The notes under the pieces: model-generated
Database searches by the model: none
What the model was told of the DNA's origin: nothing
What the model saw: the letters and a program-made list of their open reading frames with translations, nothing else
Position numbers and translations under genes: made by a program
Origin: Clostridiaceae bacterium
GTDB lineage: Bacteria > Bacillota > Clostridia > DSM-8532
Direction: 5' to 3'
Length of the DNA stretch: 47,632 nt
Assembly (NCBI GenBank): GCA_012521615.1
Contig: JAAYMA010000016.1
Coordinates: 1 to 47,632 of the forward strand
Shown: positions 1 through 47,632 of the stretch, piece after piece
How positions within the stretch are numbered: the stretch's first letter is position 1
Layout: each line of letters opens with the position of its first letter

Positions 1-135
1 TATCTTTTCATCAAGTTCTTTTAATACAATCCCACATACGTTTTTCCCCAGCTCAGTTAGTAGCTTATGAAGTTCTTCTTCAAATTCAGGAAAAGTGTAT
101 TTTCCCGAAAGTAATTCTAAAATTTTTGTGCACAA
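1..135 (-). pseudogene. Probable ISLre2-type (UPF0236) transposase N-terminal fragment, runs off the window edge
   Basis: On the minus strand an open frame runs from an in-frame stop at 148-150 to the window edge. It encodes a segment with the pattern LELLSGKYTFPEFEEELHK, then a GKNVCG-x-VLKELDEKI stretch. This resembles the N-terminal helical region of ISLre2-family transposases, which typically read FEEEL-(x)n-G-(x)n-LE-x-DE. No ATG with a ribosome binding site is present. The only in-frame starts are weak, with TTG at 133-135 the most plausible. It may therefore be the start of an intact element continuing outside the window, or a remnant. The family call rests on a short match from memory. 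Confidence 0.4.
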
Positions 136-173
136 AGCAGGAATGTTTTAAATACATACCGAATTATTTCCAT

Positions 174-232
174 AAGACCTCACCGTCCTGTTGAGTTTTT
201 AACTCATCCTGGTTAGAGGATGGTGAGGTCTT
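174..232. repeat. Nested inverted repeat (16-bp arms with an inner hairpin)
   Basis: The arms AAGACCTCACCGTCCT (174-189) and AGGATGGTGAGGTCTT (217-232) are complementary except for one position, which would be a G-U pair in RNA. Inside them lies a second hairpin, TGAGTT (192-197) with AACTCA (201-206). The right arm is followed by a T-rich run on the plus strand, so it could act as a plus-strand terminator. It could also be a structure belonging to the neighbouring mobile element. The octamer CCGTCCTG recurs at 183-190 and 243-250. Confidence 0.6.
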
Positions 233-239
233 TCTTCTA

Positions 240-669
240 TGTCCGTCCTGGTTTTTCCTTCTTTTTGACCTAAGAAAATTTTACACCATCATAAGTTTTT
301 TTACCGCTTCGTGAAACTTAGAATCATTTTTCCATATTAATACCCGGAGCTCACTGCGATATTATTTCTTAAGGGTAAGGAGACTGTATTGACAGAGGAT
401 AATTTTTTAAAATTGATGGGAAATATCGACAAAAATTGGTGGATTGTCAGAGTATGGAAATGCAGCGCGTAAATAATCAGGTAATTGCTCTCAAACATGA
501 AAGCAAAATGAAATTCACTGCATTATCTGATGGATATAAAGAGTATTTAAAAACATCAGGAACATGATAAAAGATAAGATGAAATCGAAACACAGATTAA
601 TAATCTGTCATTATAAATAATTAGTCATAATCCAGCCTGAAGAACTGGAAGGCAGCAGAAGAAAGCAGA
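240..669. other. Intergenic stretch with only decayed short reading frames
   Basis: No intact gene is visible. One frame (389-472, plus) has a real-looking start: AAGGAG at 377-382, 6 nt before a TTG. It stops after 27 codons. Its opening, TEDNFLKLMGNIDKN, resembles the N-termini of membrane anti-sigma-like proteins found in clostridia, so it may be a gene remnant. A second short frame (ATG at 454, about 37 codons) follows with no ribosome binding site. The rest is AT-rich sequence without recognisable structure. Confidence 0.4.
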
Positions 670-1935
670 CTAAAAAATGTCAAGTATTTTGCTTGCTGCC
701 TTTATTTTGATACGTTCAATCACACCGCCTGCCATCACATAACAGGTGTCTTCACCTGCGAACGAAATACTTTTTATTTCGCTCTGGGCAGTGTATGAGT
801 CTATAATTTGTCCATTCTGGTCAATGAAGAGAATCTCATGGCCAGTTATCAAAGCGGCCGTTCTGCCGGAAGATGCAATAGAAGTAACCTGACCGTTTAC
901 AGTAAAACTATGTTTTGCAGATGCATCAGGTGAGAGTATTTCTATATTGGTGATATATCTGTTTTCCCGGTTTAGTACACCTGTATCAATGTACGCGACA
1001 ACAGGATACTTGTTGTTTATAACATTTGCAGCCATTATTGCAGGCTCTTCAAATCTCTTTTCATAAACTGTACGTAACAGATTATCTATTACTACAAGAC
1101 TTTTTTCACCATAGAGCATCAGATTTCCGTTAACAGGCACACCCTTTGCTACAACCTCATTTTCCCCTCTTATACTGGCTTTCTGATTCATGGTCAGATC
1201 CAGCAAATCAAAGAAACCGCTAACTTCCAGTCCGGAAACATCAATGCCGCTTATTACAAAGGTGGATTTATCAAACTCAGGATAATGCCATGCAGAAACA
1301 GGGTAATAGTTTGATATATTCCTGTATGCTACCTCCTGACCATCAATTGTCCAGGCCCGGATGGTACGCTTATACCCTGCCTCCCTGCTCTTAGTAATGA
1401 TAAGGATCCAGCTATCGGAGATATCTGCAAAAACAATGTCCTCATCAAGATTCTTCTGCCATAATATTTTACCATCATTGATTACAGCAAGATATCTGCC
1501 GTCTGTATCAGCTACCAGAAGATTCTTTTTATAAGACTGGATAAAGGGTTTATTCAGTGCTACAGGAATATATGACTTTTCAACACCTTCTGCATCATAG
1601 ATTCTTACAGAACTTTTGTCAACAACGGCAAGATTACCCGAAACAGCAGTCATATGTACAGGAGTATCAGTGTTATAGGAAGCTATAAATTTTATTTTTT
1701 GAGTTAACTCTTTTTTGCTTTTTGAAATTATTCTGTTATAAATATCATTTATGCCTTCAGAAAATACTTCTGCCGGATTTATATCAAAAAAAGCATATAT
1801 GGCAACCGAGGCAGTTAATATCATAATTAACAGAAACAGGGCCAGTCTTTTTAAGCCTACCCCCCTGTTTTTCTTTCTTTTATCTTTGGTTTTTTCGTTT
1901 TTTGTCGACATTAAAAGTGCATTTCTCCTTTTCAA
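670..1935 (-). CDS. DUF5711 family membrane-anchored beta-propeller-like protein
   Basis: This 421-residue protein has a basic N-terminus (many Lys/Arg up to about residue 27), one transmembrane helix (about 28-50) and a long extracytoplasmic part. That part has the alternating beta-strand pattern of WD/PQQ-like propellers, with repeats such as LAVVDKSSVRIYD, LLVADTDGRYLAVI and LMLYGEKSLVVIDN. This matches the DUF5711 family, whose function is unknown. The start is ambiguous: a TTG at 1935 preceded by AGAGGAAG, or an ATG eight codons later (1911). It lies 60 bp downstream of the SLH-protein gene on the same strand and is probably the last gene of a three-gene envelope transcript. An extracytoplasmic scaffold or sensor role is inference. 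Confidence 0.75.
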   Translation of the reverse strand: MKRRNALLMSTKNEKTKDKRKKNRGVGLKRLALFLLIMILTASVAIYAFFDINPAEVFSEGINDIYNRIISKSKKELTQKIKFIASYNTDTPVHMTAVSGNLAVVDKSSVRIYDAEGVEKSYIPVALNKPFIQSYKKNLLVADTDGRYLAVINDGKILWQKNLDEDIVFADISDSWILIITKSREAGYKRTIRAWTIDGQEVAYRNISNYYPVSAWHYPEFDKSTFVISGIDVSGLEVSGFFDLLDLTMNQKASIRGENEVVAKGVPVNGNLMLYGEKSLVVIDNLLRTVYEKRFEEPAIMAANVINNKYPVVAYIDTGVLNRENRYITNIEILSPDASAKHSFTVNGQVTSIASSGRTAALITGHEILFIDQNGQIIDSYTAQSEIKSISFAGEDTCYVMAGGVIERIKIKAASKILDIF

Positions 1936-1995
1936 ACTTCCTCTTGTGTTGAATTATACACTTCATTGTCGTTAATGAAAAGTCCTGTATCTTAA

Positions 1996-3537
1996 TCAGA
2001 ATTTCATTATCCTGTCCCGATAGTCCTTTATAAGATCGTCACCCATGTATGATATAAGGTCATACAATAAATTTGCCGTATATCCATAAGTAAGGTGGGA
2101 ATGCGGATTAAATCTCCCTGTTTCATCAGGACCGACAAGTCCGAGAGTACTTACAACAAAAGCAGCATTCCTTGCATATGCAGGTATAATGTCATTGTCA
2201 GCAAAAGGTGTTGATGCATACGGGTATGGTGCAAGATTCTCCAGTCCCAGTGCTGCTACAATCATTTTTATAGCCTCAGCCTTTGTTACATAAGAGTTGG
2301 GACTGAACCTGCCATTTCCTGAACCTTTTGTAATACCTTTTTGATAGGCCTTTTTTATAGATTCATAAAACGGATGATCTACAGGTACATCATTAAATGG
2401 TGATACCTCCGGCTCAGTATTTCTTTGAGTTCTTCTGTTTCCTACCAGGCTTGTCCGGACATTCGGATCTTCCGGAATATCCTTTATGGCATTCATGAGC
2501 ATTTCCACAAATTCTGCCCTGGTCACTTTTCTGTTTATTTGAAAATTACTTCCCAATCCGGGTATTACCTCAAGTCCATAAAGTATACTGATTGGCTCCT
2601 CATCCCAGTATCCTGAAATATGCTTAAGATCGGGAACCATAAGTCTTTTGGTTACCACCGGGGAATTAAGACTGTGAACATTCGTATAGGTTTTCAATAC
2701 ATCTGTAGGTTTGCCGCTGGTTGTAAACTCGGGAAGACGGGCCGTATACATCAAAGTAGATTCATCCCAGGTTTTTTTGATATATCCCCCTTCAAAACTT
2801 ATCTGATACGGTTCATTTTCTGAATACTGAAATTGGTTGCGTCTTGAATTGGAAACTGTCACTTCGGCCTGACCGCCCCAGTTGACACGGCCTTCATCGC
2901 CCATGAGATCTGCTTCTATAAGGATACTTATTTTCTGGGTCTGGGTACTGCTCCAGAACTGGTCATAGGCATAGAGTTTTCCTGACATATCAACTGTTAT
3001 CGTGTTGGGATTATTTAAAGCAGCCGCACCTACGGCATAGACTTTTCTGTCCACGAATTCGCCGGCATGATACTTTATTCCGGGCTTAGGATCTGTCAGT
3101 ACTGATCTTGAAAAATGGGCATCAATGAGACGATAGGTCGTGCCCCCTATATTAACCACTTCAGTAGGAGTACGGCTTAAGGTTGTAGTTTCAGCTATTT
3201 GCCCGTTAGGCAGTGTATCCCGGACAGTCTCATATATGACTACCCGGCTCAATGATACATTATAATCCGGGTTGGACAGCCTGTAAGTGTATGTTGCTGT
3301 TATTGTATCATTCCTGTCAGTCTTTTTAATAGTAAGGTCACCTGTCAGCAATATGGGCTTTCCTGTCAGAAAACATACTTCACTATACTGGTATAAATCT
3401 TTTTCAGTTGAATTTTCAATTGAAATCCCGCCCTGATAGCCCATGCTTCCTTCAACTGCAAAAGCTTTTACAGGCAGGGACAGGGCAAAGGATATCACAA
3501 GTATGATCAGCACAAATCTGAAACTGTATCTTTTCAT
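1996..3537 (-). CDS. Secreted S-layer-homology (SLH) domain protein
   Basis: The start is taken at the ATG at 3537, because AAAGGAG lies about 8 nt upstream; an upstream in-frame ATG at 3576 would overlap the previous gene. The protein is about 513 residues. It begins with a signal peptide (MKRYSFRFVLIILVISFALS, then LPVKAFA), followed by a roughly 270-residue beta-rich region of unknown type. The C-terminal third carries SLH modules, with patterns such as FNDVPVDHPFYESIKKAYQ, GITKGSGNGRFSPN and the degenerate TPFADND. SLH modules bind pyruvylated secondary cell-wall polymers, so the protein is expected to sit on the cell surface. It is flanked 13 bp upstream by a secreted repeat protein and downstream by the DUF5711 gene. 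What the N-terminal region does is not known. Confidence 0.8.
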   Translation of the reverse strand: MKRYSFRFVLIILVISFALSLPVKAFAVEGSMGYQGGISIENSTEKDLYQYSEVCFLTGKPILLTGDLTIKKTDRNDTITATYTYRLSNPDYNVSLSRVVIYETVRDTLPNGQIAETTTLSRTPTEVVNIGGTTYRLIDAHFSRSVLTDPKPGIKYHAGEFVDRKVYAVGAAALNNPNTITVDMSGKLYAYDQFWSSTQTQKISILIEADLMGDEGRVNWGGQAEVTVSNSRRNQFQYSENEPYQISFEGGYIKKTWDESTLMYTARLPEFTTSGKPTDVLKTYTNVHSLNSPVVTKRLMVPDLKHISGYWDEEPISILYGLEVIPGLGSNFQINRKVTRAEFVEMLMNAIKDIPEDPNVRTSLVGNRRTQRNTEPEVSPFNDVPVDHPFYESIKKAYQKGITKGSGNGRFSPNSYVTKAEAIKMIVAALGLENLAPYPYASTPFADNDIIPAYARNAAFVVSTLGLVGPDETGRFNPHSHLTYGYTANLLYDLISYMGDDLIKDYRDRIMKF

Positions 3538-3550
3538 GACCATATCTCCT

Positions 3551-5176
3551 TTAATCGCATATGATAAGAATTCCATCGAGATTTTCTGAATGCCTTATAA
3601 TTTTTACCTCGTCTCCTTCTTTTAACAGTGAAGAAGAACCGACTTTTCCGCCCTTAAGAACTATTGCATTTACAGGTATTTCAATTTCAAGATCATCATG
3701 ACCGGACCACTGATCCTCATCCATATCGTATACCAGGACATTGCTAAGTTCCAATCCTGTCGGGTTCTCAATAATGATTCCGATGCTGTCATATGATCCA
3801 CCTGACAGACCTGTTATTCTTCCTGAAACCGGACTGTTTGCATAAGGCGCAGTGCTTATAAGTTCAATTTTAGATCCATTGGCCACAATATATACTGTCC
3901 GGCCTTTGTAATCATCCTTAAAGTCCCGCATACTTCCTATACCGTCTTCAGTAATTAATCTGGTTACAGTCAAATCAATATCGAATGTTTTAGGAGTATT
4001 GGTAAATTCCCATGTAACACCATTTAAGCGTGCAAAAGATTCTACGGTAATGTTCTCTTCAGGTTTAACACCGCTAATTCTTCCGCGATATATGGTAAGC
4101 CCCATATTGTTTAAGCTGTCGCAGGTAATAAGGTTCGCCAAAAAGCCGTTATTGTACCTTTCCATTGAGATTTTTACAGGATCAAGAATATTTAGTGCAG
4201 TTATGTCTACAAGCCTGCCATCCTTCACTACTATCAGATTCTCATCAAAAGCGACAGGCTCGGATAAATTCTGCAGGTAAAGATTGTTTGAAGAAACCCT
4301 TAACAAATTGTCTTTCATGACCATTTCAAACGGTGAATTCATGCGGTAGCTGGCAGCTACAATTCTTTCTGTGCCGTCCGGTGCCTGTTGTGTCGCAAAA
4401 TAGGAAATACCTGCGCCTCTCCTTGCCGGCCTTTCATTATATTCCTCACTGAACTTTATACTCTTAACACCAATAAAGGAAGAGTTTTTCCATTGACCAT
4501 TTACAAACTCCTGTAGATTGGAAACTATAAGTGCATCTCTGAAAGTATCAAAAAATTCAAATCTACCCCTGTAGATTCCTGTAACAAAACTCGGATTTTT
4601 CTCAATATCAATGCTGGCAATATGAATATTTGTACCATCAACCTGAACCAGAAGCTTTACTTTCTCTCCCGGTGAAATATTTGAGAAACTTTCAGATTTA
4701 CCGTTTCTGTAGACAGAAACCCCAACAGGTACAGAATAATATGCAAAAGTGCCGTCTTCTTTTTTTAAACTCAACCAGTTGACACCTTTATAATGAACAG
4801 TGCCGTAGACGGGTTTATAAAAACTTCTGGCACTGATTTTTTCTATATACCGGTCATTGTCAAGTCTGATAAACACCCTGTCGCCAGGCTGAATATTCTG
4901 TATCCCGACAATATATCCATCCCGTATAGCAGTTACATTAAACCCATAGGTAAATGTCCGAAAAGCTGTCAGATTCTCTGCAGAATCCGGAGCAGTACCC
5001 GAACCGTCTTCATAATAAAGCGTGATGTATCCAAGAGAATAGTTATTCTCTTTTACAATTCCTTCAACATGATATTCTTCCGAGGACGACCATTGAGCCC
5101 CTGCATGAATAGTACTGCATGTTATTGCTATAGCTGCAATAATGAGAATAAGGAAAATCTTTTTGGTAAGTTTCAA
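3551..5176 (-). CDS. Secreted protein of unknown function with five beta-barrel-like repeats
   Basis: The start is a TTG at 5176 with AGGAGG 8 nt upstream; the nearer ATG is out of frame. A signal peptide covers about residues 1-27, with likely cleavage after HAGA. I do not recognise the family. By eye the mature part has about five modules, opening near residues 36 (YHVEGIV), 123 (VYGTV), 198 (VTGIYRG), 362 (IYRGRI) and 449 (PVSGRI). They close with motifs such as QPGDRVFIRL, SPGEKVKLLV, YKGRTVYIV and KEGDEVKII. This pattern suggests repeated small beta-barrels of KOW or OB-like topology. It is the first gene of a probable operon with the SLH protein and the DUF5711 protein, which points to a cell-surface role. 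Confidence 0.7.
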   Translation of the reverse strand: MKLTKKIFLILIIAAIAITCSTIHAGAQWSSSEEYHVEGIVKENNYSLGYITLYYEDGSGTAPDSAENLTAFRTFTYGFNVTAIRDGYIVGIQNIQPGDRVFIRLDNDRYIEKISARSFYKPVYGTVHYKGVNWLSLKKEDGTFAYYSVPVGVSVYRNGKSESFSNISPGEKVKLLVQVDGTNIHIASIDIEKNPSFVTGIYRGRFEFFDTFRDALIVSNLQEFVNGQWKNSSFIGVKSIKFSEEYNERPARRGAGISYFATQQAPDGTERIVAASYRMNSPFEMVMKDNLLRVSSNNLYLQNLSEPVAFDENLIVVKDGRLVDITALNILDPVKISMERYNNGFLANLITCDSLNNMGLTIYRGRISGVKPEENITVESFARLNGVTWEFTNTPKTFDIDLTVTRLITEDGIGSMRDFKDDYKGRTVYIVANGSKIELISTAPYANSPVSGRITGLSGGSYDSIGIIIENPTGLELSNVLVYDMDEDQWSGHDDLEIEIPVNAIVLKGGKVGSSSLLKEGDEVKIIRHSENLDGILIICD

Positions 5177-5279
5177 GTTTCATGCCTCCTGTTACAAAAA
5201 CACATTCTAAAAGGATTATCGGCATTTAACGGGGCTTTATAAATAAGAATTTCATTACGCTTTTGTGACAAGACGTTAA

Positions 5280-6167
5280 TTAGTTTTTCTTCCTGACAAA
5301 TCTCATCTCTGTTACCATCATTCCGGACAATATTAAAAGGCATCCTAAAAAGGTTTCCAAGGACATTTTCTCTGTAACTCCCCGGGCATCAGGCACAATT
5401 AAGGCAAATATTGCGCCGAAAACTGGCTCAAATGTAAGTAAAAGCGCCGTTCTTGTAGGAGTTGTATACTTCTGCGCAATGGTTTGTATTCCATAGGCAA
5501 AGGCTGTCCCTATTGCGCCTGTATAGAGTATTGTAAGTATAATTTGCCTGTTAAATTCGATAGGCTCCAATTGTTCGTAAATACCAAAAAAAGCCCAGGT
5601 AAGTGCACAAAGGATACCCGCTGTAGCTACCTGTACAGTTGCCAGCTGGTACACATCTACATCTGAAGCGTATTTGTCTATAAAAATAATCTGAAACGCA
5701 AAACATACCGCACAGAGTAAAGTTAAGGTATCACCTATAACCCATCTCCCGCTAAATCCGGTAAGGGCGAACAGCCCCAGGGTTGCCAAAATTACACCGA
5801 CTACAGCATTCAAAGGCGGTCTCTTTTTTAATAAGGTGGCTGATATTACAGGAACCATTATTACGTTAAGCCCGGTTATGAACGCCGAGTTGGAAGCCGA
5901 AGTGGTCCTAAGACCTATTACCTGCAAAATCATTCCACCAAAGAGAAAGAGTCCGACTGTTATACCACTTAAAATTGCCTTTTTATTTATAGTTTTCAGG
6001 TTTTTATGAAAAATTAGACCCATTAATAATCCTGCAACTAAAAATCTTAGGGTCAGATAAGCGTATGGCGGAATATCCTCAGATATATTTTTCATCACTA
6101 TGAAGGATGAACCCCATACCACAGTTATGCTTAAAAGTGCCAGTTCAGCTTTCAGTTGTTTTGACAT
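5280..6167 (-). CDS. EamA/DMT superfamily transporter
   Basis: This 295-residue, highly hydrophobic protein has about ten transmembrane segments arranged as two EamA repeats. The first opens with ALLSITVVWGSSFIVMKNI and the second with LTLLCAVCFAFQIIFIDKYA. This fold belongs to the drug/metabolite transporter superfamily, whose members export or import small metabolites; the substrate cannot be predicted from sequence. A short basic tail (RFVRKKN) ends the protein. The gene has its own promoter (6219-6248), which lies against the terminator of the upstream CvpA-family gene. It is followed after 103 bp by the secreted repeat protein, so it may or may not share a transcript with the envelope genes. 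Confidence 0.85.
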   Translation of the reverse strand: MSKQLKAELALLSITVVWGSSFIVMKNISEDIPPYAYLTLRFLVAGLLMGLIFHKNLKTINKKAILSGITVGLFLFGGMILQVIGLRTTSASNSAFITGLNVIMVPVISATLLKKRPPLNAVVGVILATLGLFALTGFSGRWVIGDTLTLLCAVCFAFQIIFIDKYASDVDVYQLATVQVATAGILCALTWAFFGIYEQLEPIEFNRQIILTILYTGAIGTAFAYGIQTIAQKYTTPTRTALLLTFEPVFGAIFALIVPDARGVTEKMSLETFLGCLLILSGMMVTEMRFVRKKN

Positions 6168-6218
6168 TTTACCCCTCTGTTATGTAAGATTATAAATTTG
6201 TTTTCGGACAATATAGAA

Positions 6219-6248
6219 ATTATACAAGTTTCTCTCCGAAAACGTCAA
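6219..6248 (-). promoter_or_regulatory. Sigma-A-type promoter of the DMT transporter gene
   Basis: On the minus strand TTGACG (6248-6243) and a perfect TATAAT (6224-6219) are separated by 18 nt, about 50 bp upstream of the start codon. The -35 box directly abuts the T-tract of the upstream terminator, so the two genes are probably separate transcription units. Confidence 0.65.
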
Positions 6249-6249
6249 C

Positions 6250-6299
6250 AAAAAGCCCTGTCCAGCCTTTATAACCAAGTATACCAGGCCTGACAGGGC
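6250..6299 (-). terminator. Rho-independent terminator of the CvpA-family gene
   Basis: GCCCTGTC (6255-6262) pairs with GACAGGGC (6292-6299), extended by an imperfect inner stem. On the minus strand it is followed by TTTTTG. It lies just past the end of the CvpA-family gene. Confidence 0.8.
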
Positions 6300-6335
6300 A
6301 GTTGGTCAGCTTTATTTTACTGTTTAAACCCAAAA

Positions 6336-7154
6336 TCAGAGTTTGTTTGACACAAAATTAATGATAAAAGATTCCGAGTAAGCTTCAGGCACTTTCACTA
6401 TTCCGAGGGCACCAAGTACAGGAATCAGGAGAACAAAAACCACGTAGCAAATCAGACTGCCGGCTGCAAAGCCTACTATCATTCCGCCCGTTCTGTTGGC
6501 AGTACCCAGGATTGCACTGGATCTTAAAACTGTTGTCAACAGCTTTCCGAAAATATAGACAACAAGTCTTACAGCAACAAACAAAACAATCAATGAAAAT
6601 ACCCTCAAAATAGAATAGACAAATAAATCATTCAAAGAAGTGACAGTCTCGGCATACATTGCACTTGTATCTGATGCCCTGGCTGTAATGGATATTATCT
6701 GTTCCAGTACAGGATTTTCAGAAAAAGCATCTTTAATAAGGGGGTTCTGAACGAAAATCTCAGCAACCGACCGGGTTTCACTTATGTTTATGGCATTTAT
6801 AGAGGATAAAACGGGAACAACTTCGTTGATTTTTTCAGAAATACTTGTGCCTATAGTTGTTTTATTCATAATAAACAGGGATAATTTTGAAGAAAAAAGT
6901 GCCGCCACTATGAAAGCCAAAACATATCCTACCAGGTTGAATACAGTATTGACAAGTCCCTTCAGATAACCTCTGAAACCGTACAAAGCTATTACAACAA
7001 TCAGAACATAATCCACCCAGTTTATCCCTATATCAATAATCAAATCGGCTGCTATTATCAAAACGACAGCCAAAAACAAAAGTAACGCCGGTATACGATT
7101 CATGGTCTCTGCAACAGGTCTGGGTTTGCCATATCTGTAACTCATTAAGAACAC
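6336..7154 (-). CDS. CvpA family membrane protein
   Basis: This 272-residue protein has an N-terminal extension with an extra helix (about residues 22-40), followed by a CvpA-type core. The core motif NWVDYVLIVVIALYGFRGYLKG matches the conserved opening of the family. Further helices lie near 68-90, 180-207 and 223-250. CvpA proteins are named for colicin V production in E. coli; in Gram-positives their role is poorly defined and linked to the envelope. The extended loop with SSINAINISETRSV is not part of the usual core. A 30-codon membrane peptide gene lies 56 bp upstream and likely shares its promoter. A strong terminator follows. Confidence 0.75.
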   Translation of the reverse strand: MFLMSYRYGKPRPVAETMNRIPALLLFLAVVLIIAADLIIDIGINWVDYVLIVVIALYGFRGYLKGLVNTVFNLVGYVLAFIVAALFSSKLSLFIMNKTTIGTSISEKINEVVPVLSSINAINISETRSVAEIFVQNPLIKDAFSENPVLEQIISITARASDTSAMYAETVTSLNDLFVYSILRVFSLIVLFVAVRLVVYIFGKLLTTVLRSSAILGTANRTGGMIVGFAAGSLICYVVFVLLIPVLGALGIVKVPEAYSESFIINFVSNKL

Positions 7155-7210
7155 CCCTATATATGCAATATATAATTAATTATTTATTTTCTTAAAATTT
7201 CGGGGAAATA

Positions 7211-7303
7211 TTACTTGAAGAAAAATGTAAGATTAATCAGAAAAAATAATACTATCGAGATAATCAGAACGCCGATTTTTAATGCGTTTTTACTAAAAGG
7301 CAT
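7211..7303 (-). CDS. Putative 30-residue single-pass membrane micro-protein
   Basis: A reading frame of 30 codons begins with an ATG preceded by GGGAGAG at good spacing. It has three basic residues at the N-terminus (MPFSKNALK, plus a C-terminal Lys). The rest is almost wholly hydrophobic (IGVLIISIVLFFLINLTFFF), as in a single transmembrane helix. A sigma-A promoter lies about 75 nt upstream, and the CvpA-family gene follows 56 bp downstream on the same strand. I do not recognise a family. It could be a real regulatory or structural small protein, or a translated leader of the downstream gene. Confidence 0.5.
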   Translation of the reverse strand: MPFSKNALKIGVLIISIVLFFLINLTFFFK

Positions 7304-7377
7304 AAATCTCTCCCTTTCCAATACCTCTTCATCATTTACTCTTAAAAACTGGTAAATATAAAATTTATGTCGGTGAC

Positions 7378-7406
7378 ATTATAACACTTGATGCAGAATT
7401 TGTAAA
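7378..7406 (-). promoter_or_regulatory. Sigma-A-type promoter for the micro-protein and CvpA-family gene
   Basis: TTTACA (7406-7401), a 17-nt spacer and a perfect TATAAT (7383-7378) read on the minus strand. There is no other gene between this promoter and the 30-codon frame. Confidence 0.65.
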
Positions 7407-7470
7407 ATTATTTTAATAATTTTATTACCGAATCGTAGTATTTTAATTTTGCCATTACATCCAGCCCGTC

Positions 7471-7499
7471 TTTCCAACTGCTGTTATCTCTGTTAGAAT
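7471..7499 (+). promoter_or_regulatory. Probable promoter of rqcH
   Basis: TTTCCA (7471-7476), a 17-nt spacer and TAGAAT (7494-7499) lie 27 bp before the rqcH start codon. It is divergent from the promoter at 7378-7406. Confidence 0.45.
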
Positions 7500-7525
7500 A
7501 GTTTTATTGTAAATGAGGTGATTGT

Positions 7526-9271
7526 ATGCCTTTTGATGGCATTTTGGTAAATAATATAGCAAAAGAATTCAATAAACTTCTTGCCGGAGGCAGGATAAGC
7601 AAAATCTATCAGATAAACAAGGATTCTGTTATTCTTCACATTCGGGCAAAGGGCGAGAATTTTGCTCTTTTTGCATCCTGCAACGCGCAGGCTGCCAGAA
7701 TTCATTTAACCGACAAGCAATTTGAATCCCCTGCTGCCCCCCCTGTATTCTGCATATTATTAAGGAAACATTTATTGGGTGGCATTATTAAAGGGTTTTT
7801 TACCAATGGTTTTGAGCGTATTATAACAATGGAAGTAGAAGCTGTTGATGAATTGGGCGACAAAGAAACAAAAAAGCTCGTATTCGAAATAATGGGCAAA
7901 CACAGTAACATTATACTTCTTAACAAAGATGACAAGATTATAGATGCTATAAAACATGTTGACTTTACCTTAAACAGGGTCCGTGAAATACTACCCGCAC
8001 GGGTTTATGTTCTCCCACCTTCCCAGGATAAATTAAATCCTGAGATGAATTCTACCTTTGAACTAATTTTAAATGAAGCGTCAACAAGCAGCCGAAAAAT
8101 CAGTTCATTTCTTTTGAGCCGATTGCAGGGTTTCTCGCCGGTATTATGCCGGGAAATATGCGTAAGGGCAGGCGTTGACGAAGATAAACCGGTATCAGGT
8201 TTAACCCGGGATGAGCTAAACCTGATCATCCGGGAAATACAAAAGCTTCTGGAGGATCTTGGTACAAAAGGCCCCAGACCATCGGTGGCTTTTGATTTTG
8301 ATGGTAAAAAGGCTGTAGATTTCCATTGCACCGCTCTGAACCAGTATAGCACCAATAAACACTACAATCGCATAAGCGATGCAGTGGATGCTTTTTATAC
8401 ATTGAAAAGCAACTGGTTATTTACTAACCAGCAGACGCAAAATCTACTTAAGTTTGTAGAAAAACTGCTTGATAAAAGTACAAAAAGACTTGAAATAAAC
8501 CTAAAAACATACGAGGAAAATAAAGACTATGATAAGCTCAGACTTTACGGAGAGCTGATTACAGCAAATATTTATTCTTTGAAAAAAGGAATGGACAAAG
8601 CAAACCTGGTCAACTATTACAGTGAAACCGGGGATATAATCGAGATCCCCCTTGATGAAAACAAAAGCCCGCAGGAAAACGCCCAATTATATTACAAAAA
8701 ATATAACAAGGCCAAAACTGCATTTTCTTATGCAGAAAAAGAAATTAAAAAGATCAAAGCTGAAATATCATATCTGGAAAGTGTGATGTTTGCCATAGAA
8801 GCTGCCCAAAAACCTGAGCAGATTAACGAGATACGCCTGGAACTATATGAGCAGGGATATTTGAGCCAACTTCACAATAAAAAGTCCCGAAAAAATGAAA
8901 AAATCAGATCTGTACACATCGCCCCTTTAAAAGTAATTTCAGGTGATGGTTTTGAAATTTTGATCGGGCAGAATAACAAGCAAAACGATAAACTTACAAT
9001 GAAGATAGCCCGAAGTGACGATATATGGCTTCATATAAAGAACTTCACCGGCTCCCATGTTGTAATCAGAACGGAAGGTAAAGATGTACCTGAGTCAACA
9101 CTACTTGAAGCAGCCGGGTATGCGGCATGGTTCAGCAAAGCCCGCTTTGCACCAAAGGCTGAAGTTGACTATACTTTTGTAAAGCATGTAAAAAAGCCCT
9201 CGGGTGCAAAACCGGGAATGGTAGTTTACACGAACTACAAAACAATCCTGACCGAACCCAGAGAGCCTTAG
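7526..9271 (+). CDS. rqcH: Ribosome quality control factor RqcH (NFACT/FbpA family)
   Basis: The protein has 581 residues, the normal length for bacterial NFACT proteins. It has an N-terminal NFACT-N domain starting MPFDGILVNNIAKEFNKLL with GGRISKIYQ, a helical helix-hairpin-helix and coiled-coil middle (about 200-430, rich in Lys/Glu), and a C-terminal NFACT-R domain. The latter has the signature DDIWLHIKNFTGSHVVIRT and ends with VDYTFVKHVKKPSGAKPGMV. RqcH binds obstructed 50S subunits carrying peptidyl-tRNA and directs addition of C-terminal alanine tails that mark stalled chains for proteolysis. Older annotations call it fibronectin-binding protein. GAGGTG precedes the ATG. It converges on mtaD with only 4 bp between the genes. 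Confidence 0.9.
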   Translation: MPFDGILVNNIAKEFNKLLAGGRISKIYQINKDSVILHIRAKGENFALFASCNAQAARIHLTDKQFESPAAPPVFCILLRKHLLGGIIKGFFTNGFERIITMEVEAVDELGDKETKKLVFEIMGKHSNIILLNKDDKIIDAIKHVDFTLNRVREILPARVYVLPPSQDKLNPEMNSTFELILNEASTSSRKISSFLLSRLQGFSPVLCREICVRAGVDEDKPVSGLTRDELNLIIREIQKLLEDLGTKGPRPSVAFDFDGKKAVDFHCTALNQYSTNKHYNRISDAVDAFYTLKSNWLFTNQQTQNLLKFVEKLLDKSTKRLEINLKTYEENKDYDKLRLYGELITANIYSLKKGMDKANLVNYYSETGDIIEIPLDENKSPQENAQLYYKKYNKAKTAFSYAEKEIKKIKAEISYLESVMFAIEAAQKPEQINEIRLELYEQGYLSQLHNKKSRKNEKIRSVHIAPLKVISGDGFEILIGQNNKQNDKLTMKIARSDDIWLHIKNFTGSHVVIRTEGKDVPESTLLEAAGYAAWFSKARFAPKAEVDYTFVKHVKKPSGAKPGMVVYTNYKTILTEPREP

Positions 9272-9275
9272 AATA

Positions 9276-10575
9276 TCAGTTAAAAATGCGTTCACATATT
9301 TTCTGAATATGGTGCTGAACCTTTTCTCTATCTATTGTTTTAAAATCACCGTTTTCGTAAAGTATCCGGCCGTTTACCATAGTAAGACAAACGTCTGACC
9401 CCCTGGGCGCAATAGGCGAGAGCCGAAACAGGATTATGAAGAGGCAGAAAATGGGGTTTATCCAGATCAATCAGGATCAAATCAGCCTTCTTACCCGGAG
9501 CAACTTCCCCCAAATCATCCCGACCAAGGGCTTTGCTTCCATTGACAGTTGCCATTCTGATGGCCTCTTTGGCGCTAACCAAAAGAGGATCCTGCTTCGC
9601 ACCTTTTTGAATTAATGCTGCCAGGCTTATCTCTTCAAACATACTTAAATTGTTATTGCTGGCCACTCCATCGGTACCAAGGATTACGTTTACTCCTTTA
9701 CTGAGAGCTTCGGGTATAGGAGCTATTCCACTGGCAAGCTTCAAATTGCTTTTTGGGTTGTGAGCTATTGTAACATTCTTTTCTTTTAAAAGAGAAATAT
9801 CCTCATCTGTAATCCATACACAATGTGCAGCAATTGTCTTCAGATCAAATAATCCCAAATCATACAAATGCTTTGTCGGTGTCTTGTTGTAATCCTTTAA
9901 TGAATTCTCATGCTCGGTCAGTGTTTCATCCAAATGGACATGAATGGGTGCTCCCAGTTTTTCTGCAGCATCGCGTACAGCCTTGATGAATTCAGGGGAA
10001 CAGGTATATATTGCATGGGGCGCAAAAGCTCCGGTGATTCTTCCATTTGCTTCTCCGTTCCAGTTTTTGAAGAAACTTATGCTTTCGTTCAGGCTTTCAA
10101 CTTTTGAGAAATCAGGTCCTTTTTCATTGCAGGTCATGCCTCTTGATAAGTGGGCTCTTATACCTGACATTTCAACAGCCCGTGCAATATCATCCATAAA
10201 AAAATACATGTCAATAAAGCATGTAGTGCCTGTTGCAAGCATTTCCATAATGCCCAGAAGTGAGCTGAAAAACACATCTTCACCTGTAAGCCTTTCTTCT
10301 ACTGGAAAAATGTACTTAAACAGCCAGGTCTGAAGCTCCATATCATCTGCATAATTCCGTAAAATTGACATAGGCACATGGGTATGTCCGTTAATAAAGC
10401 CCGGCATTAACAGTTTGCCAGTGCAATCTATTGCCCGGGCTTTATCCCGGTCTTCGGGCCCAATGTTTCCTACACATTTTATACAATCATTTTCTACAAG
10501 CACATCACAGTCATCCAGAATTTCCATTTGGCTGTTCATGGTTAATACCTTGGCATTTTTAAACAGATATTTCAT
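9276..10575 (-). pseudogene. mtaD: 5-methylthioadenosine/S-adenosylhomocysteine deaminase, frameshifted near the C-terminus
   Basis: An amidohydrolase that deaminates S-adenosylhomocysteine or methylthioadenosine. The metal-site pattern is intact: GHTH in PGFINGHTHVPMS, HVHLDET, AAHCVW and LGTDGVAS. The continuous frame from the ATG at 10575 ends at 9346 (409 residues) with a tail, VRRLSYYGKRPD, that does not fit the family. In the next frame the expected continuation SDVCLTMVNGRILYENGD runs to a stop at 9276. The switch falls in a run of five C on the plus strand (9399-9403); with four, the protein would be 432 residues, normal for the family. The cause may be a sequencing or assembly error, or a real mutation. 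All catalytic residues lie before the shift. Confidence 0.85.
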
Positions 10576-10677
10576 GGCTCAAGTCTCCTTGTATTTGAAT
10601 TTTCTCAGTTTTATATAACTTCTGATGTCTTCTTTAAACAGCATACCATTTTTAAATTTTTGACAGGCCGAAATTGA

Positions 10678-11472
10678 TTAGCCTATATGGTATTGAAAAA
10701 CGTCTTTTCCCTTATATTTTGCAATATCAAGCTGCGGAAATTCTTCTTCAAGCAGTTCAGACATTGCCTCGACAAAATGCTTTTCTGTTCCGTAATGACC
10801 GGCATCCACAGTGAAAAGACCTTTTTCCAGAAGCTCCTGGGCATCATGATATTTTAAATCCCCTGTGATAAGCAGATCAGGCTTGACCTCTTCAAGTTCA
10901 CGCACAATTTCTCTGTCGTAAGAACCATTATATACTGCAACCGTCATTATTTTATCCGGTATATTGCCGACAAAACGAATTGCATCTAAATTGAGTGTTT
11001 TCTTCAGGTATTTTATAAAATCTAGACCATTTTGGGGGTTAATTTTGCCGTAACGTCCAAAACCGTGTTGCGGTGACAAAGGTGATGATGGTTTGAGCAC
11101 TTTTATATCGGAAAGTCCGATCTTCCTGCACAATATATCTGTAAGCCCTCCCGAAACAGAATCGTAGTTGGTATGAATACTATAAAGAGCTATATCGTTT
11201 TTTATGGCAAGCGTAAGGAGCTTTCCTTCAAAAGTCTCATCAGTAAATACTTTTACAGCTTTAAAAATAGGCGGGTGATGGGAAACAACAAGCTGGCACT
11301 CTAACTCTGAAGCCTTTTTAACGGCTGAATAATCGGCATCGAGGCATACCAGTATTCCGGATATTGAAGCTTCAGGATTTCCTAAAATCAATCCGCTATT
11401 ATCGTAGACTTCCTGAAGAGTTGAAGGGGCTATTTCATTCAGATATGAAATAATATCATTGAGTTTTACCAT
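10678..11472 (-). CDS. Nif3-like dinuclear metal centre protein (DUF34/YbgI type)
   Basis: The start chosen is the ATG at 11472, preceded by GGAGAGGTG; a longer frame opens at 11529 without a comparable site. The protein of about 264 residues begins MVKLNDIISYLNEIAP. It carries the family's metal-binding histidines in VVSHHPPIF and near the C-terminus in GHYGTEKHFVE. Its length corresponds to the short YbgI form without the PII-like insert of Bacillus YqfO. Members form toroidal hexamers with two metals per subunit; some are reported to have GTP cyclohydrolase or metal-delivery roles, but function is unsettled. It follows trmK, a pairing common in Firmicutes. Confidence 0.85.
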   Translation of the reverse strand: MVKLNDIISYLNEIAPSTLQEVYDNSGLILGNPEASISGILVCLDADYSAVKKASELECQLVVSHHPPIFKAVKVFTDETFEGKLLTLAIKNDIALYSIHTNYDSVSGGLTDILCRKIGLSDIKVLKPSSPLSPQHGFGRYGKINPQNGLDFIKYLKKTLNLDAIRFVGNIPDKIMTVAVYNGSYDREIVRELEEVKPDLLITGDLKYHDAQELLEKGLFTVDAGHYGTEKHFVEAMSELLEEEFPQLDIAKYKGKDVFQYHIG

Positions 11473-11536
11473 ATTCACACCTCTCCAAACAGGACGCTTT
11501 TTTTCTGAATTTATAAATCTGCCTTCCACCGGATAA

Positions 11537-12229
11537 TTACAGGGTATCCAGCAAATCTTTCAGATCTTTTAATAAATTTTGTACTGATTTAAGCAATTGA
11601 GCATCAGGATTTTTTGCGGCTTTAATTCCAGCCACTATTTTTTCCTGCTTTTTTATCTCTCTTTCAATCCATTCTGGTAAAAGTGGATCTTTCTTTTCTG
11701 CAAGTTTTTCACCGACTATTTCGTTTACAGGCTTCCAATCTTTTCTTACCATTCCAGTATAGCGTACCTTAAGTACCTGATACAACTTATCTTCTTCCTT
11801 TGCCAAAGCCTCATCCAGAATTTCAAACCCATGCTGCCATAAATAGACTCTTAAAACCTTCTGCCTTGTCATGGGCTGGATAATAATACTATTGGCTTTC
11901 TTTGCTTTATTTATAGATTTCTGGAGGATTTCTGAAATAAGCTGTCCTCCCATACCTGCTATAACAATTGTATCGGCTTCTTCTTCCGAAATCGGTTCAA
12001 GGCCGTCTCCCAGTCTTAAATCCATTTTCTCTTCCAAATTAAACTGCCTTACCGTATTTTCTGCACTTTTCAATGGACCCTTTTTAACGTCACTGGCTAT
12101 AGCCTTTTTACACTTCCCGTTAATTAAAGCATAAGCCGGAAGCAGGGCATGGTCGGTTCCAATATCCGAAAGTATATTGCAAGGGGGAATCATATCATAA
12201 ATTACTTTAAGTCTTTCTTTAAGCTGCAT
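11537..12229 (-). CDS. trmK: tRNA (adenine22-N1)-methyltransferase TrmK
   Basis: The 230-residue protein has a class I S-adenosylmethionine fold. The SAM-binding segment is ILSDIGTDHALLPAYAL, followed by ASDVKKGPLKSAENT and the conserved ADTIVIAGMGG motif. The C-terminal part (about 165-230) is a charged coiled-coil, typical of TrmK. It methylates N1 of A22 in the D-arm of several tRNAs. It sits directly upstream of the Nif3-family gene, as in many Firmicutes, and downstream of a tRNA pair separated by two terminators. Confidence 0.9.
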   Translation of the reverse strand: MQLKERLKVIYDMIPPCNILSDIGTDHALLPAYALINGKCKKAIASDVKKGPLKSAENTVRQFNLEEKMDLRLGDGLEPISEEEADTIVIAGMGGQLISEILQKSINKAKKANSIIIQPMTRQKVLRVYLWQHGFEILDEALAKEEDKLYQVLKVRYTGMVRKDWKPVNEIVGEKLAEKKDPLLPEWIEREIKKQEKIVAGIKAAKNPDAQLLKSVQNLLKDLKDLLDTL

Positions 12230-12301
12230 ATTGTCACCATTTCAAACAATATCTTATACAAAAAATAATTTACTGATACAGTGCAACTGAGATTGTCCCA
12301 T

Positions 12302-12329
12302 AAAAAAGCAAAAACTGTGTTTTACACAG
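12302..12329 (-). terminator. Second terminator downstream of the tRNA pair
   Basis: On the minus strand CTGTGT, a 3-nt loop and ACACAG are followed by TTTTTGCTTTTTT. Together with the hairpin at 12363-12396 it forms a tandem terminator that insulates trmK from tRNA transcription. Confidence 0.6.
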
Positions 12330-12362
12330 CTTACCACATATTATTCCAGAATGCTATATATT

Positions 12363-12396
12363 AAAAAAAGATGATTGCTATGCAATCATCTTTTTT
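12363..12396. terminator. Bidirectional terminator after the tRNA pair
   Basis: GATGATTGC (12370-12378) and GCAATCATC (12382-12390) form a perfect 9-bp stem with a 3-nt loop, flanked by A7 on one side and T6 on the other. It lies directly after the CCA end of the second tRNA on the minus strand. Confidence 0.85.
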
Positions 12397-12399
12397 ATC

Positions 12400-12476
12400 T
12401 GGTGGGCCTTCAGGGACTCGAACCCCGGACCAACCGGTTATGAGCCGGTTGCTCTGACCAGCTGAGCTAAAGGCCC
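12400..12476 (-). tRNA. tRNA with CAT anticodon (elongator Met, or Ile2 after lysidine modification)
   Basis: A 77-nt cloverleaf with acceptor stem GGGCCTT/AAGGCCC, D-arm TAGCTCAG, a 5-bp anticodon stem ACCGG/CCGGT around the loop CTCATAA, T-arm GGTTCGAGTCC and an encoded CCA. The anticodon CAT does not by itself separate elongator methionine from the lysidine-modified isoleucine tRNA. The G-C-rich acceptor stem recalls Ile2 tRNAs, but this is not decisive. It is not the initiator: the stem lacks the three G-C pairs expected there, and the acceptor is fully paired. Confidence 0.9.
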
Positions 12477-12479
12477 AGG

Positions 12480-12555
12480 TGGCTCCTCAAGTAGGACTCG
12501 AACCTACGACCCTGCGGTTAACAGCCGCATGCTCTACCAACTGAGCTATTGAGGA
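12480..12555 (-). tRNA. tRNA-Asn (GTT)
   Basis: A 76-nt cloverleaf with acceptor TCCTCAA/TTGAGGA, D-arm TAGCTCAG, anticodon stem TGCGG/CCGCA with the loop CTGTTAA (anticodon GTT), T-arm GGTTCGAGTCC, discriminator G and an encoded CCA. It is the first gene of a two-tRNA transcript, with 3 nt between the two tRNAs. Confidence 0.95.
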
Positions 12556-12587
12556 ATATCTATGCGCTTTTTCAAGGCGCATAACCT

Positions 12588-12616
12588 ATTATACTGGTAA
12601 TGTTCGTGCTGGTCAA
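12588..12616 (-). promoter_or_regulatory. Strong sigma-A promoter of the tRNA-Asn/tRNA(CAT) transcript
   Basis: TTGACC (12616-12611), a 17-nt spacer and a perfect TATAAT (12593-12588) on the minus strand, about 33 bp upstream of tRNA-Asn. Between promoter and tRNA, TATGCGC and GCGCATA (12561-12583) form a hairpin in the 5' leader that may help processing. Confidence 0.8.
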
Positions 12617-12717
12617 GAGATTTTTTTAAACATTTTATCTGTAATTTTTTATATGTTATCCATAAAGCGGTATGTTTTAATTTACTTTGCAGAAAGTAAG
12701 CCTTATTTTAAAGAATT

Positions 12718-13947
12718 TTACTCAGTAACTATCCTGTGATAAGACTTTTTACCCCTGCGCACTATTATTTCACCATCCTTCAGGTCATCCATTGTTACTA
12801 TCCTGTCAATAGATTCTATCTTTTCGTTATTGATGGTCAGACCGCCCTGTTTAATCAGCCTTCTCCCTTCGCTTTTTGATGGAATAATGCCGGTATCATT
12901 CAACAAGTCAAGGATGGGAATACCCTTTTCCAGATCAGATGACGAGACTGATACAGTAGGCATATTTTCAGTGGAGCCGCCATCACCAAAAAGAGCTTCA
13001 GCAGCATTTTTTGCTTTTTCAGCCTCTTCTTCACCATGCACTATTTTGGTAACTTCATAGGCAAGTATCTTCTTGGCTTCGTTTATCTGGGCATCCTTCC
13101 ACTCTGCCATTTCATTAATTTTTTCCATAGGCAGGAATGTCAGGAGTTTCAGACATTTGATAACATCAGCATCATCAATATTTCGCCAGTACTGGTAGAA
13201 GTCATAAGGACTGGTTTTGTTCGGATCAAGCCAAACTGCTCCCTGAGCTGTTTTACCCATTTTTTTACCTTCACTGGTTGTAAGCAAGGTGAAAGTCATA
13301 CCATAAACCTCTTTGCCTTCAACTCTGCGAATGAGGTCTATTCCACCCAAAATATTGCTCCATTGATCGTCTCCGCCAAGTTGCAATACGCAGCCATAAT
13401 CCTGATACAGTTTTAAGAAATCATAGCTCTGCATAAGCATGTAGTTAAACTCAATAAAGGATAATCCTCTTTCAAGCCTGCTTTTGAAACATTCAGCAGA
13501 AAGCATCCGGTTGACTGAGAAATGTACACCTATATCTCTCAGGAAAGAAACATAATTAAGCTTCAAAAGCCAATCAGCGTTATTTACCATAAGAGCTTCC
13601 CCATCACCGAAATCAACAAGTCTGCTCATCTGCCCCTGAAAACATGAGCCATTATATGCTATTTCCTCTTGGGTGAGCATTTTTCTCATATCAGTTCTTC
13701 CTGAGGGATCCCCTACCATTGCAGTACCCCCGCCGATTAAGGCTATCGGTCGATGTCCTGCTCTTTGCATATGGCTCATTACAATAAGTTGAAGCAGATG
13801 CCCTACATGAAGACTGTCTGCGGTAGGGTCAAAACCTATATAAAAAGTAACTTTTTCTTTTCCGAGAAGCTCCCTGATTTTATCTTCGTGAGTTGTCTGA
13901 GCAATAAAACCGCGTTCTTTCAAAATGTCAAAAACATTGGTTTCCAT
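12718..13947 (-). CDS. tyrS: Tyrosyl-tRNA synthetase
   Basis: This 409-residue class I aminoacyl-tRNA synthetase charges tRNA-Tyr in the cytoplasm. The HIGH motif appears as HVGH at residues 47-50 in [16 protein letters not shown]. The KMSKS loop appears as KMGKT in [15 protein letters not shown]. The tyrosine-site segment GGDDQWSNI is present, and an S4 RNA-binding domain closes the protein ([19 protein letters not shown]). The start ATG at 13947 is preceded by AGAAAGGAAG. It is divergent from the class A PBP gene. Unlike many Firmicutes tyrS genes it has no recognisable T-box leader in the 130 nt between its promoter and start. Confidence 0.95.
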
Positions 13948-14075
13948 GACTTTCTTCCTTTCTTAGAATCAATTATTGTTGCAACATTTAATATTCTTTG
14001 TGATTCTTGGTCAGTTTAAGCTTTTTTAAGCTACAAAGCTGTATTTACCTGGATGAAACAGATAGAATTTTATCT

Positions 14076-14104
14076 AGAATATCATTATACCATAACGATG
14101 TCAA
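14076..14104 (-). promoter_or_regulatory. Probable tyrS promoter
   Basis: A perfect TTGACA (14104-14099), a 17-nt spacer and TATTCT (14081-14076) on the minus strand. A TATAAT also occurs inside the spacer, but too close to the -35 box to pair with it. The 5' leader of about 120 nt contains no T-box consensus. Confidence 0.55.
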
Positions 14105-14157
14105 TAATCTCGAATTTTTCTGACTGGAAAGTGGTAAAAGTCACCTTGTAAAAATAA

Positions 14158-14186
14158 TTTTAAGCAATAGTGATTTATGCTATAAT
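14158..14186 (+). promoter_or_regulatory. Candidate extended -10 promoter for the class A PBP gene
   Basis: TGC-TATAAT (-10 at 14181-14186) with a weak -35 (TTTTAA, 14158-14163) at 17-nt spacing. A TTGACA further downstream, followed by several TATAAT-like stretches (about 14208-14229), is an alternative. Confidence 0.4.
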
Positions 14187-14323
14187 AATTAAGATTAAAT
14201 TGTAATATTGACAAGTATAATATATAATAATCATTCTGTCTTAACACTTAAGTTTGTGGCAATAACTACAGATTGATAGTTTTAAGAATATCTGGTTTTG
14301 TCATAAAAACGGGAGGTATACCT

Positions 14324-16897
14324 ATGGATAGAAAACCGGGAGGAAGTAAACCCAAACAATCTCCTTCCTCTTCTGTAAAAAAGAAAAAGAAAAATATTAA
14401 CCTTGAAACTATAAACTATGCAAAAATTGCGCTTAAAGTATTTACAGTAGTACTGATCCTGGCTTTTTCCCTGATACTCATATTTGGCAGTGCAGTTGCA
14501 GGTCTTGCCAGCGGCGGTTTCTACGGTATTATTAAAACAACACCCATGCTTGATGCGAAACTTTTCAAGTCAATGGGTTTAAATTCTTATGTCTACGATG
14601 CTGAAGGCAATGTAATTGCTGAACTGAAAAAAGAAGAAAATCGTGTATGGATTGATTATCAGGATATACCAAAAATGCTGATTAATGCTTACATTGCTGT
14701 AGAAGACAAACGCTTCTGGGAACATGATGGCGTAGACTTCAGGAGAATAGGAAGTGCGGTAATTACTTATGCCAAAAAACTGCTGGGCGCAGATGTGGAT
14801 ATTGAAGGCGGCAGTACCGTAACTCAACAGCTTATCAAAAATCTTACCAAGAAAGATCAGATTACTATCCCCCGAAAACTTCAGGAACAGTGGCAGGCAA
14901 TGGAGCTTGAAAAAGTTCTGACTAAAGAAGAAATTCTTACTTATTACCTTAATAATGTGCCCATGGGTGGAAATTTCTATGGTATAGAAACTGCTGCCAA
15001 AGGCTATTTCGGCAAGGACGTCCGGGAGCTTTCCCTTGCTGAATGCGCTAGTCTGGCTGGAATCACCAACTGGCCCACTAAATATATGCCCATTAGCGAA
15101 GAGAATATTGAGGCCAATCTGGCCAGGACAAAAATGATTCTGGGTCTTATGCTTGAACAGGGAATGATTTCTCAGAGTGAGTATGAACAGGCTATCAATG
15201 AAAAGATAGAATTTAAATACAACCCTGAGGCCGGTAAAGTAATGCAGACAAGCAATCAGTCTTATTTCGTGGACGAAGTGGTTAAAAGTGTGAAAGAAGC
15301 TTTGATGAGAACTTATGGATACACTGAACAGGCTGCATTGGACATAATTTATAATTCCGGTCTGCATATTTATTCTACAATGGATCCGAAAATTCAAAAA
15401 GTTATGGACGAAGTATTTACCGATCCACAATACTTTGATGTAAAAAACAGATATACTGATGAGCCTGCACAGGCGGCTATGGTTATACTTGATAAAGATG
15501 GATATGTCAGGGGAATTTACGGCGGCCAGGGCAAAAAAGAGGGCAGCGTGTTTAATCGTGCCACTCAAGCCGCACGCCAGCCTGGTTCAGCTATAAAACC
15601 GCTTGTTGTGTACGGTCCAGGTATAGACAGTAAAACAATCACAGCTGCTACTGTTATTGATGATGTCAAGCAGTACCTGTTACATGATAAACCTGACCAG
15701 GAATGGCCAAGAAACGTTGAACTCAAGAACTTCGGACTTACAACAGCCCGCATAGGTCTCCTGAAATCACGAAATGTGGTTGCAACCCTGCTTTTTAAGG
15801 ATTATGTGGGAATAGACAATGGGCTGAGTTACCTTGCCAAACTCGGTATTGACAGGACAGATGAAAAATATTTATCAGTAGCCATGGGCGGGTTCAACCA
15901 AGGTATGACGCCACTGGAGCTGGCAGGCGCATATACTGCATTTGCAAACCAGGGAGTATATACTAAACCCATATTTTTCACCGAGGTCAGAGATCGTGAC
16001 GGTAATGTAGTTATTGAAAATATACCTCAAAGGAGGCAGGTATTCTCAGAACAGACTGTATTTATAATGAACACCATCCTTCAGGATGTTGTAAAAAAAG
16101 GAACTGCCTATCCTTATGGTATTGTTAAATATCAGGGAAGCGATGGCAAAACCGTTACTATTCCATCTGCCGGTAAAACAGGAACGACAGATAAAAACAC
16201 CGACAAATGGTTTGCTGGTTTCACCCCCTATTATGTGGGAGTGACCTGGTATGGCTATGACAAGCTGGTACCTCTTGAAAGCGGGGAAAGGTTCGGTGCA
16301 TTGGAGATCTGGAATGTGGTGATGAACAAAATTCATGCGGGAATGGAGCCAAAAGAATTCTTTGAGACCACACCTCCAAACATAGTGACCCGCAGTATCT
16401 GTATTGACTCTGGAAAGATTGCCACAGATTTATGCAAGCAGGATCCCCGCGGCAGCAGGGTTGTCAGTGAATACTTCATTCAAGGCACAGAACCAGCCTA
16501 TAGTGATACATGTAAAGTACATGTGTCCTATAAAGCATGTACTGCATCACAGGATGCCTGGGGCAGGGATTTGCTTGCAAATGAATACTGTCCTGAAGGA
16601 ACTGTAAAAGAGGTTGTGGGAATAAGAAGACCTGTCCAGTATACGCCTAAATTCCCTGATGACCGTTATCCTGACGATCACAAATACGAAATTCCCGAAG
16701 GAGAATACTGCGTTGTGCATGATGCAGGTACTTTGATTCCTCCTGTCGTTGAAGACAATAATCCGTTCGACTTTTGGGACAGGTTGTTCCCTCCCAAAAA
16801 CGATTCTTCACCATCTCCGACACCACAAAACGGGCTGATTGATCCTATACAGGAAGATATCGGAGATCCGATAAGCGAAGAGAACTCAAATGAATAA
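14324..16897 (+). CDS. Class A penicillin-binding protein (PBP1A-type transglycosylase/transpeptidase)
   Basis: The start chosen is the ATG at 14324, with GGGAGG 7 nt upstream; an in-frame start at 14273 lacks a site. The protein has 857 residues. It has a Lys-rich cytoplasmic tail, one transmembrane helix (about 33-60), and a GT51 domain with catalytic Glu127 in EDKRFWEHDG and GGSTVTQQLIKN. The transpeptidase domain has SxxK at Ser422 (PGSAIKP), SRN at 482-484 and KTG at 618-620. It polymerises and cross-links lipid II outside the membrane. The C-terminal segment (after about 680) is Pro/Asp-rich with several Cys residues and ends in an acidic low-complexity tail. It is monocistronic: a terminator follows. 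Confidence 0.92.
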   Translation: MDRKPGGSKPKQSPSSSVKKKKKNINLETINYAKIALKVFTVVLILAFSLILIFGSAVAGLASGGFYGIIKTTPMLDAKLFKSMGLNSYVYDAEGNVIAELKKEENRVWIDYQDIPKMLINAYIAVEDKRFWEHDGVDFRRIGSAVITYAKKLLGADVDIEGGSTVTQQLIKNLTKKDQITIPRKLQEQWQAMELEKVLTKEEILTYYLNNVPMGGNFYGIETAAKGYFGKDVRELSLAECASLAGITNWPTKYMPISEENIEANLARTKMILGLMLEQGMISQSEYEQAINEKIEFKYNPEAGKVMQTSNQSYFVDEVVKSVKEALMRTYGYTEQAALDIIYNSGLHIYSTMDPKIQKVMDEVFTDPQYFDVKNRYTDEPAQAAMVILDKDGYVRGIYGGQGKKEGSVFNRATQAARQPGSAIKPLVVYGPGIDSKTITAATVIDDVKQYLLHDKPDQEWPRNVELKNFGLTTARIGLLKSRNVVATLLFKDYVGIDNGLSYLAKLGIDRTDEKYLSVAMGGFNQGMTPLELAGAYTAFANQGVYTKPIFFTEVRDRDGNVVIENIPQRRQVFSEQTVFIMNTILQDVVKKGTAYPYGIVKYQGSDGKTVTIPSAGKTGTTDKNTDKWFAGFTPYYVGVTWYGYDKLVPLESGERFGALEIWNVVMNKIHAGMEPKEFFETTPPNIVTRSICIDSGKIATDLCKQDPRGSRVVSEYFIQGTEPAYSDTCKVHVSYKACTASQDAWGRDLLANEYCPEGTVKEVVGIRRPVQYTPKFPDDRYPDDHKYEIPEGEYCVVHDAGTLIPPVVEDNNPFDFWDRLFPPKNDSSPSPTPQNGLIDPIQEDIGDPISEENSNE

Positions 16898-16908
16898 AAA
16901 TATTTTAG

Positions 16909-16943
16909 AAGTACCTGAACCCATAGGATCAGGTACTTTTTTA
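16909..16943 (+). terminator. Terminator of the class A PBP gene
   Basis: AGTACCTGA (16910-16918) pairs with TCAGGTACT (16929-16937), followed by a T-tract on the plus strand. The other strand has a weaker T-rich tail, so partial bidirectional use with the convergent uridine-kinase gene is possible. Confidence 0.85.
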
Positions 16944-16984
16944 TTGAACAACATTCTGAACTGATTATTATGAGAGATTTCGGA

Positions 16985-18646
16985 TTAATGTTTGAAAACA
17001 GAATCCCCAAGAAATTCCCTTAAAATTGAATTGGAAGGAACTATATCAGAGGAAGGCGCTTCAATTATATAACTCAAAAATTCAATCAGACGATGGGCTT
17101 CAGCATACTGGGGCATATCAGGTGTAATAGCCTCCAATAAAGGGAGAGCCAGGGGCTTTATCATGGAAAGCTCATAAATCAAAGATGTATTTATCATCAC
17201 ATCAGCCTCTTCCTGGAAGGGGAATATATTTCTTTCCTCACCCCTTCTTACATTCGGCCACATTTCAATTGTTTTCGGGGCTGGTGTTCCACGGGAACGG
17301 TTATCCCTCACAATCCGGCGCAGCAGCCGCAAATCCGTAGTAGGAATCCTGTTATGCATGTCAATGCGCATTGATGTAATTGCACTTATATAAATTTTAA
17401 ATTTATTCTCTTCTTTAACTTTACTTGTCAGGCCCGGGTTTAAGGCATGAATTCCTTCGATAACCAAAACCTGACCCTCTTCCATTTTTAACTTCTTGCC
17501 GGTAAATTCTCTTTTACCGGTAATGAAATTATATCTGGGCAGTTCTACTTCGCCACCATTCAGCAATGTATTAATGTCTTTATTAAACAGCTCCAGATCA
17601 ACTGCCTCAAGAGCTTCATAATCAGGTTTTCCTTCCTCATCCATAGGAGTCATGGATTTTTCTACAAAGTAATCATCAACTGAGATATTGAGAGGTACTA
17701 AACCATTTACCCTGAGCTGTACCGATAATCTCTGGGCAAAAATTGTTTTTCCGGATGAAGACGGACCTGCAATCAGAATAACTCTTTTTTGAGGCTGCTC
17801 GTCCTTAATCATATCCGCTATGCTTGCAATCTTTTTCTCATGCAAAGCCTCAGCAATTAAAACCAATTCATCTATTTTTCCGGTTTCTACAGCTTCGTTC
17901 AGGTTGCCTACATCCTCAACCCCGAGAATGCTCAACCATTCACGGTATTCGGTAAATATCCCAAAAAGTTTCTGGGGAATGGGAATATCGGGAAGTTGGT
18001 TAGGTACAGCTTTCTTGGGCATCATCAATACAATTCCATCATGATGAGCTTCTACTTTGAATATTTTGAGGTATCCGGTGCTTGGAAGCATATGTCCATA
18101 GAAATAATCCTGTACATCATCCAATTGATAAAGTGTGACATAATCTTTCTTCCTGTTTTTAACAAGCCGGTATCTGTCTTCTCTGCCTGTTTTAAGGAAA
18201 ATTTCTCTGGCTTCATCAATAGACAGAGTCGCTTTTTTAAATTCCTTGTTCAATTGAACAAGTTCATGCATCCTTTTTTCGATTTCTTCTGCATCAGCAG
18301 TGGTAACCTTATAGTCCAGAATCTCAAAAAAGATGCCCCTGCTTACAGAATGGCGTATTTGTATAGTTTTTCCCGGAAATAAATCATGCACAGCCTTAAT
18401 GAGGAGAAAGGTCAAACTTCTCTGATAAATTCTGACACCATCTTCTGACGTCAAGTCAACAGCTTCGACGGTGCATTCTTCTTCAACAGGGTAAGTAAGT
18501 TCCTTTATTTGATTGTTGACCCGTGCACCTACTATTAATGAATCCTTTTTACCCTTCTTACCTTTAAACAGGTCCTCTAACTTTACCCCCTTGTTTACAA
18601 GCAGTTCCTGACCATCTAAAGTGATACAAATTTTATCTTCCCTCAT
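16985..18646 (-). CDS. TGS-domain uridine kinase family protein (nucleoside kinase)
   Basis: This 553-residue fusion has a TGS domain at the N-terminus (about 5-65). A region like the second additional domain of threonyl-tRNA synthetase follows (about 75-225). The C-terminal P-loop kinase related to uridine/phosphoribulokinase has its Walker A motif GPSSSGKT at 294-301 and NISVDDYFVEKS just after. The kinase part suggests phosphorylation of a nucleoside; the TGS/SAD part suggests an RNA or nucleotide-sensing role. This architecture is widespread in Clostridia but its substrate is not established. The gene has its own promoter and converges on the PBP gene. Confidence 0.85.
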   Translation of the reverse strand: MREDKICITLDGQELLVNKGVKLEDLFKGKKGKKDSLIVGARVNNQIKELTYPVEEECTVEAVDLTSEDGVRIYQRSLTFLLIKAVHDLFPGKTIQIRHSVSRGIFFEILDYKVTTADAEEIEKRMHELVQLNKEFKKATLSIDEAREIFLKTGREDRYRLVKNRKKDYVTLYQLDDVQDYFYGHMLPSTGYLKIFKVEAHHDGIVLMMPKKAVPNQLPDIPIPQKLFGIFTEYREWLSILGVEDVGNLNEAVETGKIDELVLIAEALHEKKIASIADMIKDEQPQKRVILIAGPSSSGKTIFAQRLSVQLRVNGLVPLNISVDDYFVEKSMTPMDEEGKPDYEALEAVDLELFNKDINTLLNGGEVELPRYNFITGKREFTGKKLKMEEGQVLVIEGIHALNPGLTSKVKEENKFKIYISAITSMRIDMHNRIPTTDLRLLRRIVRDNRSRGTPAPKTIEMWPNVRRGEERNIFPFQEEADVMINTSLIYELSMIKPLALPLLEAITPDMPQYAEAHRLIEFLSYIIEAPSSDIVPSNSILREFLGDSVFKH

Positions 18647-18677
18647 AGATCGCTCTCCTTACCCACATTTTAACAAT

Positions 18678-18706
18678 ATTATCCTATATTCAAACCAATT
18701 CGGCAA
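18678..18706 (-). promoter_or_regulatory. Probable promoter of the TGS-uridine kinase gene
   Basis: TTGCCG (18706-18701), a 17-nt spacer and GATAAT (18683-18678) on the minus strand, about 30 bp upstream of the start codon. Confidence 0.5.
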
Positions 18707-18857
18707 GTTAGCGGTCGAATTGAACATATGGTTTACAGCAAAAATATAGAGGCTATTAAATATAACAGCCTCTTTTTAATAATATTCAATATAATTATTA
18801 TGGATAATTGTCCTTAGAAAAATTCTTTACTATAAATGCTATAATATATGTTTTGTT

Positions 18858-18905
18858 AAAAATCGGGGCAGTAGAACAAAATATTAATTATTAAGTCTAC
18901 TGCCC
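18858..18905 (-). terminator. Terminator of the GH35/phosphorylase operon
   Basis: GGGCAGTAGA (18866-18875) and TCTACTGCCC (18896-18905) form a perfect 10-bp stem, followed on the minus strand by CGATTTTT. It lies 24 bp after the GH35 stop codon. A second, weaker stem (GAGGCTATT/AACAGCCTC) lies about 90 bp further on. Confidence 0.75.
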
Positions 18906-18928
18906 ACAACTTTTAGGGGGCATTATTG

Positions 18929-21730
18929 TTAAAAAATTTGGACATCAGTTTTTTTAGCCACATAAACTTGCACTATTTCAGGCTCAATCATATAACCGCG
19001 CCTGTATCCGCTCTGCAGTTCATCGTAGAATCCCGGACATTCAAGAATAATCGAAATCACATTTTCACTATTCTTATTCAGGTAGGACTCCGGAATATAG
19101 AAATCCTGCTGCGGGCCAAGTACATCATACAGGGCAATCGGTTTTCCATTTACATATATAGTAAGTCTTTGATCTGCCTCTTCTATCCTTAAACGAATCG
19201 GAGCGCTAAATCCCTCTCCAATATCATATTTGAATTTCCTTCTGAACCAGACTATATGCCCCATCTCTGGTGCGGGTACATATTTTTGAACTGCCGGACA
19301 TTCATGCCAGTCAGAATCATCAAATTCCAGCTTATGATAGCCTTTATTGATTCCTTCAAGCCCCTGTTTTACATAGAATTCTTTTAAAGACAGTTTGAAC
19401 TTCTTATCGTCGCTATATGTACCATATAACTCAATAGGATTCATTATTCCACTGAATTTCACTATATCTCCCTCGTGAGGATGGGATTTGTTATGAAACT
19501 CATTGGCATAAAGGATAGCCATTATATTTTTACCCTTTTTCAAAGCCGATGTTATATCCATTTGCTTTATCTTTCTGTTATGGCTTTTATACACAAGTTT
19601 ATTATTTATATAGATAAACATCCGGTCAGTATCATTATGTTGATAATCCATGAATACCATGCCCGGATCCTTTTTAAGATCAAATTCTGTCCTGTACCAG
19701 TAGTACCCGTGTTCTATGTATCCGGCTTCCTCAAGGGATATAGGTTTGAGAAGTCTTTCCCAGCCTGAATGATTATAATTGTCTGAAACTTCCGCTGTAT
19801 CAGCAATATACTTCCAATCAGAAGTCCATTTAAATTCAGGTCTGTCAAGATATGATCCGACCCGGAAACCTCCTTCATACATACCGGTTTTATCACAATA
19901 GTTCAGAGCCACAATACCGCCGTTTACAGCTAGACAATCCGGCTTGAATGTTTCAGTCATAGGGAAAAATCTAAATCTGTTTTCACTGTTCTCTTTGATT
20001 TCCGTGCTGAGTTTGATCTTACTGTCTTCTTCAGCAATTGATTCGATATAGTATGTTGAATGGAACAATAATCCAGAATCAAGCTCTTCAACTCTTCCCA
20101 CAAGACTGTTCTCTATTATAAACATATATATATCGTTGATCTTAATTATATTGACATCATCGTGGCAATATTTGAGCATGCTTTCATCGCCAAAGTCCAA
20201 CACTTCCACATTTCCTTTAATTACTTTTATGTCCTGAGCCTTGCAATTTATGACAAGCTGTCCGGCTACACCTTTTTTGCCATAAAGCGCGAAAACAATA
20301 CCCTTTTCGTATTTCCGGGAGAAAAGCACTTCACTGGTTGCATATCTGATAAACGCATCGGTGCCGGGTATGGAAAAGTTAACGGGAATTAATCTTGTTT
20401 CCCCTGCCAGTACTTTTGTACTGAAGGTATATTCTTTACCTGCTAACTCTTCCGGAATGTGTAAAACAAAATTCTTATCATCTTTTTCAAGATTCCTTAT
20501 CTTAAAGAACCGTCCATTTTCATTTCCCTGCTCATAAAAATCACAGTTTTCATCAGACTGGCTAAGGTCACTGTCTATCATTGCACCATCTTGCTTCAAA
20601 ACTGCGATATTGTCTCCGGCAGATAATACTTTGACATAGGATTTGTCATCGCCGTTGAGCATAATATCAGAAAACTCTTTTGCAAACCGCATAAAGCCTT
20701 TTATCCAATAATATTTTTCTTTGTGAAGCTCGCCCCATTCACGTATGGGGGAACCGCCAAAATCATAGCTCGTTATATTACCAAGCCCGCCTAAAAAGAA
20801 TATATCTCCTCTTGCCCCGATGTAGGGGAATGTGGTGCCTCCCACCATCATGTAATAATTCATAACTGAAGCACCGTGTATCAGCACACTTTTGGATACA
20901 CCTTCTACTACACTGAGATCAGGCTCGTAAATGGGAGCACCAATCTGGGCGAACCATCCTGCCTGAAGTTCCAGTATCATGACCGGATACTGTGACTGGG
21001 TCTTTCTTGATTCAATAATTTTCCCTTCATAAAGGTCGTATTCATTCATCCACAGTCCCGGAATACAGGGATAATATGTACGGGTATCAATTATGCCTTC
21101 ACTGCGAAGGAAAGTTGCTTCATTGGCGAACTTAGGAATATCAATTCCAAGTTCGTCCATTGTATCCCGCAAGAACAGGAAATAATCTATGGCATCCTGG
21201 AGAGTGATTGTTTCATCCCCATATTCTATCAGGTGATCATATTCATTCTCAATCTGAATGGCTATTATATTCCCGCCATTTGTTACAAGATGCTTCTGTA
21301 TCTTTTCGTTAACCATCTCATACCAGCGTCTGCACAGCTTAAGGTAGCCTTCATCCAGCATACGGAGCCTGAATTCTTTCCTGGCTATTTTCCCTATCAG
21401 CCAATCGGGATGACCGCCAAAATCCAGTTCAGCACAAACATAAGGACCAGGTTTTATGAGAACATAAAACCCATACTTTTCACATAGCGTGAGAAACCTG
21501 TCAAGATCGTAATCTCCGTCCCATCTGACCTGGTTTTCTACAGGTTCATGCATACTCCACGGAACATATACTGAAATAAGGTTTGCACCCATACTTTTCA
21601 TTTTCTTCAGCCGGTCTTCCCAGAGAGCTGCAGGAACTCTGAAATAGTGGAATTCTCCACCAATCAGAAATTCCCTTCTGCCATTAATGATAAACCCGTT
21701 TCTGTCATAGGAAATGATGTGTTTTTTCAT
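18929..21730 (-). CDS. Glycoside hydrolase family 35 beta-galactosidase-like enzyme
   Basis: A 933-residue protein without a signal peptide, so cytoplasmic. The N-terminal TIM barrel has the GH35 landmarks GEFHYFRVP (near residue 25), KPGPYVCAELDFGG, the acid/base Glu163 in QIENEYD and the probable nucleophile Glu254 in MILELQAGWF. The C-terminal half holds beta-sandwich jelly-roll domains, including WFRRKFKYDIG and RLTIYVNGKPIALYD. GH35 enzymes remove terminal beta-galactose, and some act on glucosamine or other beta-linked sugars. The substrate here is not certain. It is 27 bp downstream of the glycoside phosphorylase gene and clearly co-transcribed with it, suggesting a joint role in degrading an imported beta-linked oligosaccharide. 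Confidence 0.85.
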   Translation of the reverse strand: MKKHIISYDRNGFIINGRREFLIGGEFHYFRVPAALWEDRLKKMKSMGANLISVYVPWSMHEPVENQVRWDGDYDLDRFLTLCEKYGFYVLIKPGPYVCAELDFGGHPDWLIGKIARKEFRLRMLDEGYLKLCRRWYEMVNEKIQKHLVTNGGNIIAIQIENEYDHLIEYGDETITLQDAIDYFLFLRDTMDELGIDIPKFANEATFLRSEGIIDTRTYYPCIPGLWMNEYDLYEGKIIESRKTQSQYPVMILELQAGWFAQIGAPIYEPDLSVVEGVSKSVLIHGASVMNYYMMVGGTTFPYIGARGDIFFLGGLGNITSYDFGGSPIREWGELHKEKYYWIKGFMRFAKEFSDIMLNGDDKSYVKVLSAGDNIAVLKQDGAMIDSDLSQSDENCDFYEQGNENGRFFKIRNLEKDDKNFVLHIPEELAGKEYTFSTKVLAGETRLIPVNFSIPGTDAFIRYATSEVLFSRKYEKGIVFALYGKKGVAGQLVINCKAQDIKVIKGNVEVLDFGDESMLKYCHDDVNIIKINDIYMFIIENSLVGRVEELDSGLLFHSTYYIESIAEEDSKIKLSTEIKENSENRFRFFPMTETFKPDCLAVNGGIVALNYCDKTGMYEGGFRVGSYLDRPEFKWTSDWKYIADTAEVSDNYNHSGWERLLKPISLEEAGYIEHGYYWYRTEFDLKKDPGMVFMDYQHNDTDRMFIYINNKLVYKSHNRKIKQMDITSALKKGKNIMAILYANEFHNKSHPHEGDIVKFSGIMNPIELYGTYSDDKKFKLSLKEFYVKQGLEGINKGYHKLEFDDSDWHECPAVQKYVPAPEMGHIVWFRRKFKYDIGEGFSAPIRLRIEEADQRLTIYVNGKPIALYDVLGPQQDFYIPESYLNKNSENVISIILECPGFYDELQSGYRRGYMIEPEIVQVYVAKKTDVQIF

Positions 21731-21757
21731 CTTAATACTCTCCTTTTCCCTTAAGTA

Positions 21758-24700
21758 TTATGCAAGGTAAATATCCAGCCGGTCTATTTTGCCTTCTCTT
21801 ATTTCCCTGGAATAAGGCAAAGCAATAACTCCGCCTTCTATATTTATTAACTGACCGTCTTTGTGTATTACAATCCTTTCTATCTTGGCAGCATCTTTAC
21901 CGTAAGTATCCTTTCTGTTTGGATTGTGATAAACTGTAAGCACATTTCCTAAAAACATGAAAGCAAAAGTATCCTTTTCAAAAACAATTTCCCTGGACTC
22001 CATATTTTCATAAAGTGTTGCACGGGTTTCTTCCTCTGTGAAAAGCCAATTCGGAATAACAGGTTTAAGCTCAAGACAAAGTTGGCCTTCATCATTTATG
22101 AAGAAGGGTTTTCTGCCAACTGTCATATAAATCCACATGGTCAGGAATTCTGCCGATGCTCCTGACAGTCTGGAGACAAATCCCCTGCCATGGACTCTTT
22201 TGTCAGGATGCACTGTACTTGCTATAAAGGATGAGTTTTCCAGAATACTTCTGCCATAAACTTCAGGATCCAAAAACGGTATCGTTTTCATAAAACATTC
22301 AGAGAAAAACTCATCATAAAGGCCGGATCTTAAAATTTCAAGGAAATATTTGTATTCCATATGCAGGAACACTGCTTCATTTTCGAGCCAGCCTCTCGGG
22401 AATATATTCTGCCTCCCTATTTCCTTTGTTTCATCCATAATATTGTCATTGACTTTGTACATGTCCAGTTTTTTATCATACAGACCAGTCTTTTTTATTG
22501 CACCGAACAGCTTTTTGGCTTTATCAGCGTCTTTCTCCATTCTGAGCACATGGACAGGTCCTTCAAGGAAATAAGGAATGGGTCTCTGCCTGAATTTAAG
22601 TGCTTTTACATACGGATAGCCATTTGCATCCCTTAACTCCTGCCCGTTTTCATCTTTTAGAATTTCATACTCTGTAACTTCATTGATAAAGTATGTATAA
22701 TAAACTCCCTCGTCCTTGTTTAATGCCTTTTCAATAGCTTTATCAACTTTATTCACCAATTTGTCCAGGAATGTAACTATTTCTTTGATATCAATCTCGG
22801 CTTCATTGCCGCTTATGCCAAATATAACTTCCTGGCGATATTTTTCTTTAATCTCATAACTCTTTTTCCAATACTCAAAATCATCAGTTATATCTGATAA
22901 CAGATTGTTTATGGTACTGAAGAATCTGTATCCTTCCTCGTAAACTTTTATAGATCCACTTAAACCTGCTTTTTCAACAGCATCCTTGACAATTAATGCA
23001 AGTCTTTTAATAGCCGCAGTTTCATTAATTGATGAACCCAATATGGCAGGCAATCCGTTTAATGCATCACACCAGCCTGGTTTGTTGGCTTCCATCTCGA
23101 CACCAATGCCCTCAGGATCCAAAGAAGCGATTTTGTTTACAAGAAGCATTACGATTTTGGAAAGGAGTGTACAATGGTAAATATCTCCCTTACCGTTTTC
23201 TGTACGCACCATGTTGGGATGGGTTTCCCTGCTTTTTATAAGTTCTTCTTTCTCTCTTATTCTTATCACTGAACCAAGCTGTCGTACTCCATTAGGGGTA
23301 AGTACATATTTCTTCTCCCTTGGCATAACCACTTCATAGTTATCGTAATAGGTATAGCTGCAATCTTTTACAAGCAGATCTTCAATTCTGTCAGGGTATA
23401 TTGAGAAATACTGTTCCAGCAAATCATTGTTATATATCCAGTGATCTACCCAGTATCCTTCCTGAAAATCAGCCAGATCCTCCTTGGAGCTTATAGCAAG
23501 GACTTTATCCAAAAGTTCGGCATAACTGCCTTTCAAGAGTTCAACTTTTTTGTATTCCATGAATTCCAGGAAACTACCGGGAGTAAAGGCTTTACCCAGA
23601 TAATCCTTAATTTCCGTTCTATGATCGGGCTTCACATATTCGTCCAGAAGCAGATCCAATCTTTGGCTGTCTTCAATATAGAATCTTGATCCTTTAAGGA
23701 CGAGAGGATTAAATCCGTCCAACTGTATGAGATTGAAGAAAGTCTTTATATCGGTATCATTAATTTCGGGGAAGAATACAATGTCGTTTCTTCTGTTCTG
23801 GTTTACATCACGGAAATTCGCATTCCCCTGCGAATAATATGTTGAATCGACCTGGAAGAAATTGTACTCTCTTTCCAGATCTCCATGTTTTCTTGAATAA
23901 ACATAGAAGGTATGTTTGCCCTCTCCAACCTGTACAGGATACCCGCCTCTCAGGAAATTATCGAGAAAACTCTGTCCTGCATACAAATCAAACTTTTTGG
24001 AATTGCTTACAGTAAACACAGGATTTTTGAGGCTCTCGATCAGATTGCGATTTTCTTCAATTTTATCGATAATATAAGTTTCGCTTATTTTAGATACGGC
24101 AAATTCTTTGACCATATCAAAATTACCTGCACTGCCTATAAGAGTATAAGAAACATGGGAATCCCTATTCTCGAGAACAAGGCTTCTGTATCCGAAACCA
24201 CAGGGTGTTGTTCCTACTGTTACCTGTTCTTCCGGGAATTCAAATTCTTTTTCTATGAATTTTTCCGGATAAGCAAAATCATATTTTTCACCAAATACTT
24301 CATAAGGGTCCACAATAATAGGTGCGTAATATGTTTCTCCATTTTCGAAGCTTACATTTATGTAGAAATTTCCGCCTTCCAGGAATAAAGTTTCCGGAGT
24401 ATCATAAGGAAGAACCTTAATTCTGTAGAACGGTATGGTTCTATAATTATCAACACCCATCCATGCCTGCCTTAAGTTACTCATTTCTTTCATGTCTATA
24501 TTTGTGAGATAATAGGGGATTATGGCAGGAAGTCCGTCAATAATCTCAATCTCATATTTTTTGCCTGAGATATTGGTTACCTTTAAGCTTCTTATAAGAC
24601 TTGCAATATTTTCACCGGGAAGAGTACAGTACATTACTTCTGTTTTAATACCAAGTTTTTCGTTAACTTCTTCTATTCTTACATCGTAAGATGTTATAAT

Positions 24701-25048
24701 CATTTTTTGGGTTATATCTTCATCCCTGTCACTTAGATTATCCTGAAAAGGTTCATGATATATCACTTTTTGACTTTCCAGATCTTTTATCTTAAAAAAT
24801 GTTCTGAAACCCTGAAGAGCTGTCTGCCTGTATGCCTTGTTCGCCGGTTGAAATTCCAAAATTGAATAATCCTTATTGTTTATACCGAAGGTTGAAATTA
24901 GCTGTCCTCTGTTTACATAATAAGTCCACAAAGGTTTTCCGTGAAGACCGGCTATAGCGGGCAAAAAACTTGCAAAAGGTTTGCATCGGTTATAATCCTC
25001 AATAACAAATTCGCCTTGGGAATTAAGATAATATTTTTGTTTTTTCAT
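21758..25048 (-). CDS. Glycoside phosphorylase of the GH94/GH149/GH161 group (possibly GH161 beta-1,3-glucan phosphorylase)
   Basis: This 1096-residue cytoplasmic protein resembles cellobiose phosphorylase-like proteins but is longer than true GH94 cellobiose phosphorylases (about 810). An N-terminal beta-sandwich region (1-350) precedes a linker and an (alpha/alpha)6 barrel. Key segments are GYWVDHW (531-537), KPGWCDALNGLP with the probable catalytic Asp661, FRQRPIPYFLEGPV and IFPRGWLENEAVFLHMEYKY. Such enzymes cleave beta-glucosidic bonds with phosphate to give glucose 1-phosphate, saving ATP. The size and motif spacing point to GH161 or GH149 (beta-1,3-glucan phosphorylases), but this is from memory. 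It is the first gene of an operon with GH35. TGGAGG precedes the ATG. Confidence 0.7.
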   Translation of the reverse strand: MKKQKYYLNSQGEFVIEDYNRCKPFASFLPAIAGLHGKPLWTYYVNRGQLISTFGINNKDYSILEFQPANKAYRQTALQGFRTFFKIKDLESQKVIYHEPFQDNLSDRDEDITQKMIITSYDVRIEEVNEKLGIKTEVMYCTLPGENIASLIRSLKVTNISGKKYEIEIIDGLPAIIPYYLTNIDMKEMSNLRQAWMGVDNYRTIPFYRIKVLPYDTPETLFLEGGNFYINVSFENGETYYAPIIVDPYEVFGEKYDFAYPEKFIEKEFEFPEEQVTVGTTPCGFGYRSLVLENRDSHVSYTLIGSAGNFDMVKEFAVSKISETYIIDKIEENRNLIESLKNPVFTVSNSKKFDLYAGQSFLDNFLRGGYPVQVGEGKHTFYVYSRKHGDLEREYNFFQVDSTYYSQGNANFRDVNQNRRNDIVFFPEINDTDIKTFFNLIQLDGFNPLVLKGSRFYIEDSQRLDLLLDEYVKPDHRTEIKDYLGKAFTPGSFLEFMEYKKVELLKGSYAELLDKVLAISSKEDLADFQEGYWVDHWIYNNDLLEQYFSIYPDRIEDLLVKDCSYTYYDNYEVVMPREKKYVLTPNGVRQLGSVIRIREKEELIKSRETHPNMVRTENGKGDIYHCTLLSKIVMLLVNKIASLDPEGIGVEMEANKPGWCDALNGLPAILGSSINETAAIKRLALIVKDAVEKAGLSGSIKVYEEGYRFFSTINNLLSDITDDFEYWKKSYEIKEKYRQEVIFGISGNEAEIDIKEIVTFLDKLVNKVDKAIEKALNKDEGVYYTYFINEVTEYEILKDENGQELRDANGYPYVKALKFRQRPIPYFLEGPVHVLRMEKDADKAKKLFGAIKKTGLYDKKLDMYKVNDNIMDETKEIGRQNIFPRGWLENEAVFLHMEYKYFLEILRSGLYDEFFSECFMKTIPFLDPEVYGRSILENSSFIASTVHPDKRVHGRGFVSRLSGASAEFLTMWIYMTVGRKPFFINDEGQLCLELKPVIPNWLFTEEETRATLYENMESREIVFEKDTFAFMFLGNVLTVYHNPNRKDTYGKDAAKIERIVIHKDGQLINIEGGVIALPYSREIREGKIDRLDIYLA

Positions 25049-25123
25049 TCTAAACCTCCATAGAAATATATACTCAATTCTAAAAATTAACTTATTCGAG
25101 TTCTAAAGGAGGTCAAAACAAAG

Positions 25124-25201
25124 ATGTCAGATACCTATTCAAATTTATGTTACTATACTCAAGAAGATGGCACAATTCAATTTATTTGCTTTAAGTTATA
25201 A
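25124..25201 (+). CDS. Putative 25-residue micro-protein with a near-perfect ribosome binding site
   Basis: The frame begins with an ATG 9 nt after AAAGGAGGTC (25105-25114), which is almost the full anti-Shine-Dalgarno complement. It encodes a 25-residue peptide with two Cys and several Tyr residues, opening MSDTYSNLCYYTQEDG. It is divergent from the phosphorylase gene and lies about 260 bp upstream of cotJA on the same strand. I do not recognise a family. The ribosome binding site argues for translation; a coat-related or leader role is speculation. Confidence 0.4.
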   Translation: MSDTYSNLCYYTQEDGTIQFICFKL

Positions 25202-25252
25202 AAATTTTATTATTTTACGCAAATTTTTTACTTAAAAAAGTATTAAGTCTTT

Positions 25253-25276
25253 AATTGTCACAAAAATTGTCACAAA
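25253..25276 (+). repeat. Perfect 12-bp tandem repeat upstream of cotJ
   Basis: AATTGTCACAAA occurs twice back to back in an otherwise AT-rich region of about 250 bp without genes. It could be a tandem binding site for a regulator; no known consensus was matched. Confidence 0.7.
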
Positions 25277-25410
25277 TAAAATCAATTTTACCCTTAATAT
25301 AAACTATATCCATAAAAATTAGCAAACACAATAAAAAATATTTCAATTTGGTTTACAAATTTTCGTATTTCATTTTTATCTTTTCACAAAAAATCAGTAA
25401 ATCACATAAC

Positions 25411-25450
25411 TCCATGCTTGTACATAATATGTAAAAGAAACAAGCATGGA
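25411..25450 (+). promoter_or_regulatory. Hairpin overlapping the cotJA ribosome binding site
   Basis: TCCATGCTTGT (25411-25421) and ACAAGCATGGA (25440-25450) are perfectly complementary 11-nt arms around an 18-nt loop. The right arm includes the first three bases of the cotJA ribosome binding site GGAGG (25448-25452). If both arms are transcribed, the stem would hinder ribosome access; if the transcript starts inside it, the stem would not form. Confidence 0.6.
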
Positions 25451-25459
25451 GGATCGCCT

Positions 25460-25648
25460 ATGGATAATCTTAATTTGGTCACAATTTACACAGAAAACAA
25501 CTGTAAAGGTGAAGCAATTGTCATACCGGTTATGCCAATAAGACCTCAACTTGCCAGGGCATATATACCATACCAGCTTTATGGCAAAATACATTCACCT
25601 CAGGAAGCTCTTAAAAAAGGAACTGTTTTCCCAGAGCTTGTAAGATAA
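25460..25648 (+). CDS. cotJA: Spore coat associated protein CotJA
   Basis: The ATG at 25460 follows GGAGG at proper spacing; an in-frame ATG at 25418 lies inside the hairpin. The 62-residue protein has the CotJA pattern ARAYIPYQLYGKIHSPQEALKKGTVFPELV. Short N-terminal regions before this pattern vary among members. CotJA belongs to the cotJABC operon expressed in the mother cell under sigma-E in Bacillus; the three products sit in the spore coat. It is followed by cotJB after 49 bp. Confidence 0.9.
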   Translation: MDNLNLVTIYTENNCKGEAIVIPVMPIRPQLARAYIPYQLYGKIHSPQEALKKGTVFPELVR

Positions 25649-25697
25649 TGCAACCGCCAATTAATATCCTATAACTGAAGTATGGAGGTGTTTGGAT

Positions 25698-25949
25698 ATG
25701 GATGAACGCAATACCCTATTAGAGCAGATTATGGCTTATGACTTCGTTCTCATTGATTTAGGACTTTACCTTAATACACATCCGTCAGACAGAAATGCAC
25801 TGCGGGACTATAAAATGGCATTGGAGCATTCAGAAAAATTGAGACAACAATATCAGTCAAAATATGGGCCCTTAACAATTCGTTCACTGCCTGACCCAAA
25901 CTGCTGGCAGTGGGTCAACGATCCGTGGCCATGGAATAAGGAGGCATGA
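25698..25949 (+). CDS. cotJB: Spore coat protein CotJB
   Basis: The ATG at 25698 is 9 nt after GGAGG; a TTG six bases earlier is too close to it. The 83-residue protein matches the CotJB domain: LLEQIMAYDFVLIDLGLYLNTHP near the N-terminus and a Trp/Pro-rich tail (NCWQWVNDPWPWNKE). It overlaps or abuts cotJC, indicating translational coupling. Its biochemical role in the coat is not known. Confidence 0.9.
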   Translation: MDERNTLLEQIMAYDFVLIDLGLYLNTHPSDRNALRDYKMALEHSEKLRQQYQSKYGPLTIRSLPDPNCWQWVNDPWPWNKEA

Positions 25950-25951
25950 AT

Positions 25952-26524
25952 ATGTGGTTTTATGAGAAAAGGACTGAATACCCAATCAGAATTAAAAGAC
26001 CTGATCCAAGAATGGCAATGAATATCCTCACACAGTACGGGGGACCTAACGGCGAACTTGCCGCATCTTTAAGATATCTAAGTCAAAGATTTTCCATGCC
26101 AACAAAAGAAGCAAAAGCAGTTCTCAACGATATTGGTACTGAAGAACTGGCGCATTTGGAGATGATAGGCACAATGGTTCATCAGTTGATGGACGGTGTA
26201 ACACCTGAGGAATTAAAAAAACTTCATGTAGATTCACTCTACGCGGTACATGGTAAAGCTGTCTATCCTTCAGACTCCAATGGTGTACCCTTCACAGCAG
26301 CATATATAGAATCAATGCAGGACCCCATAGCCAATTTAAACGAGAACCTTGCAGCCGAAGAAAAAGCCAGGGCTACATATGATTATCTTCTCCGCCTTAC
26401 CGATGATCCGGATGTAATCGATCCGCTGAGATTTTTAAGAGAACGTGAAGTCGTTCACTATCAGCGTTTTGGTGAGGCACTCCGGATAGTGCAGGAAGAA
26501 ATGAGCCGGAAAAAGTTTTATTAA
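25952..26524 (+). CDS. cotJC: Spore coat manganese-catalase family protein CotJC
   Basis: Two ATGs are in frame; the second (25952) has the better distance from AAGGAGG and gives MWFYEKRTEYP, which matches the usual CotJC start. The 190-residue protein belongs to the ferritin-like manganese catalases. The carboxylate and His ligands are visible in GGPNGELAASLRYL, GTEELAHLEMIG, NLAAEEKARATYDYLL and REREVVHYQRFG. It probably detoxifies peroxide or oxidises substrates in the spore coat. It is the last gene of the operon; a terminator follows. Confidence 0.9.
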   Translation: MWFYEKRTEYPIRIKRPDPRMAMNILTQYGGPNGELAASLRYLSQRFSMPTKEAKAVLNDIGTEELAHLEMIGTMVHQLMDGVTPEELKKLHVDSLYAVHGKAVYPSDSNGVPFTAAYIESMQDPIANLNENLAAEEKARATYDYLLRLTDDPDVIDPLRFLREREVVHYQRFGEALRIVQEEMSRKKFY

Positions 26525-26573
26525 TATCGTAAAGACCATCCGTAATTCATATTCCCTAATATATAATAAACTT

Positions 26574-26605
26574 AGCTAAGGATTTATACTGCCTTAGCTT
26601 TTTTC
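26574..26605 (+). terminator. Terminator of the cotJABC operon
   Basis: AGCTAAGG (26574-26581) pairs with CCTTAGCT (26592-26599), followed by a T-tract. Confidence 0.85.
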
Positions 26606-26744
26606 TTTAATACTTTTATCCAACATTTCAGCTTCGGCTTAAATTATTGTCAACATCCGCTTTAATACCTGAAAATTTTATGCAAAACATTCTGTATAAA
26701 GTTTTCAAATAGTAGAAAAATATAATCGAATTCAGGTTAGGGAA

Positions 26745-27446
26745 GTGAATAGTTTGAATGAAGGCCTTGTTGTAGCAATAAGGGCGATCATCGGATTTTT
26801 TTCATTATTAATTTTCACAAGGGTAATTGGCAAGGAACAAATAAGTCAGCTCAATTTTTTCGATTATGTGTTAGGCATAACTATAGGCTCTATAGCCGCC
26901 ACCGTTACAACTGATTTATCCAGCCGGGCATGGCCACATTGGGTGGGACTTCTGGTATGGGCAGTGCTGGGCTATCTTATGGAGATTATTACTCTCAAAT
27001 CACGAAACGCTGCCAAGTACCTGGAGGGAGAGCCTGCTATTATCATAAAGGACGGCAAAATAATGGAAAAGGCACTCAAACAGGAGAAATACAGAGTTTC
27101 TGATATTCTGTCCTTGCTGAGAAACGAAGGAATCTTTGATATTAACGAAGTACGTTATGCAATAATTGAACCCAATGGCAGGCTGTCTGTTATGAAAAAA
27201 CCGGAATATCAGCCATTAACACCAAAGGATATGAACATACAGGTCGCTGATCAGAGCCTGAGTGCAGTAGTAATCTATGACGGCAGAGTTGTCGAGGAAA
27301 GCCTTTCGCTTATAAAACAGGACAAGACATGGCTCATGGAACAACTTAGCAAAAGAGGAATTAAAAAAATTTCCGAGGTATTTTTAGCCACAATTGATTC
27401 GTCTGGGAAATTTTATATAGACAAGTATGACGACCAGTCGTCTTAA
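26745..27446 (+). CDS. DUF421 (YetF/YdfR-type) membrane protein
   Basis: The 233-residue protein has three N-terminal transmembrane helices, with the family motif FTRVIGKEQISQLNFFDYVLGITIGSIAA. A cytoplasmic alpha/beta domain follows with LEGEPAIIIKDGKI, LLRNEGIFDINEVRYAIIEPNGRLSV and a repeated half (VVIYDGRVVEESL). Function is unknown; homologues occur in many spore-formers. The start is uncertain: GTG at 26745, or TTG at 26754, which is better placed after AGGGAAG. It overlaps the downstream DUF4363 frame by 20 nt. TGTATA about 55 nt upstream is reminiscent of a forespore sigma -35 element, but the -10 is poor. Confidence 0.8.
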   Translation: MNSLNEGLVVAIRAIIGFFSLLIFTRVIGKEQISQLNFFDYVLGITIGSIAATVTTDLSSRAWPHWVGLLVWAVLGYLMEIITLKSRNAAKYLEGEPAIIIKDGKIMEKALKQEKYRVSDILSLLRNEGIFDINEVRYAIIEPNGRLSVMKKPEYQPLTPKDMNIQVADQSLSAVVIYDGRVVEESLSLIKQDKTWLMEQLSKRGIKKISEVFLATIDSSGKFYIDKYDDQSS

Positions 27447-27846
27447 CTCTGGATTTATTCTGGTTTGGAGGGGATTAGATATCAAGAAGATCATTAAATT
27501 TTTATTGCCTGTATTGACTATAATAATATTTATTCTTGTTATGCAAAGTGGATCCTGGCTAAAAAAACCCATCGGCGACGAATATGATTTTTCGGAACTG
27601 GTCCATGATATTATTGAGAATGTTAATAACGGGCAGTGGGATAAAGTAAAAGAAAAATCAGATGACCTTGAAAATACGTGGAGAAGAATTTTAGTCAGGG
27701 TACAATTCAGTTCGGAAAGAGATGAAATAAATTTCATTAACACTGCGCTGTCAAGATTAAAAGGGGCAATAATGGCTGAAGACAAGACAAGCGCGCTGCT
27801 TGAACTAAATGAAGCCCTCAACCATTATAACCAGTTATCAAAATGA
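27427..27846 (+). CDS. DUF4363 family protein
   Basis: The open frame encodes 139 residues. One transmembrane helix (IIKFLLPVLTIIIFILVM) is followed by an extracytoplasmic helical domain rich in charged residues, which fits DUF4363; DUF421 and DUF4363 genes are often adjacent. The first ATG (27427) lies inside the DUF421 gene and has no ribosome binding site. A strong GGAGGGG (27468-27474) lies 6 nt before ATC at 27481, where family members would be expected to have the ATG of a start MKK. The true start may therefore be an ATC codon, or a start codon altered by mutation or sequencing. Function is unknown. Confidence 0.65.
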   Translation: MTTSRLNSGFILVWRGLDIKKIIKFLLPVLTIIIFILVMQSGSWLKKPIGDEYDFSELVHDIIENVNNGQWDKVKEKSDDLENTWRRILVRVQFSSERDEINFINTALSRLKGAIMAEDKTSALLELNEALNHYNQLSK

Positions 27847-27852
27847 TTTTAT

Positions 27853-29202
27853 TTAATAAGACAAGTCCTTTCCATTGGTAGCTATTACTTTCTTGTACCA
27901 ATGCCCGGAATCCTTTATAATACGTTCCTGGCTTTCATAATCGATATAAACCAGGCCAAATCTCTTTTCATATCCTTGAGCCCATTCCAGATTATCCATA
28001 ATGGACCATACGAAGTAGCCTTCTACCTTAACCCCTTCACTGACAGCCCTACCAAGCTGCTTTATATATCTTGACAGAAAATCTATCCTTCCCGGATCAT
28101 GAACTTTTCCATCTTCCATCACCCAGTCTTTAAGGGCAACACCGTTCTCTGTAACGATAATCGGTTTTTTATATCTTTCATAAAAGAATTTCGGTCCCCA
28201 ATACAGAGCTTCAGGAGTCACTGGCCAATTCATATCTGTCTTGGGTGAACCGACAGGAGCCTTTCCTACCACTATTTCACCGTCTATTTCTTCAACAGGG
28301 ATGCCATGATAAATATTGCAGCCAAAAAAGTCCAGGGGGTATGAGATAATTTGCATGTCATCTTCACTTATTTCCGGCATATATTTTTCATATTTCTTAA
28401 CACCGTCTTCCGGATACTTTCCAAAGAAGACAGGATCCATCCACCATGCATCAGTCCATAGAGAATCATCATTTTTTTCAAACATAAGTTTTTTTGCAAA
28501 TTCGATTTCTTTGCTTGTCCCGTTTTTTGGATAGAACGTGGTTCCAACAGGAGCATACCCCACTTTTGCCTTACTGTCCACATCCTTAATGGCTCTTGCT
28601 GCAAGACCATGGGCCAGAAGCGAGTTATGCATTGCCTGAAGCACGGCTCTCATAGGCAGCTTAAGCGCAGGAGCGTGACTGCCGTCCTGATGACCCAGTA
28701 TGATAAAGCACTGAGGCTCATTGATGGTTATCCAGTATTTAATTCTATCCACGAAACGCTCAGCTACAAGATTTGCATATTCTTCAAACCATTTAGGGCT
28801 GTCAGGATTTAGCCATCCTCCTTTAAGAAACAGTTCCCAGGGATAATCCCAGTGAAAAAGGGTAACAAAAGGCTCAATGTTATTTTCAAGCAGACTCTCT
28901 ATTAATCGGTCATAGAAATCAAGACCTTTTTGATTAATCCTTCCCGTACCCTCCGGAAATATTCTCGGCCAGGATAATGAAAGCCTGTATGCTTTAAGGC
29001 CGATCTCCCTCATTATTTGTACGTCTTTTTCATACCTGTTGTAATGGTCGCATGCAATGTTTCCGGTTTGACCTTCATAAACAAAATCAGTTTCATTGGA
29101 AACCACATCCCAGACCGACAACCCTTTGCCATCCTCTTTCCAGGCACCTTCAATCTGATATGATGCTGCAGCAGCACCCCAGTAAAAATTTTTTGGAAAC
29201 AT
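27853..29202 (-). CDS. Glycoside hydrolase family 1 beta-glucosidase
   Basis: A 449-residue cytoplasmic TIM-barrel enzyme. The N-terminal signature FYWGAAAASYQIEGAW, the acid/base Glu162 in TINEPQ and the nucleophile Glu352 in IVTENG are all present. So are the subsite residues HWDYPWEL and the C-terminal YFVWSIMDNLEWAQGY. It hydrolyses beta-glucosides such as cellobiose or short beta-oligosaccharides, with possible beta-galactosidase or fucosidase side activity. Length is normal for the family. It converges on the DUF4363 gene with 6 bp between. Its 5' region holds overlapping hairpins (29310-29356). Confidence 0.92.
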   Translation of the reverse strand: MFPKNFYWGAAAASYQIEGAWKEDGKGLSVWDVVSNETDFVYEGQTGNIACDHYNRYEKDVQIMREIGLKAYRLSLSWPRIFPEGTGRINQKGLDFYDRLIESLLENNIEPFVTLFHWDYPWELFLKGGWLNPDSPKWFEEYANLVAERFVDRIKYWITINEPQCFIILGHQDGSHAPALKLPMRAVLQAMHNSLLAHGLAARAIKDVDSKAKVGYAPVGTTFYPKNGTSKEIEFAKKLMFEKNDDSLWTDAWWMDPVFFGKYPEDGVKKYEKYMPEISEDDMQIISYPLDFFGCNIYHGIPVEEIDGEIVVGKAPVGSPKTDMNWPVTPEALYWGPKFFYERYKKPIIVTENGVALKDWVMEDGKVHDPGRIDFLSRYIKQLGRAVSEGVKVEGYFVWSIMDNLEWAQGYEKRFGLVYIDYESQERIIKDSGHWYKKVIATNGKDLSY

Positions 29203-29309
29203 CAGCTGTTACCCCCTATTCAAAAATATGTGGCTTACCAGTAATTTACTATACAAACCTTTTTTTTTCAATAGTATTCCCCCATATATATTTTTGCATA
29301 GAATAATCC

Positions 29310-29356
29310 CGGCACCTTTTGCATAAAAAGGTTCTATAATTAATGTCGGGGTGCCG
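29310..29356 (-). promoter_or_regulatory. Overlapping alternative hairpins upstream of the GH1 gene
   Basis: Two stems share bases: CGGCACC (29310-29316) with GGTGCCG (29350-29356), and ACCTTTT with AAAAGGT (both within 29314-29332). They cannot form together. They lie about 110-150 nt upstream of the GH1 start. They may be a leader control element, or simply the terminator-like debris of a former gene; a 73-codon minus-strand frame (29209-29430) covers the same region without a ribosome binding site. Confidence 0.35.
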
Positions 29357-29439
29357 AAGAAAAATTTGCGTTTGAATTCAGAAACGTTGAAAGATTTCAA
29401 AACCGGATCCTCCATGCTGTAGCTTAACATTGCTCATTA

Positions 29440-29478
29440 AAATGAAACTGGCAGACAATCTTAATGATTATCTGCCAG
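29440..29478 (-). terminator. Terminator of eno
   Basis: CTGGCAGA (29448-29455) and TCTGCCAG (29471-29478) form a stem extended by four further pairs across one mismatch. On the minus strand it is followed by TTTCATTTT. It lies about 80 bp after the enolase stop codon. Confidence 0.75.
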
Positions 29479-29558
29479 AAATAAATTTCAATTTTATTTT
29501 ACTTGTTCCACCCCAACAATTGACGCATAACTTTTTAAACTATATTCTTTTAGTCTGA

Positions 29559-30920
<1,362 letters not shown>

Positions 30921-30924
30921 TTAT

Positions 30925-30953
30925 AGAATACATTAAGTGTTTTAAAAAGTAAA
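30925..30953 (-). promoter_or_regulatory. Probable eno promoter
   Basis: TTTACT (30953-30948), a 17-nt spacer and TATTCT (30930-30925) on the minus strand. An overlapping TATAAT shifted by 5 nt is an alternative -10. Confidence 0.45.
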
Positions 30954-30996
30954 GAAGCTGTTTACCGTTAAGTATTCTTGACATAAAAACCTCGCT

Positions 30997-31605
30997 CTAT
31001 ACTTTAAGTATTGGAGATACCTTTTTATATGTAATAAAAGTTAAGAGTGAAATTATAACCACCTTTATAGCATTGAAAGGGATTACTCCAAACAAAATGA
31101 GTGTTTTCAAATCAATAATACCACTGTTTTTCTGAGCGCTTGTCTGTACAATGCTTTGCAGTGATTTATCGAAAGTAGTGCCGAACTGTTCTGCAAAAAT
31201 CTTAACATATAGCGGAATAAGAACCAAGTAGTTCATAAAGGCAGCGACAACCACCATACTGATTGAACCTGCAATCAACCCGATTATTGCTGTTTTTATA
31301 TTCTTGTTTCTACTATAAATTATAGCAGCGGGAACAACGTAGGCACAACCGACTATAAAGTTTGCCAGTTCACCAATACCGCCGGTTATTGTAAATGCTA
31401 CATGTACCAGATTTTTGACAAGTTCGATTAGAACACCTGCCAGGGGCCCCAGTGCAAAAGCTCCAAGCATAACAATAAGTTCACTTAAATCAAGCTTCAG
31501 AAATGGCGGCATAAAAGGGATTGGTGTTTCGATAAACATTATGACTGTCGCTAAGGCAGAAAGAATTGCAACCTTTGCAATATACCTGGTCTTTGTGTTT
31601 TCCAT
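30997..31605 (-). CDS. ribU: Riboflavin transporter RibU (ECF transporter S component)
   Basis: A 202-residue membrane protein with about six helices. It has the RibU-type segment KLDLSELIVMLGAFALGPLAGVLIELVKNLVH, where the substrate-binding residues of the family lie. As an S component it would bind riboflavin and use the shared EcfAA'T energising module, which is not in this window. The assignment is supported independently by the FMN riboswitch and its terminator immediately upstream. The start is the ATG at 31605, preceded by TTGGAGGGAG. Confidence 0.9.
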   Translation of the reverse strand: MENTKTRYIAKVAILSALATVIMFIETPIPFMPPFLKLDLSELIVMLGAFALGPLAGVLIELVKNLVHVAFTITGGIGELANFIVGCAYVVPAAIIYSRNKNIKTAIIGLIAGSISMVVVAAFMNYLVLIPLYVKIFAEQFGTTFDKSLQSIVQTSAQKNSGIIDLKTLILFGVIPFNAIKVVIISLLTFITYKKVSPILKV

Positions 31606-31655
31606 AAAATACTCCCTCCAAAATATGATTTCTTGTTTTCGGAGATTTTATAGAA

Positions 31656-31688
31656 TAAAAAATCCCCGAAGCATAAAATTCTTCAGGG
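31656..31688 (-). terminator. Riboswitch expression-platform terminator of ribU
   Basis: On the minus strand CCCTGAAG and CTTCGGGG form a stem followed by ATTTTTT. It lies between the FMN aptamer and the ribU start, as expected for control by premature termination when FMN is abundant. Confidence 0.85.
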
Positions 31689-31711
31689 AAATGGACACAA
31701 AAAAAGCACTA

Positions 31712-31831
31712 TCTTCTCCCATCCAGACTATACTGTCGGCTCCGGAATCTCACCGGATCAGCTAAAAAGCTCGCGGGCTAATGGCAAAAGCCACATCACC
31801 GCCGGTCGGGAATTTCACCCTGCCCTGAAGA
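31712..31831 (-). ncRNA. FMN riboswitch (RFN element)
   Basis: The conserved RFN blocks are all present in order on the minus strand: TTCAGGGCAGGGTGAAATTC, CCCGACCGGCGGT, then AGCCCGCGAGC, GATCCGGTGAGATTCCGGAG, CCGACAGT and GTCTGGATGGGAGAAGA. The aptamer binds FMN. The downstream terminator and ribU show that it shuts off riboflavin uptake when FMN is plentiful. Confidence 0.97.
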
Positions 31832-31994
31832 TTTTTACAATATTAAATTTTAACTTAATTATAGGTACATCTGCTGCTGTTGTCAATATCCATAATATGT
31901 TATAAACGACCCGAAAATGCCTGAAATTTATCTGTGATATTTTTTCTGTGTCGCATTGAGTTTTAAGTCCTTCGGGCCGGGGAAATGAAAAAAC

Positions 31995-32010
31995 AAAAGC
32001 TTTAGCTTTT
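31995..32010 (-). terminator. Short candidate terminator after the aldo/keto reductase gene
   Basis: AAAAGCT and AGCTTTT form a small stem directly after the stop codon, followed on the minus strand by GTTTTTTC. The stem is weak, so its efficiency is uncertain. Confidence 0.45.
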
Positions 32011-32958
32011 TCAATAGATTTTCAGAGCAAAAGCAGGGCAAACACTTGAACAATACCCGCAAAGCACACATTTTTCAGTGTTAATTTCTATTTCTTCGTC
32101 CAGTGAAATAGCCCCCTGCTTACACCTCTGGACACAGGCTCCGCACTTTTCACACCAGAAATCAACATGCAGCGATTTTCTGTTTTGAGGATTATAACCT
32201 GTCACTTTGTTAAGACCGTTTTCAAGATCATTAAAAAGCTCCACATTCATCCGCACTTCTTCAATACTTTGCATTCCTATTGCAATGGAGTGAATAAATG
32301 GAATGGATGTAACAAACTCGAGGCATTCCCTGAAAGAATGAAGTAAGTTTCCTCCGCCAAACGGCTTCATTCCATAAATACCTTTGCCTGCACGGCTGGC
32401 ATCTTTTATGGCATCGAGCATCTCGTCCATTGTTCCGTCGCATATACCAAGACCTGCTTTGTTTGTAATAGGATGGATTACATCTATTTCTAAAATTTTA
32501 GCGGCTGCTCTTACTGCAGCAATGTGATGAGTGGAAATACCGACGGCACCAATAATCCCCTGTTCTTTCAGATCAAGATAGTATTCGAAAGCTTCCCAGT
32601 GGCCTCTGATAGTATTTTCGCTTTCCTGTTCATGCATAAGCCACATGTCTATTTTATCAAGTTTAAGCTCAGTAAGAGCCCTGTCTACAGTTTTTTTTGC
32701 TCCTTCCTTGTCATAGGCGTATGATTTTGATGCAATTACCGGTCGTATCCCTGTTATATCAATGGCTCTTCGTATGTGTTTATATGTGTCATATAAATCA
32801 GCTGTATCAATGAAGTTTACACCTTGTTTCAGAGCCTCTGCAATAACTTCTCCGCCTTCCTCGACACTTAAGTTTTTTTGAAGCGGGCCTATGACCAGAC
32901 CTCCAAAGCACAATCTTGAAACTTTTAATCCTGTACTGCCTAACTCAATATATTCCAA
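32011..32958 (-). CDS. Aldo/keto reductase with C-terminal 2[4Fe-4S] ferredoxin domain
   Basis: The start chosen is a TTG at 32958, 7 nt after GAGGGG; a GTG 15 nt upstream is the alternative. The protein is about 315 residues. It has an aldo/keto reductase barrel opening [20 protein letters not shown] with [11 protein letters not shown], then [11 protein letters not shown]. The C-terminus has two CxxCxxCxxxC clusters, [11 protein letters not shown] and [12 protein letters not shown], that bind two [4Fe-4S] centres. Such fusions are common in anaerobes and may couple aldehyde or ketone reduction to ferredoxin-type electron carriers. The substrate is unknown. It is probably monocistronic. Confidence 0.85.
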
Positions 32959-33089
32959 TATGTTTCCCCTCACTGATAAAAATTTATTTTAATTTTTAAA
33001 TTTAATAAAAAAGAGAGAGCTAATAAAACCGGTATATAATTATTCAAATGTATTTTTTCTGCATTTCTCAGCAAAATTTATAGCAGCAA

Positions 33090-33113
33090 TAAAGCCCGAG
33101 TATTCCGGGCTTC
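33090..33113 (-). terminator. Candidate terminator after ireB
   Basis: AAGCCCG (33092-33098) and CGGGCTT (33106-33112) form a 7-bp stem. The T-rich tail is short on both strands, so this is a weak or bidirectional terminator between the ireB gene and the aldo/keto reductase region. Confidence 0.5.
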
Positions 33114-33158
33114 TTAAGTAAAAATTTAATTAATATTTTGACAATATGAGTATAAAAG

Positions 33159-33401
33159 TTATTTTATATAATACCTTACAAGTTCTTCAATAATCTCATC
33201 ACGTTCAAGTCTTCTTATGAGACTTCTGGCATTTTTATGGCTGGTGATATAGGTTGGGTCCCCTGACATGATATACCCTACCAACTGACTTATTGGATTA
33301 TAACCTTTTTCAGTAAGTGCTTCATAAACCTTCAGAATAACTTCACGGGTTTGATTAGTATTTTCGTTATTAAAATCAAACTTCATAGTTCCGGAATTCA
33401 T
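33159..33401 (-). CDS. ireB: IreB family regulatory phosphoprotein (UPF0297)
   Basis: The start is taken at the ATG at 33401 ([12 protein letters not shown]), which fits the family N-terminus; the longer frame from 33431 has no better site. The protein is about 80 residues. It has the near-invariant core [49 protein letters not shown]. In Enterococcus faecalis IreB is phosphorylated on N-terminal threonines by the kinase IreK and influences cephalosporin tolerance. Threonines are present in the corresponding part here. The gene is usually followed by ruvX and DUF1292 in Firmicutes; those are not next to it here. Confidence 0.9.
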
Positions 33402-33550
33402 CACGTCTTCACCCGCCTCTCTACCTGACATATCAGGATTTATACCAATCCCAATGCCTTCAGATTTCCAAAATCAATTATCACTATATTAATACATACA
33501 ACATTATAAATCAAGTTATAACATAAACTTTGATTTCCAATTACACATAA

Positions 33551-34858
33551 CTATAATGCCACTGCCCTCACTCTTCCGTTTTCAATATTATCCAATCTGA
33601 CATTTATTATTTCTCCCACATTCTCACTGTCAAACTCGACAATTACAGGGATATAGTTAGGTGTGTGACCTTCCAGGTCATTACAGCCCTCAGCAACCGG
33701 CTGCTCCAGCAAAACCGGCATCTCGCGTCCTATGAACTTTGTCATGACATCCTTTTGCATTGCTTCGGCCAGATTTATCATAACTCTGCTTCTTTCCTCC
33801 TTTATTTTACCATCTACCTGATGTGGATATCTGGCTGCAGGAGTACCTTTTCTGGGCGAATATTTAAATACATGCATTCTTAAAAAGCCCATTTCCTTAC
33901 AGAATTCATATGACTGTTGAAACTCCTCATCTGTCTCGCCGGGAAAGCCCACCATAACGTCGGTGGTAATTGTTACATCCTCAACCTTTTCTTTAAGCAT
34001 ATTGACAATATTTCTGTAATCCTGAGTTGTATATCTCCGGTTCATCCTTTTTAAAGTACTGTCACAACCGCTCTGTAGGGATATATGAAAATGAGGACAT
34101 AATTTGGGCAGATTTTTAATATGGTCTATAAAATCAGAGGTCAGAAACATGGGCTCAAGTGAACCCAGGCGAATTCTTTCGATTCCTTCAACATTATGCA
34201 GCTCTTCTATAAGCTGAGCCAGACCCACACCTTCTTTCTTTCCGTAAGATGTCAGGTGTATGCCGGTTAATACTACCTCCCCAAATCCCCTTGCTACCAA
34301 ATTTTTTGCTTCCCTCAGAACGTCGTCCATTTTTCTGCTTCTTACAGGTCCTCTGGCATATGGAATTATGCAGTAGGAACAAAACTGGTCGCAGCCATCC
34401 TGCACTTTTATAAATGCTCTGGTATGATCTTCATAGGTTTCAATCGGAAGTTCTTCAAATTCACAAAGTGCTCGTCTTTCATGAACATATTTTTGCTGTT
34501 TTGCTGAAACCTTATTCTTTTCTACAAGCTCAACAATGTTGTGCTTTAAATTATTTCCGACCACCAGATTTACACCCTCGATTTTTGCGGCTTCATCAGG
34601 TGAAACCTGAGCAAAACAGCCAACTGCTGCAATAACTGCATTGGGGTTTAGTTTATGAGCCTTCCGCAGCATTTGTCTGGATTTTCTGTCGCCCGTATTG
34701 GTCACTGTACAAGTATTAACTATATAAACGTCAGCATATTCGTTTTCGCTTACAATTTCATAACCTGCATCCCTGAAAAGCTTTTTCATTCCTTCAGTTT
34801 CAGCCGTATTTACTTTACAACCCAGTGTAATAAACGCAACTTTTTTTGTATTCTCCAT
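33551..34858 (-). CDS. mtaB: tRNA t6A37 methylthiotransferase MtaB
   Basis: The start is the ATG at 34858, after GAAGTGAGG; a GTG three codons upstream is possible. The protein of about 435 residues is a radical SAM methylthiotransferase that converts t6A37 to ms2t6A in tRNAs reading ANN codons. The N-terminal MTTase domain has the cluster cysteines in TLGCKVN, NTCTVTN and VGCFAQ. The radical SAM motif is CDQFCSYCIIPYARG. A C-terminal TRAM domain binds the tRNA. It is 150 bp upstream of ireB on the same strand and divergent from the HPr-like gene. Confidence 0.93.
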   Translation of the reverse strand: MENTKKVAFITLGCKVNTAETEGMKKLFRDAGYEIVSENEYADVYIVNTCTVTNTGDRKSRQMLRKAHKLNPNAVIAAVGCFAQVSPDEAAKIEGVNLVVGNNLKHNIVELVEKNKVSAKQQKYVHERRALCEFEELPIETYEDHTRAFIKVQDGCDQFCSYCIIPYARGPVRSRKMDDVLREAKNLVARGFGEVVLTGIHLTSYGKKEGVGLAQLIEELHNVEGIERIRLGSLEPMFLTSDFIDHIKNLPKLCPHFHISLQSGCDSTLKRMNRRYTTQDYRNIVNMLKEKVEDVTITTDVMVGFPGETDEEFQQSYEFCKEMGFLRMHVFKYSPRKGTPAARYPHQVDGKIKEERSRVMINLAEAMQKDVMTKFIGREMPVLLEQPVAEGCNDLEGHTPNYIPVIVEFDSENVGEIINVRLDNIENGRVRAVAL

Positions 34859-34915
34859 TAGCCTCACTTCCCAAAAGTCACAATAATTACAGTTAAACTC
34901 TTTGCACTTTGCTTA

Positions 34916-34968
34916 TTGACTACGGATTATTATGGTAATAGACTATTAGTAATACTGATGTTTACTAA
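34916..34968 (+). promoter_or_regulatory. Promoter of the HPr-like gene with overlapping palindromes
   Basis: TTGACT (34916-34921), a 17-nt spacer and TAGACT (34939-34944) form a likely promoter. The -10 lies within the palindrome TAATAG-A-CTATTA (34936-34948). A second inverted repeat, TTAGTAA (34946-34952) and TTACTAA (34962-34968), covers the expected transcription start. Either could be an operator. Confidence 0.5.
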
Positions 34969-34995
34969 CAATCCGAAAGGCGGTGCAATATAACT

Positions 34996-35226
34996 GTGAA
35001 AACATTTAATATTTTACTCAAATCTATCAACGATGTGAAGGATTTTGTAAATATTGTCAATAAGTATGATTTCGATGTTGATCTTACATCTGGAAGATAC
35101 ATTGTGGATGCAAAATCCATCATGGGTATTTTCAGCCTCGACCTTTCCAAGCCTATCAAGGTAGAAGTCCATAGTGACAGTGCTGATGATTTCATCAATG
35201 AAATCAAATCTTTCATCGTTGATTAA
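34996..35226 (+). CDS. HPr-like protein lacking the active-site histidine (Crh-like)
   Basis: A 76-residue protein with a GTG start preceded by AAAGGCGGTG. It has the HPr fold pattern: VNKYDFDVDLTSGRYIVDAKSIMGIFSLDLS aligns with the KYDADVNL...KSIMGVMSL region of HPr. The regulatory Ser46 equivalent is kept (the Ser in KSIMG). The His15 segment (GIHARPAT in HPr) is replaced by SINDVKDF, so phosphotransfer from enzyme I should be impossible. This is the logic of Bacillus Crh, which acts only through Ser46 phosphorylation and CcpA. A regulatory rather than transport role is therefore likely. A terminator follows. Confidence 0.8.
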   Translation: MKTFNILLKSINDVKDFVNIVNKYDFDVDLTSGRYIVDAKSIMGIFSLDLSKPIKVEVHSDSADDFINEIKSFIVD

Positions 35227-35232
35227 AATCCA

Positions 35233-35275
35233 AATAGTAATACTAAGCTCACCTGGGGTGGGCTTTATTACTATT
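35233..35275 (+). terminator. Terminator of the HPr-like gene
   Basis: A long stem: outer arms AATAGTAAT (35233-35241) and ATTACTATT (35267-35275), with inner arms AAGCTCACC and GGTGGGCTT. It begins 6 nt after the stop codon. A typical U-tract is lacking because the T-rich part is inside the stem. Confidence 0.65.
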
Positions 35276-35532
35276 GCGCTATAAAACTTGTGTATTAATT
35301 ATACACTATATAAATATTAAAATACTCAGTCAAACTCACAAATAACTTTAAGGTATTTATAAAAATTTTCAATTACTGTTTTAAAAGATATACAATTTTT
35401 GAAATATGTTCAACATTGGATATTATAGCAGGAACATTTTCACAATATTAATGTATCAGTCAGATGTCTTCAGAAAATGCATTAAGCCTCTGCAAAATAC
35501 TATATAAAATCGCTGTCTTTTGTCTTTCGATT

Positions 35533-35550
35533 CTGTTAAAAAATTAACTT
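35533..35550 (+). promoter_or_regulatory. Candidate Rex operator upstream of pflB
   Basis: CTGTTAAAAAATTAACTT matches the Rex consensus TTGTTAANNNNTTAACAA at 11 of 14 specified positions, with the core TGTTAA-N4-TTAAC intact. Rex represses fermentative genes at high NAD+/NADH, and pfl genes are known Rex targets in clostridia. It lies about 160 bp before the start codon. Confidence 0.55.
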
Positions 35551-35595
35551 ATACCAAAGGTCTTGCGCATCTTTCACATATGGAATATAATTAAT

Positions 35596-35623
35596 TTGTA
35601 ATGTATACAATATACATTATACA
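35596..35623 (+). promoter_or_regulatory. pflB promoter overlapped by a perfect palindrome
   Basis: TTGTAA (35596-35601), a 16-nt spacer and TATACA (35618-35623) form a plausible promoter about 85 bp before pflB. TAATGTATA and TATACATTA (35599-35607 and 35611-35619), separated by CAA, are a perfect inverted repeat spanning from the -35 to the -10 box, as expected for a repressor site. The TGTATA/TATACA half-sites resemble GntR-family operators. Confidence 0.5.
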
Positions 35624-35707
35624 GTGCACAAATATATGGATTCAGATTTTAAATTCTTCCAATTTAAAATCATTACAATGTTATTTATAAAATATCAGGG
35701 GGTAAAA

Positions 35708-37927
35708 ATGAGAGATAAATTTATAAATGGTAAATGGAACACAGAAATCGATGTACGAGATTTCATACAAAAAAATTATACTCCTTATGACGGTGATGAA
35801 AGTTTTCTGACTTCTCCGACTGAGAAAACAGTTCAGTTATGGAACAAAGTCAAAAATCTGATGGAAGAAGAGCGGAAAAATGGCGGCGTTCTGGACATAG
35901 ACACCCGCACCATTTCCACTATCACTTCCCATAAACCCGGTTATATCGATAAGGAGCTTGAAGAAATAGTAGGACTTCAGACCGATGAACCGTTAAAAAG
36001 GGCAATAATGCCTTTTGGCGGTATCAGAATGGTAAGAAGTGCATTAAAAGCATATGACAGGGAGATGGATCCCGAAGTAGAGAATGTATTTAAGTACAGA
36101 AAAACTCACAACGATGGTGTATTTGATGCATATACCACAGAAATGAGAAAGGCAAGACATACAGGAATAATCACCGGACTTCCCGATGCCTATGGAAGAG
36201 GAAGAATAATTGGGGATTACAGAAGAGTTCCTCTTTACGGTGTTGATTTCCTGATTGAGAAAAAGAAAGAAGCTAAAGAAAATTATGTTTTCGATATTAT
36301 GGATTCAGCTGTTATAAGACAGCGGGAAGAGCTCAGTGAACAGATAAAGGCTCTTGAAGAATTGAAAGAAATGGCAGCAAGCTATGGCTTTGATATAGGA
36401 AGACCTGCTACTGACACAAAGGAAGCTATACAATGGCTGTATTTTGCCTACCTTGCTGCAGTAAAGGAACAAAACGGAGCAGCAATGAGCCTTGGCAGAG
36501 TTTCTACTTTCCTTGATATTTATGCAGAAAAGGATTTGGATTCCGGCAGATATACAGAAGAACAAATTCAGGAATTTGTAGATCACTTTGTTATGAAGCT
36601 CAGAATAGTGAGATTTTTAAGGACACCAGCATATGATGCACTGTTTTCAGGGGACCCGACCTGGATTACAGAAGCCCTTGCAGGAATAGGTCTTGACGGC
36701 AGACACATGGTTACAAAGATGTCCTTTAGATTTCTGCATACGCTCACCAATCTCGGACCGGCACCTGAACCTAATATGACAGTATTATGGTCTCCCAGAC
36801 TTCCTGAGAATTTCAAGAAATTCTGTGCAAGACTTTCTGTGGAAACTTCCTCAATTCAATATGAGAATGATGAACTTATGAGGGAAAAATTCGGAGATGA
36901 CTATGGAATTGCCTGCTGTGTATCGGCCATGAGAATTGGAAAACAGATGCAGTTCTTCGGAGCAAGGGCAAACCTTGCCAAAGCCCTTCTGTATGCAATA
37001 AATGGCGGAAAGGATGAAATATCCGGCGAACAGGTCGGGCCTATGTTGGCACCAATTACTTCCGATTACCTTGATTATGATGAGGTAATGGAAAGATTTG
37101 ATAAAACTCTGGACTGGCTTGCAAAATTATATATCAATACACTGAATATTATTCACTATATGCATGATAAATACTGCTATGAAAGAATTGAAATGGCTTT
37201 GCATGATGAGGAAATATTAAGGACAATGGCCTGTGGAATTGCAGGTCTTTCGGTAGTGGCAGATTCACTGTCAGCAATAAAATATGCGAAAGTCAAACCT
37301 GTAAGAAACGAAGATGGACTTATTGTAAACTACGAAGCAGAAGGCGATTTCCCCAAATTCGGTAATAACGATCCGAGAGTAGACGAAATAGCAACAGAAC
37401 TTGTAAGAAACTTTATGTCCAAATTAAGCAAGCATAAAACATACAGAAACAGCAAACCTACCATGTCCATACTGACCATAACCTCCAATGTTGTATACGG
37501 AAAGAAAACCGGAGACACCCCTGACGGAAGAAAGAAAGGTGAACCCTTTGCACCCGGCGCAAACCCGATGCACAAGAGAGACACCAAGGGATGCATTGCT
37601 TCCATGGCTTCAGTTGCAAAACTGCCTTATGACTGCAGTGAAGACGGAATATCCTATACATTTTCCATTGTCCCACATGCTTTGGGCAAAACAGAAAAAG
37701 AACAGACAGAAAACCTTGCCGGACTGCTGGATGGATATTTCAACGAAGGCGGTCACCATATAAACGTGAATGTATTGAACAAGGAAGTGCTTCTGGACGC
37801 CATGGATCACCCCGAAAAATATCCTCAGCTTACTATCAGAGTATCGGGATATGCTGTTAACTTCATTAAGCTTACAAGAGAACAGCAGTTGGATGTAATA
37901 AACAGAACATTCCACGAGAGATTCTAA
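35708..37927 (+). CDS. pflB: Pyruvate formate-lyase
   Basis: The start chosen is the ATG at 35708, after CAGGGGGT; it gives [10 protein letters not shown] and a 739-residue protein, normal for the family. It is a glycyl-radical enzyme converting pyruvate and CoA to formate and acetyl-CoA. The adjacent catalytic cysteines are Cys403-Cys404 in [12 protein letters not shown], and the radical-bearing glycine is Gly714 in RVSGYAV near the C-terminus. Activation needs the PflA encoded 34 bp downstream. The enzyme is destroyed by oxygen, consistent with a strict anaerobe. Its 480-bp upstream region holds the Rex-like and palindromic sites. Confidence 0.97.
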
Positions 37928-37961
37928 TTAAATTACATGTATCAGAAAGGAGAGTGGCAAA

Positions 37962-38681
37962 ATGGAAGGTTATATACATTCAATTGAAACTTGTGGAACC
38001 CTTGACGGTCCGGGCATAAGATATGTGATTTTTTTCCAGGGATGTCCGCTGAGATGTAAATTTTGCCACAACCCTGACACATGGAAGGTTAACTGTGGAA
38101 AAAAATATACTACTTCAAATGTTGTTGAAGATATACTGAAATACAAAAACTTTATCAAAAGCGGCGGCGTAACCCTTTCAGGTGGCGAACCTCTTCTGCA
38201 GGCAGATTTTGCTGCCGAAATCTTAAGACTGTGTAAAAAACACAGAATTCACACGGCTGTTGATACATCAGGGGCAATTCCTTTAAATTCCTGCAAGCAT
38301 GCTGTTGACGAAGCTGACCTTATAATGCTGGACATCAAATCCATTGACACTTATAAATGCAGGAATCTGACCGGAAAAGGCAACGAAGACGCGTTAAAAC
38401 TCCTGGATTACCTTGAACATACAGGAAAAGAAGCTTGGATAAGGCATGTAGTTGTTCCTGGTATTACCGAAGATTATGACGATATAGAAGAAATGGCCAA
38501 ATACCTCTCCAAATATAAAGTCATCAGCCGTGTTGAGATTTTGCCTTTTCATAAAATGGGCGAATATAAATGGAAAGAGCTAAATTTGAAATACGAGCTG
38601 GAAGATACTTTGCCTCCTGAAAAAGAATCCATAGAAAAAATAAAAAATATAGTAAGAAAATATAATCTGGAAGTAGTTTAG
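37962..38681 (+). CDS. pflA: Pyruvate formate-lyase-activating enzyme
   Basis: The 239-residue radical SAM enzyme generates the glycyl radical on PflB. The CxxxCxxC cluster motif is Cys28, Cys32 and Cys35 in QGCPLRCKFCHNPDTW. The GGVTLSGGEPLLQ segment contributes to SAM binding, and HTAVDTSGAI and MLDIKSID follow in the barrel. Length is typical of the family. AAAGGAG precedes the ATG at good spacing, and the gene is co-transcribed with pflB. A strong terminator follows. Confidence 0.96.
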   Translation: MEGYIHSIETCGTLDGPGIRYVIFFQGCPLRCKFCHNPDTWKVNCGKKYTTSNVVEDILKYKNFIKSGGVTLSGGEPLLQADFAAEILRLCKKHRIHTAVDTSGAIPLNSCKHAVDEADLIMLDIKSIDTYKCRNLTGKGNEDALKLLDYLEHTGKEAWIRHVVVPGITEDYDDIEEMAKYLSKYKVISRVEILPFHKMGEYKWKELNLKYELEDTLPPEKESIEKIKNIVRKYNLEVV

Positions 38682-38684
38682 GAC

Positions 38685-38720
38685 AAACCGTCTAATCATG
38701 AGGATTAGACGGTTTATTTA
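38685..38720 (+). terminator. Terminator of the pflB-pflA operon
   Basis: AAACCGTCTAATC (38685-38697) and GATTAGACGGTTT (38703-38715) form a perfect 13-bp stem with a 5-nt loop, followed by ATTTATT. Confidence 0.9.
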
Positions 38721-38742
38721 TTCCGAATTTCTTTGTTAAAGC

Positions 38743-38783
38743 AAAAAATATCAAGGGCTGAAAGTTGTTAGTCCTTGATATTT
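38743..38783 (-). terminator. Terminator of tRNA-Thr
   Basis: AAATATCAAGG (38746-38756) and CCTTGATATTT (38773-38783) form an 11-bp stem, followed on the minus strand by a T-tract and GC. It starts 3 nt after the CCA end of the tRNA. Confidence 0.85.
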
Positions 38784-38785
38784 CC

Positions 38786-38861
38786 TGGAGCTGGTGATGC
38801 GACTCGAACGCACGACCTGCTGATTACGAATCAGCTGCACTACCGACTGTGCTACACCAGC
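38786..38861 (-). tRNA. tRNA-Thr (CGT)
   Basis: A 76-nt cloverleaf with acceptor GCTGGTG/CACCAGC, a D-arm with GCACAG paired to TGC (instead of the usual GCTCAG/GAGC), anticodon stem GCTGA/TCAGC around the loop TTCGTAA (anticodon CGT), T-arm GCGTTCGAGTCGC, discriminator T and an encoded CCA. It lies about 90 bp downstream of ftsZ on the same strand. Confidence 0.95.
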
Positions 38862-38950
38862 ATAATATATTAAAACGAATATAAGGCATGTAATCTTACA
38901 TGCCTTAATATTTTACAATCTCATGTTATATGTGTCAACAAGTTATGTAT

Positions 38951-40048
38951 TTATCTAAACCCTTTTCGTTTAAGGAATGTCGGTATTTCTGGCCCATCCA
39001 TGTCGTCATCTTCAAAGAAGAAAGGCTTCTTAACTGTATCCTGAGCTTTCTTATCTTCCATTGATAGCAGATGAGGAGGACGTTTGGGTTCGGCACCTTT
39101 CTCAAATCCTGTGGCAATAACAGTAATGACAAGTTCGTCGTTTAAGTTTTCGTCTATAACAGCACCAAATATAATGGTCGCATCCGGATCTGCCGCATTC
39201 TGAATAAGTTCTGCGGCCGTATTTACTTCCATCAATCCGAGGTCGGATCCGCCGGTAATATTCAGAAGCACGCCTTTTGCACCATCAATTGTAGTTTCCA
39301 GCAGCGGGCTTGAGATAGCCTGCTGAGCAGCTTCCTCGGCCTTATTCTCACCGCTTCCACGACCAATACCCATATGGGCAAGTCCTGTATCAAGCATGAT
39401 GGTCTTGACATCGGCGAAATCAAGATTTATCAGTCCGGGAACCGCTATCAGATCGGATATACCCTGAACGCCCTGACGCAATACATCATCAGCAAGCTCG
39501 AAAGCCTTAAGAAGCGGCATCTTTTTATCACCAATCTGTAAGAGCCTGTCATTTGGAATTGTAACTAAGGTATCAACCACTTCTTTTAAGTTTGCAATAC
39601 CTTTTTCAGCGTGCTGCATACGCTTTCTGCCTTCAAAAAGGAAAGGCTTTGTAACCACACCAACAGTTAAGATTCCCATTTCCTTGGCTATTTGTGCAAT
39701 GACAGGTGCGGCACCTGTACCTGTACCACCGCCCATGCCTGCAGTTATAAATACCATATCGGCATCTTTAATAGCCATGGCGATTTCATCCCGGCTTTCG
39801 TTTGCAGCCTTCTCGCCTATTTCTGGATTGGCTCCTGCACCAAGACCTCTTGTCAGTTTATCACCAATCTGTATTTTTGTATTAGCCTGTGAAAGGAATA
39901 ATGCTTGTTTATCAGTATTTACCGCAATAAAATCCACACCACGGAGACCTGCTGTGATCATTCTGTTTACTGCGTTGTTACCGCCACCGCCAACACCGAC
40001 AACCTTTATCCGGGCAAAATTTTCCATATCAATATCGAACTCCAACAC
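38951..40048 (-). CDS. ftsZ: Cell division GTPase FtsZ
   Basis: A 365-residue bacterial tubulin that forms the Z-ring. The start is GTG at 40048, with AAGGAGG 8 nt upstream. The protein shows the N-terminal [18 protein letters not shown], the GTP-binding tubulin signature [12 protein letters not shown], the T7-loop [18 protein letters not shown] and a C-terminal linker ending in the conserved peptide [10 protein letters not shown], which binds division partners. It is the last gene of the dcw cluster, 202 bp after sbp; a TATAAT at 40097-40102 suggests it may have an extra promoter. In many Clostridia spoIIGA-sigE-sigG follow ftsZ; here a tRNA and pflBA follow instead. Confidence 0.97.
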
Positions 40049-40250
40049 TTTAGTATCCTCCTTACCAAGTTATCTTCAGTACGTGTAGAACACCACATTA
40101 TAGAAAAAATACTATCAATTATAATTATATTACAATCATATATAAAAGCAATATTTTCTTTGGGAAAACAGTAATAATACCCCAATATCTTGAGGATAAA
40201 ACAAGAAAATATCTAAACCTGGCAGTATATATAGTGGTCTTTATATATTC

Positions 40251-40589
40251 TCAGTTGTAATCTTTAATTTTAAGAGCCTTACGTCTGATATTGCCGAAAT
40301 TGACAAAGATGCGGTTACCGAAAGCAAATATAGCTGCCAGATGGATCTGTATACCCAGTTTATCCCCAACATACGCCAAAAACGCAGCCAGAATTGAGTT
40401 ACCAAAAAATCCAGTAAGAAATATCTTAATATTAAATTTTCCGTCAAGAGAGGCCGATAACCCTCCCAATACAGAGTCCAGCGCCGCTAAAATAGCAACT
40501 GCTGCATAATTGGAATATTCACGGGGTATGTGATAAGGAATAAATATTCCTATAATCAGCCCCACTATAAGTCCCAATAATGGTACCAT
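40251..40589 (-). CDS. sbp: Small basic protein (DUF1290/Sbp)
   Basis: A 112-residue membrane protein with three to four helices (LLGLIVGLIIGIFI, YAAVAILAALDSVLGGL, FFGNSILAAFLAYVGDKLG) and a basic tail (NIRRKALKIKDYN). The family occurs beside ftsQ/ftsZ in Firmicutes, but its role is not established. It starts 24 bp after ftsQ with GAGGAGG upstream, as part of the dcw transcript. Confidence 0.85.
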   Translation of the reverse strand: MVPLLGLIVGLIIGIFIPYHIPREYSNYAAVAILAALDSVLGGLSASLDGKFNIKIFLTGFFGNSILAAFLAYVGDKLGIQIHLAAIFAFGNRIFVNFGNIRRKALKIKDYN

Positions 40590-40613
40590 AAAGCTCCTCC
40601 TCTTTAAAGGTAT

Positions 40614-41408
40614 TTATTCTGGAATAAAACTCGGATTTTGTCCTTCTGCAAATACAATTCTTCCGGTCTCCTTTGAATTCAATTTCTTAAAAAATATTTC
40701 CTTGGTAAAATCTATTGTATACTGAAGCTTGTCCATTGGGTTGAAACGGACCATCACCCTGTTATCCAGCGATAAAATGGCATTGTTTTTATCGACCATA
40801 TCAACCCAATCCAAAACTTCAGACAATTTCAATTGTGAGTTTTTATCAGATTCATTTACAGCTTCCAAAATCTCAACAGCTATTCGGACCAGGTCAGTAT
40901 CTGTATCTTCAAGCTGGTTACCTATTGAATATTTTAAAAATTCAATCCCCCGTATTTCCTTGAGATCACCTTCAGGACACCTGTCTGTCACCTCAAGAAC
41001 AAAAGCTTCTTTGTCTACAATAAGAAAATTGTCCAGATACTTAATATATGCTTCAGGTTTTCTTTCCTGAACCTCTATTAAAACCCCGTCCGGAAATATC
41101 AGACTTACCCTGCTGTTTTTTATATACGGAAGCCTTTCAATGTTCTTTTCGTTGTCTGTAAGCCTCAGTTCAAATATGGATTCAACGTTCAGTCTGAGTT
41201 TTTTAAAACCGTTTTCACCCATTAATATGCCTGAGGCCTGAATTATTTCGTCCTGTGAATATTTAGTATTTCCTTTTACTTTAATAAAGGATATATTGAA
41301 CATCGGTGTGTATAATATCACCAATGAAACTGCCATCAACAGTATTAAAGTAAAAAGAAATACCCATCTTTTTTTTATCCGCCTGCTTTTAGATTTCATC
41401 TCCAGCAC
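40614..41408 (-). CDS. ftsQ: Cell division protein FtsQ/DivIB
   Basis: A 264-residue bitopic membrane protein. A basic cytoplasmic tail (KSKSRRIKKRW) precedes one transmembrane helix (VFLFTLILLMAVSLVILY). A POTRA domain follows (FNISFIKVKGNTKYSQDEIIQASGI), then the FtsQ beta domain with LPYIKNSRVSLIFPDGVLIEVQERKPEAYI. It helps to assemble the divisome at the septum. It lies 48 bp downstream of murA in the dcw cluster. Confidence 0.9.
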   Translation of the reverse strand: MLEMKSKSRRIKKRWVFLFTLILLMAVSLVILYTPMFNISFIKVKGNTKYSQDEIIQASGILMGENGFKKLRLNVESIFELRLTDNEKNIERLPYIKNSRVSLIFPDGVLIEVQERKPEAYIKYLDNFLIVDKEAFVLEVTDRCPEGDLKEIRGIEFLKYSIGNQLEDTDTDLVRIAVEILEAVNESDKNSQLKLSEVLDWVDMVDKNNAILSLDNRVMVRFNPMDKLQYTIDFTKEIFFKKLNSKETGRIVFAEGQNPSFIPE

Positions 41409-41456
41409 CGCTATCCAAACTGCTTATCAAGTTAATTTAATTATATCAGACTGCTT

Positions 41457-42722
41457 TTAACCTTCAACTCTTCTGATATTTGCTCCTACTTTTTGTAAAG
41501 CTTCCTCAATACGTTCATAACCTCTGTCTATATAATTGACACCTGAGATTTTTGTTTCACCCTCGGCCGATAATCCGGCAATTATCAGTGCTGCTCCTCC
41601 TCTTAAATCCCTTGCTTCAACTTCTGCACCTTTAAGTTTATCCACACCGCGTATAATTGCTGCTCTTCCCTGAACACTTATGTCTGCACCAAGTTTCAGA
41701 AGCTGTTCTGTATACCTGAACCTGTTTTCAAATACTGTCTCAACTACCACACTTGTACCTGAGCATTTGCTTAAAAGAGACACTATCTGAGGTTGCATAT
41801 CTGTGGGAAATCCCGGATAAGGGGAAGTTCTTATAAGATCAAGGGCCTTTAATTTCCCGGGAGTCTCTAAAGTAACAACTCCGCCCTGATAATTTTTCAC
41901 AATACATCCAATCCGCTTAAGACAATATATAATTGATCCTATATGGTCGTACTCAACACCTGTTATAACCAGGTTTCCGCCTGTAGCTGCAGCTGCTGCA
42001 AGATAAGTTCCCGCAACTATTCTGTCAGGTATAATTCTGTGTACAACCTCGCATTTTATGTCTTTCATCCCCTTGATCTTAATAACGCCTGTGCCTGCAC
42101 CGGAGACCTTTACACCCATTTTCTTCATAAATTCCTGCAAATCCTCTATTTCAGGTTCTTTTGCAGCATTCCGGATAATAGTCTCTCCTTCTGCAAATGT
42201 TGCAGCCAGCATAATATTCTCGGTTGCACCAACACTGGGGTAATCAAGCAGAATTTCACAGCCCTGAAGTTTTGAAGCAGTCACTTTAAGCATTCCCTGA
42301 TTGATGCCGTCCACCACGGCTCCCATTTGCTCCAAAGCCTTTATATGCATATCAATTGGCCGCATCCCGATTTCACAGCCTCCGGGATAACTCACCAACA
42401 CTTCACCGCACCTGGCAAGAACAGCACCCAAAATAATTATCGAAGACCTCATTCGTTTGGCTAATAACTCCGGAATCTCTGAACTTGTCAAATTACTTGC
42501 ATCAATTTCAATCCGGTTTCCTTCCCATTTGTACTTACAACCTAAAGCAGTAAGTATTTCAAGCATAGTCAAGACATCGTCCAATTCCGGGCAATTCTCA
42601 AGAATGCTGGTACCTTTGTTCAAGAGTGTGGCGGCAAGAACGGGTAACACTGCATTTTTAGCCCCTGGAATTTCTATAATGCCGCTAAGTCTTGAACCTC
42701 CGGCAATTATGAGATTGCTCAC
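41457..42722 (-). CDS. murA: UDP-N-acetylglucosamine 1-carboxyvinyltransferase MurA
   Basis: The start is probably the GTG at 42722 (VSNLIIAGGSRLSG), after GGGGGTG; an ATG seven codons upstream (42743) is possible. The enzyme of about 421 residues transfers enolpyruvate from PEP to UDP-GlcNAc, the first committed step of peptidoglycan synthesis. It has the IPGAKNAVLPVLAATLL motif with the catalytic Lys, the active-site Cys in YPGGCEIGMRPID (the fosfomycin target, here the sensitive form) and the C-terminal DLRGGAALIIAGLSAEG. It lies between murG and ftsQ in the dcw cluster. Confidence 0.94.
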   Translation of the reverse strand: MSNLIIAGGSRLSGIIEIPGAKNAVLPVLAATLLNKGTSILENCPELDDVLTMLEILTALGCKYKWEGNRIEIDASNLTSSEIPELLAKRMRSSIIILGAVLARCGEVLVSYPGGCEIGMRPIDMHIKALEQMGAVVDGINQGMLKVTASKLQGCEILLDYPSVGATENIMLAATFAEGETIIRNAAKEPEIEDLQEFMKKMGVKVSGAGTGVIKIKGMKDIKCEVVHRIIPDRIVAGTYLAAAAATGGNLVITGVEYDHIGSIIYCLKRIGCIVKNYQGGVVTLETPGKLKALDLIRTSPYPGFPTDMQPQIVSLLSKCSGTSVVVETVFENRFRYTEQLLKLGADISVQGRAAIIRGVDKLKGAEVEARDLRGGAALIIAGLSAEGETKISGVNYIDRGYERIEEALQKVGANIRRVEG

Positions 42723-42807
42723 GCAAAACACCCCCGGAAGCAAATATTGAACACACTTTATAATATGCTTCCGGTAAAATCATGTTACAAGCGGCTTGTC
42801 AGCTATG

Positions 42808-43914
42808 TTACAAGGACTTGCTCCTCATTATTTCCTTCAGCAAAGAATAGATCCGGGCCGCTGAATCCTTTATGCCTAATTTCTTTGCATTAATGTGCAT
42901 CTTGTGGCGCAGATCCTTGTCAGAAATAAGTTTATTAATCTGCCCATAAAGAATGTCAGGATTTAATTGATCTTCAAGGATAACTACTGCCGCTCCCCTT
43001 TGTTCCAGGGCACGGGCATTGTATTCCTGGTGATTCTCTGCCACATAGGGAGACGGTATGATTATGGAAGGAAGACCCAATGCTGAAATTTCACTTACAG
43101 TAATTGCTCCGCCCCGGCATACAACTACATCCGAGCTTGCAAGAACCTCGACCATATTGTAAATATACGGCTCAATTCTGATGGTGGGCGGAAGCTTAAC
43201 CTTAATTTTGTTCATCACTTCATCATAATGCTTCATGCCGGTGGATAAAATCAGATGATATGGCATGTCATTACAATGACTGTTTATCATATCGGCCACA
43301 CATTCATTAATTCTTTCTGCACCCAGACTTCCACCAAAAATTACTACCAGCGGCACATTATCAGGAATACTCAGTCTGCTTCTTGCAGTTTTCCTGTCCA
43401 GTTCAAAAACTTCTTTTCTTATTGGATTTCCGGTCAGAGTAATTTTAGCTTTTGCTTTAAATCTTTTTCTCGATTCTTCAAAACTTATGGCAACTGCGTC
43501 CACATACCTGGCCAAAATTTTGTTTGTCACACCGGGAAAAGCATTTTGTTCATGAATTATGGTGGGAATTTTTTTAAGGGCAGCAGAAAAAACAACCGGG
43601 CCACAGACATATCCCCCGGTTCCTATAACAGCATCAGGTTTGAATTCATTAATTATTTTCATTATTCTGCCGAAGCTTTTAAACAACTTAAACATAGTTT
43701 TAAAAGTATCAAACGATAATTTGCGTTTGAATCCCCTTACATCTATAAACTTTATATCATAACCTTCCCTTGGAACCAGTTTACTTTCAAGACCGTGCCT
43801 GGTTCCAACAAAAAGTATTTCGGCATCCGGCTCCTTAGCCTTTATTTCCTTTGCAATTGCTAAACCGGGGTATATATGTCCACCTGTTCCGCCGCCTGAA
43901 ATAATATATTTCAT
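42808..43914 (-). CDS. murG: Lipid II synthase MurG
   Basis: A 368-residue GT28 glycosyltransferase that adds GlcNAc from UDP-GlcNAc to lipid I on the inner membrane face, giving lipid II. The N-terminal G-loop GGGTGGHIYPGLAIAKEI, the second G-loop GGSLGAERIN and the UDP-binding segment VVCRGGAITVSEISALGLPSIIIPSPYVAENHQEYNA (split over residues 262-298) are present. It lies 23 bp downstream of the SEDS gene. Confidence 0.95.
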   Translation of the reverse strand: MKYIISGGGTGGHIYPGLAIAKEIKAKEPDAEILFVGTRHGLESKLVPREGYDIKFIDVRGFKRKLSFDTFKTMFKLFKSFGRIMKIINEFKPDAVIGTGGYVCGPVVFSAALKKIPTIIHEQNAFPGVTNKILARYVDAVAISFEESRKRFKAKAKITLTGNPIRKEVFELDRKTARSRLSIPDNVPLVVIFGGSLGAERINECVADMINSHCNDMPYHLILSTGMKHYDEVMNKIKVKLPPTIRIEPYIYNMVEVLASSDVVVCRGGAITVSEISALGLPSIIIPSPYVAENHQEYNARALEQRGAAVVILEDQLNPDILYGQINKLISDKDLRHKMHINAKKLGIKDSAARIYSLLKEIMRSKSL

Positions 43915-43937
43915 TGTTTAAAAACACCTGCTTTCAC

Positions 43938-45092
43938 TTATGAAAATTCTCGCCTGACATAAGTTCGGCTGCGAGCTACCGGCATTCTTGCCACATTTGT
44001 TGTAGCGCCTCTTGATATATTCAACAAAATCCCTATGGAGGTCAGCAGAAACACCATTGATGTACCTCCATAGCTAAAGAAAGGCAGTGGCATACCGGTA
44101 GCAGGAATGGTGGAAGTAACAACAGCTATATTGATAATTACCTCCAGGGCTACCAATGATGTAATACCGACTGCAATCAGACTTCCCATCATATCGGGTG
44201 CATTCATGGAAATTCTTAATCCTCTCCAGATAAATACCATGAACAGTACAATTACAGTCAAGGCTCCTATAAACCCCAATTCTTCTGCCAAGATAGAAAA
44301 TATAAAGTCATTGTGAGGTTCAGGAAGGTACAAATACTTTTGAAGGCTCTTACCCAGTCCCCTTCCAAAGACTGATCCTGATGCAATGGCATAGAGGGAA
44401 TTAATTACCTGATAGCCACTGTCCTGCGGATATTTGAACGGATCCATAAATGACAGTATACGCTGAACACGATACTCATCACTTATAATAAGGAACCATC
44501 CGCCTATTAAAGCAGGAACTGAAAGTATTGCAAAATGAAGAATTCTGGCACCTGCACAAAAAAGGATGATAATTGACACAAGAGTAATCAGAATTATTGC
44601 ACTCATATGAGGTTCAAGATATAAAAGTGCATCAGTTATTCCTACTACAAACAGGTATGGCAGAAGACCAGAAAAAAATCTGTCTAATTTATAACTGTTT
44701 TTGGACAGACTGAAGGATAAAAACAATATCATGGCTATTTTTGTGAACTCGGAGGGCTGAAAGGACATAGGTCCTAAATTAAACCATCTCCATGCTCCTT
44801 TTACGTTGCTTCCGATTCCGGGTATCCGGACCAGTATCAGAAGAATTGTGCTTACTATCAACAATATGGGAGAACTTAAAGCAATTCTTCTGTAGTCAAG
44901 CCTTGAAAAAATCATCATGCTGATAATTCCAATTGTTACCCAAAGTAATTGCCTTATAAGGTAATGGTATTTATTACCCATATAGTTCAGGGCATTATAT
45001 GAACTGGCACTGAAAACCATGATGGTTCCCAGGGCCAAAAGCAGCAGTACCGTAAAAAGAAGCCAAAAATCATACTCCCTTTTTTTTGCCAT
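43938..45092 (-). CDS. ftsW: SEDS-family peptidoglycan glycosyltransferase (FtsW/SpoVE)
   Basis: A 384-residue polytopic membrane protein with about ten helices. It has SEDS landmarks: FSASSYNALNYMGNKYHYLIRQ, the loop KGAWRWFNLGPMSFQPSEFTKIAM, and the C-terminal TGMPLPFFSYGGTSMVFLL. SEDS proteins polymerise lipid II together with a class B PBP. Position between mraY and murG fits both FtsW (vegetative division) and SpoVE (spore cortex) in Firmicutes, and sequence alone does not separate them. It starts 6 bp after mraY. Confidence 0.9.
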   Translation of the reverse strand: MAKKREYDFWLLFTVLLLLALGTIMVFSASSYNALNYMGNKYHYLIRQLLWVTIGIISMMIFSRLDYRRIALSSPILLIVSTILLILVRIPGIGSNVKGAWRWFNLGPMSFQPSEFTKIAMILFLSFSLSKNSYKLDRFFSGLLPYLFVVGITDALLYLEPHMSAIILITLVSIIILFCAGARILHFAILSVPALIGGWFLIISDEYRVQRILSFMDPFKYPQDSGYQVINSLYAIASGSVFGRGLGKSLQKYLYLPEPHNDFIFSILAEELGFIGALTVIVLFMVFIWRGLRISMNAPDMMGSLIAVGITSLVALEVIINIAVVTSTIPATGMPLPFFSYGGTSMVFLLTSIGILLNISRGATTNVARMPVARSRTYVRREFS

Positions 45093-45098
45093 TGTTAA

Positions 45099-46085
45099 TC
45101 ACCTCAATACCAGGAGTGCGAGTAATGCAGCTAATACAGTCACAAAAGTAAATACTGCAACCACCTTAGTTTCACTCCAGCCCTTATACTCGAAATGGTG
45201 ATGGAGTGGTGCCATAAGAAAAACACGTTTTCCTGTCCGTTTGAAATAAATAACCTGTATTACTACAGATAATGTTTCAAGAACATAAATTATTCCTGTT
45301 ATTGCCAATACGAAAGTGGTTCCAGTAAGTATGGAAATTGCGGCAATTGCTCCTCCCAGTGCAAGAGAACCGGTGTCTCCCATAAAAACTTTGGCAGGAT
45401 GCAGATTGTATACCAGGAAACCTAAAATTCCCCCTGCAAGGACTGCGCTGAAAACTCTTATATAATTCCAATCGCTGTTTCTTGCACAAATAATTGAATA
45501 AAAAAGCAGCACAATGATGGTAACCGAGCCGGCAAGTCCGTCAAGACCATCAGTTAAATTCACTGCATTTGTAAAGGCCGCCAATATAAATATATTGAAT
45601 GGAATTGACAATATAACAGGAAGATTTATAGGCCTGTCGAATCCCAGAAAAGGGAGAATTACAGTATTGGCCTCATTAACAAAAGTCGTCGCATACCAGG
45701 TAAACACTCCGGATACTATTAAAAGGCTTATCATTTTTTGCTTTGGGGTAAGTCCTTCATTATGTTTTTTTATTATCTTCAGATAGTCATCTGAAAAACC
45801 TATAAACGCATACCCCAGTGTAGTCAGGACAAGTACCAGCATTCTTGCATCTTTAAAACTGAAAATAATGCCCAATATCAAAACAGGCAACAGAAATATT
45901 ACTCCTCCCATTGTAGGAGTACCTGTCTTGGTCTTGTGACTTTGCGGTCCTTCATCTCTTATAACCTGGCCGAATTTGAGCCTTCTTAACAAAGGTATTA
46001 AAAATTTGCCTGCCAAAACTGCAATAAGCAGACTTATTATATATACGGCAATTTGGAGTGGGATTGCCTTTTCGAATATATCCAT
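45099..46085 (-). CDS. mraY: Phospho-N-acetylmuramoyl-pentapeptide transferase MraY
   Basis: A 328-residue membrane enzyme with about ten helices. It moves phospho-MurNAc-pentapeptide to undecaprenyl phosphate, making lipid I. Catalytic and Mg-binding residues are in GFSDDYLKI and NAVNLTDGLDGLAGSV, and the family motif KTGTPTMGGVIFL opens the protein. The histidine cluster MAPLHHHFEYKGWSE near the C-terminus is intact. It lies 17 bp downstream of murF. Confidence 0.96.
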   Translation of the reverse strand: MDIFEKAIPLQIAVYIISLLIAVLAGKFLIPLLRRLKFGQVIRDEGPQSHKTKTGTPTMGGVIFLLPVLILGIIFSFKDARMLVLVLTTLGYAFIGFSDDYLKIIKKHNEGLTPKQKMISLLIVSGVFTWYATTFVNEANTVILPFLGFDRPINLPVILSIPFNIFILAAFTNAVNLTDGLDGLAGSVTIIVLLFYSIICARNSDWNYIRVFSAVLAGGILGFLVYNLHPAKVFMGDTGSLALGGAIAAISILTGTTFVLAITGIIYVLETLSVVIQVIYFKRTGKRVFLMAPLHHHFEYKGWSETKVVAVFTFVTVLAALLALLVLR

Positions 46086-46102
46086 TATGTTTTCATTCCT
46101 TC

Positions 46103-47470
46103 CTAAAGCAGCTCCTGCACCAATACATCCAGTTTCATGCTGCGTGATCCTTTGAACAGGAGCACATCACCCTTTTGCATCAGTGTTTTAATATAGGGTT
46201 TGGCTTCACTGATTGAACCGAAGAGTGCAGTACAAGTTGTATTATCCTCATTTTCCTCTGCTCCTTTAATGTACCACCTGGCAAAAGAGCCTATTCCTAC
46301 AAGATAGTCTATGCTCATGGCAGAGACAAGTCTACCTATTTCTTTGTGCGCTTCTTCAGTCCACTCACCAAGCTCAAGCATATCACCCAGAACGGCCCAT
46401 TTTCTCTTACCTCTGCCTATATCACAAAGTACACTTAAAGCTGCACGAACCGAAGAAGGAGCAGCATTATATGAATCATTAATAAACTTTATACCATCTT
46501 TCTCTTCAATATTCATTCTCAACCGTGAAGAAGAAAATTTCAAAAGCCCTTCTTTAATTTCCTGGTCGGTCATATTAAGCGTCTGTGCCACTGCTATGGC
46601 AGACAGGGCGTTATGGACATTATGAATGCCCGGAGCAGGAATGAAAAGATCCATATCATTTTTCAAAGTCTGTACCTGAAAATTTACACCCTCTTCTCCC
46701 TTGGAACTTAAATCAAAAGCCCAGATATCCTGACCTTCATTAATTCCGTAAAATATGGTTCTATAGCTTAAAAGTCCCCTCAAACCTGATAAAAGTTCAT
46801 CGTCTCCATTTAAAATGACCGTTCCGTCTTTTTTTAGCCCGTCGAGGATTTCAAGCTTTGCTTTAAGGATATTCTGACGGTTACCCAGTCTCTCGATATG
46901 GGATATGCCAATATTTGTGATAACTGCTATATCAGGGCTTGTAATTCTGGACAGCTCACTGATTTCTCCAAACCCCCGCATTCCCAGTTCAAAAACCGCC
47001 GCTTCATGTGTTTCATCAAGTCCAAGAACCGACAAAGGAAGTCCTATTTCATTATTAAAATTGCCTTTAGTCTTATGAACTTTATAACGTGCAGAAAGCA
47101 CAGAGGCTATCATATCCTTGGTGCTTGTCTTACCAACACTTCCGGTTACTGCGATAACAGGAATATTGAAAAGATCCCTGTAGTTTTTCGCCAGTTTTCC
47201 CAGCGCCTTTACGGTATCGTGAACAAAGACGGCGGGGATCCCGTCAGGAATTTTTCTATCTTCCTGAACCATAACCAGAGCCGCACCTTTTTTAATGGCC
47301 TCCTCCACAAAATCATGGCCGTCAAATCTTTGCCCTGAAATGGCGATGAATAAAGCCCCTTTTTCCAGAGTTCTGGTATCTATTGAAACTGAGGAAACCT
47401 CGATATTCCCGGGACCTCTTAACCTGCCGTCAACCATCTTTTGAATTGTCTTCGAACTCAGAATCTTCAA
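46103..47470 (-). CDS. murF: UDP-MurNAc-tripeptide D-Ala-D-Ala ligase MurF
   Basis: A 455-residue Mur ligase that adds D-Ala-D-Ala to UDP-MurNAc-tripeptide. It has an N-terminal substrate domain ([30 protein letters not shown]), a central ATPase domain with the P-loop [14 protein letters not shown] and a C-terminal Rossmann domain with [17 protein letters not shown]. The start is a TTG that overlaps the murE stop in TTGA, so the two genes are translationally coupled. Confidence 0.94.
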
Positions 47471-47632
47471 ATTAGTCCCTCCAGTATTCCTTCAACAATC
47501 TCACGCTCATCATAGTGGATGGTCTTGTCTTTAAATATTTGGTAAGTTTCATGTCCTTTTCCGGCTAATACAATAATGTCCCCTTTTTGAGCAATCTCCA
47601 TTGCATGGCGGATTGCTTCAGTCCTGTCCTGA
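47467..47632 (-). CDS. murE: UDP-MurNAc-dipeptide ligase MurE, C-terminal end (partial)
   Basis: The last 54 codons of a gene that continues beyond the window edge. The sequence has the MurE C-terminal pattern [20 protein letters not shown] followed by [12 protein letters not shown]. This domain binds the growing UDP-MurNAc peptide. The stop overlaps the murF start by 3 nt, as is usual for these coupled ligase genes. Which diamino acid it adds cannot be judged, because the specificity loop is outside the window. Confidence 0.88.

What the first reader, a model, noticed from the sequence alone, without database searches (positions are those of the whole stretch)
9276..10575. mtaD interrupted by one extra base in a G/C homopolymer
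The family's C-terminal segment (SDVCLTMVNGRI and onward) continues perfectly in the next frame after a run of five C at 9399-9403. Every catalytic residue is upstream. Either this is a sequencing or assembly error, a phase-variable tract, or a recent loss of about 23 family residues replaced by an unrelated tail.
Basis: seen in the sequence. Interest (0 to 1): 0.5.

Follow-up and report, generated by a model that had tools for sequence, protein, structure and literature searches.

The report
One-base frame break in mtaD gene
A common housekeeping enzyme gene in a draft genome related to Clostridiaceae has its reading frame broken near the end by a single-base length difference, most likely an uncorrected sequence error or a very recent mutation, so it is ordinary.

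Summary
The minus-strand ORF 9346-10575 (409 aa) is an amidohydrolase of the MTA/SAH/5'-deoxyadenosine deaminase group. It leaves the family frame inside a five-G run (C5 on +, 9399-9403), and the family C-terminus (40 residues) continues in the +1 frame to a stop at 9276-9278. In the 29 best relatives' loci (12 of the same genus) this end is in frame; a 13th congener's fragment agrees. One correction: 40 family residues are lost and 17 foreign ones gained; 23 is only the net. The catalytic residues are upstream, but the lost part corresponds to two strands and the C-terminal helix in the model of an intact relative. The out-of-frame tail is as conserved as in intact congeners, so the break is very recent or not real. 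It is the only frame break found in 83 kb of homolog-covered DNA of this genome, and the only copy detected. The run is short; one congener has a five-G run there in frame, eleven have two or three G. No stimulatory RNA structure is seen, so a switch is unlikely. Best reading: uncorrected or non-representative base count (0.63), otherwise a recent loss-of-function mutation (0.3). Raw reads would decide.

The parts
9346..10575 (-). mtaD-like amidohydrolase ORF as it stands, 409 aa; residues 1-392 are family sequence, 393-409 unrelated
9399..9403 (-). run of five G (C on +) where the family frame is left
9349..9399 (-). 17 unrelated residues VRRLSYYGKRPDTLRKR; predicted with pLDDT under 50
9279..9398 (-). 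40 codons of the conserved family C-terminus, out of frame with the ORF, followed by the family stop at 9276-9278
7526..9271 (+). convergent neighbour, RqcH/EfbA-family protein; ends 4 bases from the family stop of mtaD

Best explanation
The gene is an ordinary MtaD-type deaminase, and in the organism it is most likely intact. The one-base frame break in the five-G run is most likely a consensus error of the draft assembly, or a minority variant that got into the consensus. Shown here: the frame break, its position, intactness of the relatives examined, conservation of the out-of-frame tail, a single detected copy. Inferred: that the base count at the run is wrong or non-representative. If the break is read literally, the 409-aa protein keeps its metal site but lacks two strands and the C-terminal helix of the small beta domain, and would probably be poorly folded (inference).
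For: 29 of 29 relatives' loci L003-L031 (12 same genus, 16 same family, 1 same class) run through the junction in one frame and end 39-41 residues after it; the thirteenth congener's fragment ends in frame too. First-and-second-position divergence of the tail relative to the body is 0.89 in this genome, against 0.80-1.36 in the 12 congeners; simulated free drift of 0.1 substitutions per site would give a mean of 1.23, 5th percentile 1.01. It is the only frame break found among 83,268 homolog-covered bases of 285,582 sampled from this genome. It is the only copy found in the genome, while ahcY and a purine nucleoside phosphorylase are present elsewhere and LuxS is found in 0 of 14 genus genomes, so a loss would be expected to cost. 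The genome is a 133-contig draft.
Against: No reads and no second genome of the species were available, so the base count itself is untested. The low rate of breaks elsewhere argues that this assembly is good: in the checked part of the window, 16 other G/C runs of 5 or more, and 219 runs of 5 or more of any base, show no break. A real, recent pseudogene would look the same.
Confidence: 0.63

Rival explanations
1. A real, very recent loss-of-function mutation: slippage in the five-G run shifted the frame, and the strain makes a truncated, probably unstable deaminase.
For: The sequence as given. In the model of an intact relative (L032) the part that corresponds to the lost one holds strands 395-400 and 403-407 and helix 416-431, with block pLDDT 96-98 and 83 at the very end, while the foreign tail is below 50. 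Two columns in the lost part, D394 and G402 of L032, are invariant in 26 intact proteins. No other break was found in the sampled DNA, so a generally sloppy assembly is not the explanation.
Against: Sole detected copy of a gene found in 14 of 14 genus genomes (in G005 as a fragment at a contig end); no sign of relaxation in the out-of-frame tail.
Confidence: 0.3
2. A functional switch: the run is phase-variable, or a +1 frameshift site that makes both a 409-aa and a full-length protein.
For: A GGG codon followed by G could in principle let a glycine tRNA re-pair one base on (general knowledge, not tested). The downstream frame is open to the family stop. One congener, G004, has a five-G run at the same place, though there the gene is in frame.
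Against: The run has only 5 bases; a Campylobacter jejuni survey counts polyG/polyC loci from seven repeats up (PMC4965091, start of abstract seen in the listing). Eleven of 12 congeners have only 2 or 3 G there and all 12 are in frame. Folding of the 91 nt around the site is no better than shuffles (z 0.39). The codon after GGG in the ORF frame is GTC, not a stop; codon speed was not tested.
Confidence: 0.07

Closest known systems
MTA/SAH deaminase (MtaD; Thermotoga maritima TM0936, PDB 1j6p/1p1m/2plm) and the related 5'-deoxyadenosine deaminase DadD
   Same: Sequence match of TM0936 to residues 48-392 (E about 5e-78); the intact congener's model matches 1j6p with TM-score 0.96 by target length; the conserved metal and catalytic columns are present.
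   Different: The window copy lacks the last 40 family residues and has 17 unrelated ones instead.
Ordinary homopolymer frame breaks in draft genomes (error or recent pseudogene)
   Same: One-base length difference in a short G/C run, downstream frame still conserved, relatives intact.
   Different: No difference found.
Homopolymeric-tract phase variation (Campylobacter, Neisseria)
   Same: The break is in a G/C run inside a reading frame.
   Different: The run is shorter than the tracts counted in such a survey (listing), is mostly not conserved in congeners, and the gene is a metabolic enzyme.

Membership tests
MTA/SAH/5'-deoxyadenosine deaminase (amidohydrolase superfamily) | Amidohydrolase domain | tested here: met
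   PF01979 268.4 bits, cut-off 25; solved deaminases matched
MTA/SAH/5'-deoxyadenosine deaminase (amidohydrolase superfamily) | Metal and catalytic residues (H64, H66, H214, E217, H251, D302; roles recalled, not computed) | tested here: met
   All six columns invariant in 27 sequences including the window copy (26 of the 59 loci were aligned)
MTA/SAH/5'-deoxyadenosine deaminase (amidohydrolase superfamily) | Complete C-terminal strands and helix of the small beta domain | tested here: not met
   Frame left after residue 392; present in 29 of 29 relatives' loci and in the model of L032
MTA/SAH/5'-deoxyadenosine deaminase (amidohydrolase superfamily) | NCBIfam curated cut-off of an equivalog model | tested here: not met
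   Best NF004701 450.1 bits against 609; NF012037 (MTA/SAH deaminase) 275.1 against 779. The intact congener L032 also fails (498.2 and 310.3), so the break is not the reason and the exact substrate stays inferred
MTA/SAH/5'-deoxyadenosine deaminase (amidohydrolase superfamily) | Deaminates MTA, SAH or 5'-deoxyadenosine | not testable with these tools
   Needs an enzyme assay
Phase-variable homopolymeric tract | Long tract whose length varies between cells or strains | tested here: inconclusive
   Length only 5, and 11 of 12 congeners have 2 or 3 G there, which speaks against it; variation within the species could not be examined
Programmed +1 frameshift | Frame break and slip site conserved, with a stimulator | tested here: not met
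   29 of 29 relatives' loci are in frame; no structure above shuffles in 91 nt around the site

The most novel reading that the evidence does not exclude
The five-G run lets some ribosomes or some cells switch frames, so the organism makes a mixture of truncated and full-length deaminase and so tunes its turnover of SAH, MTA and 5'-deoxyadenosine.
Probability: 0.03. Interest if true: 0.5.

Novelty: already known. Interest (0 to 1): 0.08.

Why it matters
Little in itself. It is a warning for annotation: a pipeline that takes the base count at face value would call this gene truncated or a pseudogene, and so score this genome as lacking its only detected MTA/SAH-type deaminase. If the break were real, it would be a fresh loss in an S-adenosyl-compound salvage step whose gene was found in all 14 genomes of the genus that were searched.

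Tried and rejected
Second copy of the gene elsewhere in the genome: none found (DNA search; protein search). Close relative on a plasmid: 969 of 72,556 plasmid records matched, all below 60% identity, best listed 45.1%. Old degeneration of the C-terminus: rejected because the out-of-frame tail shows no excess change and no internal stop in 40 codons. Poor assembly in general: one break in 83,268 checked bases. The same scan gave one event in each of two control genomes. The G010 one rests on a window reading frame that lies antisense to an ECF-transporter ORF and an FMN riboswitch and matched no other locus held, so I take it as spurious; the G013 one (identity falling from 90% to 46%) was not resolved. 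Stimulatory RNA structure: none above shuffles. Promoter-like and terminator-like matches around the gene were at chance level (5 against a mean of 4.0, 1 against 1.4). Paper searches gave background only; I read passages of two papers. Before the report was accepted I recounted and corrected a draft statement that congeners have no such run: one of 12, G004, has five G there, in frame.

Full report
What is there. On the minus strand, 10575-9346, lies an ORF of 409 codons. It matches the amidohydrolase family PF01979 at 268 bits and, among solved proteins, T. maritima TM0936 best (E about 5e-78). TM0936 was shown to deaminate adenosine, MTA and SAH (passages read in PMC4372640; PMC10978960, passages, describes it as an MTA/SAH deaminase and homologue of DadD). 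NCBIfam equivalog cut-offs are not reached, either by the window copy or by the intact congener L032, so 'mtaD' is a fair name by similarity while the precise substrate is inferred.

The break. The + strand reads CCCCC at 9399-9403. Family sequence runs to residue 392 and then stops matching. Another frame reads on as RGSDVCLTMVNGRILYENGDFKTIDREKVQHHIQKICERIFN and stops at 9276-9278. Homologous ORFs of five congeners, the five whose long stretches around the gene were fetched, each align in two abutting pieces, frames -2 and -3, meeting at 9400-9404.

Relatives. In the search of 61 genomes, 54 had a match, including all 14 of the genus. The 29 best loci other than the window (L003-L031: 12 of the genus, 16 of the family, 1 of the class) all run through the junction in one frame and end 39-41 residues after it; the congeners' proteins are 430-432 aa long. 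The thirteenth congener, G005, has the gene cut by a contig start; its fragment also ends in frame. Of the 59 loci, which include the genus loci L032-L036 again, none has fewer than 30 codons open after the end of its alignment; three (L079, L080, L084) align only to query residue 376 or 355, so the junction itself is not aligned there, and L067, a Metamycoplasma, has an in-frame stop near its start under table 11, as expected if TGA is a residue there (recalled). At the junction the longest G run is 2 or 3 in 11 of the 12 congeners and 5 in G004, where the gene is in frame; of the other 17 loci one, L019, has 4. A five-G run here is thus not by itself diagnostic, and it is not conserved either.

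How recent. I kept body (391 codons) and out-of-frame tail (40 codons) as separate pieces, left out the codon at the junction, and compared first and second codon positions with the 12 congeners. Tail divergence over body divergence is 0.89 here and 0.80-1.36 in the others. Simulated unconstrained drift of the tail raises the ratio to 1.06 (5th percentile 0.91) at 0.05 and to 1.23 (5th percentile 1.01) at 0.1 substitutions per site. The break is therefore very recent on the scale of this genus, or absent from the organism. The simulation starts from the present tail and uses equal rates, so it is a rough bound.

Background rate. Of 285,582 bases of this genome (the window and 20 stretches), 83,268 are covered by homologous ORFs of the congener stretches held; this frame break is the only one found. 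The same scan gave one event in 121,234 covered bases of G010 (taken as spurious: antisense to an ECF-transporter ORF) and one, unresolved, in 87,983 of G013. The window has 27 G/C runs of five or more. In its 29,340 checked bases lie 16 such runs besides the one at issue, and 219 runs of five or more of any base, none with a break. The assembly is thus not riddled with frame breaks, which fits one stray consensus error as well as one real mutation.

Consequences if real. The conserved metal and catalytic columns (H64, H66, H214, E217, H251, D302; roles recalled) are all upstream and invariant in 27 sequences. The model of the intact congener L032 has strands 395-400 and 403-407 and helix 416-431 in the part that corresponds to the lost one, with block pLDDT 96-98 and 83 at the very end, and D394 and G402 are invariant in 26 intact proteins. 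The model of the window ORF is good to residue 392 and below 50 after it. A structure predictor does not test stability, so 'poorly folded' is inference. The genome has no second detected copy. It has ahcY next to an inosine/guanosine-type purine nucleoside phosphorylase. That is its only PNP_UDP_1 match, so no separate MTA/SAH nucleosidase (a member of that Pfam family, recalled) was seen. LuxS was found in 0 of 14 genus genomes and mtnA in 3 of 14, not this one. A deaminase feeding ahcY and the phosphorylase is thus the likely route, and its loss would be expected to cost; this step is inference.

Mechanistic alternatives. Phase variation and programmed frameshifting are disfavoured by the short, mostly unconserved run, the in-frame genes of relatives and the lack of RNA structure (z 0.39). 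Neither is excluded, because no reads, no sister strain and no protein data were available.

Verdict. Observation confirmed; ordinary. Most likely an uncorrected or non-representative base count in a conserved housekeeping gene (0.63), next a true very recent loss (0.3), last a functional switch (0.07). The recount changed facts about the run in congeners but not these odds.

Noticed in passing
window 31707-31836 (-), upstream of 30997-31605 (-): FMN riboswitch (RF00050, 125.6 bits) in front of an ECF transporter substrate-specific component (PF12822), presumably a riboflavin transporter.
   Followed up: no
window 21758-25048 (-) and 3551-5176 (-): ORFs of 1096 and 541 aa with no Pfam match at 1e-8; the first lies 27 bases upstream of a GH35 beta-galactosidase ORF on the same strand (18929-21730).
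   Followed up: no
window 33551-34867 (-) and 35624-37927 (+): A radical SAM enzyme with a UPF0004 domain (MiaB type, recalled) and a pyruvate formate-lyase-like glycyl radical enzyme; the activators of the latter make 5'-deoxyadenosine (recalled), a substrate of the MtaD relative DadD.
   Followed up: no
G000:C63 12309-14470 (L104): ahcY beside a purine nucleoside phosphorylase; the two lie on one contig within a few kb in 11 of the 13 congeners (not in G005 and G009), read by eye.
   Followed up: partly
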